Positions 1 through 64,000 of a DNA stretch of 64,000 nt are shown piece after piece (position 1 is the stretch's first letter; each line of letters opens with the position of its first letter). The translations under genes and the position numbers were made by a program. The stretch comes from Methylomonas montana (GTDB taxonomy: Bacteria > Pseudomonadota > Gammaproteobacteria > Methylococcales > Methylomonadaceae), in contig NZ_CP129884.1 in assembly GCF_030490285.1 (NCBI RefSeq), positions 1,054,001 to 1,118,000 of the forward strand. The letters run 5' to 3'. The notes below the pieces were generated by a model that was not told the DNA's origin, ran no database searches, and saw nothing but the letters and a program-made list of their open reading frames with translations.

Positions 1-1
1 T

Positions 2-1096
2 CGACTAGGCATCGGTGGCTTGGAGAACGGTCTGGTCAATATCATCAACAATCTGCCGGAAGGCAGCTATAGACACGCCATTATCTGTTTGACTGAAAGC
101 ACAGACTTCAGTCAACGTATCACCCGACAAGATGTGATTGTCCATCAATTACATAAACGCCCCGGACAAGATTGGGCTTCTTTTTATAAAGTGTATCGTC
201 TGCTGAAACAATGGCGGCCGGCGATTGTTCATACCCGCAATCTGGCCGCGATCGAGTATCAGCTTTGTGCGTTACTTGCCGGTGTTCCCTACAGAATACA
301 TGGCGAGCATGGCTGGGATGTCTTCGATCCTGACGGTAGTAATGTCAAATATCAATGGCTGCGGCGAATTTTAGGTTTAATCATTCACCGCTTCATTCCG
401 CTGTCGCAGCATTTGCAAGATTATTTGCTGACGCGCGTTGGTATTCCCGCCAAAAAAATCACCCGGATTTGTAACGGTGTCGACACCAAAATCTTTTATC
501 CTCGGCTGGGAAATAGGCTGGTACCGGAAGCCTGCTTGCTGGATTTGGATCAAAAGCTGGTAATAGGCAGCGTCGGGCGCATGCACGGCGTTAAAGATCA
601 GCTGACACTGGTAAGGGCGTTTATCGATGCCTGCGAAAAGTCACTGGAATTTGCGCGGATTACTCGTTTGTTTTTGATCGGCGACGGACCATTGCGTGCT
701 GAAGCGATTGAATTGCTGAATGCGGCTAAACTGGCCGATAAAGCCTGGTTGCCAGGCGAGCGTAACGATATTCCGGAAATTCTACGCAGTTTAGATATTT
801 TTGTGTTGCCCTCCAAGGCGGAAGGCATTTCCAATACTATATTGGAAGCGATGGCGAGCGGTTTGCCGGTCATTGCTACCCGCGTCGGCGGCAACCCCGA
901 GTTGGTGCTGGACGGTCAGACAGGTTGTCTGGTAGAAAAGGAAGATATCGAGGGTTTGTCGTTGGCGATGCAAGATTTGGTGGCGGATAACCAAAAACGG
1001 CGGCAATTAGGCGAGGCTTCACTTCGACGGATTCAGGCGGAATTTTCAATCGATAGCATGGTGAATCGCTATCGGCAAGTTTATGACAAGCAGTAA
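2..1096 (+). CDS. Exosortase A-associated GT4 glycosyltransferase (5' partial)
   Basis: A retaining GT-B glycosyltransferase of family 4, probably adding a sugar to the lipid-linked repeat unit of an exported polysaccharide at the inner membrane. The reading frame is open to the left edge (codons read RLGIGGLENG), so the true start lies upstream and the TTG at 20 is internal. The GGLENGL segment near the start, the HGEHGWD segment, and the C-terminal donor-binding part (GSVGRMHGVKD, then PSKAEGISNTILEAMASGLPVIAT) match the sugar transferases found beside exosortase A (TIGR03088 type). The next gene starts 20 bp downstream and is also exosortase-associated, which supports the assignment. The acceptor and sugar cannot be told from sequence. 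Confidence 0.85.
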   Translation, partial: RLGIGGLENGLVNIINNLPEGSYRHAIICLTESTDFSQRITRQDVIVHQLHKRPGQDWASFYKVYRLLKQWRPAIVHTRNLAAIEYQLCALLAGVPYRIHGEHGWDVFDPDGSNVKYQWLRRILGLIIHRFIPLSQHLQDYLLTRVGIPAKKITRICNGVDTKIFYPRLGNRLVPEACLLDLDQKLVIGSVGRMHGVKDQLTLVRAFIDACEKSLEFARITRLFLIGDGPLRAEAIELLNAAKLADKAWLPGERNDIPEILRSLDIFVLPSKAEGISNTILEAMASGLPVIATRVGGNPELVLDGQTGCLVEKEDIEGLSLAMQDLVADNQKRRQLGEASLRRIQAEFSIDSMVNRYRQVYDKQ

Positions 1097-1116
1097 AGGA
1101 TTCAGAGAGAACTCAT

Positions 1117-3003
1117 ATGTGCGGCATAGTCGGTATTTTCGATATTACAGGTGCTAGTGAAATAGACCGAAATTTGTTGTCGCGGATGAACGAATCCCAA
1201 TTTCATCGCGGACCCGATGAAGGCGGCATGCATACTGAACCCGGTTTGGGCTTTGGTCATCGCCGGTTGTCCATTATCGATTTGTCGAGCGGCCAGCAAC
1301 CGATGCATAGTCAAGACGGTAATGTGGTACTGACTTATAACGGCGAGGTCTATAACTTTCCGGAATTGCGCGAAGAATTGGAAGCATTGGGATATAGCTT
1401 CAGGACTCATTGCGATACCGAAGTGATTCTGTATGCCTGGCAGGTTTGGGGCGAGTCTTGCGTCGAGCGTCTGCGCGGCATGTTTGCGTTTGCGATTTGG
1501 GACAGGTCCAGTCAGACTTTATTTTTAGCCCGCGATCGCTTGGGCGTGAAGCCGCTGTTTTACGCCGAGTTAAGCAATGGTCAATTCATTTTCGGTTCCG
1601 AACTGAAAGCCTTGAAACAACATCCGCTGTTGCCTAAAGAGGTTGATGCTACCGCAATCGAAGACTATTTCGGCTTTGGTTATATTCCCGATCCCAAGAC
1701 TATTTACCGTGGTGTGTACAAGCTGGAACCGGGATATTGTCTGACGATCAAGCGCGGGCAGAATGCTTATCGCCCAAAACAATATTGGGATGTTAAGTTC
1801 CAGACCACTTCGGTGGGTGGGGCCGCCGAAGCAGGCGAAGAGTTGATCGAGCGCTTACGCGAGGCTGTTAAAATTCGAATGGTGGCCGACGTACCCCTGG
1901 GAGCCTTCCTTTCCGGCGGCGTCGATTCCAGCGGCGTAGTGGCATTGATGGCTGGATTATCCAAAGATCCGGTCAATACTTGCTCGATTTCGTTCGGCGA
2001 CCCGAAATTTAACGAAGCGCAATTCGCTGCTCAAGTGGCCGAGCGTTACCACACCGCGCACCGTGTCGAGCAAGTCGATCCCGACGACTTTAGTCTGATC
2101 GATCAGCTGTCCGGTTTGTACGACGAGCCTTACGCCGATAGTTCGGCACTGCCGACATATCGGGTTTGCGAATTGGCCAAGAAGCAGGTGACGGTGGTGT
2201 TGTCCGGCGATGGTGGCGACGAAAATCTGGCCGGCTATCGGCGTTATCGCTGGCATACATATGAAGAGCGAATGAGAGCATTGCTGCCCGATGCCCTGCG
2301 TGTGCCTTTGTTCTCGACTTTAGGCCGGGTTTATCCCAAGCTGGATTGGGCGCCAAAGGTATTGCGGGCTAAAACTACCTTGGAATCCATTGGTCGAGAT
2401 TCGATGGCCGGTTATTTTCACAGCGTATCAGTACTCTCCAACGGTATGCGCAGCCAATTATTTAGCGATAGCTTGAAAAGCGAGTTGCAGGGGTATCAGG
2501 CTATCGAGGTATTCCGCCGCTATAGCCGGCAAGCGCCGGATCATCCCTTATCGATGGTGCAATACCTGGATTTGAAAACTTATCTGGCTGGCGACATTCT
2601 GACTAAAGTCGACCGGGCTAGCATGGCGCATGCCTTGGAAGTGCGGGTGCCGCTGCTGGATCACAAGCTAGTGGAATGGATGGCAACCTTGCCGCCCGAT
2701 TTGAAACTACATGGCCGGGAAGGTAAATATCTCTTTAAGAAAGCGTTGGAACCTTATTTGCCCAATGATATTCTTTACCGGCCCAAAATGGGATTTGCAG
2801 TGCCATTGAGCAGCTGGTTTAGAGGGCCGTTAAAGCAGCGCGTACAGCAGGCCTTGCTAGGCGAAACCCTGCGAAGTACCGGTTGGTTCGATGAGGCTTA
2901 TTTGCATCATCTGGTCAGCCAACACCAGTCCGGGCTGCGCGATTACAGTGCGGCGATTTGGTCGCTACTGATGTTTGAAGCGTTTTTGCGTAATGGGCTC
3001 TAG
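1117..3003 (+). CDS. Exosortase A-associated amidotransferase, asparagine synthase type (AsnB-like)
   Basis: 628 residues with the two-domain layout of glutamine-hydrolysing asparagine synthase. The N-terminal class II glutaminase starts MCGIVGIF, so the nucleophile Cys2 is present. The C-terminal ATP-pyrophosphatase domain has FLSGGVDSSG near residue 264 and a second conserved block around LSGDGGDENLAGY. It activates a carboxylate with ATP and transfers ammonia from glutamine. Its position directly after an exosortase-type glycosyltransferase fits the TIGR03108 group (exosortase A system-associated amidotransferase 1), so the likely role is amidation of a uronic acid or another component of the polysaccharide rather than free asparagine synthesis. 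That substrate is inferred from context. Confidence 0.85.
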   Translation: MCGIVGIFDITGASEIDRNLLSRMNESQFHRGPDEGGMHTEPGLGFGHRRLSIIDLSSGQQPMHSQDGNVVLTYNGEVYNFPELREELEALGYSFRTHCDTEVILYAWQVWGESCVERLRGMFAFAIWDRSSQTLFLARDRLGVKPLFYAELSNGQFIFGSELKALKQHPLLPKEVDATAIEDYFGFGYIPDPKTIYRGVYKLEPGYCLTIKRGQNAYRPKQYWDVKFQTTSVGGAAEAGEELIERLREAVKIRMVADVPLGAFLSGGVDSSGVVALMAGLSKDPVNTCSISFGDPKFNEAQFAAQVAERYHTAHRVEQVDPDDFSLIDQLSGLYDEPYADSSALPTYRVCELAKKQVTVVLSGDGGDENLAGYRRYRWHTYEERMRALLPDALRVPLFSTLGRVYPKLDWAPKVLRAKTTLESIGRDSMAGYFHSVSVLSNGMRSQLFSDSLKSELQGYQAIEVFRRYSRQAPDHPLSMVQYLDLKTYLAGDILTKVDRASMAHALEVRVPLLDHKLVEWMATLPPDLKLHGREGKYLFKKALEPYLPNDILYRPKMGFAVPLSSWFRGPLKQRVQQALLGETLRSTGWFDEAYLHHLVSQHQSGLRDYSAAIWSLLMFEAFLRNGL

Positions 3004-3309
3004 GATAAGAAGCTAAAAGGGATTTGCGTTAAGACAGTTTGTAGCGATTTTGGTTGATATGTCGATGCTTAATTATCACCAAATGCCAGGCTATATTTTT
3101 ACAGCAAGTTCGGCTGCCTAGGGTTAATGGTGGTTATTGGTATGGTGTTCGGCGCAGAGTTTGTGCTAGTTGAAAGTTTAGGCCAACAAATTTCCACCAT
3201 TTGAGATGCAAGAATTTTTTAAATCACAATATTGAACAAGGGTGCAATAGACTGTGACAAAAAGTTTTGCTAGAGTGTGAGTTAATTCAAACTTTTGGGG
3301 TGTCGTGTT
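3004..3309. other. AT-rich intergenic region ahead of the HprK/PqqD cassette
   Basis: 306 bp without a convincing gene, visibly more AT-rich than the flanking EPS genes. Two tiny plus-strand ORFs exist (3059-3121, 20 codons; 3127-3204, 25 codons). The second has an AGGG a few bases before its ATG, but neither shows other signs of being coding. No clear hairpin terminator for the upstream amidotransferase was found. The promoter of the following cassette probably lies in the last 100 bp, but no -35/-10 pair with good spacing stands out. Confidence 0.4.
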
Positions 3310-3951
3310 ATGACTGTCAAAGACAAAGATATGATTCAGACTGATGAAAGCAGTGATGGCAAGCGAGTAGTAGATCATTCAAGACGTTCGTTTGCAAAAT
3401 TGAGTTCCGCTGTGGTGCCAGCAGTATTGACGCTAGCCAACCGGTCGGCATGGGCGACAGATCAATGTACTCAGTCAGGTTTTGCTTCGGCTTGGGCGGC
3501 TGCTTCGCATGTAACTTCTCAGGCAAATGCTAAGTGGTTGAAACCCAATCAATGGTTTGCTCTTGGGACATGGCCGACTCCAAGTACTACTACATTTCCG
3601 TATCGGAAGGTTACGTATAGAACTAGCAATGATGATTATGACTCAATTGATAGCCCTCCACTCTGGCCTGGACAGAAAGACTTGGATGAGGTAACGAACG
3701 CTGAAAGTGCTGGATGGATTATTTTAGCCAAGACTGCCTGCCCGTGGAGCCAAGATCTTTCAAATAACAGTACCTTGACTTTATACACTGCGTTAAATAA
3801 CTCTAATTCGGTGGTGGCATATTGGATCGCTTCGCTGATGAATAACCGCCTGGAACCATTTCCCAGTTATTTTCTGCCGGGTATTGGTGGTAGCGCACCT
3901 GCTGCGAGCCTCACCGAGTATCAAAATTTTTATAGTAGCTGTACACCCTAG
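3310..3951 (+). CDS. Secreted protein of unknown function with Tat-like leader
   Basis: 213 residues if started at the ATG (a TTG at 3295 is in frame but less likely). I do not recognise a family. Residues about 24-50 read SRRSFAKL followed by a hydrophobic stretch and AWA, which resembles a twin-arginine signal peptide ending in a signal peptidase I site. The mature part is rich in Ser, Thr, Asn and Trp and has three cysteines (in DQCT, TACPW and SSCTP). No PEP-CTERM tail or transmembrane anchor is present. The next gene starts 2 bp after the stop, and the three following genes are coupled to one another, so this is the likely substrate or product protein of the PqqD/HprK/nucleotidyltransferase cassette. 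The gene is AT-richer than its neighbours. Confidence 0.7.
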   Translation: MTVKDKDMIQTDESSDGKRVVDHSRRSFAKLSSAVVPAVLTLANRSAWATDQCTQSGFASAWAAASHVTSQANAKWLKPNQWFALGTWPTPSTTTFPYRKVTYRTSNDDYDSIDSPPLWPGQKDLDEVTNAESAGWIILAKTACPWSQDLSNNSTLTLYTALNNSNSVVAYWIASLMNNRLEPFPSYFLPGIGGSAPAASLTEYQNFYSSCTP

Positions 3952-3953
3952 TT

Positions 3954-4223
3954 GTGAATTTTAGTTGGGCTGTTCCCATAGACTCTGCGGTTTGGGATGA
4001 CGGGGTTGTTTTGAGTCATCGTCAATCGGGAGATACTTATTTATTCAGCGATGTGGCAAAGGATATATTGGCTTTTTGTTTGGCAAATCATCGATTCAGC
4101 GACAACGACCTGATCGAACTGACTAAAAATTGTTTTGAAGACAGTCTGCAGGTTGAAGCATTTGTGATGTCCCTATTGGAAAGCCTGATTGAAAAAGATT
4201 TAATTGCCACAGAATTACAGTGA
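3954..4223 (+). CDS. PqqD-like peptide-binding protein (HPr-rel-A system)
   Basis: 89 residues from a GTG start 2 bp after the upstream stop. Its pattern (AVWDDGVVLSHRQSGDTYLFSDVAKDIL, then a helical end) is that of the PqqD/RRE fold, a small winged-helix protein that binds leader peptides and presents them to modifying enzymes. PqqD-like proteins of this length beside an HprK-related kinase are known as the HPr-rel-A system (TIGR04353 type). It overlaps the kinase gene by GTGA, so the two are translated together. No radical SAM enzyme is nearby. The inferred role is to recruit a peptide or protein, possibly the product of 3310-3951, to the kinase. Confidence 0.75.
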   Translation: MNFSWAVPIDSAVWDDGVVLSHRQSGDTYLFSDVAKDILAFCLANHRFSDNDLIELTKNCFEDSLQVEAFVMSLLESLIEKDLIATELQ

Positions 4224-5146
4224 TAGCTGCCAACCATTGCGGGGACGATTTCGCCAAGCATTTGGCCGATTCTGGTCTGGTGATAAGTTCCGGGCCGATC
4301 AGATTTTTAGTTCACACCAAGATACCCTCCGTCGTTCAGAATCTTGCCAGACTTTATTCAGGACTGGCATGTTCGATTGATGAATCGGATACCGCATTTT
4401 TTGATTTTCACATTGCAGTAAGGCCGCCTAATTTATTCAGAAAGCTGTGGCATAGACAGGCCCAGTTTTTTCTGGATGATCAGATTATTTTCAATCCGTT
4501 TCCAGTCCACCACGCAACCGCCATGCTCGAATGGGGCATGAATTGGTGCGTTTCCACGCAAATTAACACCTATCTTATTATTCATGCGGCGGTAATTGAA
4601 AAAAATGGCTTTGCTGTCGTTTTGCCCGCACCTCCGGGTTCTGGAAAGAGCACGCTTTGCGCTTCCCTGGTTCTGGAAGGTTGGCGCTTGCTGTCGGACG
4701 AATTAACCTTGATCAATTTGCAGAGCGCAAACGCTGTGCCCATTCCTAGGCCGATCGGCTTAAAAAACCAATCTATCCAGGTTATTAGGGATCGTTATCC
4801 TGACGCGATTATGGGTTTGGTGTCTTCCGACACCTTGAAGGGGAGTGTCTCGCATCTGAAGCCGCCGGAAAGTAGCATTCAAATGCAAGCAGTTGAATGC
4901 CCGGTTGCTTGGATCGTATTTCCAAAATACCAAGAAAATGCCGCAACTCAGATAATTCCAAAGGCTAAAGGCCAGTCTTTTATGGCTATCGCCGATAACG
5001 CATTCAATTTTAGCCATCTTGGCAGTGTCAGTTTCGGCATATTGAAACAAGTTGTTGAAAACGCCCAATGCTATGATTTTTGCTACAGTCAGTTGGATGA
5101 AGCAATTACAGTTTTTAACAAATTGGCAAGACCGAATGAATTCTAG
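4220..5146 (+). CDS. HprK-related kinase A
   Basis: 308 residues starting at a GTG inside the PqqD-like stop (GTGA). Residues 122-165 carry the HPr kinase/phosphorylase-like core: HAAVIEKNG, a Walker A loop PAPPGSGKST (137-146) and the following RLLSDELTLI strand with acidic residues. The N-terminal 120 residues are specific to this subfamily (TIGR04352 type). True HprK phosphorylates Ser46 of HPr. No HPr or PTS gene is here, so another hydroxyl substrate is expected. Related kinases in lasso-peptide clusters phosphorylate the C-terminal residue of the peptide. The gene overlaps the next one by 11 bp. Confidence 0.85.
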   Translation: MIAANHCGDDFAKHLADSGLVISSGPIRFLVHTKIPSVVQNLARLYSGLACSIDESDTAFFDFHIAVRPPNLFRKLWHRQAQFFLDDQIIFNPFPVHHATAMLEWGMNWCVSTQINTYLIIHAAVIEKNGFAVVLPAPPGSGKSTLCASLVLEGWRLLSDELTLINLQSANAVPIPRPIGLKNQSIQVIRDRYPDAIMGLVSSDTLKGSVSHLKPPESSIQMQAVECPVAWIVFPKYQENAATQIIPKAKGQSFMAIADNAFNFSHLGSVSFGILKQVVENAQCYDFCYSQLDEAITVFNKLARPNEF

Positions 5147-6221
5147 CCAGCCCTTATTGGTGCAGATTTTAAGGGCTGAGCAATCGTTGGCAACGCTTAA
5201 TGCCCGGCAGTGGGATTTACTTGTTCGTCAGGCGGCGCGAGCCAAGTTAATAGGGACGCTTTACTATCGTGCCGAGCAGGAAAATTTGCTCGGTCAATTA
5301 CCCGTAGGAGTCATGAGGCATCTGGAGTCGGCAAAAGTTAAAGCTGATAAACAGTACCGAGATTTTCTCTGGGAAATTAATCGCTTAAAGAAAGCTTTAG
5401 TCGGTCTTGCGGGCTCTCCCGTGTTGTTAAAAGGGGCGGCTTATGCTGCCGCGCAATTACCCCCCTATAAAGGGCGATTATTTTCTGATATCGATTTGAT
5501 GGTGCCTTTAGATGCTATCCCGGTATTTGAGAAGCAGTTGATGCTAAATGGCTGGCTTAGCGAGGAATCCAACACGTATGATCAAAAATACTACAGACAA
5601 TGGATGCACGAAATTCCGCCGCTAAGGCATGTAAAGCGTGGCAGCGTCATCGATTTACACCATAATATTCTGCCTAGAACTGCATTTGCCTGCCCTGATC
5701 CAGGGATGTTGCTGGAATCTGCGGTAGAGTTGGTGGGGGATGATAGCGGTTTCAAAGTGCTATCACCGCTGGATAGAATCATTCACAGTGCGACCCATTT
5801 ATTTTATGACGGGGAGTTTGAGCACGGGCTGCGTGATCTAGTCGATTTGGAAAGATTGGTGATTGTGCTTGATGACGATACTCGATTATTGTTGGTTGAT
5901 AGGGCTTGGCAGCTAGGATTACAAAAGCCAGTTTATTATGCTTTGCGCTATCTTCAACTAATTCTCAATGTCCAAGGATTGAGCAACGCACTGCGGAAGC
6001 TGGAAAAGGCTGGCGATATTACCGGGAATATGATTTTGATGGATGCATTGTTTTTAAGGGCACTGATGCCGGATCATCCTAGTTGCGACGATCAATGGAC
6101 TGCTGTTGCGCGTTGGATGTTGTATATGCGCTCGCATTATCTAAGAATGCCGTTACACTTGCTTATTCCACATTTATCGAGAAAGGCTTGGATACGGCTG
6201 TTTGGTAAAGAACAACATTAA
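5136..6221 (+). CDS. Nucleotidyltransferase family protein (PF14907 type)
   Basis: 361 residues from the ATG at 5136, which overlaps the end of the kinase gene by 11 bp. An earlier in-frame ATG at 5052 would lie deep inside the kinase and is not used. Residues 95-123 read VLLKGAAYA then GRLFSDIDLMV, the nucleotidyltransferase-fold signature with the metal-binding DxD at 118-120. A lone histidine pattern follows (IDLHHNI). This matches the uncharacterised nucleotidyltransferase group often found with HprK-related kinases and PqqD-like proteins. In the lasso-peptide pseudomycoidin cluster, a member annotated this way was reported to extend the kinase-added phosphate with a sugar. Whether this one does so is unknown. 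Confidence 0.8.
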   Translation: MNSSQPLLVQILRAEQSLATLNARQWDLLVRQAARAKLIGTLYYRAEQENLLGQLPVGVMRHLESAKVKADKQYRDFLWEINRLKKALVGLAGSPVLLKGAAYAAAQLPPYKGRLFSDIDLMVPLDAIPVFEKQLMLNGWLSEESNTYDQKYYRQWMHEIPPLRHVKRGSVIDLHHNILPRTAFACPDPGMLLESAVELVGDDSGFKVLSPLDRIIHSATHLFYDGEFEHGLRDLVDLERLVIVLDDDTRLLLVDRAWQLGLQKPVYYALRYLQLILNVQGLSNALRKLEKAGDITGNMILMDALFLRALMPDHPSCDDQWTAVARWMLYMRSHYLRMPLHLLIPHLSRKAWIRLFGKEQH

Positions 6222-6286
6222 TCTGTGATAGTTCGGTCGAGAACGGCAAACTACCAGGATCGAAAATAGACTGAACTTGTTTCGAC

Positions 6287-7504
6287 ATGAAGATATTACA
6301 CATATTGGATCACTCCATTCCTTTGCACAGCGGATACACTTTCCGTACCCGCGCCATTCTTGAACAACAACGCAAACTGGGTTGGGAGACGTTTCACGTC
6401 ACATCGGCTAAACATCAAGTCGCGGAAGCGCCCATCGAAACCATAGATGGGCTAACCTTTTATCGATCCGTCATCCCGCAAGGTTTGGCGGCAAAATTAC
6501 CTGTTTTAAATCAGTGGGCCATCGTGCAGTCTTTGGCGGAACGAATGGATGAAATCATTCCGCAGATCAAGCCGGATATTTTGCACGCCCATTCGCCGGC
6601 ATTGAATGGGTTTGCGGCATTAAAAATGGCCAAAAAATATGGGTTGCCGTTGGTTTACGAATGCCGGGCATTTTGGGAGGATGCGGCCGTCGATCACGGT
6701 ACCACTCAAGAAGGCAGTTTGCGTTACCGATTGACCAAGGCTTTGGAAACACACGTGTTTAAGCATGCCGACGCTGTCACGACTATTTGCGAAGGTTTAC
6801 GCCGAGATATTATCGGGCGCGGAGTCGCCGCAGAAAAAATTACCGTGATTCCCAACGCCGTCGATATCGATAAGTTTACCTATGGCGAAGCCGCCGAGCC
6901 CGATTTGCAGGCCGAATTGGGTTTGAGCGGCAAAATTGTACTCGGCTTTATCGGGTCTTTTTATGCTTATGAAGGCTTGCTGCTGCTGTTGGATGCTTTG
7001 CCGGCGATTATCGAACAGCAACCTGATGTGCGATTGTTGTTAGTGGGCGGCGGGCCGCAACAGCAGCAAATCGTGCAGAAAATTGAGGAGTTGGGCTTGC
7101 AGGATTGGGTCATTCTTCCCGGACGCGTCGCTCACGATCAAGTGCAGCGCTATTACAATCTAGTCGATATTTTTGTTTATCCGCGCTTGGCGATGCGCTT
7201 AACCGATTTGGTGACCCCTTTGAAGCCGCTGGAAGCGATGGCCCAAGGCCGATTGTTGGTGGCGTCGGATGTCGGCGGACATCACGAATTGATTCGCAAC
7301 CGGGAAACCGGCTATCTGTTCAAAGCCGGAGATAAAACAGCGTTGGCGCAAGCGGTGTTGGCGGCGCTCAATCAGCAAGATCAATGGGAGCAAGTTCGGC
7401 AAGCCGGTAGGCGCTATGTCGAAGAAGAGCGCAATTGGCGGCGAAGCGTTAGTCATTATCAAGCTGTTTACGGCAGGGTAATGGCGGGTAAAGATGGCAG
7501 ATAA
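6287..7504 (+). CDS. Exosortase A-associated glycosyltransferase (Daro_2409/TIGR04063 type)
   Basis: 405 residues, GT-B fold family 4 glycosyltransferase. The N-terminus MKILHILDHSIPLHSGYTFR is typical of the third sugar transferase of exosortase A loci. A C-terminal donor-binding domain follows (VIPNAVDIDKF, LGFIGSFYAYEG, then LKPLEAMAQGRLLVASDVGGHHELI). It acts on the cytoplasmic side in assembly of the polysaccharide repeat. The start codon lies 65 bp after the nucleotidyltransferase, which marks the return to polysaccharide genes. The stop overlaps the next glycosyltransferase by 11 bp, so the two are translationally coupled. Confidence 0.85.
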   Translation: MKILHILDHSIPLHSGYTFRTRAILEQQRKLGWETFHVTSAKHQVAEAPIETIDGLTFYRSVIPQGLAAKLPVLNQWAIVQSLAERMDEIIPQIKPDILHAHSPALNGFAALKMAKKYGLPLVYECRAFWEDAAVDHGTTQEGSLRYRLTKALETHVFKHADAVTTICEGLRRDIIGRGVAAEKITVIPNAVDIDKFTYGEAAEPDLQAELGLSGKIVLGFIGSFYAYEGLLLLLDALPAIIEQQPDVRLLLVGGGPQQQQIVQKIEELGLQDWVILPGRVAHDQVQRYYNLVDIFVYPRLAMRLTDLVTPLKPLEAMAQGRLLVASDVGGHHELIRNRETGYLFKAGDKTALAQAVLAALNQQDQWEQVRQAGRRYVEEERNWRRSVSHYQAVYGRVMAGKDGR

Positions 7505-8696
7505 CTCGCCAAGACTGATTGTTTTCAGTTCTTTGTATCCCAGTCGGGTCAGGCCTAACGCTGGCGTTTTTATTCGCGAGCGTATGTCCAAAGTGGCTCG
7601 TCATTGCCCTTTGGTGGTCATTTCGCCGGTTCCCTGGTTTCCATTGCAAGGCCTGATTCAATGGTTTAAACCTGATTATCGGCCGCAACCGGATAAATAC
7701 GAAGATCAAGACGGTATCTCTGTGTATTTTCCGCGCTTTTTATCAATACCTGGGATGGGGCGGTCTTGGGACGGTTTTTTTATGGCGCTAGGTAGCTTGG
7801 CGATTTGCTATCGATTAAAAAAGCGCTTTGCGTTTAATTTGATTGATGCCCACTTCGCTTATCCGGATGGCTATGCGGCCACCTTACTCGGCAGATGGTT
7901 TAAGGTGCCGGTAACCATCACGTTGCGTGGTACAGAAGTGCCATTGTCTAAAACTCCCAGTCGTCGGCAACGATTATTGAAAGCACTAAATAATGCCGCC
8001 CGAGTATTTTCGGTATCGGATTCCTTAAAGCGACATGTGGTTAATTTGGGTGCCGATGCCGAAAAAATCCGGGTGGTGGGTAACGGCATCGATACCGCAA
8101 AATTTTTTCCTGTCGATAAGAGGTTGGCCCGGCAACATTGGCAAATTCCCGAAGATGCTCAGGTATTGATTTCGGTCGGCGGATTGGTCGATAGAAAAGG
8201 TTTCCATCGGGTGATCGAAATTCTGCCGGCATTAATCGAAAAATATCCACGATTGCTATACTTGATCGTCGGCGGCGCCAGCCCGGAAGGCAATATTCGC
8301 AGTCGCTTGGAGCAACAAGTTGAAACGCTTAATCTCGGTCAACATGTCCGCTTTCTAGGGGCGCTGCCCGCCGAGCAATTGCATGGCCCATTATCGGCCG
8401 CCGATCTATTTGTTTTGGCCACTGCCAACGAAGGTTGGGCCAACGTGTTTCTGGAGGCCATGGCTTGCGGCTTGCCGGTGATTAGCACCGACGTCGGCGG
8501 CAATCGCGAGGTGGTTGCTGATGAAACGCTGGGCAGTATCGTGCCGTTTGGGAATGCGGATGCCTTATTGCTAGCGCTTGATAATGCCTTGCAACGACAG
8601 TGGGATCGGCAGGCTATAATTAATTATGCGGCTGATAACGCTTGGGATAAGCGGGTGGATATTTTGTTGGCTGAATTCAAGAAACTGGTGGAGTGA
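7494..8696 (+). CDS. GT4 family glycosyltransferase
   Basis: 400 residues. The N-terminal acceptor domain begins with LIVFSSLYPSRVRPNAGVFIRER, a pattern seen in polysaccharide glycosyltransferases of family 4. The donor domain contains VVGNGIDTAKF, SVGGLVDRKGFH and ANEGWANVFLEAMACGLPVIST, including the E-x7-E type motif of GT4 enzymes. It is coupled by overlap to the gene before it (11 bp) and to the ligase after it (TGATG). The likely role is another sugar transfer in building the extracellular polysaccharide. The sugar is not predictable. Confidence 0.85.
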   Translation: MADNSPRLIVFSSLYPSRVRPNAGVFIRERMSKVARHCPLVVISPVPWFPLQGLIQWFKPDYRPQPDKYEDQDGISVYFPRFLSIPGMGRSWDGFFMALGSLAICYRLKKRFAFNLIDAHFAYPDGYAATLLGRWFKVPVTITLRGTEVPLSKTPSRRQRLLKALNNAARVFSVSDSLKRHVVNLGADAEKIRVVGNGIDTAKFFPVDKRLARQHWQIPEDAQVLISVGGLVDRKGFHRVIEILPALIEKYPRLLYLIVGGASPEGNIRSRLEQQVETLNLGQHVRFLGALPAEQLHGPLSAADLFVLATANEGWANVFLEAMACGLPVISTDVGGNREVVADETLGSIVPFGNADALLLALDNALQRQWDRQAIINYAADNAWDKRVDILLAEFKKLVE

Positions 8697-10045
8697 TGAG
8701 CTTTTATACGTCTTTTTGTTCAACGGTGATTTTTCCGCTTCACGAGGCGTTAAAAAAGCATACTTCTGTCGAGGTTAGGCGCGGCATGGAACGTAGCCAA
8801 TGGCTCAAGCCCGAGGAAATCAGGCAATTGCAATTGCAAAATCTGCGGGCTTTCTTGATCGATGTTCAAACGCATGTGCCGTACTATCGGCAATTGTTTA
8901 CCAACCTGAGTTTTGATCCGGCCAGCATCGATAGCTTGCAAACATTAGCCGCTTTGCCTTTGTTGAGTAAGCCAGAAATCAGACAACATCTCGCCGAGAT
9001 GAAAGCCGACGATGCCCAAGGTTTAGCGCGTTTCAATACTGGCGGCTCCAGTGGTGAACCGCTGATTTTTTACATCGGTAATCGAAGGGTCAGCCACGAT
9101 GTGGCGGCAAAATGGCGGGCAACCCGCTGGTGGGGCGTCGATATCGGCGATCCGGAAGCCGTGATTTGGGGCTCGCCTATTGAATTGGGTGCTCAAGATA
9201 AAATTCGCTTGTTGCGCGATAAATTACTCCGTACGCATCTGATTCCGGCCTTCGAAATGTCGTCGGAAAAACTGGATGGTTTTATCCGGCAAATTCAAGA
9301 AATTCGTCCGAAGATGCTATTCGGTTATCCGTCCGCATTGGCGCATATCGCCAGTCATGCCGAGAAGCGGGGCGTCGCCTTAAATAATCTCGGGATCAAG
9401 GTCGCTTTCGTGACTTCGGAACGGCTATACGATCATCAGCGGGCCAAGATAGAAAGTGTATTCGCTTGCCCGGTTGCCAATGGCTATGGCGGTCGCGATG
9501 CCGGTTTTATAGCTCACCAATGCCCGCAAGGCAGTATGCATATCACCGCCGAAGATATTATCGTCGAGATTGTCGATAAAAAAGGCCAGCCTTTGCCTAA
9601 TGGAGAGCTTGGAGAGATCGTGGTAACGCATTTGGCGACCCGCGATTTTCCGTTTATCCGTTACCGTACTGGCGATATGGGTATTTTGTCCGATAAAACC
9701 TGTAGCTGTGGCCGTGGCTTGCCGGTGCTGGAGGACATCCAGGGCCGCACCACGGACTTTGTGGTGGCTCAGGACGGTACGGTATTGCATGGCCTGGCGC
9801 TGATTTACGTGTTGCGCGATTTGGAAGGCGTTGACGCATTCAAAATCACCCAGGACAGTTTGGATAAAACCACGGTACAAATCGTTAAAACAGCCGCATA
9901 TCAAGCCGCTTTCGAACAAAAGATCGTCGGTGAATTTAAAAAGCGTTTAGGTCAAGCGGTTGCCGTCAATATTGAATATACCGATTACATTCCCAAGGAG
10001 CGTTCAGGCAAATTCCGGTATGTGATCAGTCACGTCAAGCCCTAA
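8696..10045 (+). CDS. Adenylate-forming ligase, CapK/phenylacetate-CoA ligase-like
   Basis: 449 residues from the ATG at 8696; a GTG codon directly before it (8693) is the alternative start. The AMP-binding loop FNTGGSSGEPL lies near residue 120. Later motifs are VANGYGGRDAG, FPFIRYRTGDMG and a cysteine pair CSCGRGLP, typical of the phenylacetate-CoA ligase/CapK branch. These enzymes activate a carboxylate as an acyl adenylate and are common in capsule and EPS clusters, where they probably prepare an acyl or amino acid group for decorating the sugar chain. The next gene encodes an amide-forming enzyme family member, so the two could act in sequence. That link is inference. Confidence 0.8.
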   Translation: MSFYTSFCSTVIFPLHEALKKHTSVEVRRGMERSQWLKPEEIRQLQLQNLRAFLIDVQTHVPYYRQLFTNLSFDPASIDSLQTLAALPLLSKPEIRQHLAEMKADDAQGLARFNTGGSSGEPLIFYIGNRRVSHDVAAKWRATRWWGVDIGDPEAVIWGSPIELGAQDKIRLLRDKLLRTHLIPAFEMSSEKLDGFIRQIQEIRPKMLFGYPSALAHIASHAEKRGVALNNLGIKVAFVTSERLYDHQRAKIESVFACPVANGYGGRDAGFIAHQCPQGSMHITAEDIIVEIVDKKGQPLPNGELGEIVVTHLATRDFPFIRYRTGDMGILSDKTCSCGRGLPVLEDIQGRTTDFVVAQDGTVLHGLALIYVLRDLEGVDAFKITQDSLDKTTVQIVKTAAYQAAFEQKIVGEFKKRLGQAVAVNIEYTDYIPKERSGKFRYVISHVKP

Positions 10046-10060
10046 TCAAAAATAACAACG

Positions 10061-11845
10061 ATGACGAAATTTGTAGGATGGATAGGAGGCGATCTCCAAA
10101 ATGAAGGCGCTAGCCGGGTGCTGGAGCGGATGGTGGCGACAGATTTTGCGCCGAATTATCTGCAAGGGCAGTGGTATGCATTGGCAAGCGCTTCAAGCGA
10201 TGTTCGGCAGAGCGCAGGGGCAGTGCTGTTAACGCCCCAATCCGGTTCGCGACCGGATCGCCAGCAGCATTTACTGGATGCTTATTTAAATCAGGGCGCG
10301 GATTTTTTAATTGGTTTGCCCGAGGCGGATGCTTTAGTGCTCATCGATTTCGAGCGACAAAGACTGGTGTTAGCAACCGACCCTATTGGTCTTAGCCACA
10401 TCTATTATGCGGAAATCGAGGACGGTGTAGTCTTTGGCTCCAGTGCCGATTTTGTGGTGAGGCATCCGCAAGTCAGTAATGCCATTCGCCCGCAAGCTAT
10501 CTTCGATTACATCTATCTCAGTCACTGTCCTAGCCCAGGCACTATCTATCAGCAAGTCAAAAAGCTGGAAGGTGGCCAATGCTTGATTTATCAGAACGGG
10601 CAGCTAAGCATCAAGCGTTACTGGTTGCCGGAGTTTACCGAGCAAACTTGCGATTTGCGGCAAGCGGGGCAGGAGTTGCAGCAGGCATTGATCGATGCAG
10701 TCAGAGGCATGGTCGATACCGAAGAATACACCGGTGCGTTTCTCAGTGGCGGTCTGGATAGCTCTAGTGTTGCCGGGGCGCTGGCAAAGGTATTTCCAGG
10801 GAAAGCGAAAACTTTTTCGATGGGATTTAAGGTAGAGGGTTACGACGAAATCGAATATGCCAATCTGGCAGTACAGCATTTTAAAACGCGCCAGCATGAG
10901 TATTACGTGACGCCTGAAGATACCGTCAATGCAGTGCCGGCTATTGCAGCTTATTATGACGAACCGTTCGGTAACTCTTCGGCTTTGGCCGCTTACTATT
11001 GCGCCAAATTAGCCAAGGAGCACGGTGTTAACCGCTTGTTGGCCGGCGATGGTGGCGACGAAATCTTTGCCGGCAACGAGCGCTATGCCAAACAGATGCT
11101 GTTCGATAATTACCACCGTTTGCCGAGTTTTGTCAGTGCCGGGCTCGAAGCAGTGTTAAATAGCTTGCCGAATGCACTTGCCAAACAAAAGTTACCGTTT
11201 AAGGCCAAGCGCTATATAGAACAAGCTAATGCGGCTATGCCCGATCGCTTACAGGATTACAATTTTTTGCACCGGCATGCCGCCGCCGATATTTTTCAGG
11301 CTGACTTTTTAGCGCAAATCGACACGGGCGTGCCGTTACAACAGCTCCGAGACACTTATCATCGGCCTGAAAATGTCAGTACCTTGAATCGTATGCTGTA
11401 TATGGATTGGAAAAGTACGCTGCACGATAACGATTTGGTTAAAGTTAACAGGATGTGCGAAATGGCCGGTGTCGAGGTCTGTTACCCTTTGCTGGATAGG
11501 CGAATGATCGATTTATCCTGCCGGATTCCTTCTCATGACAAATTGCGCGGCCAAAAACTGCGTTGGTTTTACAAACAAGCCATGGCGGATTTTCTGCCGG
11601 AACGGATTATCAACAAACCTAAGCACGGGTTTGGATTGCCTTTCGGGGTTTGGCTAAGGGATCATCAGCCCTTGAAGGAGCTGGCTTATGGTGCCATTCA
11701 GGGCTTAAAAAAACGTGGTTTCTTTAAGCCGGAGTTCTTGGACCACGCCATCCATATGCATCAAACCATTCATGCCGCCTATTACGGTGAGTTAATCTGG
11801 ATATTGATGATGCTGGAGTTATGGTTTGTCGGAAAAGGTTTGTAG
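10061..11845 (+). CDS. Asparagine synthase-related protein lacking the glutaminase cysteine
   Basis: 594 residues. The C-terminal ATP-pyrophosphatase domain is intact, with FLSGGLDSSSVAG around residues 227-239, LLAGDGGDEIFAGNERYA and the late KHGFGLPFGVWL segment. The N-terminal domain keeps the class II glutaminase outline (VLATDPIGLSHIYYA, VFGSSADFVV) but starts MTKFVGWIG, so Cys2 is absent and glutamine hydrolysis is not expected. It may use free ammonia or an amine substrate, as in beta-lactam synthetase and lasso cyclase relatives. It is the last gene of the polysaccharide block and follows the adenylate-forming ligase by 15 bp. The substrate is unknown. Confidence 0.75.
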   Translation: MTKFVGWIGGDLQNEGASRVLERMVATDFAPNYLQGQWYALASASSDVRQSAGAVLLTPQSGSRPDRQQHLLDAYLNQGADFLIGLPEADALVLIDFERQRLVLATDPIGLSHIYYAEIEDGVVFGSSADFVVRHPQVSNAIRPQAIFDYIYLSHCPSPGTIYQQVKKLEGGQCLIYQNGQLSIKRYWLPEFTEQTCDLRQAGQELQQALIDAVRGMVDTEEYTGAFLSGGLDSSSVAGALAKVFPGKAKTFSMGFKVEGYDEIEYANLAVQHFKTRQHEYYVTPEDTVNAVPAIAAYYDEPFGNSSALAAYYCAKLAKEHGVNRLLAGDGGDEIFAGNERYAKQMLFDNYHRLPSFVSAGLEAVLNSLPNALAKQKLPFKAKRYIEQANAAMPDRLQDYNFLHRHAAADIFQADFLAQIDTGVPLQQLRDTYHRPENVSTLNRMLYMDWKSTLHDNDLVKVNRMCEMAGVEVCYPLLDRRMIDLSCRIPSHDKLRGQKLRWFYKQAMADFLPERIINKPKHGFGLPFGVWLRDHQPLKELAYGAIQGLKKRGFFKPEFLDHAIHMHQTIHAAYYGELIWILMMLELWFVGKGL

Positions 11846-12060
11846 AGATTTTTGTATTGATGATTTGCGGGAGGGCGCGCGAAACGTTCCTCTAGGTGAC
11901 AAAAAACGTCAGTTTTTGGCAAAAATGGCGTTGTGCTTTGGGTTTGAATGGGGTGGTTTGTCTGGTTTTCTAGGTTCAGATAGGAGTGTGTCTCGACAAA
12001 AACCTTGAGTTACCTGAGGAGATGGGCTGGTTTTGAGGTAGATTAGCGGCTAACGAAAAG
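11846..12060. other. Non-coding region between EPS block and pilin gene
   Basis: No gene is supported; a 60-codon ORF at 11826-12008 overlaps the upstream gene and has no coding character. A weak hairpin with CAAAAAAC and GTTTTTG arms near 11898-11920 might terminate the EPS transcript. The rest holds no recognised element until the sigma-54-like promoter at 12061. Confidence 0.35.
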
Positions 12061-12077
12061 TTGGCATGTTAATTGAT
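12061..12077 (+). promoter_or_regulatory. Sigma-54 (RpoN) type -24/-12 promoter of pilA
   Basis: TTGGCATG-TTAA-TTGAT matches the consensus YTGGCACGrNNNTTGCW at the -24 GG and at almost all other positions, with the exact 12-base distance between the -24 GG (12063-12064) and the -12 G (12075). Deviations are CAT for CAC and TTGA for TTGC. Transcription would start near 12088, giving a short leader before the ATG at 12125. Pilin genes in Pseudomonas and relatives are RpoN/PilR dependent, which fits. Confidence 0.65.
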
Positions 12078-12124
12078 CATAACTTGGGGAGTTTTCAACC
12101 CATCAATCATAAAGGAAGGCAGTT

Positions 12125-12622
12125 ATGAACAAGCAAATGCAAAAACTACAACAAGGTTTTACCTTGATCGAATTGATGATCGTGGTCGCGATCATCGGTA
12201 TCTTGGCAGCCATCGCGATTCCGGCTTACCAAGATTATACTATTAAATCCAAAGTGTCCGAAGGTCCAAGTTTAGCGTCGCCAGCCATAACTGCGGGCGG
12301 TGTTGCATGTAGTGATGGTACTTTGGGTATGGGAGCTACGGGAACGGCAGCGGGTGCTCAGACAAATGCATCTTTTGGCCTTAGTACCAGCACAGCCATT
12401 ACAGGTAAATATGTCGCTTCAGTTGGGGTGACCGCTGCATCTTTTGCTACCAATCCTACCGCGACAATCACTATCACCTATAGAACGCTTGGTGGGCCTG
12501 TGCCAGCTGGGAGAACTGTGATTTATTCTGGTCGATGCACAGAAGGGGCAGGAATGCAATGGACAGTTCCAACCGGTACAACAGGGGGTACAATGGATCA
12601 AAAATATAGACCAAAATCATAA
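12125..12622 (+). CDS. pilA: Type IV major pilin
   Basis: 165-residue prepilin. An 11-residue leader ends in Gly and is followed by [20 protein letters not shown], the type III signal with Glu at mature position 5, so prepilin peptidase (PilD) would cleave between Gly11 and Phe12. The mature protein has the N-terminal hydrophobic spine, an [11 protein letters not shown] stalk and a C-terminal domain rich in Thr, Ala, Ser and Gly. Two cysteines (VACSDG and SGRCTEG) probably form the disulfide loop. A purine-rich AAAGGAAGGC ribosome site precedes the ATG. The gene has its own sigma-54-like promoter and a terminator, and a membrane glycosyltransferase follows. It serves in adhesion, twitching or DNA uptake. 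Confidence 0.92.
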
Positions 12623-12643
12623 TATTTGTTTTAACCAGTAGTT

Positions 12644-12670
12644 AAAGGGGCCTTCGGGCCCCTTTTGTTT
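12644..12670 (+). terminator. Intrinsic terminator of pilA
   Basis: A perfect 9-bp stem AAAGGGGCC/GGCCCCTTT with a TTCG tetraloop, followed by a T-rich tail (TTTTGTTTT). It lies 22 bp after the pilA stop codon. Confidence 0.9.
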
Positions 12671-12693
12671 TGATGGTAATTTAGTAATCGAAA

Positions 12694-14706
12694 ATGATGA
12701 CTTGGTTTAACCCACTATTCAAGCTTTTACGTCACTCGAACTGTCTGAAATTGTTATTGCTTGCAGTTTTGATATTGATCATATATTTGCCGGGTCGTCA
12801 CGGTCCGTTTGTGGCGGATGATTATCCCAATATTATCGATAACAATGGTGTTCTGCTTGAACATCTCAATTTCCATGAATTAGCTTCCGCCTGGAGCGGT
12901 AATACTAGCGGTCCACTCAAACGTCCACTAGCCAGCCTGAGCTTCGCGCTAAACTATTATTTTGCTGATCAGCATTTCAACCCGACCGCATTCAAGCTGA
13001 CCAATATCGGCATCCACATTATTAATAGCTTTCTGGTTTTCTTCTTGAGCCGTTTGCTATTCGCTGTCGCTACTCCACGTTATCCCGCGCAACAATTAGC
13101 TTTCGTCTCCGCATTGATTTGGGCATTGCACCCTTTACAACTAACCTCAGTATTGTATGTGGTTCAGAGAATGAGCAGCATGTCCTGCTTGTTTATGTTG
13201 GGCGGGTTTTTAATGTTTTTGAAGGGCAGGCTGCAATGCAATAAACTTGGTGGTATTGCATTGATGGTTGCTGGTTGTCTGTTGGGGACGGCTTTGGGGG
13301 CGTTGACCAAGGAAAATGCCTTGCTGCTGCCCTTGTTGATTTTTGTCTGCGAGATCACCTTGCTGCCTACTATTTCGCAGGGAGCAGTTCGCAATAGAGT
13401 TTATGCCTATTACGCAGTGACGGTGGCGGTTCCGGTGCTGCTAGGTGTGGGTTTCTTGCTAGGGCATCCCGAATATGTGCTGGGAGGTTATCTCACCCGC
13501 GATTTTACCTTGGCGGAACGGTTGATGACCGAAGCTCGGGTATTGTTTTATTACCTGGGTTTGTTGCTGTATCCAGACAACACCCAGCTCAGTCTGGCGC
13601 ATGACGACTTCACTTTGAGTAAGGGGCTGCTCCAGCCAATTAGTACCTTATTATCGATAGCAGGCGTATTTGCTTTGATCGCTGTGGCGATCATCAATAC
13701 CTGGCGCAAAAAAACGCCGTTTTTGAATTTTGCGATTCTGTGGTTTTTTGTCGGCCAGAGCATGGAATCCAGTATTTTTCCATTGGAACTAATCTACGAA
13801 CATCGTAATTATTTGCCGAATATAGGTGTCGTGATACTCGTGGTGGTATTGTTGTATGAGTCGCTTGCCACGCGAATTAGTAACAGTTTGCTTAACACGT
13901 TATACGTTTGCATTGTTATCAGTCTGGGCTTGGCTACTCATACCAGAGCCGCGATCTGGTCGAATCTGGATAGCTTTAGCTATTTTGAAGTCCGTAATCA
14001 TCCTACGTCGGTGCGCGCTAATAGCGCCTATGCCAATAGTCTTGAGTTGAAGCAAGGACCTAATGCGGAAACTTATCAGCATTATTTGATTGCCTCGCAG
14101 CTTAATACCTTTGAAGTATCGACGTTGATCGAAATGTTCAATGAACTGAACCGATTGATATATTTTCATGATGCTTCCCAAGACAAGAAAGACATCGCTC
14201 TGCCCAGTCGATATGACGATCCATTGGTTCTGGATGGTCAATATATGCAAACCTTAAAAAACCTGGTGCATCGGGAGATCGTGCGGCGGGCTTCCGATAA
14301 ATCCCATCCATTGCGCACCATGGATTCGATTCGCACGGCGGCGACCTGTTTAATCAATGGTGATTACGAATGCAAAACAATAGCTGCCAATGTGCTGGAA
14401 TGGATCGACGCTACTTTGATGCAGCAGAATTTTGATAAACCGGTGATGTATCTTATTAAGGCTAAGGTTTATTTCAATCAAGGGCAAACTGATCAGGCGT
14501 TTGCGGCCCTCGATAAAGCCCTCGAATTATCGCCGGACAGAATGTATTTTTACGCCGAAAAAGCCTATTTATTTATCACCCTTGATGAGTTTGACAAGGC
14601 TGAGCAAGTCATTAGACAGGCCGAATCGCGAGGCGTCGCCACGGGCTTCGATGCGAAGGAGTTTAAGAAGCTCAGAGACGTTATGGTTATCAAAAGAAAA
14701 GGCTGA
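12694..14706 (+). CDS. TMTC-like GT-C membrane glycosyltransferase with TPRs (possible pilin O-glycosylation)
   Basis: 670 residues. The first 430 are multi-spanning, beginning with a helix at about 18-35 and an acidic loop FVADDYPNI. This resembles the double-Asp loop of GT-C enzymes and the DDxxAI-type motif of TMTC protein O-mannosyltransferases. The KRPLASLSFALNY segment that follows is also seen in TMTC-like proteins. The C-terminal 100 residues form tetratricopeptide-like repeats (KAKVYFNQGQTDQAFAALDKALELSPDRMYFYAEKAYL). Such enzymes move a sugar from a polyprenyl phosphate donor to a protein on the periplasmic side. The gene begins 25 bp after the pilA terminator, so the pilin is the natural candidate acceptor; this is inference from position. 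Confidence 0.7.
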   Translation: MMTWFNPLFKLLRHSNCLKLLLLAVLILIIYLPGRHGPFVADDYPNIIDNNGVLLEHLNFHELASAWSGNTSGPLKRPLASLSFALNYYFADQHFNPTAFKLTNIGIHIINSFLVFFLSRLLFAVATPRYPAQQLAFVSALIWALHPLQLTSVLYVVQRMSSMSCLFMLGGFLMFLKGRLQCNKLGGIALMVAGCLLGTALGALTKENALLLPLLIFVCEITLLPTISQGAVRNRVYAYYAVTVAVPVLLGVGFLLGHPEYVLGGYLTRDFTLAERLMTEARVLFYYLGLLLYPDNTQLSLAHDDFTLSKGLLQPISTLLSIAGVFALIAVAIINTWRKKTPFLNFAILWFFVGQSMESSIFPLELIYEHRNYLPNIGVVILVVVLLYESLATRISNSLLNTLYVCIVISLGLATHTRAAIWSNLDSFSYFEVRNHPTSVRANSAYANSLELKQGPNAETYQHYLIASQLNTFEVSTLIEMFNELNRLIYFHDASQDKKDIALPSRYDDPLVLDGQYMQTLKNLVHREIVRRASDKSHPLRTMDSIRTAATCLINGDYECKTIAANVLEWIDATLMQQNFDKPVMYLIKAKVYFNQGQTDQAFAALDKALELSPDRMYFYAEKAYLFITLDEFDKAEQVIRQAESRGVATGFDAKEFKKLRDVMVIKRKG

Positions 14707-15028
14707 AACAACCTGCCAGATAAGCAAAGCCGTTGAGAAACTATTTTGCCGGGAATGGATATATTGACGGCAATAGGTCGCGCGACAATATGTCGCATTT
14801 CTAATATAAGAATACCCTGATAATATGTGTCTATTGCAGAGATGTTCAGTGCAATAACTTCCTCCCTCAAATCCGGCCTCGAGCCGGATTTTTTTTGCTT
14901 GGGTTAAATACTTAAAAACCTTGGATAATTTATCTGTATCTGCGTTTTTTATATCCCGCTAAACGAAATGCCGGCCTTTGTAAAAGCATAATATTTGAGT
15001 GTCTGGCGATAAACCGTCAAGATAGGCC
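14707..15028. other. Intergenic region with distal terminator, possible small RNA
   Basis: 322 bp without an ORF. A strong plus-strand terminator sits at 14870-14897, more than 160 bp after the preceding stop codon. A weak promoter-like TTGACG lies at 14764-14769 with AT-rich sequence (CAATAT) about 16 bases later. The stretch could be a long 3' UTR or a separate transcript of roughly 100 nt. The part from 14897 to 15028 shows nothing distinctive. Confidence 0.35.
14870..14897 (+). terminator. Intrinsic terminator
   Basis: Perfect 8-bp stem AATCCGGC/GCCGGATT around a CTCGA loop, followed directly by a run of T (TTTTTTT). Confidence 0.85.
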
Positions 15029-15943
15029 ATGAACGACAATAGAAGATCAGAGGGTGCTAAGAATTTAAGATCGTTTTTCGACGATCAGTTACATCATCTG
15101 CAAATTCTGGTGAGCAGTCTGGGTCATCATGGTCGCGCTGAAGACGAGGCGTTGTTAACGGCTGATGACAAGCGGGTCATCGAAAATTTCGTCGATGCGG
15201 CAAACAGTAAGATGCGAGCCGCGGACGATTACGTCGAAAAGCTACGGGATCATGTTTGTGCGCTGTATCGCCATATACTCTCGGTCGCCGACCAGATTCC
15301 TGAGCCGGTTGACCTTAATCACGATGCTTTTAGATCGAACCCGTTAGTCAACGCGCTGTTCGTCAACGCGGCCGACATCGATAGACTATTTAAAACCAAT
15401 GCCGATACGGACGCCTATTTTCGCGTTCACAGTCAGTGTCAAATGCCGGTCGTCTACGCACTGCTGACAGCCTGCAAAACCGAAAAATCTATACTGGGCA
15501 TTGGTATGCTGGGTGAGATGTTGGTGCGCGATGTATCGCAACAATCGGTCAATTTTTCTTCACACAAACTGCACACGCCTTGTGCCAGTCACGCGGAGCT
15601 GAACATGGCGCTGAAAAAATATTTGTTTGATCGTATTGTGGCGCTGATTAAGCAGGAAATGGCATCGTGTATTGCCGCTCAAGCTTGCAATGTTGGGGAT
15701 CATGCCTACGAGTCGCGGCTTAAAAGCCTGGCTAACCCGGAAGTTTATTTGAGTACCTTGAATGATTATCTGGCAATTCCCGCCAAGCTGTTGCGTATCG
15801 ATACAGCCCATTTCAAGCTCAACAAGCTGGGTATTAAATTAGCTGACGAGGATAGGCAATGTGCCAATGAGTTTGATATTCATGAGCTTATCTGGGCCGA
15901 CAACACTCGAAACATCGTGTTGAAAATTGCTTATATCCGCTGA
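15029..15943 (+). CDS. Conserved-looking protein of unknown function
   Basis: 304 residues, no signal peptide or membrane segment, mostly helical by composition and therefore probably cytoplasmic. I do not recognise a family. Notable features are a cluster of charged helices at residues 10-90, a hydrophobic segment KSILGIGMLGEMLVRDV in the middle, and eight cysteines spread along the chain. The gene stands alone between a terminator region and the convergent rhlE. Codon use looks like that of the neighbours, which supports a real gene. Confidence 0.7.
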   Translation: MNDNRRSEGAKNLRSFFDDQLHHLQILVSSLGHHGRAEDEALLTADDKRVIENFVDAANSKMRAADDYVEKLRDHVCALYRHILSVADQIPEPVDLNHDAFRSNPLVNALFVNAADIDRLFKTNADTDAYFRVHSQCQMPVVYALLTACKTEKSILGIGMLGEMLVRDVSQQSVNFSSHKLHTPCASHAELNMALKKYLFDRIVALIKQEMASCIAAQACNVGDHAYESRLKSLANPEVYLSTLNDYLAIPAKLLRIDTAHFKLNKLGIKLADEDRQCANEFDIHELIWADNTRNIVLKIAYIR

Positions 15944-15976
15944 CGATGATGCTGTTTTTCAGATCAATAACGGTTT

Positions 15977-16020
15977 AGCGACGCAGCACGACTTCTGTTG
16001 AGAATGTCGGGTGCGTCGCT
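15977..16020. terminator. Large hairpin between convergent genes
   Basis: A 9-bp perfect stem AGCGACGCA/TGCGTCGCT with an inner CGAC/GTCG pair lies between the stop of the unknown gene (15943) and the end of rhlE (16079). It lacks an adjacent T-run; a TTTTTT stands 30 bp further on. Directly after it a 10-bp direct repeat CTTAGTCCCG occurs twice. A terminator role is likely from position but not certain. Confidence 0.45.
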
Positions 16021-16078
16021 TAGTCCCGCTTAGTCCCGCGTAACGCTGTTTTTTAAGCGCCAGCTGGGACTGGACGTT

Positions 16079-17218
16079 CTATAGGGAGCTAAAGCCTGCT
16101 ATCTGCTCACGAGGTATTTGCGCCCCTATCAGTTTTTCAACCAGCCTCAAGGCTTGATATTCGTCCTGGGATACCAAAGAAATCGCTTGGCCATTTTGCC
16201 CCGCGCGCCCGGTTCTGCCAATTCTGTGCACATAATCGGCTGAAGAGCGCGGCAGCTCAAAATTAACCACATGTGGCAACTGAGCGATATCGATCCCGCG
16301 TGCTGCCACATCGGTGGCTACCAACACCCGAATGTCACCCGCTTTAAAGCCGGCCAAGGCACTGGTTCTGGCTCCTTGACTTTTATTGCCGTGAATGGCG
16401 GCCGCTTTGATGTCGGCGACGTTGAGTTTTTCGGTGAGCTTGTTGGCGCCATGTTTGGTGCTGGTAAACACCAGCACTTGTTGCCAGTTTTTGGTTTTAA
16501 CCAGATGGGTCAACAAAGCTGTTTTGGCGGTTTTATTTACTGTATACACGAGCTGGTCTATCGTGTCGGCAGTGGCGTTTTCGACGGCGACTTCTATTTT
16601 GACCGGATTTACCAGCAGGTCACTGGTCAGTTTGCGGATGTCGGCGGAAAATGTCGCCGAAAACAGCAGGTTTTGGCGTTTTTTAGGCAATAAGGCCAGA
16701 ATTCTACGGATATCTTTGATGAAACCCATATCCAGCATGCGATCGGCTTCGTCCAGCACCAACATTTCAACTTTATCCAGCTTGACGGCATTTTGACTGA
16801 CCAAGTCCAATAGTCGGCCGGGTGTGGCCGTTAAAATATCGACGCCGCCACGTAAACGCATCATCTGCGGATTGATTTTCACCCCGCCGAAGACCACTTC
16901 CGATTTTAAACGCGGCTGTTGATGTGCGCCGTATTTCAGTACGGATTCGCTGACTTGGGCGGCCAGTTCGCGGGTCGGGGTTAAAATCAATGCGCGTACC
17001 GGGCGATTGCGGCCATAGTCGGTTTGCGCCAAGCGCTGCAAAATCGGCAAGGTAAAGCCAGCGGTTTTGCCGGTGCCGGTTTGGGCGGCGGCCAGTAAAT
17101 CGCGTCCGGTTAAAACGGCGGGTATGGCTTTAGCTTGAATCGGAGTGGGTGTGGTGTAGCCGGAATCGGCGATTGCTTTTAATAAAGCCTCGGATAAACC
17201 GAGATTGGAAAATGGCAT
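16079..17218 (-). CDS. rhlE: DEAD-box RNA helicase RhlE
   Basis: 379 residues from the ATG at 17218 ([13 protein letters not shown]); an upstream in-frame start would add 22 residues without family character. All DEAD-box motifs are present in order: Q-motif ([11 protein letters not shown]), [25 protein letters not shown] ([14 protein letters not shown]), SAT, then the second RecA domain with TDVAARGID and [10 protein letters not shown]. The MLDMGF context and the short C-terminus fit RhlE. It unwinds RNA duplexes in ribosome assembly and RNA decay, in the cytoplasm. It is transcribed divergently from the RRM protein gene, another RNA-binding function. Confidence 0.92.
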
Positions 17219-17668
17219 TAAGTGTCTCGATGGGGAAAAATGCTGGAGCAGAGGACGGATCGACAGTGCGATCTCGACTTTCATCCGGAAGATCAGGGAT
17301 TGCGTAGCAACTATGAATCCCGGATGAGTAGTCTATCATGGTAATTCGCTATGCCCTGAGGAAAAGAAAAGATCTCGAGGATTAAGCAAGTGTTTGCCGT
17401 GCTGATACAGAATTAATTTTCATGGGTTTGCAGATCGGGTAGATATTGGCCGAATAGCGGTCAGTCTGGTTTTTGCTGATGGTTCCCTTGTCCGGACAGT
17501 TGGCAAACGATAAGATTTTAGCGGACTGGCGGTACTCTGAATATTCAAAATCACCTCGCTCCCGCATCCGTGGGAATGGCGCACTTTTAAAAGTTCCCAT
17601 TGCTTATATCTAAAGTTAACATGTCCGTTTATTTAAAATAGTAAGCCCATATCATTCGCCTAATTCCC
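17219..17668. other. 450-bp divergent intergenic region with palindromes
   Basis: Carries the promoters of rhlE (left) and the RRM gene (right). Seen: an imperfect hairpin at about 17283-17326 with CATCCGG and CCGGATG arms plus inner GGGATT/AATCCC, about 65 bp before the rhlE start, and a perfect 12-bp palindrome ACTTTTAAAAGT at 17583-17594 flanked by GGGAA and TTCCC. The stretch CTCCCGCATCCGTGGGAAT nearby resembles the degenerate CGTTCCCACG...CGTGGGAATG repeats scattered in many gammaproteobacteria. The 72-codon minus-strand ORF across it is probably not a gene. Confidence 0.4.
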
Positions 17669-18082
17669 ATGATCCTTTTTTTAAGAAATATCCCTGCCAC
17701 TACCCGTCCAAATGAATTGCGTGATTATGTTGCGCTGGCGCTTGGCGAGGACTTAAACGGTGGCGCCGGGCGTGTATTGAAGGCCGAGGTAATGGTGATC
17801 CGCGATAAGCGTACCAATCAGTTGGAGCATCATGGTCTGGTACAGGTTGATTCCGATGAGGCGGGCATTCGGGCGATCAAGAATCTGAACGGTTTGCTGT
17901 TCGACAACCGCGAGGTTTTGGTCAGACGCTACAAAGATAGGGAGGCCGAGAATGATCGCCGGCATGATGGCCTTGCCGTGTCGCAAGAAATCATCGATAA
18001 ACGCGTACGGGATCGCCGACGAGGCGATAGCGTGGACATCTACATAGATTTTTCCAACCAGTTTTATGTTCAGGACGCTTGA
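17669..18082 (+). CDS. RRM-type RNA-binding protein
   Basis: 137 residues. The first 92 form an RNA recognition motif: ILFLRNIPATT matches RNP2, and HHGLVQVDSDEAGIRAIKNLNG followed by REVLVRRYKDRE covers the region after RNP1. The C-terminal tail is charged (DRRHDG, RVRDRRRGD). A cytoplasmic RNA chaperone or regulator role is expected; the RNA target is unknown. It is divergent from rhlE and convergent with the GGDEF gene, whose end is only 8 bp away. The ribosome site is weak. Confidence 0.75.
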   Translation: MILFLRNIPATTRPNELRDYVALALGEDLNGGAGRVLKAEVMVIRDKRTNQLEHHGLVQVDSDEAGIRAIKNLNGLLFDNREVLVRRYKDREAENDRRHDGLAVSQEIIDKRVRDRRRGDSVDIYIDFSNQFYVQDA

Positions 18083-18089
18083 ACGCCTA

Positions 18090-19757
18090 TCAAGACCATA
18101 TTCGCACCCGGTCTCGGCCGCTTTCCTTGGCCGCATATAGGGCCTGATCGGCCTGGATCAACACGCTGTCAGCCGTGATACTGTCGGCATCCATTAACGC
18201 AATGCCGATGCTGACGGTAGTGCCGATCGTCTGTTCATTGATAGTCAGCGGTGTATCGGCCAATTTTTGGCGCAAGCGTTCCGCAAACACTTGCGCCGAT
18301 TCGGTATCGGCATCCGGCAGAAAAATCGCAAACTCTTCGCCGCCCAGCCGGCCCACCACATCGATCTTGCGTAATTCTTCGCGAATAATATCGGCAAATT
18401 GCTGTAGTACGGCGTCGCCGGCTTGATGGCCGTGATTGTCGTTAACTTGTTTGAAATGATCCAGATCCAGCATCAATATCGCTACCCGGTACTGGCTATT
18501 GCGCTGTATTCGGGCGAATTCGTCTTCCAGACGGGTCATGAAATGGCGGCGATTCAAAAAGCCGGTTAAGCCATCGGTGGTGGCCAGTTCCCAGAGTTCA
18601 GTCTGTATCTGCTTGCGTTCGCTGATATCCTGTTTAACCCCGACGAAATGGCGAATGCAACCCTGCTGATCCTTGACCGGCGTGATCACCAGTTCTTCGA
18701 TATACAGTTCGCCATTTTTACGGCGATTGACAATTTCGCCGCGCCAGGTCGTGCCGGCGAGGATGGTTGCCCATAATTCCTGATAAAAGTTTGGATTTTG
18801 CTCGCCGGATTTGACCAACTCGTTGGGCCGCAAGCCGATCACTTCGTTTCGGTTAAAACCGGTTAAGGTTTCGAATGCTTGATTGACCCATTCGATGTGG
18901 GCATCGATGTCGGTAATCACCACGCCATGCTCAACCGTTTCCAGTGCGGAAACCAATAAATGGTCGCGCAATTCCGAGGCTTTGCGCTGGCTAATGTTTT
19001 GATGAATGCCGACCGCGCGTATCGCTTGTCCGTGGCTATCTCGTTCCAGTACTCGGCCGGCGCTGTGTATCCAAATCCAGTGTCCCAGTTTATGCTTTAG
19101 ACGATAATCCGCCGAATAAAACTCGGTTTCGCCGCGTAGATGCGGCTCCTGCGCGGCCTGTATCGTCGGCCAGTCGTCGGGATGCACCAGCACGGCCCAA
19201 CTGTCGATATGGGTATCGATCTCGTCTGGCGCGTAACCCAGCATCTTTGCCCAGAGTCCGTTGGAAATCATTTTGCCGCTGGGAATATGCCAGTCCCACA
19301 AGCCCAGTTCGGCGCCTTGCAAGGCCAGGCTCATCCTCTGTTCGGATTCATAAAGCCGTCTTTCCAGGCTGGCCCGGCTCATCGCATAGCGGATCGCTCG
19401 AACCAGGCCGGCGGTATCGATGTCCGATTTCACCAGATAATCCTGGGCGCCGCAATCCAGCGCCTGCAATGCAAATTCGGTATCGTCGTGGCCGGTTAAC
19501 ACGATAATGGGCAGCGTACAGGCGGCTTTGCGAATATGCAGGACGGTGTCCAGTCCTTGCGAATCCGGCAGGCTTAAATCTAGCAATACGACATCGATGT
19601 TTTGCTGGGAAAAGGCGAGAATGCCGTCGGCCAGACTTTCCGTCCAGATCAACTCAAACTGGAAATGCCGCGAGGCTTTTAGATATTGACGAACCAGACT
19701 AGCATCGCTGGGTTCGTCTTCGATCAGCAATACGCGGCAACTTGTTGCAAAGTTCAT
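18090..19757 (-). CDS. Receiver-PAS-PAS-GGDEF diguanylate cyclase
   Basis: 555 residues from the ATG at 19757, which overlaps the upstream stop as ATGA. Order of domains: a receiver with phospho-acceptor Asp60 (VVLLDLSLPDSQG), PAS/PAC around 150-270 (ending in GIHQNISQRK), a second PAS/PAC around 275-395 (ending in GVKQDISERK), and GGDEF from about 400. The active site reads GGEEF (472-476) and an RxxD inhibitory site (RKID) stands five residues before it, so the cyclase should be active and feedback-inhibited. It makes c-di-GMP in response to phosphorylation and PAS signals. It is the last gene of a four-gene signalling operon. Confidence 0.88.
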   Translation of the reverse strand: MNFATSCRVLLIEDEPSDASLVRQYLKASRHFQFELIWTESLADGILAFSQQNIDVVLLDLSLPDSQGLDTVLHIRKAACTLPIIVLTGHDDTEFALQALDCGAQDYLVKSDIDTAGLVRAIRYAMSRASLERRLYESEQRMSLALQGAELGLWDWHIPSGKMISNGLWAKMLGYAPDEIDTHIDSWAVLVHPDDWPTIQAAQEPHLRGETEFYSADYRLKHKLGHWIWIHSAGRVLERDSHGQAIRAVGIHQNISQRKASELRDHLLVSALETVEHGVVITDIDAHIEWVNQAFETLTGFNRNEVIGLRPNELVKSGEQNPNFYQELWATILAGTTWRGEIVNRRKNGELYIEELVITPVKDQQGCIRHFVGVKQDISERKQIQTELWELATTDGLTGFLNRRHFMTRLEDEFARIQRNSQYRVAILMLDLDHFKQVNDNHGHQAGDAVLQQFADIIREELRKIDVVGRLGGEEFAIFLPDADTESAQVFAERLRQKLADTPLTINEQTIGTTVSIGIALMDADSITADSVLIQADQALYAAKESGRDRVRIWS

Positions 19758-20209
19758 TTTTCGACCTTGGCGGGCAAGCGCACCACATTGAACCAATAGC
19801 CTTCGATTTGCCGAACCACCTCGATGAACTGTTCAACGTCCATCGGCTTGGTAATGTAACTGTTGGCGCCCAGGCTATAGGTCGAGGCCACGTCGCGTTC
19901 GATATCGGAAGTGGTGAGCACGATGACCGGAATATTGGTTAGCGTCGACTCGGTTTTGATTTTTGCCAGAAACTCGCGGCCGTTCATGCGCGGCATATTC
20001 AGATCCAGCAAAATCAAATCCGGGCGGGGTGCATCGGCATAGACATCGCCTTGCCGCTGTAAAAATGCCATAGCCTCGATACCGTCGTAGACATGATGCA
20101 GCTTGCAGGGCACTTGATTTTCCTTGAAGCTCATTTTGATCAGATGGGCATCGGCGGGTTCGTCTTCGACCAGCAGCACATCGAACAGCGGCTGGAGATT
20201 ATTCTTCAT
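19754..20209 (-). CDS. Single-domain response regulator (Rcp1/CheY-like)
   Basis: 151 residues from the ATG at 20209; the longer reading frame upstream overlaps the kinase and is not used. It is a lone receiver domain with LLVEDEPADAHLI, phospho-acceptor Asp69 in LILLDLNMPRMNG, Thr in VLTTSD and Lys in YITKPMD. The VEDEPAD start and the longer loop before the Asp resemble Rcp1-type regulators that partner with PAS/phytochrome-like kinases. There is no output domain. Its start overlaps the CHASE kinase by 11 bp and its stop overlaps the GGDEF gene start (ATGA), so the three proteins are made together, probably as a phosphotransfer set. Confidence 0.88.
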   Translation of the reverse strand: MKNNLQPLFDVLLVEDEPADAHLIKMSFKENQVPCKLHHVYDGIEAMAFLQRQGDVYADAPRPDLILLDLNMPRMNGREFLAKIKTESTLTNIPVIVLTTSDIERDVASTYSLGANSYITKPMDVEQFIEVVRQIEGYWFNVVRLPAKVEK

Positions 20210-22397
20210 GATGGTGTTTACTCTCGATATTGGGTAGTTCGAACACTGCGATAGTGCCGCCCTGGGCTGCATTTTCGATCCAAATTTTGCCTTGGCAACT
20301 GGCAAGGATACGCCGCGCAATCGACAAACCGATACCGGTGCCGGCTTTGCCGTTGTGATAACTCAAGCGCTCGAATATTTCGAACACGCGTTGCCGATAT
20401 TCCGGATCAATGCCTGTACCATTATCGCGGACATAATAACGACTTACCGACTGGTCGGAAACGCCGCTGATCTCAATGCGTAGCGGTACCTCGGGGTTGT
20501 TGGGTCGGCCGTGCAGCAGCGCATTTTCCACTAATAGACTAAATAGTTCCACTAAACGGGGAGGGTCGATATAGGCCCTGGGCAGTTCGGTAATGTCGAT
20601 GATCGCGCTGGCGTCAGCGATTTTATCGGCAAGTTTTCGCACGGCTGCTTCCACTGCCGTTTTAGCGTCTGCCAGACCAACACTATCGCGGGCTTGATTG
20701 GCTGTGATGTAAAGTTGAATGTCGCGGACCAGGCCATGCAAGTGCAGTGCGTCTTTTTCCAGGAATTGCAGGCTGGTGTTGATGTTATCGTCATTCAATG
20801 CGTCCGGATATTGGCTCAGCGAACGCCGTAGACGTTGGGTAAAACTGGTAAAGCGCCTGGTTGGTTCCATTAAATGATGGGCGGAAATTTCTGCGAAACG
20901 GCTAAGGTCGGCGTTGCTGTTTTCCAGCGCGATTCGGACTTGCTTGTGTTCGGTAATATCGATGCAGGAGCCGATGTAGCCGACGAATTCGCCGTTGTCC
21001 GCGTAGCGAGGTATGCCATTGTCGAGTAACCAGCGGTATTCGCCATCGTGACGTTTAAGGCGATATTCCATGCTAAATGGGCGGCGCTGATCGAAATGCT
21101 CGATGTAATGGCGCAGACAAAAATCAAAATCGTCCGGATGGACGCCTTCCGCCCAACCATTACCTATTTCCTGTTCGATGCTGCGACCGGCGAAATCCAG
21201 CCAGACTTTGTTGAACCAGTAGCAGAGTTTATCCGGGCCGGCTAGCCAAATCAGCACCGGCGCCGAATCAGCCAGGGCGCGGAAACGATTTTCGCTTTCG
21301 CGCAATTCCGTGGTCATCGTTTCGGCCAAAGTCAGCGCGCGGCTGCGGCCGTTTACCAATTGCCAGGTGAGCAGACTCAACAACAGACTGAGGCTGATGC
21401 CGCTGCCGGCGATGATCAAAGGTTTATCACTCGCTACCCGCGCTTGAAAATCCGGTTCGGCATGAATTAAAACCGTCCAGGGATGAGAAGCGATAACGAT
21501 TTGCTGGCGCGAAGTCAGTACCTGCCGTGCGTCTTGAATCGGCGCCGAGCCGTATGTGCGGTTTTCTTCGCCGATTTGCTCGCCGTCGAAAATCTCAAGC
21601 CGTAAATCGTTTTCGCGCTCGCCGCCGATGCCAGTCATCAAATCCTGGGTGCGGAACGGCGCGTACACCCAGCCCAGCAAATGGGCGCGGCGCTCGTCGA
21701 GCGTTTCATGCGGCTGCTTATTTTTATAGACCGGCAGATACATCAAGAAGCCGGCTTGCAAATCCCGTTCGGTTTCCTGCAACAACGTGACCTTGGCTGA
21801 AATGCTGACGCGGTTGTGGTCGCGGGCAAAGCTCATGGCCTGATTGCGGATGGGCTCGGAGAACATATCGTAACTGAAGGTGCGCAGATTACGACCGCTA
21901 AAAGGTTCCAAAAAAATAATCGAGGTGTAGATATCCCGCTCGCCGGCCGGATGAATCTCGTAATCAGCGAAGCCTTGATGGCGCATGTCTGCGACATGGC
22001 GGTCTTTTTCGGCTTTAGGAATCAACAAGGAAAATCCCACGCCCTGGATGCCCGGATAACGTTGGTCGAGGTTGAGCGACGAGATATATTGCCGATATTC
22101 GTCGCGATCGACGGTCTGCGAAGCAGCGAACAAACCGCGCGCGCCGTATAACATTTGTTCGCAAGCCTGCAGGCGTTGCTCGATGTTTTGCAGTAACTGC
22201 CGTACCCGAAAATCGAAGTAAATTTGGCGCTCGTGTTCAAGGCTGTGTTCGGAGGCCAGCCAGACCAGATAGCTGGTCAGCAAGGTGATAGCCAATACCG
22301 TGGCTGTCAGCCAATGACCGTATCGACGGCGCTTCTTAAGCGTGGACGGATGCGAAGGAAGCATGCTAACTACCGAGCTTTTATCCATGGTGTTCAT
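20199..22397 (-). CDS. CHASE-PAS sensor histidine kinase
   Basis: 732 residues. Membrane helix at about 27-49, an extracytoplasmic CHASE domain at about 85-300 (including PGIQGVGFSLLIP and a GFLMYLPVYK block), a second helix at about 326-348, a PAS/PAC domain at about 365-485, then the kinase. The phospho-acceptor region reads SAHHLMEPTRRF with His507, an unusual version of the normal SHDLREPLR. The ATPase part has VENALLHG, DNGTGIDP and GTGIGLSIAR. CHASE domains sense small periplasmic ligands. Start and stop codons overlap both neighbours (ATGA with the upstream kinase, 11 bp with the receiver). Confidence 0.85.
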   Translation of the reverse strand: MNTMDKSSVVSMLPSHPSTLKKRRRYGHWLTATVLAITLLTSYLVWLASEHSLEHERQIYFDFRVRQLLQNIEQRLQACEQMLYGARGLFAASQTVDRDEYRQYISSLNLDQRYPGIQGVGFSLLIPKAEKDRHVADMRHQGFADYEIHPAGERDIYTSIIFLEPFSGRNLRTFSYDMFSEPIRNQAMSFARDHNRVSISAKVTLLQETERDLQAGFLMYLPVYKNKQPHETLDERRAHLLGWVYAPFRTQDLMTGIGGERENDLRLEIFDGEQIGEENRTYGSAPIQDARQVLTSRQQIVIASHPWTVLIHAEPDFQARVASDKPLIIAGSGISLSLLLSLLTWQLVNGRSRALTLAETMTTELRESENRFRALADSAPVLIWLAGPDKLCYWFNKVWLDFAGRSIEQEIGNGWAEGVHPDDFDFCLRHYIEHFDQRRPFSMEYRLKRHDGEYRWLLDNGIPRYADNGEFVGYIGSCIDITEHKQVRIALENSNADLSRFAEISAHHLMEPTRRFTSFTQRLRRSLSQYPDALNDDNINTSLQFLEKDALHLHGLVRDIQLYITANQARDSVGLADAKTAVEAAVRKLADKIADASAIIDITELPRAYIDPPRLVELFSLLVENALLHGRPNNPEVPLRIEISGVSDQSVSRYYVRDNGTGIDPEYRQRVFEIFERLSYHNGKAGTGIGLSIARRILASCQGKIWIENAAQGGTIAVFELPNIESKHHHEE

Positions 22398-24583
22398 GTC
22401 GATGAGGGGTCGGTTGCGGGCGGTTGAACCAGCGGTATTTCAAAGGTAAAGCATGAACCCTGGCCTTCGCCAGCTGAGTCAACCCAAATTTTGCCGCCGT
22501 GATGTTCGACGATTCGCCGGCACAGCGCCAAGCCCATGCCGGTGCCTTCGAAACGGTTACGCGCTTGCAAACGGCTGAAAAACTGGAAGAGCCGGTCGAA
22601 CTGTTTTGGATCGATGCCGATGCCGTTGTCGCGGACGCTGAGTCGCCATAAATCGTCGTCGATTTGGGAGAGTACTTCAATTTGCGGTGCTTGGCCGGCT
22701 TGGTGATAGTGGAGTGCGTTGACCAATAGATTTTGCAGCAAGCGGCTCAATTCGTCGCGGCTGGCGCACAGCATCGGCCATTCGCCACGGCAATCGATAT
22801 ACGCTTGGTATTGCGCCGCCAAGGGCTGGATGAACTTTAACGCTTCATCGCGGCATTCGCTGCTGGCGATCCAGTCTTTTTGTTGGGTCTTGCGCCCCAC
22901 CCGCGAATACTCCAGCAAGGAGATAATCATCGCATCCATGCGCTTGGCGCCTTCCAGTGCATAGGTCAAATTTTGCGTTTGGTCGTCGTCGAGCGAATCT
23001 TGCAGACTACGGGCTAGAAACTGTAAATGTCCGGCTACCATGCGCAGCGGCTGGCGCATGTCGTGGGAAACGCTGTAGGCGAATTGTTCCAGATCGATGT
23101 TGGAGCGTAACAGCGCGTCATGGCTTTGCTGCAAGTCTTCTTGGATTTGTTTATGTTCGCTGATATCGACATGGGTACCCAGCATGCGTTGCGGTTTACC
23201 GGTCGGCGTTTTGGCGACTACCATGCCTTTGGCCAGGATCCATTTATAACCGCCGTCTTTACAGCGCATGCGAAACTCCACCCAGTACAGGGGATTCCGG
23301 CCGGCTAAGTAATCGTTGAGTTTGGTCAGCACTCGTTCTCTGTCGTCCGGATGCAGACTGTCCCGCCAGGCGTCGAAAGTATTCTCAAACTCGTCGGCTT
23401 GGTAGCCTATCATCGATTTCCAGCGCGGCGAGAAGAACACTTCGCCACTGACAATGTCCCAATCCCATACCCCTTCGTCGGCCCCTTCCAGCGCGAATTT
23501 CCAGCGGTATTCGCTGTCTTGCAAGCGAATATTTTGTTCGCGCATTTTCCGCCGCTTGGCGGCCAGATAACGATTCAGGGCTAACAGACGCAAACTCAGC
23601 AGCAAAATTAAAAAAACGCTGAAGCCGAGTGTCAATATCGGTATGGAATAGCGTTGCCAGATGTCGTGTAGAGTGAACTGCGGCGTGGTGTCGAAGGGTT
23701 TGGCCCGCAAGCTTTGCAGCAAATATTCCACCGGATGGTAATCGACCGGGATCGTGAAGCCTTCGATACCGGGTATGCGATCTGCTTCCATCAATAACAA
23801 AGTGCCGGCCACCCGTTTTGCCAATTCGCGATCAATTGCCGGCATCGCCACAAAAGACCACTCCGGATACTGGCGAGTGGATAAAAACTGAAAAGACGGC
23901 GATTTTTGATCGTTGAGAATTTTGATGCGTTTTAGATCAAGCTTACCGGTGCTTGCCAAGCTCTCCAATACGCCAGTGCGTACCAGGCCGATATCGGCTC
24001 GTCCGGACAATACCGCTTCCACCACGAAGTCGTGCGGCATGCCGGTCTCTATCAGCTTGGCGTCCTCGTTGAGGTCGATTCCTGCTTGGGCGAGTTCGTA
24101 GGCTTGCATCTTGTAACCGCCCAGGGATTCTCGGCCGGTAATCGCGACGGTTTTGCCTTTTATATTGCTTAGTGTGTCCAGATCGTTGCGCGCGGCCAGA
24201 CAAAATATCACGCCGCCGAACACCGCTTGCGACCGGCCGTTTTCGCGGTTAACCAAGGTGGCCAACGGCGCCGATAAACCGTATCGATAGCTAATTTGTA
24301 CGTAATGACCGGGGTTGGTCAGCACAAAATCCAATTTTTGATCGGCCACGCCGGCTTCTAGTTCGGCATAACTCAAGGCCTCAACGCTAAAATTCCGCTC
24401 AGGGATGGCTTGATGCAATACCTCGGCCAGCGGTTGCCACTGTGCCAGGGTTTGTGGTTTGGGGCGATAGGCCAATATCCCAATTCGCACCGGCGAACTG
24501 TCGGCCAATGCCGGCAAATGCGCCAATAGCAAGCAGCCGATAAGCGCAAATTTGCCGGGCAGATGTATGATTAAATTTAGCAT
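22394..24583 (-). CDS. Sensor histidine kinase with PhnD-type binding-protein sensor domain
   Basis: 729 residues. A signal sequence (1-27) is followed by a periplasmic domain at about 30-295 of the phosphate/phosphonate binding-protein (PhnD/SBP) fold: VRIGILAYRP, DFVLTNPGHY, GKTVAITGRESLGGY and GRADIGLVRTG. One membrane helix lies at about 312-335, then a PAS/PAC (355-480), the phospho-acceptor SHDMRQPLR with His507, and a full ATPase domain ending in GTGMGLALCRR. It probably senses a small anion or another ligand in the periplasm. It is the first gene of the operon. The ligand is not predictable from sequence. Confidence 0.88.
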   Translation of the reverse strand: MLNLIIHLPGKFALIGCLLLAHLPALADSSPVRIGILAYRPKPQTLAQWQPLAEVLHQAIPERNFSVEALSYAELEAGVADQKLDFVLTNPGHYVQISYRYGLSAPLATLVNRENGRSQAVFGGVIFCLAARNDLDTLSNIKGKTVAITGRESLGGYKMQAYELAQAGIDLNEDAKLIETGMPHDFVVEAVLSGRADIGLVRTGVLESLASTGKLDLKRIKILNDQKSPSFQFLSTRQYPEWSFVAMPAIDRELAKRVAGTLLLMEADRIPGIEGFTIPVDYHPVEYLLQSLRAKPFDTTPQFTLHDIWQRYSIPILTLGFSVFLILLLSLRLLALNRYLAAKRRKMREQNIRLQDSEYRWKFALEGADEGVWDWDIVSGEVFFSPRWKSMIGYQADEFENTFDAWRDSLHPDDRERVLTKLNDYLAGRNPLYWVEFRMRCKDGGYKWILAKGMVVAKTPTGKPQRMLGTHVDISEHKQIQEDLQQSHDALLRSNIDLEQFAYSVSHDMRQPLRMVAGHLQFLARSLQDSLDDDQTQNLTYALEGAKRMDAMIISLLEYSRVGRKTQQKDWIASSECRDEALKFIQPLAAQYQAYIDCRGEWPMLCASRDELSRLLQNLLVNALHYHQAGQAPQIEVLSQIDDDLWRLSVRDNGIGIDPKQFDRLFQFFSRLQARNRFEGTGMGLALCRRIVEHHGGKIWVDSAGEGQGSCFTFEIPLVQPPATDPSST

Positions 24584-24963
24584 GATCGTATGCTGCGAAT
24601 ACTTGGTCGGGGTTGCGATTAGGGAGGTCCGCCTTTCTGGCGGGTTAATGCGCAGGTCGGGAGGGGGCGTATTGCAAGAATCGGGGTTAGAAGCTGTTTA
24701 AAAACTGCTACGCTTGTCCATCACTGTGTTGAAAAATCGCTCAAAATCCTCATGTACTCCAGGTACGCTCCGGTTTTGACTTGTCCCGTCCCTGGGACTC
24801 GCCCTACGGGCCAGATGTACCGTTCCCTACGCGAATCCATCGCTTCGGGTCGCGTTTTTTCAACTGGTCATGAACAAGCTCGCGACGTTTTTAAACAGCT
24901 TCTTAGAGATTGAATGAGTGACGGGTTACGGCGAAAGGTGGCCATAACCCGCGAGACAAAATT
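24584..24963. other. Intergenic region carrying the MITE-like element
   Basis: 380 bp between the start of the sensor-kinase operon and the 3' end of trxB, both on the minus strand. It holds the 213-bp inverted-repeat element listed separately. The part next to the kinase (24584-24689) must contain its promoter, but no clear -35/-10 pair was identified. Confidence 0.5.
24690..24902. repeat. 213-bp MITE-like element with perfect 15-bp terminal inverted repeats
   Basis: The left end GAAGCTGTTTAAAAA (24690-24704) is the exact reverse complement of the right end TTTTTAAACAGCTTC (24888-24902). TTA stands directly outside both ends, a possible 3-bp target duplication. Inside, a second pair (GTTGAAAAA and TTTTTTCAAC) and a hairpin TCAAAATCC...GGTTTTGA are present, so the whole element can fold on itself. 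It has no coding capacity. The interior (AAATCGCTCAAAATCCTCATG) resembles repeats I remember from many proteobacterial intergenic regions. It looks like a non-autonomous transposon mobilised in trans. Confidence 0.75.
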
Positions 24964-25923
<960 letters not shown>

Positions 25924-26049
25924 TCAGAGTCTCCATGCGGGTTAGGGTGGCAAAATTATAAGGGCAATCCCCCCTGGATAAAACCGATTTACCAACAGGT
26001 TTTTAAAGGCGTGGCCGGTAAAGCTAATGTTAAATCGATTTACATCATC

Positions 26050-26055
26050 TATAAT
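26050..26055 (+). promoter_or_regulatory. Candidate -10 box of ftsK
   Basis: A perfect TATAAT stands 36 bp before the ftsK start codon. The -35 region (ATGTTA/TGTTAA at about 26027-26033) is poor, so the promoter may depend on an activator. Confidence 0.4.
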
Positions 26056-26091
26056 CATGTTTTGTGACGCTTTTATTGTGAGCCGACAACT

Positions 26092-28398
26092 ATGGTTGCT
26101 GTTGTGGAAGAGAGAGCCGCGCGAGGCTATCGCGAAATCGCATTACTCGGACTTTCGAGTTGTGCGCTGTTTTTTTTAATTGCCTTAGTCACATTTAATT
26201 CCAATGATCCGGGCTGGAGTCACAGCACATCCTATCAATCCATCAGCAATGCCTGCGGTTTGTTCGGTGCCTGGCTGGCGGATTTCGTGCTGAGCTTCCT
26301 GGGTTTGATGGCTTATCTGATCCCGATCATGATTTTTTGGTATGGCTACATGCTTTACCAAGGTTCGAATCAGCAGCAGGGCAGCCAGTGGTTGGTGGCG
26401 ACTCGTTCGCTTGGTTTCGTCTCGACGATGATTTCCGGCTCGGCGATTTTGTTCATGCATCTGCATTTTCTGCGCACCAAAATGGATTTGCCGGAGAGTC
26501 CGGGCGGTATTCTGGGCCGGGAAATCGGCGACGCCTTGGTGCATCTGTTAGGCAACTCCGGCTCCACCTTGCTGTTGCTGGCGATTTTTATGACCGGCGT
26601 CACCTTATTCACCGGTTTATCCTGGCTGATGGTGATGACCTTGATCGGTAAATGCGCGATGACGGCTTGTTCGGTCGTGGGCCGGCAAGCGGTTGCAGCG
26701 CCAGAGCGCTACCGCGCGGAAAAATCATCACGTCCTGAATCGGCTAAAGAAGCCAAAAAAACGCGCAATCAACCCGAAGCGAAAACCGAAGACCGGGTTA
26801 AAAAGCCGCAGATTCAAGTGTTGGAAACCGCTCAGCCTTCGGCTTCCGCAGTGGTGAGACCCTTGCGCAGAAAAGACAGCAAACCCTTGGATGACCTGGA
26901 CGCCAGCGCTTATTTAAATGCCTTGCCGCCTTTGTCTTTACTGGATAAGCGCGATATCAAGGTCAAGCGCTATTCCAAAACCGAGCTGGAAGAGATTTCC
27001 CGCCAGGTAGAGGAGGTATTGCAGGATTACGGTATCGCCGCCGAAGTGGAAGCGGTTTTGCCGGGGCCGGTGATTACCCGTTTCGAATTGCGTTTGGCGG
27101 CCGGCGTAAAAGTCAGCCGGATCAGCAGCTTGGCAAAAGATTTGGCGCGCGGCTTGTCGGTGACCAGTGTGCGGATCGTCGAAATTATCGAAGGCAAATC
27201 GGTGATTGGTCTGGAGATTCCTAACCAGGAACGGGAAATGGTTTCGCTACGCGATTTGTTGGTGTCGGACGAATTCGAACGCGCCAAATCCAAACTCAGC
27301 ATCGCGATGGGCAAGGATATTTCCGGTACGCCGGTGGTGGCCGATCTGGGCAAAATGCCGCATGCGCTGGTGGCCGGTACTACCGGTTCCGGTAAGTCGG
27401 TGGCGATTAACACGATGATTCTGAGCTTGCTGTACAAATCCAAGCCGGAAGACGTGCGGATGATCATGATCGACCCGAAAATGCTGGAATTGTCGGTGTA
27501 CGAAGGCATTCCGCATTTGCTGACGCCGGTCGTCACCGATATGAAAGACGCACAAAACGCCTTGCGTTGGGCGGTGGCGGAAATGGAGCGCCGCTATAAA
27601 TTGATGTCCAAAGTCGGAGTGCGCAACCTGGCCGGTTATAACCATGCGGTCAAGGAAGCCGAAGTGGCCGGTCAGCCGATCCGCGATCCTTTATTCCGGC
27701 CGGAAACGCCGGTGGCCCTGGACGATTATCCGCTGCTGGATACCTTGCCCAGCATTGTCATCGTCATCGACGAGTTGGCCGATATGATGATGGTGGTCGG
27801 TAAGAAAGTCGAAGAACTGATCGCCCGTTTGGCGCAAAAAGCCCGCGCGGCCGGCATTCATTTGGTACTGGCGACCCAACGGCCTTCCGTGGACGTGTTG
27901 ACCGGATTGATCAAGGCCAACGTGCCGACCCGAATTTCCTTCCAGGTATCGTCGCGGATCGATTCCCGGACCATTATCGACCAAGGCGGTGCCGAAGCCT
28001 TGCTGGGTAACGGCGATATGTTGTTCCTGCCGTCCGGCACCAGTATTCCGCTACGCGCGCATGGTGCATTTGTAGACGATCACGAAGTGCATCGGGTGGT
28101 TGAGTTCTTGAAAAAAACCGGTCCGACCAATTATTTGGACGAAATCACTCAGGAACGCACCGACAGTGGCGAAGTTGCCGGTTTGGATAGCGAAGACAGC
28201 GAGTCCGACGCGCTGTACGACGAAGCGGTGGCTTTCGTGACCGAGTCGCGCAAAGCCTCTATTTCCAGCGTGCAACGCCGCTTTAAAATCGGTTATAACC
28301 GTGCGGCGCGCATTATCGAGGACATGGAAAACGCCGGTGTGGTCAGCATGCCGGAAACCAACGGTTCTCGCGAGGTGCTAGCCCCGCCGCCGCGCTGA
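26092..28398 (+). CDS. ftsK: DNA translocase FtsK
   Basis: 768 residues. Four membrane helices fill residues 20-190 and anchor it at the division septum. A short charged linker (about 200-280) follows, then the RecA-like motor with Walker [13 protein letters not shown] near residue 428, a Walker B in [12 protein letters not shown], and the C-terminal gamma winged helix (about 705-768, [22 protein letters not shown]) that reads KOPS sequences. It pumps chromosome ends through the septum and activates XerCD at dif. The linker is much shorter than in E. coli FtsK, as in most bacteria. A lolA gene, the common neighbour, is not found downstream. Confidence 0.95.
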
Positions 28399-28403
28399 TT
28401 GCG

Positions 28404-28598
28404 ATGAGTATCGCTGTCATCGGTTTGCTGCTTGTCGCGGCTATTTCAGGCTTAGGCGGTTGGTGGCTGAGCTTTAATAAACCTGTCGAAAAGCCGGTTA
28501 AAATCATGATGTTCGTCGGCTATTTCTGGTTGCTGGCATTTGTACAATTACTGTTGATTGCCATGGCTTATTTCGGCTGGCAGCATTTAAAAGTTTGA
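28404..28598 (+). CDS. Small two-helix membrane protein
   Basis: 64 residues starting 5 bp after ftsK, with two hydrophobic segments (residues 3-24 and 37-59) separated by a short Lys-rich loop (KPVEKPVK). No family recognised. Its tight position between ftsK and the SemiSWEET gene supports translation and an operon. Function unknown. Confidence 0.6.
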   Translation: MSIAVIGLLLVAAISGLGGWWLSFNKPVEKPVKIMMFVGYFWLLAFVQLLLIAMAYFGWQHLKV

Positions 28599-28603
28599 TC
28601 TCG

Positions 28604-28870
28604 ATGAATTTGATTCCCGATTTAATCGGTTACCTGGCGGCAACCTTAACTACTGCTTCGTTTCTGCCGCAAGCGATTATGACCGTTAAAACCCGTGACA
28701 CCAGTTCCTTGTCGCTGGGTATGTACAGCATGTTTACCATGGGTGTGTTGTTTTGGTTGATCTATGGCATTTATCTAGCGAATGTCGCTATCGTCGCGGC
28801 CAATGCGGTGACATTCTTGCTGGCGGCATCCATTCTGACCGTTAAAGTGATGAACTTGTTACGTAAGTAA
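28604..28870 (+). CDS. SemiSWEET-type sugar transporter
   Basis: 88 residues from the ATG at 28604 (a TTG at 28595 is possible). Three membrane helices form one triple-helix bundle, with the PQ motif SFLPQAIMTVKTRDTSSLS after the first helix and an AANAVTFLLAA segment in the third. SemiSWEETs dimerise to make a small sugar uniporter, though many bacterial members have no proven substrate. It begins a few bases after the small membrane protein gene and probably shares its transcript. Confidence 0.85.
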   Translation: MNLIPDLIGYLAATLTTASFLPQAIMTVKTRDTSSLSLGMYSMFTMGVLFWLIYGIYLANVAIVAANAVTFLLAASILTVKVMNLLRK

Positions 28871-29070
28871 CATTGCATCAATCCCAATAATACCTCCTGG
28901 CATATTAGTTCCAAGTTTGGAGGAGTGTTTGGGGCGATCAAGCATCACATTATTTCCCGCCATCCCACCAGTTAGGCGCTACTTTTTAGGCGTTAAAGTT
29001 CCTATCAGTGCTTAATTGTTACAATAGCCCCATTACATAGTCGCGGACGGGTCGCCAGGAATAATAGGCA

Positions 29071-29607
29071 ATGAAAAGTAGAGACAGAAGACAAGGTGTG
29101 GTGCTAGTGCACACTGGCGAAGGCAAGGGCAAATCCTCCAGTGCCTTTGGCATGGTGTTTCGTGCCGCCGGCTGGGGCATGAAAGTGTGTGTGATCCAGT
29201 TCATCAAAGGTCAGTGGCAAACCGGCGAGCAACGGGCCGCAACGCGTTTCGAGGAAATCGAATGGCATGCCTTGGGTGACGGTTTTACCTGGGATACCAA
29301 GAATCCGGAACAGGATATTAAAACCAGTCGGGAAATTTGGGAGTTCAGCAAACAAAAAATACTTTCGGAAGCATTCGATCTGGTAATACTGGACGAAATC
29401 AATTATTGCTGCGGCTATGGTTGGATCAGCGGTCAGGAAATCGCCGATTTCATCAAAAACGACAAACCGACCTGGCTGCATCTGGTGTTGACCGGCCGCA
29501 ATGCGGCGCCGGAAGTCATCGAAGCCGCCGATACCGTCACCGAGATGGTTAAAATCAAACATGCTTATGCTGCAGGCATCAAGGCCGAGCAGGGTGTTGA
29601 ATTTTAA
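29071..29607 (+). CDS. cobO: Cob(I)yrinic acid a,c-diamide adenosyltransferase
   Basis: 178 residues of the CobO/BtuR family. The P-loop variant HTGEGKGKSSSAFG is near the N-terminus, followed by RAAGWGMKV, QFIKGQW and VILDEINYCCGYGW, with LTGRNAAPEVIEAAD near the end. It transfers the adenosyl group of ATP to the cobalt of corrinoids, either in cobalamin synthesis or in salvage. It is a single gene here and no cobalamin riboswitch was found in the 200 bp upstream. The ATG at 29071 is preceded by AGGAATAATAGGCA. Confidence 0.93.
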   Translation: MKSRDRRQGVVLVHTGEGKGKSSSAFGMVFRAAGWGMKVCVIQFIKGQWQTGEQRAATRFEEIEWHALGDGFTWDTKNPEQDIKTSREIWEFSKQKILSEAFDLVILDEINYCCGYGWISGQEIADFIKNDKPTWLHLVLTGRNAAPEVIEAADTVTEMVKIKHAYAAGIKAEQGVEF

Positions 29608-29671
29608 GCTGAAAAAAAACCGGGCTTCTGGCAAAATTGCCGCCTTTTTATTCCTAGGCAACAAGGTTACT

Positions 29672-30079
29672 ATGCAACAGGCAAAAAAACTTATCGAGCA
29701 ATACTACCAAGCATTCAACAACGGTGATATGGATACCTTCCTGAGTCTGTTGACTGACGATGTAGTGCATGACATCAATCAGGGTGGCCGCGAGCAAGGT
29801 AAGGCGGCATTTGCCGAGTTCATGAAAAAAATGAATCATCACTACAAAGAACAATTGGTGGATATGGTGATCATGGCCAACGAAGATGGTACCCGTGGCG
29901 CCGCTGAGTTTGTGGTGTTGGGAGAATACCTGAACACTGACGAAGGCTTGCCGGAAGCCAATGGCCAGACTTATCGCCTGCCTGCCGGTGCGTTTTTCGA
30001 CATTCGCGACGGCAAAGTGGCGCGCATCACCAATTACTACAATCTGGGCGATTGGATCGCTCAAGTCGATCCGCAATAA
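29672..30079 (+). CDS. Ketosteroid isomerase-related (NTF2-like) protein
   Basis: 135 residues from the ATG at 29672; the open frame extends upstream into cobO but without family character. The protein has the SnoaL/NTF2-like fold: IEQYYQAFNNGDMDTFLSLLTDDVVHDIN at the start, GAAEFVVLGEYL in the middle and LPAGAFFDIRDGKVARITNYYNL at the end. It matches the TIGR02096 group (ketosteroid isomerase-related). Members are small cytoplasmic enzymes or binding proteins of unproven function; steroid chemistry is not implied. Confidence 0.8.
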   Translation: MQQAKKLIEQYYQAFNNGDMDTFLSLLTDDVVHDINQGGREQGKAAFAEFMKKMNHHYKEQLVDMVIMANEDGTRGAAEFVVLGEYLNTDEGLPEANGQTYRLPAGAFFDIRDGKVARITNYYNLGDWIAQVDPQ

Positions 30080-30121
30080 GGCATTTGCCTGGCTCATTGC
30101 CGATACCGGTCATTTCGCATA

Positions 30122-30148
30122 GAATCCGAAGCGTGACACTTCGGATTC
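30122..30148. terminator. Perfect 10-bp hairpin after the NTF2-like gene
   Basis: GAATCCGAAG/CTTCGGATTC around the loop CGTGACA. No T-run follows on either strand, so it is either a Rho-assisted terminator for the gene ending at 30079 or an RNA-stabilising stem. Confidence 0.5.
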
Positions 30149-30184
30149 GCCGAAAAAATAACTACAAAACAGAGGAGAGCAACA

Positions 30185-30547
30185 ATGGGTGAAACACAGA
30201 AATTGATGATCGCTGTCGTGGGGGTGTTTGTAGCCGGTTTTATATTGGTTGGTGTGAGCAAGGATCAGAGCAACGAGGAAAAAGAGGCTGCAGCCCAAAT
30301 CCGTACCTTGGTAGCCATGCAGGAAATGGCCAACCAAAAATGCCCGAAATTGATCGAAAATAAAACCGGTACCCAGGTGTATTTCCCTTCCAAGACCGAT
30401 ACCGATAAAGCCACTTATGTGACGATGGAATGGATAGGCGAAAAGGATTCCAATTTCAAAACCGCGTCTTGCACACTGCATTTGTCGCTGGGCGGTGTCT
30501 CCAAGCTGGTGATCGACGACAAAGTTTTGATTGATAAGAAAATCTAG
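30185..30547 (+). CDS. Membrane-anchored protein of unknown function
   Basis: 120 residues with one N-terminal hydrophobic segment (residues 7-24) that would act as a signal anchor, followed by a charged helix (DQSNEEKEAAAQ) and a small extracytoplasmic domain with two cysteines (QKCPK and ASCTL). It has a clear ribosome site (GAGGAGAGC) before the ATG. I do not recognise the family. Confidence 0.65.
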   Translation: MGETQKLMIAVVGVFVAGFILVGVSKDQSNEEKEAAAQIRTLVAMQEMANQKCPKLIENKTGTQVYFPSKTDTDKATYVTMEWIGEKDSNFKTASCTLHLSLGGVSKLVIDDKVLIDKKI

Positions 30548-30734
30548 TTGAAAACGGCGTTTTTGCTGGGCAGTGGAAACGTCGTCTTGTCTTTAACGAA
30601 ATTGGTTATAAGGCGCTTATGCCGCTAGCCGATTTTGTTAGTCTGTTTTCTGAACATGGACGCCATGCCTCGCTATCGTCGAGGCATGGCTATCCTACCG
30701 CAACAGATTTCGCGCCTGACACCCCTCTTAATGC

Positions 30735-30994
30735 TGAGCATGCAGGACCCCAACGCTATATGTATTGGTGTGCACCGGTTCGCGCTGCGCCTGTGCCGGC
30801 GAAGATCCGGCCCCTTGCTTTGCGTGCAGCCGGATGGGGTCTGGTATTATGCGCTGGACAGCGTCAAATTCGACAGCATCATTCTGCAACATTTATTGGC
30901 TGGCGAACCGGTGGGGAATGGGGGTTTGATCAAGGGCCTATTTGCGTGCGTCAGGCGTTTCAGACCAATAACGGTCAAGAATAATAAGAGGTGA
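30735..30994 (+). pseudogene. Remnant of a thioredoxin-like [2Fe-2S] ferredoxin gene
   Basis: Two pieces of one family are found in different frames. In one frame, starting at 30762, VLVCTGSRCA matches the N-terminal cysteine region of small [2Fe-2S] ferredoxins. In another frame, GPLLCVQPDGVWYYALDS and then LQHLLAGEPV matches their C-terminal end. The middle part, with the other cluster cysteines, is missing, and the first frame has stops just upstream. A deletion plus frame changes explain this. The overlapping 119-codon ORF (30635-30994) is therefore not a functional protein. An overlapping frame with QRY before the VLVC stretch hints at further small indels. Confidence 0.5.
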
Positions 30995-30998
30995 AAAG

Positions 30999-31328
30999 AT
31001 GGCGGATACCACCATCCAAAGAGGTGTTTTAAAAACCTGGAAAGACGACAGAGGCTTCGGTTTTATCCAGCCCGACAATGGCGATAAGGATATTTTTGTG
31101 CATATCTCCTCGCTGACAGGCATGGCGCGGCGACCGGTGCGCGGCGACGTGATGTTTTATGAAATTGCCCGTGATACCGGCGGCAAGTTGAAAGCTGTCA
31201 ATACCCGAATAGAGGGCGTTGCCTATCAAGAAAAAACCGGTAAACCGGCCAAAATCTGGCTGTGGTTGCTGGCGGTGTTGCTGGGATTGATCAGCGCGGC
31301 GGTAGCTGCTTATTTTTCGATAATCTAG
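30999..31328 (+). CDS. Cold-shock domain protein with C-terminal membrane helix
   Basis: 109 residues. Residues 8-70 form a cold-shock domain with GVLKTWKDDRGFGFIQP (RNP1-like) and DIFVHISS (RNP2-like), which binds single-stranded RNA or DNA. Residues 84-106 are a hydrophobic helix (IWLWLLAVLLGLISAAVAAYF), placing the domain on the inner face of the membrane. An AAGAGGTG ribosome site precedes the start. Similar fusions (CSD plus DUF1294 or one helix) exist in other proteobacteria; a role in localising RNA at the membrane is inference. Confidence 0.85.
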   Translation: MADTTIQRGVLKTWKDDRGFGFIQPDNGDKDIFVHISSLTGMARRPVRGDVMFYEIARDTGGKLKAVNTRIEGVAYQEKTGKPAKIWLWLLAVLLGLISAAVAAYFSII

Positions 31329-31389
31329 CGTCAAGCTGTCATCGGCGGCGGCTATATTGACCGTATTTATTTAACGTAAAGAGTAAAAC

Positions 31390-32025
31390 ATGGACTGGCT
31401 GCACTATCTGATCGACATCCTGCTGCATATCGATAAACATTTGGCCAATATCATCAGCGAGTACGGTACGCTGACTTACGCGATTTTGTTTATGGTCATT
31501 TTTATCGAGACCGGCTTCGTGGTGATGCCGTTTCTGCCGGGCGATTCTTTATTGTTTGCCGCCGGCGCTTTTCTGGCGATGGACGCGTTCAATCTGCCGA
31601 TATTGCTCGGCGTGCTGGCTTTCGCGGCGATATTGGGCGATACCGTCAACTATTGGATAGGCCGTAGCATTGGCCAGCGCGCATATACGCTGAGCTGGGT
31701 TAATCGTGAACATCTCGATCGCGCTCAAGCGTTTTACGATACTTACGGCGGCAAAACCATCGTGCTGGCGCGCTTCGTGCCGATCGTGCGCACCTTTGCA
31801 CCGTTCGTGGCCGGTATAGGCCGGATGCCTTATAGTTATTTCATTTTGTATAACATCGTCGGCGGCGTCGCCTGGGTGTTGATCTGTGTGTTCGCCGGTT
31901 ATTTCTTCGGCAATATCCCGGTGGTCAAGCAAAACTTTGAGTTAGTGATTTTAGGCATCGTGGCGATTTCCATCCTGCCGATCATCCTGGAAGTTTTGAA
32001 AGCCCGTAAGCAAGCGCAGCCATAG
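31390..32025 (+). CDS. DedA family membrane protein
   Basis: 211 residues with about five to six membrane segments. It carries the DedA signatures FIETGFVVMPFLPGDSLLFAAG, GDTVNYWIGR, YGGKTIVLARFVPIVRTFAPFVAGIG and the later YNIVGGVAW. DedA proteins are putative scramblases or transporters of undecaprenyl phosphate and phospholipids and affect membrane potential and division. It is followed by the PerM-type permease 13 bp downstream, so the two are probably cotranscribed. Confidence 0.9.
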   Translation: MDWLHYLIDILLHIDKHLANIISEYGTLTYAILFMVIFIETGFVVMPFLPGDSLLFAAGAFLAMDAFNLPILLGVLAFAAILGDTVNYWIGRSIGQRAYTLSWVNREHLDRAQAFYDTYGGKTIVLARFVPIVRTFAPFVAGIGRMPYSYFILYNIVGGVAWVLICVFAGYFFGNIPVVKQNFELVILGIVAISILPIILEVLKARKQAQP

Positions 32026-32038
32026 AGAGGACGCCAAA

Positions 32039-33118
32039 ATGGTAGAGATGAACGATTCGCAAAAATGGTTTGTGTTGGCCTTTGTCGTTGCCTTCGGTTG
32101 CGTGATTTATCTATTGGCGCCGGTGCTGATGCCTTTTGCCTTCGCGGCGATTCTTGCGTATCTTGGCGATCCTGTGGTGGATAGGCTGGAAACCGTGCAA
32201 TTTCGCGGTTGGCGTCTGAACCGGACGCTGGCGGTGATGGTGGTGTTTTCCGGCATTATTTTCTCGATTGCCGCGTTGCTGATCGTGATTATTCCGGCAC
32301 TGGAATATCAGATCGGCGAGTTCATCGACAAACTGCCGTCTTATTTGAACTGGATTAACAAATCGGTGATTCCGGTTCTGCAAAAATATTTGGGGCGCAG
32401 TATTCGGCCTTTGCGCGAAGAGCAGTTGATTAACTTGATCAAAGGCCATTGGCAAGACGGTGGCGGTGCTGCCGAAAACCTGATTGCATCGGTCTCGCAT
32501 TCCGGCGCGGTGATTATCGGTTGGGCGATGAATCTGGTGCTGATCCCGGTGATCACCTTTTATTTGCTGCGCGATTGGGACAAATTGATGGCGCAAATTC
32601 ACGATCTGTTTCCGCGTCGCTTTGCCGGCACCGTCGCCAAGTTGGCGGGCGAGGCCGACGATGTCTTGGGTGCGTTCATGCGCGGCCAGTTTTACGTGAT
32701 GTTAGCGCAGGGTGTGATTTATAGCGTCGGCTTGTGGATGGTCGATCTGGAGCTGGCTTTGGTGATCGGCATGATGGCCGGCTTGGTCAGTTTCGTGCCA
32801 TATATGGGCGTCATTACTGGGGTTATTTTTGCCAGCATGTCGGCCCTGCTGCAATTTCAGGATGCGGTGCATTTGCTACCGGTATTGATCGTGTTTGCGG
32901 TTGGACAGAGTATAGAAGGCATGGTGCTGACACCCTGGTTGGTGGGCAACAAGATCGGATTACACCCGGTGGCGGTGATGTTTGCGGTATTGGCCGGCGG
33001 CCGCTTGTTCGGATTTTTAGGCGTATTACTGGCGTTGCCGGTGGCCTCGGTCATCATGGTGCTGCTGCGTCATGTGCATGAGCGCTATACCTTTAGCGGC
33101 TTTTATAGTAACGGCTAG
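32039..33118 (+). CDS. AI-2E family (PerM-type) permease
   Basis: 359 residues. Hydrophobic segments at the start (two to three helices), a soluble stretch at about 95-150, then five more helices, ending in GLHPVAVMFAVLAGGRLFGFLGVLLALPVASVIMVLL, the family signature. The group includes TqsA (AI-2 export) and Na+/H+ antiporters, so the substrate cannot be assigned. An AGAGAGGA ribosome site precedes the ATG at 32039; an ATG three codons later is also possible. Confidence 0.88.
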   Translation: MVEMNDSQKWFVLAFVVAFGCVIYLLAPVLMPFAFAAILAYLGDPVVDRLETVQFRGWRLNRTLAVMVVFSGIIFSIAALLIVIIPALEYQIGEFIDKLPSYLNWINKSVIPVLQKYLGRSIRPLREEQLINLIKGHWQDGGGAAENLIASVSHSGAVIIGWAMNLVLIPVITFYLLRDWDKLMAQIHDLFPRRFAGTVAKLAGEADDVLGAFMRGQFYVMLAQGVIYSVGLWMVDLELALVIGMMAGLVSFVPYMGVITGVIFASMSALLQFQDAVHLLPVLIVFAVGQSIEGMVLTPWLVGNKIGLHPVAVMFAVLAGGRLFGFLGVLLALPVASVIMVLLRHVHERYTFSGFYSNG

Positions 33119-33126
33119 AGCTGGCG

Positions 33127-33900
33127 ATGCGTAGGGCTGTGGTACTGGCGGTATTGCTGGGAGCGGTTTCCGTTGGCTATGCCAGCGATAATGGCCGTGA
33201 ACAGAATTACGCGGTGGAGATACAGCAACAGCTGACGATGGGGCAGGCGCTCTGGTTGCAGGCGGCAGGTCAGACGTTTTTGGGGCTATACACCGAAACG
33301 GAAAAGACCGATAACAGTAATGTGGTGATCATACTGCACGATATGGGCGAGCATCCCGATGCCAAACCCTTGATACATCGCTTGAGAACGACGTTGCCGC
33401 TACACAATTGGGCCAGTTTGGCTTTGCAGATGCCGATCAGGGAAAGCGGCGCGAACCGGGACGATTATTATCCGCTGTTCGATGAAGCCCGCGAGCGTAT
33501 CGATGCGGCGGTCGATTATCTGCTGAAAAACGGCGCGAAGCATATCTCGATTGTCGGCTACGGTATGGGCGCCTTGATGGCGGCTTATCGGCTTAGCGAA
33601 AAACCCAACGATGTGATGGCGCTGGTGTCGATTAGTTTGCCGGTGCCGCAAACCACGGCCAGCCAGGCGCAAAGTCTCGATTTGATTAAAAAAGTGCAAA
33701 TGCCTTTTTTGGATGTGTATGCCGAGTTCGATTTACCGGCGGTAATCGATAGTGCCCGGCAGCGGCGCATGGCCGGCAAGGACAATCCGGTCTATCGGCA
33801 GATAAGAATGGATGGCGAGGATCATGGCTATCAACAAGATTACGAGTTGCTGGTAAAGCGCGTATACAGTTGGCTGACCGCGACGGTCAGCGAAGATTAA
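33127..33900 (+). CDS. DUF3530 family secreted alpha/beta-hydrolase-like protein
   Basis: 257 residues with a signal peptide (about 1-20, ending GYAS). The body has the alpha/beta hydrolase outline: VVIILHDMGEHPD, a nucleophile-elbow-like VGYGMGA where Ser would be expected but Met stands, DLPAV and a late DHGYQQD with the His. The Ser-to-Met change in the GxSxG motif makes ordinary hydrolase activity doubtful. It fits DUF3530, common in gammaproteobacteria. It begins 8 bp after the permease. Confidence 0.7.
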   Translation: MRRAVVLAVLLGAVSVGYASDNGREQNYAVEIQQQLTMGQALWLQAAGQTFLGLYTETEKTDNSNVVIILHDMGEHPDAKPLIHRLRTTLPLHNWASLALQMPIRESGANRDDYYPLFDEARERIDAAVDYLLKNGAKHISIVGYGMGALMAAYRLSEKPNDVMALVSISLPVPQTTASQAQSLDLIKKVQMPFLDVYAEFDLPAVIDSARQRRMAGKDNPVYRQIRMDGEDHGYQQDYELLVKRVYSWLTATVSED

Positions 33901-33924
33901 TCATTTTTACAAAAGGTGTGACAC

Positions 33925-34161
33925 ATGCTTTTAACCGACGAATTAGTCGCGGAAATTAAATTTTTATCCTTATTTAATCTTGAATCTGCGCAAGAAGGTG
34001 TCAAGGTGCACGGTAATGCCGACCCCCATTTGATCAACGCGGCCCAGCGCCTGTTCGACAAGGGTTTGATCACCCAGCACGACGGCGGCTATCTGACTGA
34101 TTTGGGTATAGAAGTAGCCGAACATGCGCAAAAGATGTTGACCATATTAACGTCCAATTAA
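33925..34161 (+). CDS. TIGR02647 family small protein
   Basis: 78 residues, mostly helical, matching the short conserved proteobacterial family TIGR02647 (LLTDELVAEIKFLSLFNLESAQEG...LFDKGLITQHDGGYLTDLG). Probably a DNA- or protein-binding winged-helix-like protein; function unknown. An AAAAGGTG ribosome site precedes the ATG. Confidence 0.8.
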   Translation: MLLTDELVAEIKFLSLFNLESAQEGVKVHGNADPHLINAAQRLFDKGLITQHDGGYLTDLGIEVAEHAQKMLTILTSN

Positions 34162-34168
34162 CCAGGCG

Positions 34169-34534
34169 CTAAAGCCCCAATTCAAATAGCCATTTTAGCG
34201 AAACGTAGACGATTAGACAGATAATCAGGCTGTAGCCGAAAAATCGTCCGGGTTTGTTTAGGTTATGGCGCAAAAAGCCGGCCGTTTGGCCGTGGGCTTT
34301 TAATTGCAGATACAGCGCGCGCTGGTTGGCCGCGCGTTGTAGCTGATATTCATCAAATAAGCCTTGCGCTTTCTCTAAGTCTGCGGGTTGGTATAGCCAA
34401 ATGGCTGGCATGGAAATGCCCCAGTTGCCGGCGGAAGTTTCATAGAAATCAATATCATGGTTGGCCAATAATTGACGGACATCGTCGGCTTCGTCGGCGG
34501 GTACGCCGCGTAATGAAAAAAATAATATAGCCAT
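34169..34534 (-). CDS. DUF6164-type membrane-associated protein
   Basis: 121 residues. The N-terminal half (FSLRGVPADEADDVRQLLANHDIDFYETSAGNWGISMPAIWL) is a small DUF2007-like domain, and residues 98-118 form one C-terminal membrane helix. It matches the family recorded as DUF6164. Function unknown. Its end faces the end of the TIGR02647 gene with 7 bp between. Confidence 0.75.
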   Translation of the reverse strand: MAILFFSLRGVPADEADDVRQLLANHDIDFYETSAGNWGISMPAIWLYQPADLEKAQGLFDEYQLQRAANQRALYLQLKAHGQTAGFLRHNLNKPGRFFGYSLIICLIVYVSLKWLFELGL

Positions 34535-34699
34535 GGCGGTTAAAGTTCTATTGGAAATAGCAATTATAAAGCAAGCGCCGTTGTCGGAATTTTATTCAAT
34601 CGGTGGCGTCCAGGTAATCCTGGTTGCACCCGTGTGGTCTATCAAGGCCGCGGCAATCTGCTGACTGCAGTGTTCGATTGGCAACGCTAAGTAAATTGT

Positions 34700-35515
34700 T
34701 TAGCGCTGGCAGTTACCGCAATAATAGCTGGCGCGTTGACCTATCTTGAGATGCTGGATCGGTTCCGCGCAGCTCAGACAGGGCTGGCCGCCTCGGCCGT
34801 AAACCCGCAGCGATTGTTTGAAATAGCCTGGTTTACCGTCCGCGTTGGTAAAGTCGCGCAAGGTGGTGCCGCCTTGTTCTATGGCTTGTTGCAGCACGGT
34901 TTTGATGGCTTCTACCAACTGTCGGCATTCTTCCGCGTCTAGCTGGCCGGCAGGCCGGGTCGGCTGTACGCTCGCTAAAAATAAGGCTTCGCTAGCGTAA
35001 ATATTACCCACGCCGACTACGATATGGCTGTCCATAATCAGGGATTTGATCGGCACGGCGCGGCCGGCGGCACGCTGGCATAAGTAGTTGGCATCGAATT
35101 CCGCCGATAGCGGTTCCGGACCCAGGTTCACCAGCAAGGGATGGGCTTTGACATCGGTATCGCACCATAACACTGCGCCGAACTTACGCTGATCGTTCAA
35201 TCGCAAGACCGTGTCGTCGGCAAAGACGAAGTCGATATGATCGTGTTTGCCGGCCGCTTGCTCTGGCGCGGTGATTCGTAAATTGCCGGACATGCCCAAA
35301 TGCAGGATGAGGGTGCCTTTGGCGGTGGCAAGCAGCAGATATTTGCCGCGCCTTTCGATGCTGTCCAGGCGTAGGCCGGGCAAATCCAGCGCCAGCGACT
35401 CGGGCACTGGCCAGCGCAAGCGGGCCTGGCGCACGATCACGGTCTTGAAGATTTTGCCCTCAATATGTGGCGTGATGCCGCGCCGGCTGGTTTCAACCTC
35501 GGGTAATTCCGGCAT
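34700..35515 (-). CDS. mutM: Formamidopyrimidine-DNA glycosylase (Fpg)
   Basis: 271 residues, usual length. The catalytic N-terminus PELPEVE gives Pro2 and Glu3; the lysine in RRGKYLLL and the helix-two-turn-helix GVGNIYASEALF follow, then a C-terminal zinc finger CLSC-x16-CGNC. It removes 8-oxoguanine and formamidopyrimidines and cleaves the abasic site, in the cytoplasm. It lies 9 bp downstream of hflD on the same strand. Confidence 0.95.
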   Translation of the reverse strand: MPELPEVETSRRGITPHIEGKIFKTVIVRQARLRWPVPESLALDLPGLRLDSIERRGKYLLLATAKGTLILHLGMSGNLRITAPEQAAGKHDHIDFVFADDTVLRLNDQRKFGAVLWCDTDVKAHPLLVNLGPEPLSAEFDANYLCQRAAGRAVPIKSLIMDSHIVVGVGNIYASEALFLASVQPTRPAGQLDAEECRQLVEAIKTVLQQAIEQGGTTLRDFTNADGKPGYFKQSLRVYGRGGQPCLSCAEPIQHLKIGQRASYYCGNCQR

Positions 35516-35524
35516 GGGGCGGTA

Positions 35525-36148
35525 TTAGACTTGGGTCAGTAAAAACTTGGCTTCGGCGCGGATTTTTTGACGTGCGAACAATAGCTTCCAACGGCTGCCG
35601 CCACATTGTCGCCATAACAAAGCCGCGCGAATGCCCGCCAACAACAAGGCGCGAATTTTATTGACGGTGCCCTGATTACCGAGGTATTGCTGGTCGCCTT
35701 GCACCATGATGCGCGGTTGCAAGGTGCTGATGGTGCTGTGGTAAACGTCTGCAAGATTGGCTAGCACATTCTCATGCAGCACGCCGAAATGTTCGGCTTG
35801 GGACTGGGCTCTGGTCATGCCGATTTGGATAGTCTTTTGCATATCCGCTTTCGAGACCAGCTGTTTTTGCAGATAGACCAGCTGCGCCGCGTAACGGGCT
35901 TGCTCGTGACTGGCCAGTACGCGGCTGCCCAATTGCGTGTCAAGCTGTTGCAGGCCGTGCTCTATGCCGCTTAAGCCGCCGTAGATATCGATAACGCTAT
36001 CGGAATCGATTTTTAGCAGGCTGGCGATGCTGGCTTCCAGCGCGGAGGTCTGACAATTGCCGGTAGTGGCCAGTTGATGGACCAGCGAGCAGGCTTGGGC
36101 GATGCCGGCCAAGGCGATGGTTTGGTTGCTGAGTGTGTTTAAAGACAT
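35525..36148 (-). CDS. hflD: High frequency lysogenization protein HflD
   Basis: 207 residues, all helical, matching HflD (QTIALAGIAQACSLVHQLATTG, GLSGIEHGL, then VNKIRALLLAGIRAALLWRQCGG near the end). E. coli HflD is a membrane-associated protein that binds phage lambda CII; its own host role is unclear. In many gammaproteobacteria it follows mnmA; here mnmA is absent and the gene sits between a rhodanese and mutM. Confidence 0.88.
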   Translation of the reverse strand: MSLNTLSNQTIALAGIAQACSLVHQLATTGNCQTSALEASIASLLKIDSDSVIDIYGGLSGIEHGLQQLDTQLGSRVLASHEQARYAAQLVYLQKQLVSKADMQKTIQIGMTRAQSQAEHFGVLHENVLANLADVYHSTISTLQPRIMVQGDQQYLGNQGTVNKIRALLLAGIRAALLWRQCGGSRWKLLFARQKIRAEAKFLLTQV

Positions 36149-36149
36149 G

Positions 36150-36587
36150 TTATTTACAGGCGGTGGTCAAGCAATCGGTTTTAACCGGATGGCCTTCTTT
36201 GATCCACGATTGGATGCCATTGGATAAATGATAGACGTTTTTCATGCCCAGTTGCTCGGTCAGGATTTGGCCTATCTTGGTGCTGCGGTTGCCGGAACGG
36301 CACACCAAGATCACCGCTTGGTCCGGTGAAGATTTCAGCTTTTCCAGGTCGGTCACCCATTTTTCCTGGTCGAAGCGGCCGTTGCTATCAAAGGATTGCA
36401 GCTTTTGGCTGTCGGGAATTACGCCGGTCGACTGCCACTCCGGCTCGGTGCGGATGTCGATGACTAAAGCATTGCCGTTTTGCTGCATGCTTAACAACTG
36501 TTCGGCCGTTACTCGGCCAAGTTCCGTTGCGTACAGTGGGGCGGCAAATAGGCAAGCTAGCCAGAATAAAGTCAGTCTAAATTTCAT
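36150..36587 (-). CDS. Periplasmic rhodanese-like protein
   Basis: 145 residues with a signal peptide (1-20, ending LYA). A single rhodanese domain follows, with the active-site loop CRSGNRS (about 110-116), which has the length typical of sulfurtransferases. Two more cysteines near the C-terminus (TDCLTTACK) could form a redox pair. It would bind sulfane sulfur in the periplasm. It ends 1 bp before hflD and is divergent from copZ; a link to copper or sulfur stress is possible but unproven. Confidence 0.85.
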   Translation of the reverse strand: MKFRLTLFWLACLFAAPLYATELGRVTAEQLLSMQQNGNALVIDIRTEPEWQSTGVIPDSQKLQSFDSNGRFDQEKWVTDLEKLKSSPDQAVILVCRSGNRSTKIGQILTEQLGMKNVYHLSNGIQSWIKEGHPVKTDCLTTACK

Positions 36588-36964
36588 AAGGGATGTGTCG
36601 GGTAAATGTTAAGCAGCCAGAAAAGGGTATATCCGGGTGGCTCACCAGTCTATCCTTTCCGGATGGATATTGGCGCTACGTTCGGGAGGCCATGCCGCGA
36701 AAGGTCGTCAGACCAGGCTACCAGCGCTCATAGGCGATGTGGAATTGTAACGCTTCCCCGGCGTTGCCGCGATAATTCAATAGGGCAATGTATCCAGATA
36801 GCGGTCCAAGATTTGCTGTCCGCCCATCAGAAAATCTGTCATTTATTTACGGGCTCCCGATCATTGCACTATCATGCGAATTGGTCGCGCCTTATACCAT
36901 GTACAAAGAGTTTAAGTCGAGATGACGGCCGGCCAGTCTTAATTTGAATCATAAGGAGATCAAT
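36588..36964. other. Divergent intergenic region between rhodanese and copZ
   Basis: 377 bp without a supported gene (a 113-codon ORF is present but is not convincing). Structured elements seen: an imperfect hairpin at about 36630-36670 with TATCCGG and CCGGAT arms, and a palindromic stretch at about 36741-36780 with GAATT/AATTC outer and ACGC/GCGT inner arms. No classical CueR operator (ACCTTCC...GGAAGGT) was recognised. A strong AAGGAGAT ribosome site lies just before copZ. Confidence 0.4.
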
Positions 36965-37174
36965 ATGTCTGAATCAGCATCTTTAACTGTCAACGGCATG
37001 AAATGCGGCGGTTGCGAAAATACTATCGTCGGCAAGGTATCGGCGATTGCCGGCGTGGTGGCGGTGAAGGCTTCCCATCAGGATAAGCGGGTCGATGTCG
37101 AATTCGACCCTGCCCAAACCGATCTCGACGAAATCGAAGACGTGATCACCGACGCCGGTTTTAGCGTCGAATAA
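36965..37174 (+). CDS. copZ: Copper chaperone, heavy-metal-associated domain
   Basis: 69 residues from the ATG at 36965, which has AAGGAGAT at the right distance; an ATG at 36944 is in frame but lacks one. The protein is one HMA domain with the metal-binding loop [11 protein letters not shown] and the ferredoxin-like beta-alpha-beta pattern through [11 protein letters not shown]. It carries Cu(I) in the cytoplasm to the CopA ATPase, whose gene starts 64 bp downstream. Confidence 0.88.
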
Positions 37175-37238
37175 TCTCCGCCTGTTTCGGCTGGCCGAGT
37201 CCGGCCGAAGATCGGCATCAGCGCTCGGAAATTCAACG

Positions 37239-39488
37239 ATGAATGCAGAACAAGTTACCAGTCAGTCTCCGGAAATTCGCCTTTCCATACTCGGCATGCG
37301 CTGCGCCGGTTGCGTCAGTGCGGTGGAAGTGGCTTTGCAGGCGGTGCCGGGCGTCGCGTCGGTCGCGGTCAACTTCGCGGATCATTCCGCAACGGTGACT
37401 GGCAATCCCGACCATCAGGCCATGAAGCAGGCGTTAAAGCAGGCCGGTTATGATGGTGCCGTCATGGAGGGGTTGGAAGACCCGAGCGAAGAGGAAAAAC
37501 AAGAGGAAGAACGTTACCGGGACTTGATCCGTAAAGCGGCGGTAGCCGGCGGCCTTGGCTTGCCTTTGATGCTGGGTGCTCATCTGGATTGGTTTCCGGC
37601 GATAGGCAGTTCCGCCGGTACCGCGTTTTGGTCTGATGTGGCCTTGTTGACCTTGGCGGTGCTGTATTATTCCGGCGGGCACTTTTTCCACAGCGCGCTG
37701 AAATTGCTGCTCCTAAAACAGGCCAATATGGACACCCTGATAGCGTTGGGTACCGGCTCGGCCTGGTTCTATTCCTGCATCGTCATCGATTATTCCAGCC
37801 AACTGCCGCCGCTGTCCGCGCATGCTTACTTTGAAGCCTCGGCGGTGATTTTGGCCTTTATTAATCTGGGTGGCGCGCTGGAAACCAGGGCGCGCGGCAA
37901 AACTTCAGCGGCGATCCGCGCGTTGATCGGTTTGCAACCGCGTACCGCTAGAGTCGTGCGCGACGGCCAGGAAATCGATATTCCCATCGAACAAGTCGGT
38001 CTCAGCGAAACTCTGCGGGTCAGGCCCGGCGAAAAAATTCCCGTCGACGGTTTGGTGTTGGAAGGCCATTCCAATGTCGACGAATCGATGCTGACCGGCG
38101 AAGCCATGCCGGTGGAAAAAGCGGCGGGCGCCAGTGTTGCCGCCGGCACGATCAACCAACAAGGCAGTTTTCTATTCAGCGCGACCCGTATCGGCCGCGA
38201 TACCGCCTTGGCGCAGATCATTCAAAGCGTGCGGCAAGCCCAGAACAGCAAGCCGGCCATCGCCCGCTTGGCCGACAAGATTTCCGCGGTATTTGTGCCG
38301 ACGGTCGTTGGTATTTCGATATTGACATTTTTGGTTTGGTGGATTTTCGGCCCCGATCCCGCTTTTGGTTACGCCTTCGTGACCTCGATGACGGTGCTGG
38401 TGATTGCCTGCCCGTGCGCGTTGGGGTTGGCGACGCCGATTTCGGTGATGGTTGCGGTCGGCCGCGCTGCACAAATGGGGATATTGATACGCAAGGGCGA
38501 AGCCTTGCAGAGCGCCGGTAAGCTGACTTGTCTGATTCTGGATAAGACCGGCACCGTGACGGCCGGTAAGCCCAGTCTGGCGGAGGTGATCGCATTTGGC
38601 GATGACGATGTGGATCGCGTGTTGCAGTATGCCGCCAGTCTGGAATCCGGTTCCGAGCATCCGCTTGCGGCCGCGATCCTGGCCGCCGCCGGGCAGAAAC
38701 AGTTGACGCTGGACAAGGTTAGAAAATTTCAGGCGGTGGCTGGTCACGGTATCGTTGGCCGCATCGCCGATCGGCAATGCTTGTTCGGTAACGCCGCATT
38801 GCTGGCGGAACACGGTATCGACGATAGTGGTCATCGCGACAAAATGGCCGAATTATCGGCGAAAGGCCAAACACCGATGTTTTTGGCGATCGAAAACCAG
38901 GTGGTCGGTATCGTCTCGGTCGCCGATCCGATCAAGCCCGACTCGGCCTTGGCGGTACGCCAACTGCGCCAGCGCGGCATCCGGGTGCTGATGGTGACCG
39001 GCGACAACGACATCACCGCGCGGGCGATAGCCGGGCAAGCCGGTATCGAAGAAGTGCGCGCGCAAGTGTTGCCGCAAGACAAAGCCGCCGTGGTCAAGGC
39101 CCTGCAACAACAGGGCGAAGTGGTCGGCATGGTCGGCGACGGCATTAACGATGCGCCGGCCCTGGCGCAAGCCGATGTCGGTTTTGCGATCGGCACCGGT
39201 ACCGACGTGGCGATTGAAAGCGCCGATATCGTGTTGCTGCAAGGTTCTTTGATGAAAGTGCCGGAAGCGATGGCGCTGTCGAAATTGACGATCAGCAATA
39301 TTAAGCAAAATCTGTTGGGTGCGTTTTTCTACAACACCGTCGGCATTCCGGTGGCGGCCGGCCTGCTGTACCCTCTATTCGGGATATTGTTGAATCCGAT
39401 GATAGCCGGCGCGGCGATGGCGATGTCTTCGGTAACGGTGGTCAGCAATGCCAACCGTCTGCGTTGGATAAAACTCGACACGGAATAG
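37239..39488 (+). CDS. copA: Copper-exporting P1B-type ATPase
   Basis: 749 residues. One N-terminal HMA domain (GMRCAGC at about 19-25), membrane helices, the A-domain TGEAMPVEK, the ion-binding CPC in [11 protein letters not shown] near residue 390, the phosphorylated Asp in DKTGT near 434, HP in GSEHPLA, and the hinge [16 protein letters not shown] near 635. It pumps Cu(I) out of the cytoplasm. Having one HMA domain is a common variant of the two-domain form. Late YN and MSS motifs ([21 protein letters not shown]) complete the copper site. Confidence 0.93.
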
Positions 39489-39553
39489 GCGAGCCTGCCT
39501 GAATCGTATCGACAGTATTTCAGTGTCGACCTATCAACGCTGAAGCGTTGAGT

Positions 39554-39598
39554 GTGGCCGCCGCCCGCGCCAACGGCCAGCGGCGGAAATGATTTTTT
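39554..39598 (+). terminator. Probable terminator of copA
   Basis: A CCGCCG/CGGCGG stem with GGCC pairs around it is followed within 6 bases by TTTTTT. Just before it (39535-39550) a perfect 7-bp hairpin CAACGCT-GA-AGCGTTG is also present. Confidence 0.5.
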
Positions 39599-39771
39599 AC
39601 GATCTTCCGGTATTCAATCGTCTACCCACCAACCGACTGGTTCGCTATTGATCTGCATTCGAATGGGGGCGCAGCTTATTCAACCATGAATCTAATGTTA
39701 CAATGAGCAGTTTTTATGCCCGGTACAATGCTGTTGAGTGCCGGGAACCGCGAATCAACGTTAGGTCGTTT

Positions 39772-40710
39772 ATGAGTAAACTGAAATGTGCCGTCATCGG
39801 CGCCGGATATTTGGGGAAATTTCATGCGGAAAAATATGCGTCGTTAAAAGACTGTGAACTGGTGGCTGTGGTCGACATCAATGCCGAGGCCGCCCTACAA
39901 GTCGCCGAAAAACATGGCACTCAGGCCTTGACCGATTACCAATCTCTGCTGGGCCAGGTCGATGCGGTCAGTATCGTGGTGCCGACGATTTATCACCACA
40001 AGGTGTCCAAGGATTTTTTAAATGCCGGCACCCATGTATTGGTGGAAAAGCCGATTACCGTCACCGTCGAGGAAGCGGACGATCTGATCGCGATTGCCAA
40101 GGAAAAGAACGTGATTTTGCAGGTCGGTCATCTGGAACGCTTCAATCCGGCGGTGCGCGGGCTGGAGAAACTGGAAGACAAACCCTTGTTCATCGAGTCG
40201 CACCGCTTGTCGCCGTTCAATCCGCGCGCCAACGATGTCAGCGTGGTGCTGGATTTGATGATTCATGACATCGACATCATCCTGGCTCTGGTCGATTCCG
40301 AAATCGAAAAAATCGACGCCAGCGGCACCGCGGTATTGACTCAGGGTACCGATATCGCCAATGCCCGCATCACCTTTAAAAACGGCTGCGTCGCCAATGT
40401 CACCGCCAGCCGGATCAGTATGAAGATGGAACGCAAGATGCGGATGTTCCGGCCCTGTTCCTATATTTCCGTCGATTTTCAAAATCGGGTGCTGATCAAG
40501 CACAAGACCGGCGAGAAGGAAATGTTCCCCGGCATTCCGGAAATTGTCACCGAGGAATCGGTATTCGAAAGCGGCGATGCCTTACTCGATGAGATCAAAC
40601 ATTTTGTCAATTGCATCAAGACAGGCGAAAATCCGCTGGTTCCCGGCGAAGCCGGCCGCAAGGCTCTGGCTACCGCGATAGAAATTACTCACTTTTTACA
40701 CCAACGATAG
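39772..40710 (+). CDS. gnnA: Gfo/Idh/MocA oxidoreductase, probable UDP-GlcNAc 3-dehydrogenase
   Basis: 312 residues from the ATG at 39772 (KCAVIGAGYLGKFHAEKYASL); an ATG-like extension from 39703 lacks family character. A Rossmann NAD site (GAGYLG), the EKP motif in VLVEKPITV and the HDID in LDLMIHDIDIIL mark the family. It is followed by a DegT aminotransferase and lpxB. In Acidithiobacillus ferrooxidans, GnnA oxidises the 3-OH of UDP-GlcNAc and GnnB aminates it, to give UDP-GlcNAc3N for lipid A with amide-linked chains. Order and neighbours here fit that pair, so the assignment rests on context as well as family. Confidence 0.75.
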   Translation: MSKLKCAVIGAGYLGKFHAEKYASLKDCELVAVVDINAEAALQVAEKHGTQALTDYQSLLGQVDAVSIVVPTIYHHKVSKDFLNAGTHVLVEKPITVTVEEADDLIAIAKEKNVILQVGHLERFNPAVRGLEKLEDKPLFIESHRLSPFNPRANDVSVVLDLMIHDIDIILALVDSEIEKIDASGTAVLTQGTDIANARITFKNGCVANVTASRISMKMERKMRMFRPCSYISVDFQNRVLIKHKTGEKEMFPGIPEIVTEESVFESGDALLDEIKHFVNCIKTGENPLVPGEAGRKALATAIEITHFLHQR

Positions 40711-40719
40711 GGCCCCGCT

Positions 40720-41817
40720 ATGATCCCCATGGTCAATCTGCAAGCGCAATATGCGGAAATTCAAGATGAAATCGTCAGCGGTTTTTCCGAAACCCTCAAC
40801 AATTGCGCCTTCATCCTGGGGCCGAACGTACAGGCCTTCGAAAAAGAAGCTGCCGACTATTTGGGGGTCAAGCATGCCATCGGCTGCGCCTCGGGTACCG
40901 ATGCGCTGCATCTGGCGCTGTTGGCCGAGGGCATTGGCGCCGGTGACGAGGTTATAACCAGCGCGTTCACCTTCATCGCCACCGCCGAAGCGATCAAATA
41001 TGTCGGCGCCACGCCGGTGTTTGTCGACATCGATCCGAACACCTTCAATATCACGCCGGAAAACATCGAAAAAGCCATTACCGCCAAGACCAAAGCGGTG
41101 ATGCCGGTGCATTTGTTCGGCCAGCCCGCCGATTTGCCGGCGATCAAGGCCATTTGCGAAAAACACGGTTTGAAATTGATCGAAGACTGCGCGCAATCAT
41201 TTGGTGCGACTGTGTACAACAAGCAAACCGGCAGTTTTGGCAACGCCGCCGGCTTCAGTTTTTTTCCCAGCAAAAACCTGGGCTGCTTCGGCGACGGTGG
41301 TTTGGTAACCACCGATTCCGACGAGACCGCCGCCAAGATCAAACAGTATCGCAATCACGGCTCGGACGTGCGTTATTACCACGATGTGGTGGGCTACAAC
41401 AGCCGGCTGGACGAATTGCAGGCCGTGGTGTTGCGCGCCAAGCTCAAGCGCATCGATCAATACAATTCTGCCCGTCGTCACGCCGCACATTTATATTCCG
41501 ACCTAATGGCGGACTTGCCGCTGACGACGCCTTACGAAGACGGTGTCGGCGAGCATGTCTATCATCAGTACACCTTATTGTCCGACCGCCGCGACGAGGT
41601 GATGAAAGCCCTGCAAGACCAGCAAATCGCTTGCGCGGTGTACTACCCGGTACCGCTGCATCAACAAAACGTGTTTAAGGCCGAATGTGCCGGCCTGTCC
41701 TTGCCGGCTACCGAATCGGTAGCTGCGCGTTGTTTTTCGCTGCCGATCTGTTCGAATCTGAGCGACGATACTGTTAAGCAAATTGTCGGCGTGATTCGCA
41801 ACGTTTTCCAAGCGTAA
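40720..41817 (+). CDS. gnnB: DegT/DnrJ/EryC1/StrS aminotransferase, probable GnnB
   Basis: 365 residues of the PLP-dependent sugar aminotransferase family. GCASGTDALHLALLAEGIGAGDEVI holds the PLP phosphate-binding part, EDCAQSFGA the Asp contacting the pyridine ring, and FFPSKNLGCFGDGG the Schiff-base Lys. It starts 9 bp after the oxidoreductase. Together they should convert UDP-GlcNAc to UDP-2-acetamido-3-amino-glucose, using an amino acid donor. The position before lpxB supports a lipid A rather than O-antigen role. Confidence 0.78.
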   Translation: MIPMVNLQAQYAEIQDEIVSGFSETLNNCAFILGPNVQAFEKEAADYLGVKHAIGCASGTDALHLALLAEGIGAGDEVITSAFTFIATAEAIKYVGATPVFVDIDPNTFNITPENIEKAITAKTKAVMPVHLFGQPADLPAIKAICEKHGLKLIEDCAQSFGATVYNKQTGSFGNAAGFSFFPSKNLGCFGDGGLVTTDSDETAAKIKQYRNHGSDVRYYHDVVGYNSRLDELQAVVLRAKLKRIDQYNSARRHAAHLYSDLMADLPLTTPYEDGVGEHVYHQYTLLSDRRDEVMKALQDQQIACAVYYPVPLHQQNVFKAECAGLSLPATESVAARCFSLPICSNLSDDTVKQIVGVIRNVFQA

Positions 41818-41830
41818 ACCAAAAAATCTA

Positions 41831-41859
41831 GGGTGGGCTAAGCAAAGCGCAGCCCACCA
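41831..41859. repeat. Short palindromic repeat between gnnB and lpxB
   Basis: GGTGGGCT and AGCCCACC form an 8-bp perfect stem with an 11-base loop (AAGCAAAGCGC). This GTGGGC...GCCCAC type of repeat is common between genes in many proteobacteria. It is within the presumed operon, 12 bp before the lpxB start, and may shape the mRNA. Confidence 0.6.
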
Positions 41860-41870
41860 GTAACTCTCAA

Positions 41871-43022
41871 ATGACCAATCAACCAGCCTACACGGTGCTG
41901 TTCAGTGCCGGCGAATCCTCCGGCGAGCAACACGCCGCCAATATGTTTCTGGAACTGAAACAGCGCTGCCCGACGGTTCGCGGCATCGGCATGGGCGGCG
42001 CCAAAATGCGTCAGGCCGGTATCGACGTGCGTTACGATTCGGCCGGCATCGGCGTAATCGGTCTGGTGGAAATCCTCAAGCATTACGGCGAAATCCGCCG
42101 GGCACTACATTTGATGAAACTAATCGTCGTCACCGAAAAGCCGGATTTGCTGGTTTGCGTCGATTACAAGGAATTCAACCTAAAACTGGCGCGTTTCGCT
42201 AAAAGCCAAGGCGTGAAGGTATTGTTTTACGTCAGCCCGCAAGTCTGGGCCTGGCGGCCGGGCAGGGTGGTGACGTACGGCAAGGCCATCGATATGATGG
42301 CAGTGATATTTCCGTTCGAGACTCAATATTACGAAGCCGAAAAGGTGCCGGTGCGCTACGTCGGCCATCCTTCCGTCGATAAAGTTCATCCACAACGCAC
42401 TAAGGCAGAAGATTTCGAGTTGTTTGACTTGGATCCGGCGCGGCCGGTGGTCGGCATTTTGCCCGGCAGCCGGGCTAACGAAATCAAACGCATGTTGCCG
42501 GTGATGCTGGACGCCGCCGTTAAGCTGGCCGAACGCAGGCCCGAATTACAATTCATATTGCCGCAGGCCGATTCGGTCGGCGACGCCGAGCTGGCGGAAC
42601 ATCTGCAACGGGCAGCCGTCAAAATCAAGCTGGTCAAGAACCAACCTTACGATGCGATTCAATGCTGCGACGCGGTGATGACCACCTCCGGCACCGCTTC
42701 GCTGGAAATCGCGTTGCTGGGGGTGCCGATGGTGATCGTTTACCGGCTGGCCGCGTTCAGTTATTGGTTGGGCAAGCGGCTGGTGAAGATACCGTTCATC
42801 GGTTTGCCCAATATCATCGCCGGCAAAGCCATCGTCAGGGAACTGATCCAGGAACAACTGACCGCCGATAATCTGGCGGAGGAAGTGACTCGTTTGTTGT
42901 CCGATGCGGACTATCGGCAAAACTGTCTCGAACAACTGGGGACAGTCAAACGCCAGCTCGGTAACGGCGGCGGCTCGGCGAACATGGCGGAACTGGCATT
43001 GGAGATGCTGCGCGGGCGATAA
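41871..43022 (+). CDS. lpxB: Lipid-A-disaccharide synthase
   Basis: 383 residues, usual length. Family GT19 features are VLFSAGESSGEQHAANM at the start, GMGGAKMRQAG, CVDYKEFNLKLA, YVSPQVWAWRPGR, FVGHP-like YVGHPSVD, GILPGSRANEIKRMLP and TTSGTASLEIALLGVPMVI. It joins UDP-2,3-diacylglucosamine and lipid X at the inner membrane. With GnnA/GnnB upstream, its substrates here may carry 2,3-diamino sugars. Confidence 0.95.
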   Translation: MTNQPAYTVLFSAGESSGEQHAANMFLELKQRCPTVRGIGMGGAKMRQAGIDVRYDSAGIGVIGLVEILKHYGEIRRALHLMKLIVVTEKPDLLVCVDYKEFNLKLARFAKSQGVKVLFYVSPQVWAWRPGRVVTYGKAIDMMAVIFPFETQYYEAEKVPVRYVGHPSVDKVHPQRTKAEDFELFDLDPARPVVGILPGSRANEIKRMLPVMLDAAVKLAERRPELQFILPQADSVGDAELAEHLQRAAVKIKLVKNQPYDAIQCCDAVMTTSGTASLEIALLGVPMVIVYRLAAFSYWLGKRLVKIPFIGLPNIIAGKAIVRELIQEQLTADNLAEEVTRLLSDADYRQNCLEQLGTVKRQLGNGGGSANMAELALEMLRGR

Positions 43023-43035
43023 GGCGTCGCCCGCG
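43011..43035. terminator. GC-rich hairpin over the lpxB stop codon
   Basis: CGCGGGCGA and TCGCCCGCG form a perfect 9-bp stem around a 7-base loop that begins with the lpxB stop TAA. It lies between the convergent lpxB and tgt genes and may separate their transcripts. No T-run follows. Confidence 0.55.
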
Positions 43036-43046
43036 ACGAAGATGGT

Positions 43047-44228
<1,182 letters not shown>

Positions 44229-44323
44229 TTAAGATGGCAGAAATAGCGCATTATCGACCACATTTCATTCACTATATGGATTTACTGAAATAGGTCGAAT
44301 CGATAGGCGGCGGGTTCTAGCCC

Positions 44324-44791
44324 CTAGATTTGCGATTGCAGATAATTTTCCAAGCCGATTAGGTTAATCAGGCCCAATTGTTTTTCCAGCCAGTGGGCGT
44401 GATCTTCCTCGGTGTCGTCCAGCATCACTTCCAGTATTTCCCTGGTTTGGAAATCGCGGACGCTTTCGCAATAGACAATCACTTTGCGCAAATCGGCAAC
44501 CACCTTGTATTCGACCGCTAAATCGTTTTTCAGCATTTCCGGCACCGTGGCCCCCACGGCCAGCGGCTCGCGTTTGGATAAATCCGGTGTGCCTTCCAGA
44601 AATAAAATCCGTTTGATCAACGCATCGGCATGGTTGGTTTCATCCTGCATTTCGTGACCGATACGCTCGTATAATTTGCTCAAGCCCCAGTTCTCATACA
44701 TCCGGGAATGGATGAAATATTGGTCGATAGCCGTTAGCTCACCGGCCAGTAATTCGTTTAAATGCGTTATGACTTGTTTGTCGCCTTGCAT
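44324..44791 (-). CDS. bfr: Bacterioferritin subunit lacking the haem-ligating Met52
   Basis: 155 residues, aligning without gaps to E. coli Bfr over the first half. Ferroxidase ligands Glu18, Glu51, His54 and Glu94 are present, and the last pair (EExH) is shifted by one. At position 52, where Met binds the inter-subunit haem, Thr stands instead (DETNHAD for DEMKHAD). The subunit should oxidise and store iron but not bind haem in the usual way, or it may assemble with a second, haem-binding subunit as in Bfr pairs of other proteobacteria. It is a single gene with its own terminator. Confidence 0.92.
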
Positions 44792-44982
44792 ATTCCGCCT
44801 CCCACCTGAGTTTATAAATTCGCCGTGAGCTATGGTAATACAAAACCCATACGTTTACTGGGTTTTGGCGGAGTTTGTTCGGTATCGAAGGCCGCTGGTT
44901 TCTGGGCTCCTAAATAACTATGGTCCGGTCGCAGGGTGACACGGTACACCGGCAAGCGCGGCGCCGGGACTTTACGGTCAGG

Positions 44983-45975
44983 CTAATCATGCAATTTGAT
45001 GGCATTACTCGCGATGCTGGCACCGAAGGCTTGCCTTATTTCCTCGGCCAGTCTTTCGATGTCGCCATTGGCGATGAACACCAGCCTGCCGCGCCTGTCG
45101 TCGGCGGGGCGGGACGGCAACGCGGTAGCAGGGTAGAGCCGATTGGCGGCGGCTTGTATGACTACCGGTTCGGTCTGTTTCGACAGATAGACCACGCCTT
45201 TGATGCGCAGCAAGTCGGTCGGATGGCGCGCCAACAGATCCTGCAGGATCGCTTGCAGTTGCGGCCAAGGCAGCGCTTGCTGCAAATGTAACGAGAGGCT
45301 TTGGAAACCATGCGCCGGGAGAGGGTTAGCGTTGGGCAGTCGACGCGTAAACGGGCTGGCTTGTGCGAGCAAAGTGTCCGCGCGATAGGCGCCCGGCATG
45401 GCCAGTTGTCTTGGCGTGGCTGGCGCGATGAGCCGCAAGTATTCATCCAGCGCAGCTTGCTGTTCAGCATCGGCCAGATCGGCATGAGTCAGCAGCAGGG
45501 CATCCGCCCAAGCGACCTGAGCGCGGGCTTCCGCGAAATTATCCAGCTGTTCGATGGCCGAGGGTATTGCAAGTGTGGTGATCACGCTTTGCAAACGATA
45601 ACGGCCGGCCAACCAACGCTCACGCAGCAGCGTGTCCAGAATCGGTTCGGGGCTGGCGACGCCGCTGGCCTCGATGATCATTCGTTCGAATGGTTTGTCT
45701 TTGGCCTGGTTCCAGGCCATCCACAGATTTTTTAAAGTCGGTGCCAGCGTGCCTTTGATTTGACAACACAGACAACCGCCGGCCAGCGTTGTCAATGGCA
45801 TGCCGGTTTGTTGCAGTAAATCCTGGTCGATAGGAGTGCTGCCGAATTCGTTGATGACGACGGCAGTTTTGGGCTTGTCGGCGAGCAGTTGGTTTAATAA
45901 AGTGGTTTTGCCGCTGCCGAGGAAGCCAGTGAGGACGATGACTGGGATTTTATTGGGAGTCGTGGGTTTGGGCAT
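44983..45975 (-). CDS. CobW/COG0523 family GTPase, probable zinc metallochaperone
   Basis: 330 residues. Walker A VLTGFLGSGKTTLLN, the metal-binding CxCC loop in GGCLCCQ, a Walker B-like region MIIEASGVASP and LLTHADL in place of NKxD, then a C-terminal CobW domain (LRIKGVVYL). COG0523 proteins deliver metals, often zinc, with GTP hydrolysis. It lies 93 bp downstream of the ZnuD-like receptor on the same strand and so falls under the Zur-type operator at 48134. No cobalamin gene is adjacent. A hairpin CATAGCA-TT-TGCTATG stands just before its start. Confidence 0.85.
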   Translation of the reverse strand: MPKPTTPNKIPVIVLTGFLGSGKTTLLNQLLADKPKTAVVINEFGSTPIDQDLLQQTGMPLTTLAGGCLCCQIKGTLAPTLKNLWMAWNQAKDKPFERMIIEASGVASPEPILDTLLRERWLAGRYRLQSVITTLAIPSAIEQLDNFAEARAQVAWADALLLTHADLADAEQQAALDEYLRLIAPATPRQLAMPGAYRADTLLAQASPFTRRLPNANPLPAHGFQSLSLHLQQALPWPQLQAILQDLLARHPTDLLRIKGVVYLSKQTEPVVIQAAANRLYPATALPSRPADDRRGRLVFIANGDIERLAEEIRQAFGASIASNAIKLHD

Positions 45976-46068
45976 GGACTGAGCATAGCATTTGCTATGG
46001 CTTGGTATGATCAGATTGTGCCGGGCATTAAAACCAGTATCGCGTTAGCGATGCGAATTATTAAAGCA

Positions 46069-48099
46069 TCAATACGCAATCCTAAACCCCAGTTCCGCGC
46101 CGCGTCCGGCTTCCGGCGCAAAATTTCGCAAGTACGATGTTGAGTTGCGGATGTTTTGATCCAGCAAATTGTTGCCTTTGGCGAAGAGCATCAGCTTGGC
46201 GTCTTTATAGGCCTTGATTTGATAGTTAGCGCCGACATTGAGCAAGAAATAGCCGGCGGTGGATGATTCGAAATCGCCGGCATGCGGCTGCGATTCGGCG
46301 CGGGTGAAGCGAAGATAGGTCGATAATTTATCTTTGGCGTAATCCAGTTGCAGGCCGTAACGCAGCGGCGGCATGCGCGGTACGTCGCTGCCGGTGACGA
46401 ACTCGCCGCGGGTGTAATCGCTGAATAAAGTCAAGTCTAGCAAGCCTTCATCATTTTCCATCATCGGTACGATCAGCTTGGCTTCATAGCCTTTGAAAAT
46501 AGCGTCGCCTTGGCCGCTGGTGACTAGCGGCACGCAGTCAGCCACGCAAGGATTGCCGTCTTGGTCGACGAATTCGCCGTTGCGTTGTTGGAAGATATAA
46601 TCGCTGGCCCAGTTATGGAATAAGTCGAATTCCGCGCGCAACCAGTCGGTTTTTAAACGGTAGCCTAAGTCCAGGTTGTAAGAGGTTTCTTCTTTTAAAC
46701 CGAGATCGCCTTTATCGTAGCTACGGGTGGCGTCGTGGTAACCGTCGGAGAGTAGTTCTTGAACCTGCGGTGCCCGCGACGAACGGGTGACCGCTAGATT
46801 CAGACTATTGCGATTATCCAGTTTCCACACGGCGGAGGCGGAGGCGCTGACTGGGGTATAACTGAGATTGGCGAAACCGTTCGGGCGAATATCGGTTTGC
46901 TCGACACGGGTGCCCAGTTGATAAGTCACCGCACCGACATCGAAGGATTCGACGGCGAAAACGCCGTAGCTGCTGATGTCCGAACGCGGCACGATGCTGT
47001 CGCCGCTGAGTTTCTCGGTGGCATTGAAGTCGCTGTTCTGGGCTTGAAATCCCACCACGCCGCGCAGCGGACCGATGTCTTGATGCGCCAGCTCGATACG
47101 GCCTTCGTAGGATTTGTTGGTGTAAAAGGCGCCGGGTTCGCCGTTGGCGATTTCGGTATGTTCATAATCGGTGTAACCGAGCCTGGTCCGCAGGCTTTTG
47201 GCAAATTTAAACGGGTTGTTCAACTCGCTTTTAAAATCGTATTTGTTTTGGCGCATGGCGACGCGCACGGTTTCGTCGCCGGTGCCATCCGGCGCGATGG
47301 CGTAATTGTTGTTCAGATTATTGATTGATACGCCGGCAAAACCGGGTGCGCCGATCCAGGACAGGCCGGCCGAACCGCTGATGGCTTCGGCGCCGGTGTT
47401 GTTCAGATAGCCTTTTGGGTTGTCGACGATTTCCAAGCTCGGGTCGGTGATGGCTACCTTGGCGGTGTCTATGCCGCTGCCGCCAATGTCCAAGTTGTTG
47501 CGATGCCGGTAGAAGCCGTCCAGGTGATATGCAATATTGCCCTGGCCGCCCTCGACTTTCATCGTGGTGCTGGTTTCGTCGGAGCTGGAATCGAAGCGTT
47601 GTTCGAGCGCGGCGCCTACCAGCTTGTCGAACTGGCGGCCGGGGATACGGTTGTCGATGACATTGACCACGCCGCCCATCGCGCCGCTGCCGTAGAGCAG
47701 TGTGGCCGGGCCACGCAACACTTCGATGCGCTCGGCGAGCAACGGTTCGACGCTGGTGGCGTGGTCGGGACTGATCGCCGAGACATCATTGCCGCCGATG
47801 CCGTTGCTTAGCACGCGGACCCTGGGGCCGGCCTGGCCGCGGATCACCGGGGTACCGACGCCGGGTCCGAAGGATTGGCTGCTGATGCCTAGTTCGTTTT
47901 TCAAGGTGTCGCCGATGCTGTGGCCGGTTTTCATGCGCAGCTCATCGTCGCTCAACACCGTCACGGGCACCGGGCTATCCGATTTTCTATCTTGCAATGG
48001 CGCGGTGACGATGATTTCTTCAAGGGCCTGAATAGGCGGTTCTTCGGCGAGAAGAATCGGGGACGGCAGCATTAAAAGCAGTGCAGTGGTTTTTTTCAT
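46069..48099 (-). CDS. znuD: TonB-dependent outer membrane receptor, ZnuD-like (zinc uptake)
   Basis: 676 residues with a signal peptide (about 1-18). The plug domain carries VIRGQAGPRVRVLSNGIGGNDVSAISPDHATSVEPLLAERIEVLRGPATLLYGSGAMGGVVNV, close to the ZnuD pattern (SPDHA, PLLAERVEVLRGP). The beta-barrel closes with the C-terminal GFRIAY. ZnuD binds zinc outside the cell and imports it with TonB energy. A perfect Zur-type box overlaps the predicted promoter, and a CobW GTPase follows. No His-rich loop is obvious, so the ligand could be a zinc complex. Confidence 0.82.
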   Translation of the reverse strand: MKKTTALLLMLPSPILLAEEPPIQALEEIIVTAPLQDRKSDSPVPVTVLSDDELRMKTGHSIGDTLKNELGISSQSFGPGVGTPVIRGQAGPRVRVLSNGIGGNDVSAISPDHATSVEPLLAERIEVLRGPATLLYGSGAMGGVVNVIDNRIPGRQFDKLVGAALEQRFDSSSDETSTTMKVEGGQGNIAYHLDGFYRHRNNLDIGGSGIDTAKVAITDPSLEIVDNPKGYLNNTGAEAISGSAGLSWIGAPGFAGVSINNLNNNYAIAPDGTGDETVRVAMRQNKYDFKSELNNPFKFAKSLRTRLGYTDYEHTEIANGEPGAFYTNKSYEGRIELAHQDIGPLRGVVGFQAQNSDFNATEKLSGDSIVPRSDISSYGVFAVESFDVGAVTYQLGTRVEQTDIRPNGFANLSYTPVSASASAVWKLDNRNSLNLAVTRSSRAPQVQELLSDGYHDATRSYDKGDLGLKEETSYNLDLGYRLKTDWLRAEFDLFHNWASDYIFQQRNGEFVDQDGNPCVADCVPLVTSGQGDAIFKGYEAKLIVPMMENDEGLLDLTLFSDYTRGEFVTGSDVPRMPPLRYGLQLDYAKDKLSTYLRFTRAESQPHAGDFESSTAGYFLLNVGANYQIKAYKDAKLMLFAKGNNLLDQNIRNSTSYLRNFAPEAGRGAELGFRIAY

Positions 48100-48133
48100 C
48101 TATTTCGAAAGGGCTGAGTCGATATTTTCAGAT

Positions 48134-48146
48134 GTTATATTATAAC
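48134..48146 (-). promoter_or_regulatory. Zur operator overlapping the znuD -10 box
   Basis: GTTATA-T-TATAAC is a perfect 6+1+6 inverted repeat, the core of the gammaproteobacterial Zur box. Read on the minus strand it contains TATAAT, so repressor and RNA polymerase would compete. It lies 35 bp upstream of the znuD start. Fur boxes have a different core (GATAAT repeats). Confidence 0.8.
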
Positions 48147-48234
48147 AATTGCGAATGCAATATTGTCGCATCCTCTTTTACTGCCGCAAAATGCGGCATC
48201 GACTCATCACGATTTATGTAGAGTGGTGTTTTGT

Positions 48235-49443
48235 TCAGCGGCTGCTGTGATTCCGGTTTCTCAGACATTCCATGGCCTGTATGGCTATTTCCAGTTCCTC
48301 GTCGGTAGCGATGACCAGGATCGCTAACCGGGAGTCGTCTCTACCGATATTACCGCAGGGGTGGGTGGGATTTAAGTTTTTCTGCTCGTCGATGGCTATG
48401 CCGAAGAGTGCCATGTCGGCGCAGCATTGCTGGCGTAGCCAGGCATCGTTTTCGCCGATGCCGCCGGTGAATACCAGTGCATCGACGCGGCCCAGCACCG
48501 CAAAATACGCGCCGATATATTTCTTGATCCGATACGCATACATCGCCAATGCCAGCCGAGCATGATCGTCGCCGGCCTCAGCCATGCGGTGAATGGTGCG
48601 CATATCGTTCTCGCCGCAAATGCCTTTGCAACCGCTATCTTTATTCAACAAGGCTTCGATGGCCTCGTTGGACAGATTCAGCGCGCGGCTTAGATAAAAA
48701 TGAATCGCCGGGTCGATGTCGCCGCAGCGGCTACCCATCATCAGGCCTTCCAAGGGTGTCATACCCATCGAAGTATCGATACTCTCGCCGTTTTTGATGG
48801 CCGCGACACTGGCGCCATTGCCCAGATGCAGCGTGATCAGATTGGTTTCCGACAAGGGTTTGCCGAGACATTGCGCGGCTTGCTCGGCGACATAACGGTG
48901 CGAGGTGCCGTGGAAGCCGTAACGTCTTACCCCATGTTCGGTATATAGATGGGCGGGCAGAGGATAGCGATAGGCATAATCCGGTAAGGTTTGATGAAAC
49001 GCGGTATCGAATACCGCCACTTGCGGAATATTTTCCATTTGCCGGATCGCTTCCTGGATACCCAACAGATGAGCCGGGTTATGCAGCGGCGCTAGTGGAA
49101 TCACCTCGGTAATATGCTGGATAACCTGTGCATCGATCAAGGCCGGTTCGCGAAAATATTCGCCGCCATGCACCACCCGATGACCGATACAAGCCAATTC
49201 GGACGGGTCGTTCAGCATCGCGCAAGCCGACAAGGTCTCGAACAGCGCCTGCAAGGCTTGTTGGTGATTATGGCCGGCGATTTTGACATCGATGGGGTCG
49301 GCACGGCCTAGCCGGTAATGATGGTGGGGCGATTCTTCGCCGATACGTTCGATGAGACCGGCAACCAATACCGCGCGGTCGGACATATCGAACAAGCGGT
49401 ATTTAACCGAAGAGCTGCCGGCGTTGAGCACCAGAATTTTCAT
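48235..49443 (-). CDS. ackA: Acetate kinase
   Basis: 402 residues from the ATG at 49443 (MKILVLNAGSSSVKYRLF); an earlier in-frame codon is not used. Acetokinase signatures: NAGSSSVK, GHRVVHGGE, FDTAFHQTLP, GFHGTSHRYV, HLGNGASVAA, VFTGGIGEN. It interconverts acetate + ATP and acetyl phosphate. It is the third gene of pta-DUF2380-ackA, 22 bp after the DUF2380 gene, so expression is shared with pta. Confidence 0.95.
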   Translation of the reverse strand: MKILVLNAGSSSVKYRLFDMSDRAVLVAGLIERIGEESPHHHYRLGRADPIDVKIAGHNHQQALQALFETLSACAMLNDPSELACIGHRVVHGGEYFREPALIDAQVIQHITEVIPLAPLHNPAHLLGIQEAIRQMENIPQVAVFDTAFHQTLPDYAYRYPLPAHLYTEHGVRRYGFHGTSHRYVAEQAAQCLGKPLSETNLITLHLGNGASVAAIKNGESIDTSMGMTPLEGLMMGSRCGDIDPAIHFYLSRALNLSNEAIEALLNKDSGCKGICGENDMRTIHRMAEAGDDHARLALAMYAYRIKKYIGAYFAVLGRVDALVFTGGIGENDAWLRQQCCADMALFGIAIDEQKNLNPTHPCGNIGRDDSRLAILVIATDEELEIAIQAMECLRNRNHSSR

Positions 49444-49465
49444 GCGTTCTCTCGATAGGGGGCGG

Positions 49466-49993
49466 TTAGGGCGCAAGTTTCGACGGCGGCGGAGGGCTGT
49501 AGCGCCGATCCAGATCGTGGTCTATTTTGCCGGCCAGACTTTCCACGGCTTTGATAGTTAATTTAGCGTTGGGGCCTTTGGATTCGGAAATATAGTCGCC
49601 TATCAGTTTAGCGTCGGCGACCCTGACCAGATGGCCCATCAGATAGGCAAACAGAAAGCTGGGTTTATGCAAGCGGCCGACCAGTACGTAATCGGCATCG
49701 ACTTGCTTGCCCAACTGAGCGGCGGCATCGGCATGATCGAATAAATAGCCGACGCCGCTATTGGCGGCTTGTTGCGTTTGACTAGCAACCTCGACGATCG
49801 TATAGCCGGCGGATTTTAATTCTTTTTCCAATAAGGGTTTGATCGACGCGGTGCGCATCAATTCCTCTGGGACACCCGGCGCGAGCGTCAGGTCTTTTAA
49901 TTCAAAATCCAAGACCGCGATGCGGGTTTGTGCCACGCCGCCAAAGCTGAGCAAACTCAGCATTAAATAGAGTATCCGGGGTTTGGTTATCAT
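49466..49993 (-). CDS. DUF2380 (DUF3280-like) secreted protein
   Basis: 175 residues with a signal peptide (about 1-22). The body reads RIAVLDFELKDLTLAPG, then a long helix and DADYVLVGRLHKPSFLFAYL, the pattern of DUF2380/DUF3280 periplasmic proteins, which are also found near alcohol dehydrogenase genes of methylotrophs. It overlaps the pta stop (ATGA) and precedes ackA, an unusual place for a periplasmic protein. Function unknown. Confidence 0.75.
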   Translation of the reverse strand: MITKPRILYLMLSLLSFGGVAQTRIAVLDFELKDLTLAPGVPEELMRTASIKPLLEKELKSAGYTIVEVASQTQQAANSGVGYLFDHADAAAQLGKQVDADYVLVGRLHKPSFLFAYLMGHLVRVADAKLIGDYISESKGPNAKLTIKAVESLAGKIDHDLDRRYSPPPPSKLAP

Positions 49994-52119
49994 GTTTTAG
50001 CGGATTCTTGAGCTTGAATAGCGGTGATCACCACGGTGCTGACGATGTCGGTGACGGTGCAGCCGCGGCTTAAATCGTTGACCGGTTTGTTGAGGCCTTG
50101 CAGAATCGGCCCGACCGCGATGGCGCCGGACGAGCGTTGCACGGCTTTGTAGGTGTTGTTGCCGGTATTGAGGTCCGGAAAAATGAACACCGTGGCTTGG
50201 CCGGCCACTTGGCTGTCGGGCATTTTGGTCTTGGCAACGCTGGCATCCACGGCAGCATCGTATTGCATTGGCCCTTCCAGAATCAGATCCGGACGTAGTG
50301 CTTTAGCGATTTTGACGGCTTCCCGGACTTTATCCACCGCCTCGCCCTTGCCGGATTCGCCAGTGGAATAGGACAACATGGCGACGCGTGGCGGAATATT
50401 GAACATGCGCGCGGTTTCCGCAGCGTTAATGGCGATGTCGGCCAATTGCTGGGCGTTGGGATTGGGGATGACCGCGCAGTCGCCGTAAACCAGCACCCGA
50501 TCTTCCAGGCACATGAAAAATACGCTGGAAACAATCGAGGCGCCGGGTTTGGTTTTGATGATTTCGAAAGCCGGCCGGATGGTATGTTGAGTGGAATGCA
50601 CGGCGCCCGATACCATGCCGTCGGCGTAACCGAGATGGATCATTAAGGTGCCGAAATAGGCGGGATCGGCCATCAAATCGAAGGCGGTGTCGTAGAGAAT
50701 GCATTTGTGTTTGCGGGCCTGGTAGTAGGTTTCCGCGAACAGCGGGCGCAGCTCTGAACTGATCGGGTCGATGATGTTGACATTATCCAGCTTCAAGGCC
50801 ATGGCCTGAATTTTTTGGCGTATTTCGGCTTCGTTGCCCAACAGGGTCAGTTTGACGACGTCGCGCAGCAGCAAAATTTCCGCCGCGCGCAGGATGCGTT
50901 CCTCGTTGCCTTCCGGCAAGACGATATGTTGTTTCTTGGCTTTGGCGCGTTGCAGCAGATCGTACTCGAACATCAGCGGCGTGGTTTTATGGGAAACCTT
51001 GCTGCACAGTCGCAGGCGCAGTTCCACCATATTGATATTGTTCTCTATCAAGCCTAGCGCGGCGGCAACCTTACGGTCGTCTTGAGCGTGCAGGCGGGCA
51101 ACCACCTGGCTGACCCGTAACGCCGTGGTGAAGGTATCCGATTCGACACCGAGTACCGCGAACGGCGTATCACCCAAACCGTCTATCAGTTTTTGTACTT
51201 GCGGCGCCGGTTGCTGATGGCCGGTCAACAGCAGGCCGGCAATTTGCGGATAGTTGGCGGAGTTGTAGGCCATCAGGCTGGCCATGATGATGTCGGATCG
51301 GTCGCCCGGTGTGATGATCAGGTCGCCGGTTTCTACGTAATCCAGGAAGTCCGGCACCAACATGGCCGCGACCTTATAGTGATAAACATCGCGGCTCATC
51401 GCGGCGCTCTCGCCGGAAAAAACTTTGGCGCCGATAGCGTTGGCGATATTGCCGACGGTGGGTTTATTCAGCGACGATTCGGCTGGGACCACGTAGACTG
51501 GAAACGTGCCGGAATGGTCCAAGCTGTGGCGCACGCTATCGATTTGGTTGGGTGCGACGCCGATGATGACGGTGGCGAGCAGTTCGCAGTCGTGCTCGTG
51601 CAGTTCGTGTTTCAGGCTGGCCAAGCCGTTTAGAATTTGTTCGTTGCTGCGGTTTTCGCCTTGCATCACCGGCATCATCAAACAACCTAGGTTGTTGGCG
51701 ACATCGGCGTTGAAATCGAATTCGAAAATGGCATTGCCGTGCCGGTAGTCGCTGCCGACGCATAGCACGTGATCACATTGGCTCTTTAAGGTTCGGTATT
51801 TGGCGAGGATGGTTTTTAGTAGTTCGTCATACTGTTCGGTGGCCAGTAGTTGACGGGCCTCGTCGCTAGTGCAGCCATACAGGGCGTCGAGGGGCATCGC
51901 CAGTTGGTAGCGTTGGCTGATGAATTGAATCAGGTCGTCTTTGTCGGGACTGCCTTGAATGATCGGCCGGAAAAAGCCGATCTTGTCGGCATAACCGGAC
52001 AGCATTTCTATCATCGCCAGCATGATCAAGGATTTACCATTGCCTTCATCGACACCAGCAATATAGATATCCTGGGCAATCAACGGTTCGCTCTGGGTAT
52101 TCGGCGGAGATAGATTCAT
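49990..52119 (-). CDS. pta: Phosphate acetyltransferase
   Basis: 709 residues, the long form. An N-terminal BioD-like P-loop domain (IYIAGVDEGNGKSLIMLAMI), a middle DRTGG domain (VETGDLIITPGDRSDI), and the C-terminal catalytic PTA_PTB domain from about 380 (HIVLPEGNEERILRAAEIL, MVSGAVHSTQHTIRPAFEIIKTKPG, LEGPMQYDAAVD, VFIFPDLNTGNN). It makes acetyl phosphate from acetyl-CoA. First gene of the operon; the N-terminal P-loop is atypical (GVDEGNGKS instead of GxxxGKTS-type). Confidence 0.95.
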   Translation of the reverse strand: MNLSPPNTQSEPLIAQDIYIAGVDEGNGKSLIMLAMIEMLSGYADKIGFFRPIIQGSPDKDDLIQFISQRYQLAMPLDALYGCTSDEARQLLATEQYDELLKTILAKYRTLKSQCDHVLCVGSDYRHGNAIFEFDFNADVANNLGCLMMPVMQGENRSNEQILNGLASLKHELHEHDCELLATVIIGVAPNQIDSVRHSLDHSGTFPVYVVPAESSLNKPTVGNIANAIGAKVFSGESAAMSRDVYHYKVAAMLVPDFLDYVETGDLIITPGDRSDIIMASLMAYNSANYPQIAGLLLTGHQQPAPQVQKLIDGLGDTPFAVLGVESDTFTTALRVSQVVARLHAQDDRKVAAALGLIENNINMVELRLRLCSKVSHKTTPLMFEYDLLQRAKAKKQHIVLPEGNEERILRAAEILLLRDVVKLTLLGNEAEIRQKIQAMALKLDNVNIIDPISSELRPLFAETYYQARKHKCILYDTAFDLMADPAYFGTLMIHLGYADGMVSGAVHSTQHTIRPAFEIIKTKPGASIVSSVFFMCLEDRVLVYGDCAVIPNPNAQQLADIAINAAETARMFNIPPRVAMLSYSTGESGKGEAVDKVREAVKIAKALRPDLILEGPMQYDAAVDASVAKTKMPDSQVAGQATVFIFPDLNTGNNTYKAVQRSSGAIAVGPILQGLNKPVNDLSRGCTVTDIVSTVVITAIQAQESAKT

Positions 52120-52363
52120 GATCGATGACTTGATAAGTTGATGGGTAAAGTCTAGTCTAGGAGCGTGTTACATCACTATTAGTTGCGCGTTTACAGAGAG
52201 GAAAAACCTGATTGTCGGTTCTCATCGCGAAATCGTAAGTCGCTGCCGGATTTGTCGATGTAGAGAGTAGGGTAACACCGAAAAAAATAATTGATTACTC
52301 TGCAAGCTTGGTTATACGGGCTATACTACTATCTGGACGCAGGGATTACTTGAAACAACAGCG

Positions 52364-53008
52364 ATGGCGAAATTTACCGTTTATTTTAAAGACAAAGCAA
52401 TCCATTCAGGTATTTTTGATTCCGGCGTAGTGCATATTGGCCGCGATGAGACTAGTGACCTGGTGGTTGACAGTCTTGCAGTTGCCCCGGCGCATGCCGT
52501 GGTGGTGATCAAGGACGGCACTTCCGTGATCAAGCAGATGAATGAAAAATTTCCGCTGCTGATCAACGATCACACTACCAAGGAATGGAATCTGAAAAAC
52601 AACGATGTCATCAATATCGGTAAACACTACATCGTGTACAACACTACCGATGAATTCTCGGAAAAAATCTTCGAGGTCTCGCCAGCCGATTTCACTGATC
52701 CTGATGTTCGCGCGCTCAACGAGAAGCTGGATGACGCCAACAAGACGCCGGACGCTAATTTGCAAGTGCTAAACGGCGTGCATATCGGTCGTATCCTGCG
52801 CTTGAAGAAAGCCATGACTCGTTTGGGACATGAGGGTGCGGGGGTGATCGTGATTGCGCGCCGGAAGGACGGTTATTTCTTGTCGGCATTGCAAGGGCAC
52901 GATGGCCTGATAGTCAATAGACAGCCCTTGGGCGACCGAACCGTACAACTGCAAAATAACGATGTGATCGTCGTCGATAGCACCGAGATGCAGTTTTTCC
53001 TGGATTAA
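52364..53008 (+). CDS. FHA domain protein
   Basis: 214 residues with two forkhead-associated-like domains. The first (about 1-95) has VHIGRDETSDLVVDSLAVAPAHAVVV, with GR and a histidine in the usual places. The second (about 125-214) has HIGRILRLKKAMTRLGHEGAGVIVIARRKDGYFLSALQGHDGLIVNRQPLG. FHA domains bind phosphothreonine peptides. No kinase is adjacent. It precedes the PilZ gene by 4 bp, so a pairing of phospho-protein and c-di-GMP signals is likely. Confidence 0.85.
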   Translation: MAKFTVYFKDKAIHSGIFDSGVVHIGRDETSDLVVDSLAVAPAHAVVVIKDGTSVIKQMNEKFPLLINDHTTKEWNLKNNDVINIGKHYIVYNTTDEFSEKIFEVSPADFTDPDVRALNEKLDDANKTPDANLQVLNGVHIGRILRLKKAMTRLGHEGAGVIVIARRKDGYFLSALQGHDGLIVNRQPLGDRTVQLQNNDVIVVDSTEMQFFLD

Positions 53009-53012
53009 GTGG

Positions 53013-53411
53013 ATGGCATTTGAGAAAGGCGAAGACAAACGGCGCTTCCACCGAATTTTTTATCATGCCGATGCCTTATTGACCGGTTCTGGTCAAAGCT
53101 ATGCCTGCAAAATAATCGATCTGTCCTTGCAAGGTTGTTTGTTGGAGGTTGCGCTCGCCGATTCGCGATTGCCGGACGATTCGTACATTCTAAAATTCGA
53201 TTTATCCGACGAAATTAGCATCAGCATGGCAGTGGTCGCTACCCACGTCGACGGTAATCGGGTGGGATTTAGATGCGAACATATCGATATCGACAGTATT
53301 TCCCGATTGCGGCGTTTAGTGGAATTAAATCTCGGTGACAGCGAGTTATTGGAACGGGAGTTGGCGGCTTTGGGTGATTTGGCCGAGCACTCCGGGTCTT
53401 CTCAAGCATAA
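53013..53411 (+). CDS. PilZ domain protein
   Basis: 132 residues. The RxxxR motif (KRRFHRIFYHADALL) is followed by the IDLSLQGCLLEV segment that matches the (D/N)xSxxG motif, so c-di-GMP binding is expected. The domain is short and has no enzymatic part. It is cotranscribed with the FHA gene. It is one of several c-di-GMP-related genes in the window (GGDEF at 18090, LapD at 55313). Confidence 0.85.
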   Translation: MAFEKGEDKRRFHRIFYHADALLTGSGQSYACKIIDLSLQGCLLEVALADSRLPDDSYILKFDLSDEISISMAVVATHVDGNRVGFRCEHIDIDSISRLRRLVELNLGDSELLERELAALGDLAEHSGSSQA

Positions 53412-53447
53412 TTCACCGCTAAATATTAGTTCAGTCTTCCGACGATC

Positions 53448-53927
53448 TCATACTAAACCAGCCAGCCACAAACGTGCGCGCAGCCCCCATTCCGAGGTAA
53501 AACCTACCGTCGTAAAGACGATATCGCCGGCGGCGTTGATGAAAAATAGCGCCGGTACGCCTTTGATGCCGTAACGTTGACCAATGCTACCGTCCTGGTC
53601 GTTGATTACCGGCCACTGTAATTGCTTGTCGCGCAGATAACTCTCCAGTTTGGCGTCGTCACCGGATCGCACCGCGACCGTCACGCCAGGATAGTCGCGT
53701 AACACTTCGCTGACCGTGCCTTGCATGCTCCGGCATATGCCGCACCATTCCGCCCAAAAATATAACACTGCCGGTCCTTTGCTTATGCGTTGCATCGCGT
53801 TTTCGTTGGCTAGCGTGGTTTGGACTATGGCCGGTGGCGTACCATTGACTAAATCCTGATTCACCAGAAATTGGCCGGCGAAGATAAATAGCGCTGCAAA
53901 AATATAAAAAGCCAGTTTTTTTAGCAT
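53448..53927 (-). CDS. Thioredoxin-like protein disulfide oxidoreductase (TlpA/DsbE type)
   Basis: 159 residues from the ATG at 53927, overlapping the upstream stop (TAATG). An N-terminal membrane anchor (about 5-22) is followed by a thioredoxin fold with active site WAEWCGICR and cis-Pro in KGVPALFF. It should act in the periplasm on cysteine pairs. It is the last gene of the globin-lapD-lapG operon; LapG has an active-site cysteine that may need to be kept reduced, an inferred connection. Confidence 0.85.
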   Translation of the reverse strand: MLKKLAFYIFAALFIFAGQFLVNQDLVNGTPPAIVQTTLANENAMQRISKGPAVLYFWAEWCGICRSMQGTVSEVLRDYPGVTVAVRSGDDAKLESYLRDKQLQWPVINDQDGSIGQRYGIKGVPALFFINAAGDIVFTTVGFTSEWGLRARLWLAGLV

Positions 53928-54658
53928 TACAAGCCTTGCATCAGGCTGGCGCCGTGCTGTTTCAGCCACAACCGGCTCTGGCGGTAGTCTGGCAGATGCT
54001 CGGCGACCAGTTGCCAGAACGCTTGGGAATGGTTTTTGTGTTTGATGTGGCAAAGCTCGTGGATTACCACATATTCCAGCATCGTCGGTGGCGCCAACAT
54101 CAGCAGCCAATTCAGATTGATGTCGTTGTTTGGACCGCAACTGCCCCAGCGACTTTTTTGAGTCTTGATTCTGATGCTCCGTGGAAACAACGCAAAACGC
54201 GGCGCATGCCGGTCAATCAATTGTTGGGCGTGATGTTTGGCTTGGGCTTTCATCCAGCGTATCAAGGCCGCTTGGATCAGCACGGAACTTTGTTCCTCGG
54301 CAATGTCGGCTGGCAGTCTTACGCAAAATAGCGCACCGTCTTGTAATTCGATGCGCACGGTTTTGGTTTTGCTAACGTTAATTTGCAACGGTAATTGTCG
54401 ACCGAGATAGGGAATGCGGGCGCCATTGATGTATTCGCTTGGGGCCAGACGCGGCGTGGCCTGAACCTTATCCGCCATCCGTTTCAGCGCGGCCTTGATC
54501 CAGTCCTGTTGGGTTTGCACGAAAGCTTGAATTCGGTGTTCGGACACTTTGAGCGGCGCCACCACTTCGATTTTATCTACGGTGACGACGATACGGGTGT
54601 TTTTGGCGCGGCTGCTGCGGCGCAGGCTATAAAGCAAGGGAGAGGTTTGCGTATTCAA
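53927..54658 (-). CDS. YgjP/SprT-like zinc metallopeptidase (DUF45)
   Basis: 243 residues. The zinc motif HELCHIKHKNHSQAFW near residue 205 gives HExxH and the third ligand. Upstream KSRWGSCGPNNDINLNWLLM is typical of the YgjP/DUF45 family, which is usually cytoplasmic. No signal peptide. Coupled to the following thioredoxin-like gene and overlapping lapG by 4 bp. Function in this operon is unknown. Confidence 0.85.
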   Translation of the reverse strand: MNTQTSPLLYSLRRSSRAKNTRIVVTVDKIEVVAPLKVSEHRIQAFVQTQQDWIKAALKRMADKVQATPRLAPSEYINGARIPYLGRQLPLQINVSKTKTVRIELQDGALFCVRLPADIAEEQSSVLIQAALIRWMKAQAKHHAQQLIDRHAPRFALFPRSIRIKTQKSRWGSCGPNNDINLNWLLMLAPPTMLEYVVIHELCHIKHKNHSQAFWQLVAEHLPDYRQSRLWLKQHGASLMQGL

Positions 54659-55326
54659 AAAGGCGATTCCAGCATTCTTAATTTAAGTTCGGACCACATG
54701 CTCAAACGGTCCGAGCCGCCAATATGTTGCCCGGAACCTTTGCTTTTGGCTAGCCATAATCCGGTACCGTTGAAACTGTAGACTGGCTGCAAGTCTGGGC
54801 GCTCCGTTGCCGGCAAAATGGCGGGTTTTAGATTATCCAGCACCAAGGGCACTGAGCGCGTCGATTCGAAATAAGTCAATACCATATGCGCTTGGTTGAG
54901 TTCCAGCGCCTTGACGTAAGTGATCCGCAATTTGTTCTCATCAACGCCCATTTCCACCAGCGAGAAATATTTGGCGATCGAATAATCCTCGCAATCGCCG
55001 CCGCCTCGGGCCAGGAGTTCGGTCGGCGCGGCCCAGTAATCGGTTTTTTGCCACAGGATGATGTCGTCGATAAAGTCGATATTGCGGTTGAAGAAATCGT
55101 TAACCCGCTCTAGCTTCTCTGGATCGGACCAGCTTTTGCCATTGTCGATCAGGCTTTGCCATTCGACGAAGCGTTGCTTGGCGGCGATCCCGTATTTTTG
55201 CTCTACTTTATCCAGCAAGGCTTGGTCGACGAATAAGCCCGCCGCCAGCACCATACTACAACTCAGGCTAACAGCGGCGGCAATAATTTTCGCGGCGTTT
55301 AAAGTTCGACTGTTAACGGCTGGCAC
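54655..55326 (-). CDS. lapG: Periplasmic transglutaminase-like cysteine protease LapG
   Basis: 223 residues with a signal peptide (about 1-29). The bacterial transglutaminase-like cysteine proteinase triad is visible: Cys in GGGDCEDYS, His in NQAHMVLTYF, Asp in LVLDNLKP. LapG cleaves the N-terminus of large surface adhesins (LapA type) and so releases biofilm, unless held by LapD. It overlaps the lapD stop by 14 bp. The adhesin gene is not in this window. Confidence 0.9.
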   Translation of the reverse strand: MPAVNSRTLNAAKIIAAAVSLSCSMVLAAGLFVDQALLDKVEQKYGIAAKQRFVEWQSLIDNGKSWSDPEKLERVNDFFNRNIDFIDDIILWQKTDYWAAPTELLARGGGDCEDYSIAKYFSLVEMGVDENKLRITYVKALELNQAHMVLTYFESTRSVPLVLDNLKPAILPATERPDLQPVYSFNGTGLWLAKSKGSGQHIGGSDRLSMWSELKLRMLESPF

Positions 55327-57214
55327 CGACGATTCCTATCGTCTTTAAGGCTTGATAATCCCTATCGGATTTTACGTTTTCGGCCAGAATCGCTATATCC
55401 AGCAAGGTGGAGATTTCTTGTATGGTTTGCACGAAAGCATGTTTTTGCGCGGAACTGTCGATACCGTTGCCGATGTCGCGCGCCAACCGGATAAAATCCG
55501 GTTTCAACTTTTTGACCAGATCCGCAGACATCGATTGGGTTTCAAAGCGTTTTATCATCACGCGCGCACCCCATTGATGCACGGTCTCGATAAAGGTCTG
55601 ATAGGCATCAATGTCCTTGATGACCGCGTAGGCCGATAAGCCAAACACTAGCTGTTTGGCCGCAGGATTTTGTTTGATCAGTTTTTCCAGCCAGATCCGG
55701 AAATCGCTATTTTTGATAGTACTGGCCGAGACATTCACGGCAATGGCATGTTCGATGTGGTTACGCTGAATGTGATCCAGCGCAGTGCGGATCACGCCTT
55801 TATCGAGATCGACAATTTTGGCGAATTTTTCGGCTATCGAGATAAACGGGCCGATGGCGACCATGCTACCTTGTTTGTCATGGACTTGAATAAACGCTTC
55901 TTCCATTAACAGGTCGCCACCGATAAAGGCAGCGATCTGGTCGATATACCAAACCGAATATTCGCCATGGTCGACGCAATCGAATACCAGTTCCTTCCAG
56001 GTGGCAATGTCTCGGGCAAAGTTGTCGCCGGTGCGAATAAAATAGCTATTGGCGCCAATCAGCAACGACTGTTCGTAGGCTTCGTGGGCTGCTTCGAGCA
56101 GGCTTTCCGTGCTCATCACTGGATTGAAGGGCTGCACGCCAATGTGAGCCAAATCGGATTTTTGGTAGCGTTCGCCCAGTTCGGCGAATTCGGTGCTGAG
56201 CATCTTGATCAGTCCTTCAAGCCGCTCCTGGTCGCCTATTTTCAACAGCAGCGCGAATTCGGCGCCATAAAATCGGTAGGCTTTACCGGATTTTCCGCTG
56301 GCGAGGGCGGCGGTTTTTTCCAGGATGGCGGCGAACGCTTGCAAAAACTGATCGATGGCATCGCTGTCGCGCTCTTTGACCAGATCGACCAGGCTGTCGA
56401 TTTTGATCAGTACAATGAAAGCTTCGCAGTCTTCCATGACAATATGTTTCAAGTCGGTTTCGAATACCGATTTTTTATAGAGTCCGGTCAGGTCGTCGCG
56501 CAACAGGCTGGCGCCCATCACGTCCAGCTTGCCGTGCAGCGAGGCTATCGTGGTTTTGATTTTCTGCGACATAGTGTTCATCGATGCCGCGACGTTGCGC
56601 ACTTCGCGGGTCCAGGGCAGATCCTCAATGCTTTCGTAGCGGCCTTCGCTGATGTGCTGTGCTAATAGATCGATTTTGCTTAACGAGGCCAGCGTGACGC
56701 GCAACAGCAGGGCGAGTAGCGCGATAGAAGCCAAAAAAGCCGCCAAGGAATAATAAAATCCGGCTTTGGCTTGTTCATACAATTTCAGATAGGCATAACC
56801 AGGGTTGACGGTCACATAGATGAGCCCACTCATGCTCCAGCCGGAGCTGATTTCGCTTTCCGCGATGGCCGATGTCATTGGTAGCAGTTTGATAAACCAG
56901 TCCGGTACGCCTTCCACCCGCCTGTCGCTTTTCAAGGCCACCAGTTCCTGGTTCTCGGTATCCACCAGCCGGATCTCCTGGTAATAACCCATGTCGAAAA
57001 TCGCGCTCATCATGGTCTTGATCAAGGGATCGCTGGTGTCGGTCATATAAGGGCTGAGCGATAAGCCTAACGAGGTGGCGGTGTCCTGGGCATGGTTTTT
57101 CGATTCGCCTTCCAGATAGCCTTTGATATTGCTGACGCTCAATGCAAAATTGACGCTGAATATCATCAAAAACAGCGCAGAAATCAGGATTAGCAATTGT
57201 TTGGATAAGGACAT
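55313..57214 (-). CDS. lapD: c-di-GMP receptor LapD (degenerate GGDEF-EAL)
   Basis: 633 residues: membrane helix (about 9-29), periplasmic LapD output domain with DTATSLGLSLSPYM and GWSMSGLIYVTVNPGYAY, a second helix (about 150-175), HAMP, a degenerate GGDEF domain (YGAEF in place of GGDEF) and a degenerate EAL domain to the C-terminus. Enzymatic motifs are lost, so it binds rather than makes or breaks c-di-GMP, and it sequesters LapG when bound. It begins 2 bp after the truncated globin gene. Confidence 0.9.
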   Translation of the reverse strand: MSLSKQLLILISALFLMIFSVNFALSVSNIKGYLEGESKNHAQDTATSLGLSLSPYMTDTSDPLIKTMMSAIFDMGYYQEIRLVDTENQELVALKSDRRVEGVPDWFIKLLPMTSAIAESEISSGWSMSGLIYVTVNPGYAYLKLYEQAKAGFYYSLAAFLASIALLALLLRVTLASLSKIDLLAQHISEGRYESIEDLPWTREVRNVAASMNTMSQKIKTTIASLHGKLDVMGASLLRDDLTGLYKKSVFETDLKHIVMEDCEAFIVLIKIDSLVDLVKERDSDAIDQFLQAFAAILEKTAALASGKSGKAYRFYGAEFALLLKIGDQERLEGLIKMLSTEFAELGERYQKSDLAHIGVQPFNPVMSTESLLEAAHEAYEQSLLIGANSYFIRTGDNFARDIATWKELVFDCVDHGEYSVWYIDQIAAFIGGDLLMEEAFIQVHDKQGSMVAIGPFISIAEKFAKIVDLDKGVIRTALDHIQRNHIEHAIAVNVSASTIKNSDFRIWLEKLIKQNPAAKQLVFGLSAYAVIKDIDAYQTFIETVHQWGARVMIKRFETQSMSADLVKKLKPDFIRLARDIGNGIDSSAQKHAFVQTIQEISTLLDIAILAENVKSDRDYQALKTIGIVGASR

Positions 57215-57216
57215 GA

Positions 57217-57609
57217 CTAATTTCCGGCGGTTTCTTGATTGATCATGTGGGTGGCGAGATGTTGCAAGGCGGTGCGGATGTTTTCGCGCAGACGCGGGTC
57301 CATCTCGACCTCGTCCAGCGCTTTATTCATGCACCGCATCCATTGGTCACGCTCCGAGGCGCCGATCGCAAACGGAAAATGCCGGGCGCGCAGCATCGGA
57401 TGGCCGAATTCCTCGATAAACAGATTGGGACCACCCAGCCAGCCCGAGAGGAACTTGAATAGTTTGTCCTTGGCGGATGCCAGGCTGGGGGCGTGCATCG
57501 CACGGATGCCTTGCGCTTCCGGCAAAATATCCATATAAAAATAGAATCGGTCGACCAAGCTGCGAATAGCCGCTTCACCGCCGATCAACTCGTAAGGCGT
57601 ACTGCTCAT
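57217..57609 (-). CDS. Group II truncated haemoglobin
   Basis: 130 residues. The 2-on-2 globin features GGEAAIRSLVDRFYFYMD (B helix), FGHPMLRARHFPF with the proximal His, and ERDQWMRCMNKAL with the group II Trp in the G helix are all present. It binds O2, NO or CO, with roles in detoxification or sensing. It is the first gene of the operon with lapD and lapG, which suggests a link between oxygen or NO and biofilm release. Confidence 0.92.
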   Translation of the reverse strand: MSSTPYELIGGEAAIRSLVDRFYFYMDILPEAQGIRAMHAPSLASAKDKLFKFLSGWLGGPNLFIEEFGHPMLRARHFPFAIGASERDQWMRCMNKALDEVEMDPRLRENIRTALQHLATHMINQETAGN

Positions 57610-57735
57610 TACCTATTTAACCTCTTGTGTGCAATTTCTTTAGGTATACTAGCAGACGGTGCCGACAATGTCGGGAAACTCCCGCGCCATTGCGCGGTCA
57701 CAGCCATACTTGTAACTAGATGAGGATATCTAATC

Positions 57736-58404
57736 ATGCGTTTAAATACTGCAACCGCTCGTTCGGAAGCCGGCATACTGGCGACCAATAAGGTTTTAAA
57801 GAATACCTATTTATTGTTATCGATGACATTGCTGTTCAGCGCGGCGATGGCGGCCGTGGCGATGACCTTGAATTTACCGCATCCGGGCTTGATCGTGACC
57901 ATGGTTGGTTATTTCGGCTTGTTGTTTTTAACCACGCGTTTCAGTCATAGCGCACTGGGCTTGGTGTTTGTATTTGCGTTGACCGGTTTCATGGGCATGA
58001 CCCTTGGACCTATCTTGAATATGTATATCAATGCTTTCAGCAATGGGCATGAGTTGATCCTGACTGCACTGGGCGGCACCGGTGTGATCTTTCTGGGTTT
58101 GTCCGGCTACGCACTGACGACCCGCAAGGATTTTAGCTTCATGGCCGGCTTCCTGATGATTGGCGTGTTGGTGGCGTTCTTTGCCGGCTTGGCGGCGTTG
58201 TTGTTCTCGGTGCCGGCATTGTCGCTGGCGGTTTCCGCGATGTTTGTATTGCTGATGTCCGCTATGATTTTGTTCCAAACCAGCGAAATCATCCATGGCG
58301 GCGAAACCAACTACATCCTGGCGACGGTGTCGCTGTATGTTTCGATCTACAATCTGTTCACCAGCCTGCTGCAATTATTGGGCGTATTCGGCGGCGACGA
58401 TTAA
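57736..58404 (+). CDS. Bax inhibitor-1/YccA family membrane protein
   Basis: 222 residues with seven membrane segments. The family features are NKVLKNTYLLLSMTLLFSAAMAAVAM, LGLVFVFALTGFMGMTLGPIL and the C-terminal SLYVSIYNLFTSLLQLLGVFGGDD. YccA binds and modulates FtsH; related proteins leak calcium. Divergent from the globin operon, with a good AGATGAGGA ribosome site and its own terminator. Confidence 0.92.
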   Translation: MRLNTATARSEAGILATNKVLKNTYLLLSMTLLFSAAMAAVAMTLNLPHPGLIVTMVGYFGLLFLTTRFSHSALGLVFVFALTGFMGMTLGPILNMYINAFSNGHELILTALGGTGVIFLGLSGYALTTRKDFSFMAGFLMIGVLVAFFAGLAALLFSVPALSLAVSAMFVLLMSAMILFQTSEIIHGGETNYILATVSLYVSIYNLFTSLLQLLGVFGGDD

Positions 58405-58443
58405 TGCTTGATCGGGGCGATTCCTTCGCCGGCCAGCACTAAC

Positions 58444-58470
58444 AAAAGCCCGGTTTAACCGGGCTTTTTT
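58444..58470. terminator. Bidirectional terminator
   Basis: AAAAGCCCGG/CCGGGCTTTT, a 10-bp perfect stem with a TTTAA loop and a T-run on both strands, between the convergent Bax-inhibitor gene and rimI. Confidence 0.9.
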
Positions 58471-58492
58471 ATGGTTTGAAATCGGGGCAGGG

Positions 58493-59053
58493 CTAGGACT
58501 TTAGCATCGGTACCAAATCCAGCTCGAACATAATCGCGTCTTCCTTGCCGTTCTTGGCGGGATAGTAGTTTTTGCGTATACCTATCTCTCGGAAGCCGGT
58601 CTTGCTGTACAGATCGATAGCACCAGGATTGCTGGGACGAACCTCCAAAAAGATTTTTTCGGCGCGGGGGCGGGCGTATTCAATCAGGTGTTCCAGCATT
58701 TTTCGTCCGGCGCCTTGGCGCTGAAAGCGGGGGTTGACGCTGATGTTCATGATATGCGCTTCGCCGGCCGCCACCGAGATGATGCAGTAGCCGACAATGG
58801 TGTCGTCCGGCGCCTCGCAGACCCAGTTGGTATAGGTCATGGTGCGGAAGCAGTCTTTAAAGATGCCTTCCGACCAGGGAAATTCGTAGTTCAGGGTTTC
58901 GATTTCCAGGACGCTAGCCAAATCGGCGTGGTCCATTTTGCGCACCCGCAGTAGATCCTTGCTGTCTACCGAATCGGGGAATATCTTGGCGTAAAACTCA
59001 CGGTCCGCGTCGTAAATCACGGCATCTTTCAGTTTGCGTAACAATTTCCACAT
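58493..59053 (-). CDS. rimI: [Ribosomal protein S18]-alanine N-acetyltransferase
   Basis: 186 residues. The GNAT domain runs from about residue 40: LETLNYEFPWSEGIFKDCF, then the acetyl-CoA loop RFQRQGAGRKML and the ending LEVRPSNPGAIDLYSKTGFREIGIRKNYY, all typical of RimI. It acetylates the N-terminus of ribosomal protein S18. The N-terminal 38 residues are an extension compared with E. coli RimI; the start 3 bp after the glycosylase gene supports it. Confidence 0.9.
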   Translation of the reverse strand: MWKLLRKLKDAVIYDADREFYAKIFPDSVDSKDLLRVRKMDHADLASVLEIETLNYEFPWSEGIFKDCFRTMTYTNWVCEAPDDTIVGYCIISVAAGEAHIMNISVNPRFQRQGAGRKMLEHLIEYARPRAEKIFLEVRPSNPGAIDLYSKTGFREIGIRKNYYPAKNGKEDAIMFELDLVPMLKS

Positions 59054-59056
59054 GGT

Positions 59057-59974
59057 TTATTTTTCTAGGTTTTTATAGACCGACAATGCAAACTGCAAGT
59101 CGCTCCAGGCCTTGGCCTTTTCTAGCAACGAGCGTAATAGGTAAGCCGGGTGGTGAATGACAATTAACGGTATGCCGTCTAGTTGGTGGCGGACGCCGCG
59201 TAATTTTGCCAGAGGTTGCTGGGTTTTGAGCAAGTTTTGCGCGGCAATGCGGCCCACCGCCAAAATAATTTTCGGCTGTAGCAATTCGATTTGTCGTTGC
59301 AGAAAGCGGTTGCACGCGGCGACTTCTTCGCTTTCCGGATCGCGGTTGTTCGGCGGCCGGCATTTCAGCATATTGGCGATGTAGACTTCCTCGCGTTTCA
59401 AACCTATCGCCCGCAGCATTTCGGTCAGCAATTGCCCTGCCTTGCCGACGAAGGGTTCGCCCTGCAAGTCTTCGTTTTGGCCGGGCGCTTCGCCGATCAG
59501 CATCCAGGTCGCTTGTTTATTGCCGACACCGAATACGGTTTGGGTGCGGGTTTCGCACAGCGAGCACGCGCGGCATAGAGAAACTTGGTGTTGCAGGTCT
59601 TTCCAGGTTTGTTCGTTGGCGTGGGAAGCATGCGTAGCTTGGGCTTCGGGACACGAAGCCCGACGTTCATCGGTTTCCGAGGCTTCGTCATGATGGGATC
59701 GATTTGATCGATGGGCTTCACTTTGTTCGGCAATTGCTGAGGTACAGGACGTACCGTATTCAGCAAATGCAGGAGCAATTTGTCGTCCCGGCATTACCCC
59801 TTGTGCCCTTGAGGGTATACCTCCTGCATCCCTGCAGTCGTCAGCCCAGCCTATATTTTTAAATTCGCCAGCGTCAGTCACTTGCGGCGTTTGAACGGTG
59901 ATGGGCGGATGTCTGGAAACCCAGACCGCTATGCCCATCGCCTCCAAATACTGTAAGCGGGTTGCCTTATCCAT
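59057..59974 (-). CDS. Uracil-DNA glycosylase, family 4, with linker expansion
   Basis: 305 residues. The core (about 122-305) has the iron-sulfur cysteines CRACSLC and CRPP/ACNRF, motif GEAPGQNEDLQGEPFVG and the late HPAYLLR, the pattern of family 4 [4Fe-4S] uracil-DNA glycosylases. It removes uracil from deaminated DNA. Residues 1-24 are the usual N-terminal extension. Residues about 41-120 are low in hydrophobics, rich in Ala, Ser, His and Glu, and encoded by palindromic DNA (listed separately). Neighbours: leuA upstream, rimI downstream. Confidence 0.9.
   Translation of the reverse strand: MDKATRLQYLEAMGIAVWVSRHPPITVQTPQVTDAGEFKNIGWADDCRDAGGIPSRAQGVMPGRQIAPAFAEYGTSCTSAIAEQSEAHRSNRSHHDEASETDERRASCPEAQATHASHANEQTWKDLQHQVSLCRACSLCETRTQTVFGVGNKQATWMLIGEAPGQNEDLQGEPFVGKAGQLLTEMLRAIGLKREEVYIANMLKCRPPNNRDPESEEVAACNRFLQRQIELLQPKIILAVGRIAAQNLLKTQQPLAKLRGVRHQLDGIPLIVIHHPAYLLRSLLEKAKAWSDLQFALSVYKNLEK
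59615..59854. repeat. Palindrome-rich insertion inside the glycosylase gene
   Basis: Three hairpins stand in 240 bp: GGGCTTCG/CGAAGCCC (59641-59661), GGTAC/GTACC extended by TTGCTGA/TCAGCAA (59734-59766), and CTGCA/TGCAG (59824-59837), plus CCCT/AGGG nearby. The reading frame passes through without a stop and the encoded protein has no fold-like pattern. It resembles in-frame repeat insertion of the kind seen with palindromic elements in Rickettsia. Confidence 0.6.
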
Positions 59975-59987
59975 CGCCGCTCAAGAA

Positions 59988-61532
59988 TCAGACATCGCCT
60001 TTTTGCGGATGCTGGCGTTGGTCGGGTATTTGCAGTTTGTTGACAGCATTGATGTAAGCCTTGGCCGAAGCAATGACGATGTCGGTGTCGGCGCCGGAAC
60101 CGTTGACGATACGGCCGGCGTTTTCCAGTCTGACCGTCACTTCGCCTTGGGCGTCGGTGCCGGTGGTGATGTTGTTCACCGAATACAGCGCCAAGGTCGC
60201 CCCGGTTTTCACCAGGCTTTCTATCGCCATCAAACTGGCATCTACCGCGCCGCCGCCCTGCGCGCTGCCGGTCATTTCCTTGCCGTCGACGCGGATAGTG
60301 ACGGTGGCATTGGGGATTTCGCCGGTTTCCGAGCAGACTTTCAAGGCTACTAATTTGATGTGCTCGTCTTCCGCTTCGAAACCCTGCTCGGAAATCAAGG
60401 CCTGCAAGTCTTCGTCGAAAATATCGTGCTTTTTATCGGCCAACTGTTTGAAACGAAAAAACGCGTCGTTTAAATCGGCTTCGCCGGCAAAGTCCACGCC
60501 CAGTTCCGCCATGCGGGTCTTGAAGGCGTTACGGCCGGAATGTTTGCCCAATACCATCCGGTTGGTGGTCCAGCCCACGTCCTCGGCGCGCATGATTTCG
60601 TAAGTCTCGCGGTTTTTCAGTACGCCGTCCTGATGGATGCCTGATTCGTGCGCAAAGGCATTGGCGCCGACGATGGCCTTGTTGGGCTGCACCGGAAAGC
60701 CGGTGATGGACGATACCAGCTTGGAGCAAGTGACGATCTCGCGAGTATCCAGGCCGGTCACGCATGGGAAGAAATCCTGGCGAGTGCGTACCGCCATCAC
60801 CACTTCTTCCAAGGACGCATTGCCGGCGCGTTCGCCCAAGCCGTTGATGGTGCATTCCACCTGACGGGCGCCGTTCATCACCGCCGACAAGGAATTGGCG
60901 ACCGCCAAACCCAAATCGTTGTGACAATGTACTGAAAAGATCGCCTTGTCGGAATTGGGAATGCGCTGAATCAAATTGGCGATGGTGGCGCCAAACTGCT
61001 GCGGCATGCTGTAACCGACGGTGTCGGGAATGTTCAGGGTCGTCGCCCCGGCATCGATCACCGCTTCCAGGATCCGGCACAAGAAATCTTCTTCCGAGCG
61101 GCCGGCATCTTCCGGCGAGAATTCCACGTTGTCGGTGTATTGGCGGGCGCGCTTCACCGCCCGTACCGCGTACTCGATGACCTGCTCCGGTTGCATATTC
61201 AGCTTCATTTGCATATGAATCGGCGAGGTGGCGATGAAAGTGTGAATGCGTGAGCTTTTCGCGCCTTTCAAGGCTTCGCCGGCCCGGTCGATGTCTTTAT
61301 CCAAGGCTCTTGCCAAGCCGCATACGGTGCTGTCTTTCACCGCGTCGGCCACCGCTTGTACCGCTTCGAAGTCGCCTTGGCTGGCGGCCGGGAAGCCGGC
61401 CTCGATCACGTCGACCTTCATGCGTTCCAGCGCCCTGGCAATCCGGACTTTTTCGTCGCGCGTCATCGACGCACCGGGACTTTGCTCGCCATCGCGCAAA
61501 GTGGTATCAAATATAATCAATTTGTCTTTCAT
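59988..61532 (-). CDS. leuA: 2-isopropylmalate synthase
   Basis: 514 residues from the ATG at 61532, which has GGAG at good distance; an in-frame ATG 15 bp upstream lacks one. Features: [16 protein letters not shown], the metal-binding [30 protein letters not shown], and the C-terminal regulatory LeuA dimer domain ([24 protein letters not shown]). It makes 2-isopropylmalate from 2-ketoisovalerate and acetyl-CoA, the first step of leucine synthesis. A promoter and candidate leader peptide lie upstream. Confidence 0.95.
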
Positions 61533-61620
61533 GAGAACTCCGTTCATGAAACGTTCGGCGCTTTCGGCCGAGAAAACAGAAAAGGGTTGTATGGTATTAG
61601 ATAAGGATAGAGTGCGCCCC

Positions 61621-61716
61621 TCAGGGCAGCAGTCTTAGAGGTAGGGCGAACGACAATCTGCCGGGGGCCGGCACGGAGGCTACAACTGGAGAAAAGATGA
61701 TAGTCTGATTGTTCAT
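61621..61716 (-). CDS. Candidate leucine/branched-chain leader peptide of leuA
   Basis: A 31-codon ORF upstream of leuA. It has five Leu among its last 11 residues ([11 protein letters not shown]) and two Ile and three Val earlier, so 10 of 31 codons are for branched-chain amino acids. Its ATG stands 8 bp after a predicted -10 box, so the mRNA would be nearly leaderless, which fits the lack of a ribosome site. A hairpin TGCCGG-CCC-CCGGCA lies inside it. No clear T-run terminator follows before leuA, so classical attenuation is not proven. Confidence 0.4.
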
Positions 61717-61724
61717 GGTCGGGA

Positions 61725-61753
61725 ACTATACTGCATTGCCGGCCATGGCTCAA
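61725..61753 (-). promoter_or_regulatory. Predicted sigma-70 promoter of the leuA leader
   Basis: On the minus strand TTGAGC (61753-61748), a 17-base spacer and TATAGT (61730-61725). Transcription would start near 61719, three bases before the leader-peptide ATG and about 187 bases before leuA. Confidence 0.55.
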
Positions 61754-61831
61754 GCCTCCGGTAGTTTTACGTGCTGGTAGAGCGCTTGCTAGGAAACGAT
61801 CCGCCTGGCGGCAGCGTTAAACGTCGGCAAT

Positions 61832-62659
61832 TTAGACCGAATCGCTCTCCCGCCAAAATCCGAAAATCTCCTCGCGATGCAGCATGAACTCGTCGATCAG
61901 TGCTTGCAGCTGCTTTTGGTAATATTCCTTGATGGCTGGCGGTACAGCGGCTAAAAAAAATATCTCCAGCGTTTGCAATAACACCGTGGCGTTTTGAATA
62001 TCGCCCATCCGAGTCAAATAGCGTTGCAAGTGTTTGGAATGGTCTTCCGGCAGATCGGTAATGATCGCTTGCACCGAAATCAGTAAATAGCGCAATTTTT
62101 TAACGGCGATGCGCAGGTGATGGATACTGGCCAGATCGCGAGGATCGATCACCTGGTAACGGTTTATCGTGTCGGCATAGACCTTATCGATAGCCGCGAG
62201 CAAGGCGGCGTGCAGATCGGTATCGGCAGTCCGTGCTTTAAACCGATTGCCGATTTTCACGATTTTTCGGCGTAGCTTCGGTTGATAGAGGCCGGCGACC
62301 AGCGACTGGCTTTCCGCCAATAATTGCTGTTCGCGCCGATGCAAATGGGCTAGAAAGGGTTCGAGCTCGGGTAATGCTGGCATCGTTTTAGCAATCTCGA
62401 ACAGCATCACCTGAGTATCGCGTAGCTCATCGAAACCGTCGAGCTGGTTTTTCAGGGTTTTGCGGATGCGGCGCAATGCGGGTTGCGGCTGCAAGGCTTG
62501 CAGCAATTCGATCAGCGCCAGCAAACGCCGGGTGCTGACGCGTAATTCGTGGACGTTATCTTCGTTGGCAGTTTGGCGGCAGGCTTTCAGGCGTTTACGG
62601 TATTTGCGCCAAAGTTTGTCCAGCGCGTCGATCAGTAATTTGCCGCCATGTTTGGCCAT
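61832..62659 (-). CDS. CHAD domain protein
   Basis: 275 residues, all helical, with the conserved His and basic residues of CHAD domains (VHELRVSTRRLLALIELL near the start, HHLRIAVKKLRYLL in the second half). CHAD proteins bind polyphosphate. It begins 3 bp after pssA, so the two are cotranscribed. No polyphosphate kinase is nearby, and there is no attached CYTH domain. Confidence 0.9.
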   Translation of the reverse strand: MAKHGGKLLIDALDKLWRKYRKRLKACRQTANEDNVHELRVSTRRLLALIELLQALQPQPALRRIRKTLKNQLDGFDELRDTQVMLFEIAKTMPALPELEPFLAHLHRREQQLLAESQSLVAGLYQPKLRRKIVKIGNRFKARTADTDLHAALLAAIDKVYADTINRYQVIDPRDLASIHHLRIAVKKLRYLLISVQAIITDLPEDHSKHLQRYLTRMGDIQNATVLLQTLEIFFLAAVPPAIKEYYQKQLQALIDEFMLHREEIFGFWRESDSV

Positions 62660-62662
62660 ACT

Positions 62663-63403
62663 TTAATTTTTTCGGCTTTGCAGCTTACGTTTGCGCAAAA
62701 CCAGCGTCACGATCGGACCGGACAGAGCGTAGCCGACCGATAGCAGGAACAACATGCGTTGCGGCTGGGCCAGGATGAAGCTGATCACCAGCATCGCGAT
62801 GATGGTGACGATGAACGGCACTTTGTTTTTAAAATCGATTTCCTTAAAGCTGGAATATCGGAAATTGCTGACCATCAGCAGGCCGGTGCAGATGGTGGTG
62901 ACCAGTACCAGATATTTGATGTTTTCCACGTCGTAGCCGTTCTCGATGCAGAACCAAAGGCCGCCGGCCGGAATCGCCGCCGCAGCCGGGCTGGGCAAGC
63001 CTTGAAAATAACGCTTATCGGCGACTTCTACTTGGGTGTTGAAGCGCGCCAGGCGCAACGCGCCGCCAGCCATGTGCACGAAAGCCGCGAACAAACCGGC
63101 TTGGCCCATGCTGGATAATGTCCACAGATACATCACCACCGCCGGCGCCACGCCGAACGACACCATGTCTGACAAGCTGTCGTATTGCACGCCGAATTCG
63201 CTTTGAGTATTGGTGAGCCGGGCCACGCGGCCGTCCAGGCCGTCCAGTACCATCGCGATGAACATCGAAATCGCCGCCGTTTCGAACCGACCGTTAATCG
63301 CCGAGGTGATCGCGTAAAATCCTGCAAACATGGCGCCGGTGGTGAACAGATTGGGCAGTAAGTAAATGCCACGATGACGCGTAAGCGGTTGCTTCTTGAT
63401 CAT
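62663..63403 (-). CDS. pssA: CDP-diacylglycerol-serine O-phosphatidyltransferase
   Basis: 246 residues with about six to seven membrane segments. The CDP-alcohol phosphotransferase motif DGLDGRVARLTNTQSEFGVQYDSLSD matches D-G-x2-A-R-x8-G-x3-D-x3-D and names the family; the length and the following PAVVMYLW fit the PssA type II found in most bacteria. It makes phosphatidylserine, precursor of phosphatidylethanolamine. Its placement near leuA is common in proteobacteria. Confidence 0.93.
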   Translation of the reverse strand: MIKKQPLTRHRGIYLLPNLFTTGAMFAGFYAITSAINGRFETAAISMFIAMVLDGLDGRVARLTNTQSEFGVQYDSLSDMVSFGVAPAVVMYLWTLSSMGQAGLFAAFVHMAGGALRLARFNTQVEVADKRYFQGLPSPAAAAIPAGGLWFCIENGYDVENIKYLVLVTTICTGLLMVSNFRYSSFKEIDFKNKVPFIVTIIAMLVISFILAQPQRMLFLLSVGYALSGPIVTLVLRKRKLQSRKN

Positions 63404-63498
63404 AATGTGTCTACAAAGGTTGAAAAGTTGGCGGCATTGTACATGCTGAATATGACAGCCGCTTAACTAAATGTTCAGCATTTTTGCGGCATTCGGCG

Positions 63499-64000
63499 TC
63501 AGAATTTCCAGAGCAGCAAGGCTTGCGGCGCGTTGTCGTGCAGGCCTTTGATGCCGTATTTGTTGTGCCAGTATTGGTATTCGATGCCCAGATACAGGTG
63601 ATTGCCGTTGCCCCAGAAATCGCCGATATCGAGCCGTAACTGAGGTTGCGCCAAGGCCTGGCGGGCGGCGGTGTGGTTACTGCCGATGAAATCGGCAAAA
63701 CCCTCGAGCGACCATTTCGTGCCGGCAATCTGAAATGGCAATTTCCAAACCGGGGTGATTTGCCAGGAGGTGCCGATGTCGGCGGTTTCGGTGACGCGCT
63801 GGCGCAGGAAATCGATGTTGAAATAATCGAACCCAGGCAAATCCAGGTCGACGGTCACCCCATACAGCCAGGCTCGGAAGCCGCTTTGCCGGTTGTCCAT
63901 GTTTTCACCCAAATTAACACCGCCAGTGACTCCAAAATCCTTAAGTATGCCGAACGACAAATCGCGCTCGAGTATTTTGCCTACGCTGAAGGTGCTGTAA
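63499..64000 (-). CDS. Outer membrane protein, Tsx/OmpK-like (5' partial)
   Basis: The reading frame is open to the right edge (codons before the TTG at 63960 read SVGKILERD), so the start lies beyond the window. The visible 166 residues alternate polar and aromatic residues as in beta-barrels (YGVTVDLDLPGFDYFNIDFL, TSWQITPVWKLPF, HLYLGIEYQYWHNKYG) and end in the C-terminal aromatic LLLWKF expected for assembly by BamA. The pattern resembles nucleoside-channel Tsx/OmpK proteins. The substrate is unknown. Confidence 0.7.
   Translation of the reverse strand, partial: YSTFSVGKILERDLSFGILKDFGVTGGVNLGENMDNRQSGFRAWLYGVTVDLDLPGFDYFNIDFLRQRVTETADIGTSWQITPVWKLPFQIAGTKWSLEGFADFIGSNHTAARQALAQPQLRLDIGDFWGNGNHLYLGIEYQYWHNKYGIKGLHDNAPQALLLWKF

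Follow-up and report, generated by a model that had tools for sequence, protein, structure and literature searches.

What is the substrate of an HprK-related kinase which is encoded between a PqqD-like protein and a nucleotidyltransferase, directly behind a protein with a twin-arginine leader? The question is raised by a locus in a 64,000-nucleotide stretch of the Methylomonas montana genome, here called the window. We propose, with a probability of roughly 65%, that the four genes serve to mature one Tat-exported protein, as a RiPP-like system dedicated to it. Comparison supports this proposal by a constant partnership, a shared motif, conserved catalytic residues, the lack of HPr and a family-profile match to lasso RREs.

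The cassette and its enzymes

ORF calling places the Tat-protein gene 2 bp ahead of the PqqD-like gene, which overlaps the kinase gene by 4 bp; the kinase and nucleotidyltransferase genes overlap by 11 bp. ORF positions and family matches thus confirm the four-gene arrangement described in a first-pass annotation (Table 1). Judged by its family matches the enzyme trio is, as also claimed there, NCBI's uncharacterised "HPr-rel-A" system. The kinase exceeds the cut-off of TIGR04352 HprK_rel_A (352.9 bits, cut-off 200), the PqqD-like protein matches TIGR04353 below its cut-off (E 2.6e-6; 28.3 bits, cut-off 35), and the nucleotidyltransferase matches PF14907 (E 2.6e-48), which we take to be part of the system's definition. 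HPr-rel-A and the cassette have the same three enzyme genes, yet the HPr-rel-A names cover the enzymes only. In the literature searched we found no use of the terms HPr-rel-A or HprK-related kinase.

Table 1. Features of the cassette, in window positions
Feature	Position	Strand	Remarks
Tat-leader protein, predicted cassette substrate, type 1	3310..3951	+	ORF, ATG start, 213 aa, includes ...DHSRRSFAKLSSAVVPAVLTLANRSAWA
Tat signal, residues 24-49 (SRRSFAK...TLANRSAWA)	3379..3456	+	Proposed RRE-binding region (inferred)
Predicted modification motif Cys53-x-x-Ser56-Gly-Phe-x-Ser60	3466..3489	+	Ser60 = preferred acceptor
PqqD-like protein, predicted leader-binding RRE	3954..4223	+	ORF, GTG start, 89 aa
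HprK-related kinase A	4220..5146	+	ORF, GTG start, 308 aa
Nucleotidyltransferase PF14907, predicted phospho-Ser modifier	5136..6221	+	ORF, ATG start, 361 aa

The kinase residues H122, K143, D160 and E161 are each present in 99/99 aligned kinases. The Asp-Glu pair seems to stand where the His-Lys-Asp-Asp motif of the lasso kinases, in the part of their description available to us, ends in Asp. A classical HPr kinase with HPr of the PTS as its substrate is hardly conceivable. The homology is distant only, with 18 bits for TIGR00679 against a cut-off of 240; in a PDB search the kinase alone gave nothing better than E 0.1, HPr kinase 1jb1 being listed at 0.51. The initial report that an HPr gene is absent now holds genome-wide: at E <= 0.001 the complete genome contains no match to PF00381, a model which matched in 7 of 14 control genomes.

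Scoring covered 98 of 109 kinase loci (plus strand; 19 of L002-L031 and all 79 of L052-L130), and a nucleotidyltransferase homologue is present in 96 of them. Its residues D117 and D119 (numbered from codon 5139) are each found in 97/97 sequences; against the PDB the protein alone yielded nothing better than E 0.1. An iterated search recovered the PqqD-like protein in 80 of the 98 loci; of 37 homologues, only 7 are recognised by the Pfam PqqD model at E <= 0.01. The window protein alone retrieved no RRE from the PDB and nothing better than E 0.1. The family profile A2, on the other hand, matches the lasso RREs TfuB1 (6jx3, E 4.6e-5) and TbiB1 (5v1u, E 0.0014), followed by a lasso PqqD chaperone (9x90, E 0.0057) and PqqD (3g2b, E 0.14). 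This points to a putative RRE homologue which is visible as a family profile only.

A Tat-signal protein as constant partner

At E <= 1 neither Pfam nor NCBIfam contains a match to the 213-aa protein, and a plasmid search gave none either. Scanning 30 members of its family returned only single weak matches, none to a family specific for them; the TAT signal model TIGR01409 matched in 3 of the 30. The protein is a predicted Tat substrate: it carries the twin-arginine signal SRRSFAK followed by a hydrophobic stretch, and TatC is encoded in the genome (231.9 bits). Among 94 aligned relatives the first Arg is present in 93 and the second in all 94, and a pattern near PV..TL.SRPA.G is conserved downstream. 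The predicted structure of the window protein is poor (mean pLDDT 53.9). A typical relative, L078, was modelled better from 60 sequences (mean 78.8), with block means of 86-97 beginning at residue 81; when this model was compared with the PDB by Foldseek, no hit reached E <= 0.001 (best 2.2), leaving the globular part without a fold match there.

The genome survey proposed in the first-pass annotation asked whether such a protein always accompanies the trio. In a sample of 397 Pseudomonadota genomes 51 encode the kinase over cut-off. A Tat-signal protein (profile A3 or A4, E <= 1e-6) is encoded in every one of the 51, within about 2 kb of the kinase for 46 of 52 kinase copies. For the remaining six copies the Tat protein is unlinked and was found by profile A4, which does not contain those proteins. 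The other 346 genomes yield three matches at E <= 1e-6, each confined to the globular domain. Because neighbours of the kinase served to build profiles A1, A3 and A4, the adjacency counts are partly circular; this affects neither the six unlinked cases nor the absence of such proteins from the other genomes.

Profile A1, applied to 101 relative genomes, matches in 41, all within the 44 having the kinase over cut-off, and in 0 of the 57 without it. Of the other three, G045 and G084 have a Tat protein upstream of the kinase, and in G073 the kinase lies 56 bp from the contig end. The 98 scored loci have a Tat-profile match upstream in 92 and downstream in 2, by a profile built from most of these loci with the two downstream ones excluded. 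One upstream match, L125, is only a C-terminal fragment. Four loci (L100, L107, L123 and L128) have no Tat protein in the flanking stretch scored; a genome search recovered a match for L123, L100 and L128, and gave none for L107. The few exceptions among sampled genomes with the kinase over cut-off include cases in incomplete genomes. The four-gene association is not chance. The earlier view of the Tat-leader protein as the target of the trio withstood the refuting conditions set for it in that annotation: a Tat-type protein is the constant partner of the kinase, although close relatives of the window protein's own body occur in part of the cases only, and the genome lacks HPr.

A serine motif shared by unlike proteins

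The bodies of the kinase's partner proteins are unlike. What they have in common is a Tat signal together with a motif that approximates [ST]-[GC]-hydrophobic-x-Ser. Type 1, to which the window protein belongs, has the motif Ser directly behind the signal. At the position equivalent to Ser60, 87 of 88 type-1 proteins have Ser, a count which leaves out rows L004, L007, L008, L009, L015 and L074; once these six are included, 88 of 94 have it. The full motif pattern fits only 32 of the 88. In types 2 and 3, 32 of 34 proteins have C-x-x-Ser close to the C-terminus, as counted from the sequence ends; the type-2-like proteins L197 and L217 are without it. This C-terminal motif is present in 26/26 rows of alignment A4, which are chosen rows and omit eight of the 34 proteins, including L197 and L217. 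The earlier annotation had neither the Ser motif common to these proteins nor the types which carry it C-terminally, nor the Bacillota parallel discussed below.

The position of the motif follows the kinase. On a kinase tree it requires 2 changes against a shuffled mean of 30.6, with 0 of 500 shuffles as low; this is a quick tree with four long branches, from which 26 rows, mostly near-copies, were dropped and in which 6 were left unlabelled, and its labels were assigned to whole groups, with L181-L218 and five relatives taken as C-terminal, and not row by row.

Ser56 and Ser60 are both candidate acceptors, and Cys53 is conserved too. Could the cysteine, i.e., Cys53 or the Cys of the C-terminal motif, be the modified residue, for instance with a thiol-linked group, while the Ser is only recognised? 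A Cys 4-11 residues ahead of Ser60 in 83 of the 88 type-1 proteins, and the Cys of the C-terminal motif in types 2 and 3, would fit. Yet five of the 88 lack the Cys and only one lacks Ser60, and the known kinases of like kind act on Ser, as far as the available literature describes them. We consider a modified Cys quite improbable.

Polysaccharide context

The cassette had been placed inside an exosortase A-type polysaccharide locus. This is borne out for the flanking genes, which belong to the XrtA-associated families TIGR03088, TIGR03108 and TIGR04063; the exosortase itself is not encoded within the window, and the XrtA gene of the same genome is located about 1.4 Mb away. The polysaccharide link extends beyond this genome: when all neighbours were clustered, 41 of the 64 loci exceeding 11 kb in length proved to hold XrtA-system genes. 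Genes homologous to those beside the cassette in the window are found in 5 of these 64, and a polysaccharide context limited to these five loci was overturned by the clustering.

Such neighbours also invite a different explanation. The kinase and nucleotidyltransferase might act on a small molecule or a glycan intermediate, with the Tat protein as acceptor, carrier or binding partner and the PqqD-like protein as a proofreading chaperone for the Tat leader. The 41 loci would agree with this, as would PF14907, described in Pfam as an uncharacterised nucleotidyltransferase. What makes it unlikely is that a near-invariant Ser motif shifts between the N- and the C-terminus along with the kinase lineage and that homologous kinases, in the available accounts, target Ser of precursor peptides.

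Relation to known systems

PadeK and PsmK, which tailor the lasso peptides paeninodin and pseudomycoidin, act as kinases on a C-terminal Ser, whose phosphate receives a hexose only if PsmN is present, according to the available part of PMC9266682. The order of an HprK-like kinase acting on Ser and then a nucleotidyltransferase-like enzyme resembles the one proposed here, and the C-terminal Ser resembles types 2 and 3; the predicted substrate of the cassette differs in being a Tat-exported protein instead of a lasso peptide. By the same limited record the cassette has kinase, RRE and nucleotidyltransferase in common with paeninodin-type clusters, and one may ask whether the locus itself makes a lasso peptide, with the asparagine-synthase-like gene upstream (1117-3003) as cyclase. 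This is highly improbable. The gene is XrtA amidotransferase TIGR03108 (1085.8 bits), against 262.9 bits for the lasso cyclase model NF033535, which gave 132.9 bits at 10061-11845. None of the 8 neighbours scanned at 20-14703 exceeds the cut-off of this model (525), and neither a SpI-like leader peptidase nor an MsbA-like transporter is among them. Homologues of the gene occur in only 5 of the 64 long loci, and the predicted substrates are mostly proteins of 120-290 aa.

A closer parallel is found in Bacillota. In the linear polyphosphorylated peptides (LPP), as the available part of the report describes them, Ser3, directly after the leader, is polyphosphorylated by an HprK-like kinase whose gene neighbours those of an RRE and an NTP transferase (PMC13381572, 2026). 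LPP loci and the cassette share a discrete RRE, an HprK-like kinase and an NTP transferase, precursors with a conserved N-terminus and a variable remainder, and location in polysaccharide loci (PMC13381572); the cassette proteins have a conserved Ser in a like place, for which phosphorylation is predicted. A SipW-like leader peptidase, an MsbA-like exporter and a YxxP leader belong to LPP only (PMC13381572), whereas the cassette has a Tat signal and is found in Pseudomonadota. The LPP main text contains neither twin-arginine, proteobacteria or Pseudomonadota, exosortase nor TIGR04352 (PMC13381572). Deleting the NTP transferase gene changed nothing detectable according to this same source (PMC13381572), which makes the role of the nucleotidyltransferase the weakest part of our proposal.

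A proposed maturation pathway

By analogy, our best reading likens the cassette to lasso-peptide tailoring and to the LPP of Bacillota, acting, however, on a Tat-exported protein. All binding and chemical steps, and the association with surface polysaccharide, are what we infer. The PqqD-like protein, a discrete RRE, would bind the precursor in the cytoplasm, probably at the Tat signal region. This contact is a guess because the RRE motif [YW]xxPx[LVIFA] of lasso and LPP leaders occurs in 0/93 type-1 leaders; the Tat signal region is favoured as the probable binding site because hardly any other part of the leader shows conservation. TorD and DmsD are Tat redox-enzyme maturation chaperones, small cytoplasmic proteins which do not release their particular Tat precursor before it is ready. 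The proposed protein would likewise be a small cytoplasmic holder of one Tat precursor, yet unlike TorD and DmsD it is PqqD/RRE-like and is encoded beside modifying enzymes.

The HprK-related kinase would then phosphorylate the near-invariant motif Ser, Ser60 here, once or several times, and the PF14907 enzyme would attach a nucleotide or a sugar to that phosphate, a chemistry suggested by homology. Export of the modified protein would fall to the Tat system and cleavage of the leader to the general signal peptidase, so that no dedicated leader peptidase is needed. Outside the cell the exported protein may associate with surface polysaccharide.

For a widespread, uncharacterised enzyme trio a probable target can now be named, and its function becomes directly testable on one protein, one motif and one or two Ser. 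Enzymes of these kinds have so far been studied mainly on small modified peptides. If the proposal is true, RRE-guided tailoring reaches beyond short peptides to Tat-exported proteins, export signal and modification leader are joined in one, and Pseudomonadota possess a counterpart to the phospho-peptides of Bacillota which, in the available account, are likewise located in polysaccharide loci. Tentatively, many Pseudomonadota might make a Tat-exported surface protein with a Ser-linked phospho-nucleotide or phospho-sugar by means of a RiPP-type trio, with the Tat signal doubling as RRE leader, and this protein could possibly attach or organise the neighbouring XrtA-type exopolysaccharide.

The cassette genes

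Reading of the open reading frames shows the four-gene layout of the first-pass annotation to be present in the window as described. Family searches assign the kinase to HprK_rel_A (352.9 bits), the last gene to PF14907 and the small protein to PqqD_rel_X, the latter with a score below the cut-off; the Tat protein belongs to no family in this search. The kinase residues His122, Lys143, Asp160 and Glu161 are each kept in 99 of 99 aligned kinases, and Asp117 and Asp119 of the nucleotidyltransferase each in 97 of 97 aligned sequences. The PqqD family profile matches the leader-binding domains (RREs) TfuB1 and TbiB1 of lasso systems; as a single query the window's protein matched no RRE structure. 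With iterated searching, the PqqD-like protein turned up in only 80 of the 98 loci. One kinase match split into two pieces possibly marks an interrupted gene (Table).

A constant Tat partner

Two genome sets were compared to see whether a Tat-leader protein travels with the trio of PqqD-like protein, kinase and nucleotidyltransferase. Among 101 relative genomes the kinase exceeds the cut-off (TIGR04352, 200 bits) in 44. The Tat-protein profile A1 matches 41 genomes, every one among these 44, and none of the 57 relatives lacking a kinase over the cut-off, 11 of which carry a weaker kinase match. Two of the three kinase genomes without an A1 match, G045 and G084, nonetheless have a Tat protein upstream of the kinase (L218, L217); in the third, G073, the kinase lies 56 bp from a contig end, which puts it outside the reach of this comparison. 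The locus script scored 98 of the 109 loci given: 94 contain a Tat-profile match, and three of the other four have one elsewhere in the genome.

Across 397 Pseudomonadota genomes the kinase exceeds the cut-off in 51 (52 copies), and 135 of the remaining 346 have weaker matches to its model. Profile A3, for Tat proteins of the window's type (type 1), finds an adjacent protein, counted by coordinates, in 25 of the 51. Most remaining kinase regions, once fetched, showed Tat proteins with different bodies, and profile A4, built from 26 of these, recovered all remaining partners, including six unlinked genes (G169, G177, G122, G319, G283, G484) whose kinases have no neighbouring Tat protein of this kind. 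None of the six is among the A4 rows; reading of their sequences showed in each a Tat signal and, towards the C-terminal end, C-x-x-Ser (C[WF]xS in five, CLNS in G319). A Tat-signal partner at E <= 1e-6 (A3 or A4) is thus found in 51 of 51 kinase genomes; outside the six unlinked cases the matches are partly circular, since many of these genomes supplied rows to A3 or A4. The partner is adjacent for 46 of 52 kinase copies. One genome has two kinase copies, each beside a Tat protein; another, G217, has a linked and an unlinked type-2 protein, so that a single cassette may act for several Tat proteins.

Within the 346 other genomes A4 has no match at E <= 1e-6 and A3 has three (G330, G388, G258), which span model positions 75-181 only, a stretch of the globular part that includes neither signal nor motif. 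In several compared genomes the globular SPGYWK...LNA part of type 1 has further matches within far larger ORFs (760-2276 aa). Weak matches (E 1e-6 to 1e-3) number eleven for A3 (G306, G368, G416, G429, G493, G361, G399, G469, G482, G136, G164) and two for A4 (G288, G486). The two that were read, G136 and G164, have weak kinase matches nearby (64.8 and 59.3 bits against TIGR04352); a short, Cys-rich Tat protein lies about 1.6 kb upstream of each distant HprK-like kinase, and these pairs may form one more, remoter class of this system.

Coordinates of features in the window, in loci (L) and in compared genomes (G; C, contig)
Feature	Location	Positions
Cassette	window	3310-6221
Tat-leader protein	window	3310-3951
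PaaK-like ligase	window	8693-10045
Second asparagine-synthase-like gene	window	10061-11845
Short Cys-rich Tat protein	L219 (G136)	2223-2510
Short Cys-rich Tat protein	L220 (G164)	1942-2316
Trypsin-like protease	L078	3968-4762
Match in larger ORF, outside signal and Ser motif	G059:C1	2154277-2154609
Match in larger ORF, outside signal and Ser motif	G026:C18	436-750
Match in larger ORF, outside signal and Ser motif	G007:C1	3877073-3877441
Match in larger ORF, outside signal and Ser motif	G388:C23	21698-21967
Kinase copy with adjacent Tat protein	G454:C1	2337630-2339327
Kinase copy with adjacent Tat protein	G454:C1	2897805-2899491
Kinase match in two pieces, ~0.7 kb apart	G051:C2	2023541-2025066
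Linked and unlinked type-2 Tat proteins	L237 (G217:C66); L208 (G217:C392)	

The serine motif

A twin-arginine signal is common to the partner proteins. In type 1, C-x-x-S-G-hydrophobic-x-S follows directly after the signal, and the position of the window's Ser60 is Ser in 87 of 88 proteins. In types 2 and 3 the motif is [ST]-C-[WFY]-x-S-[FIL], close to the C-terminus: 29 of 34 have C[WFY]xS at most 25 residues from the end, versus 16 of 6800 shuffles and none of the 88 proteins of type 1. Another three of these 34 keep C-x-x-Ser but with a different residue in it; the C-terminal motif is absent from two (L197, L217). In the A4 alignment (26 rows, L197 and L217 left out) Cys and Ser are invariant. 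Both versions come close to a single pattern, [ST]-[GC]-hydrophobic-x-Ser, which in full fits 32 of 88 type-1 proteins and 24 of the 26 in A4; of 992 other Ser in the bodies of type-1 proteins, 12 fit it. On the kinase tree (111 rows) motif position changes twice, against a mean of about 30.6 in shuffles, none of 500 being as low; the position of the motif thus follows the lineage of the kinase, although related rows add to the clustering even after thinning.

The predicted structure of a typical type-1 protein has a well-modelled globular part (block means 86-97 from residue 81), for which a PDB fold search gave no match. The N-terminal part, which holds leader, signal and Ser motif, has block means of 46-73, and such low confidence would suit an accessible modification site.

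Proposed mechanism

In the linear polyphosphorylated peptides (LPP) of Bacillota an HprK-like kinase polyphosphorylates Ser3, just after the leader (PMC13381572). In lasso clusters PadeK and PsmK phosphorylate a Ser at the C-terminus, and the addition of hexose to it requires PsmN (PMC9266682). The two motif positions, after the signal and near the C-terminus, resemble these LPP and lasso sites as there described, and because of this resemblance we propose a mechanism, to which we give a probability of roughly two in three: the RRE would bind the precursor, Ser60 would be phosphorylated, the phosphate would then be extended, and Tat would export the product, a general signal peptidase removing the leader. 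HPr is excluded as the substrate here, because the window's genome has none. ATP and sugar nucleotides are cytoplasmic, and the Tat route suits a protein which needs completion there.

The trio is already known by name, as the HPr-rel-A system, and its chemistry has close precedents. In the open-licence papers searched, no account was found of the Tat protein as constant partner, of its motif, of the types with a C-terminal motif or of unlinked copies; subscription papers may have them.

Polysaccharide context

The cassette had been placed in an exosortase A-type locus. Its flanks in the window are indeed XrtA/PEP-CTERM-associated glycosyltransferases and an amidotransferase; the exosortase itself lies outside, XrtA being near 2.56 Mb of the same contig (window, 1.05-1.12 Mb). 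Among the 64 loci that exceed 11 kb, 41 hold XrtA-system genes, their families named from representatives. A trypsin-like protease gene, present in 30 of 79 loci (L078 and relatives), encodes a candidate processing protease; in 13 of the 30 it lies at most 400 bp upstream of the Tat protein. Beside a PaaK-like ligase, the window's polysaccharide locus also holds a second asparagine-synthase-like gene, whose product matches six NCBIfam models, each below its cut-off, and has no Cys at position 2.

LPP clusters likewise sit in polysaccharide loci. The Tat protein may plausibly have a role at the surface polysaccharide.
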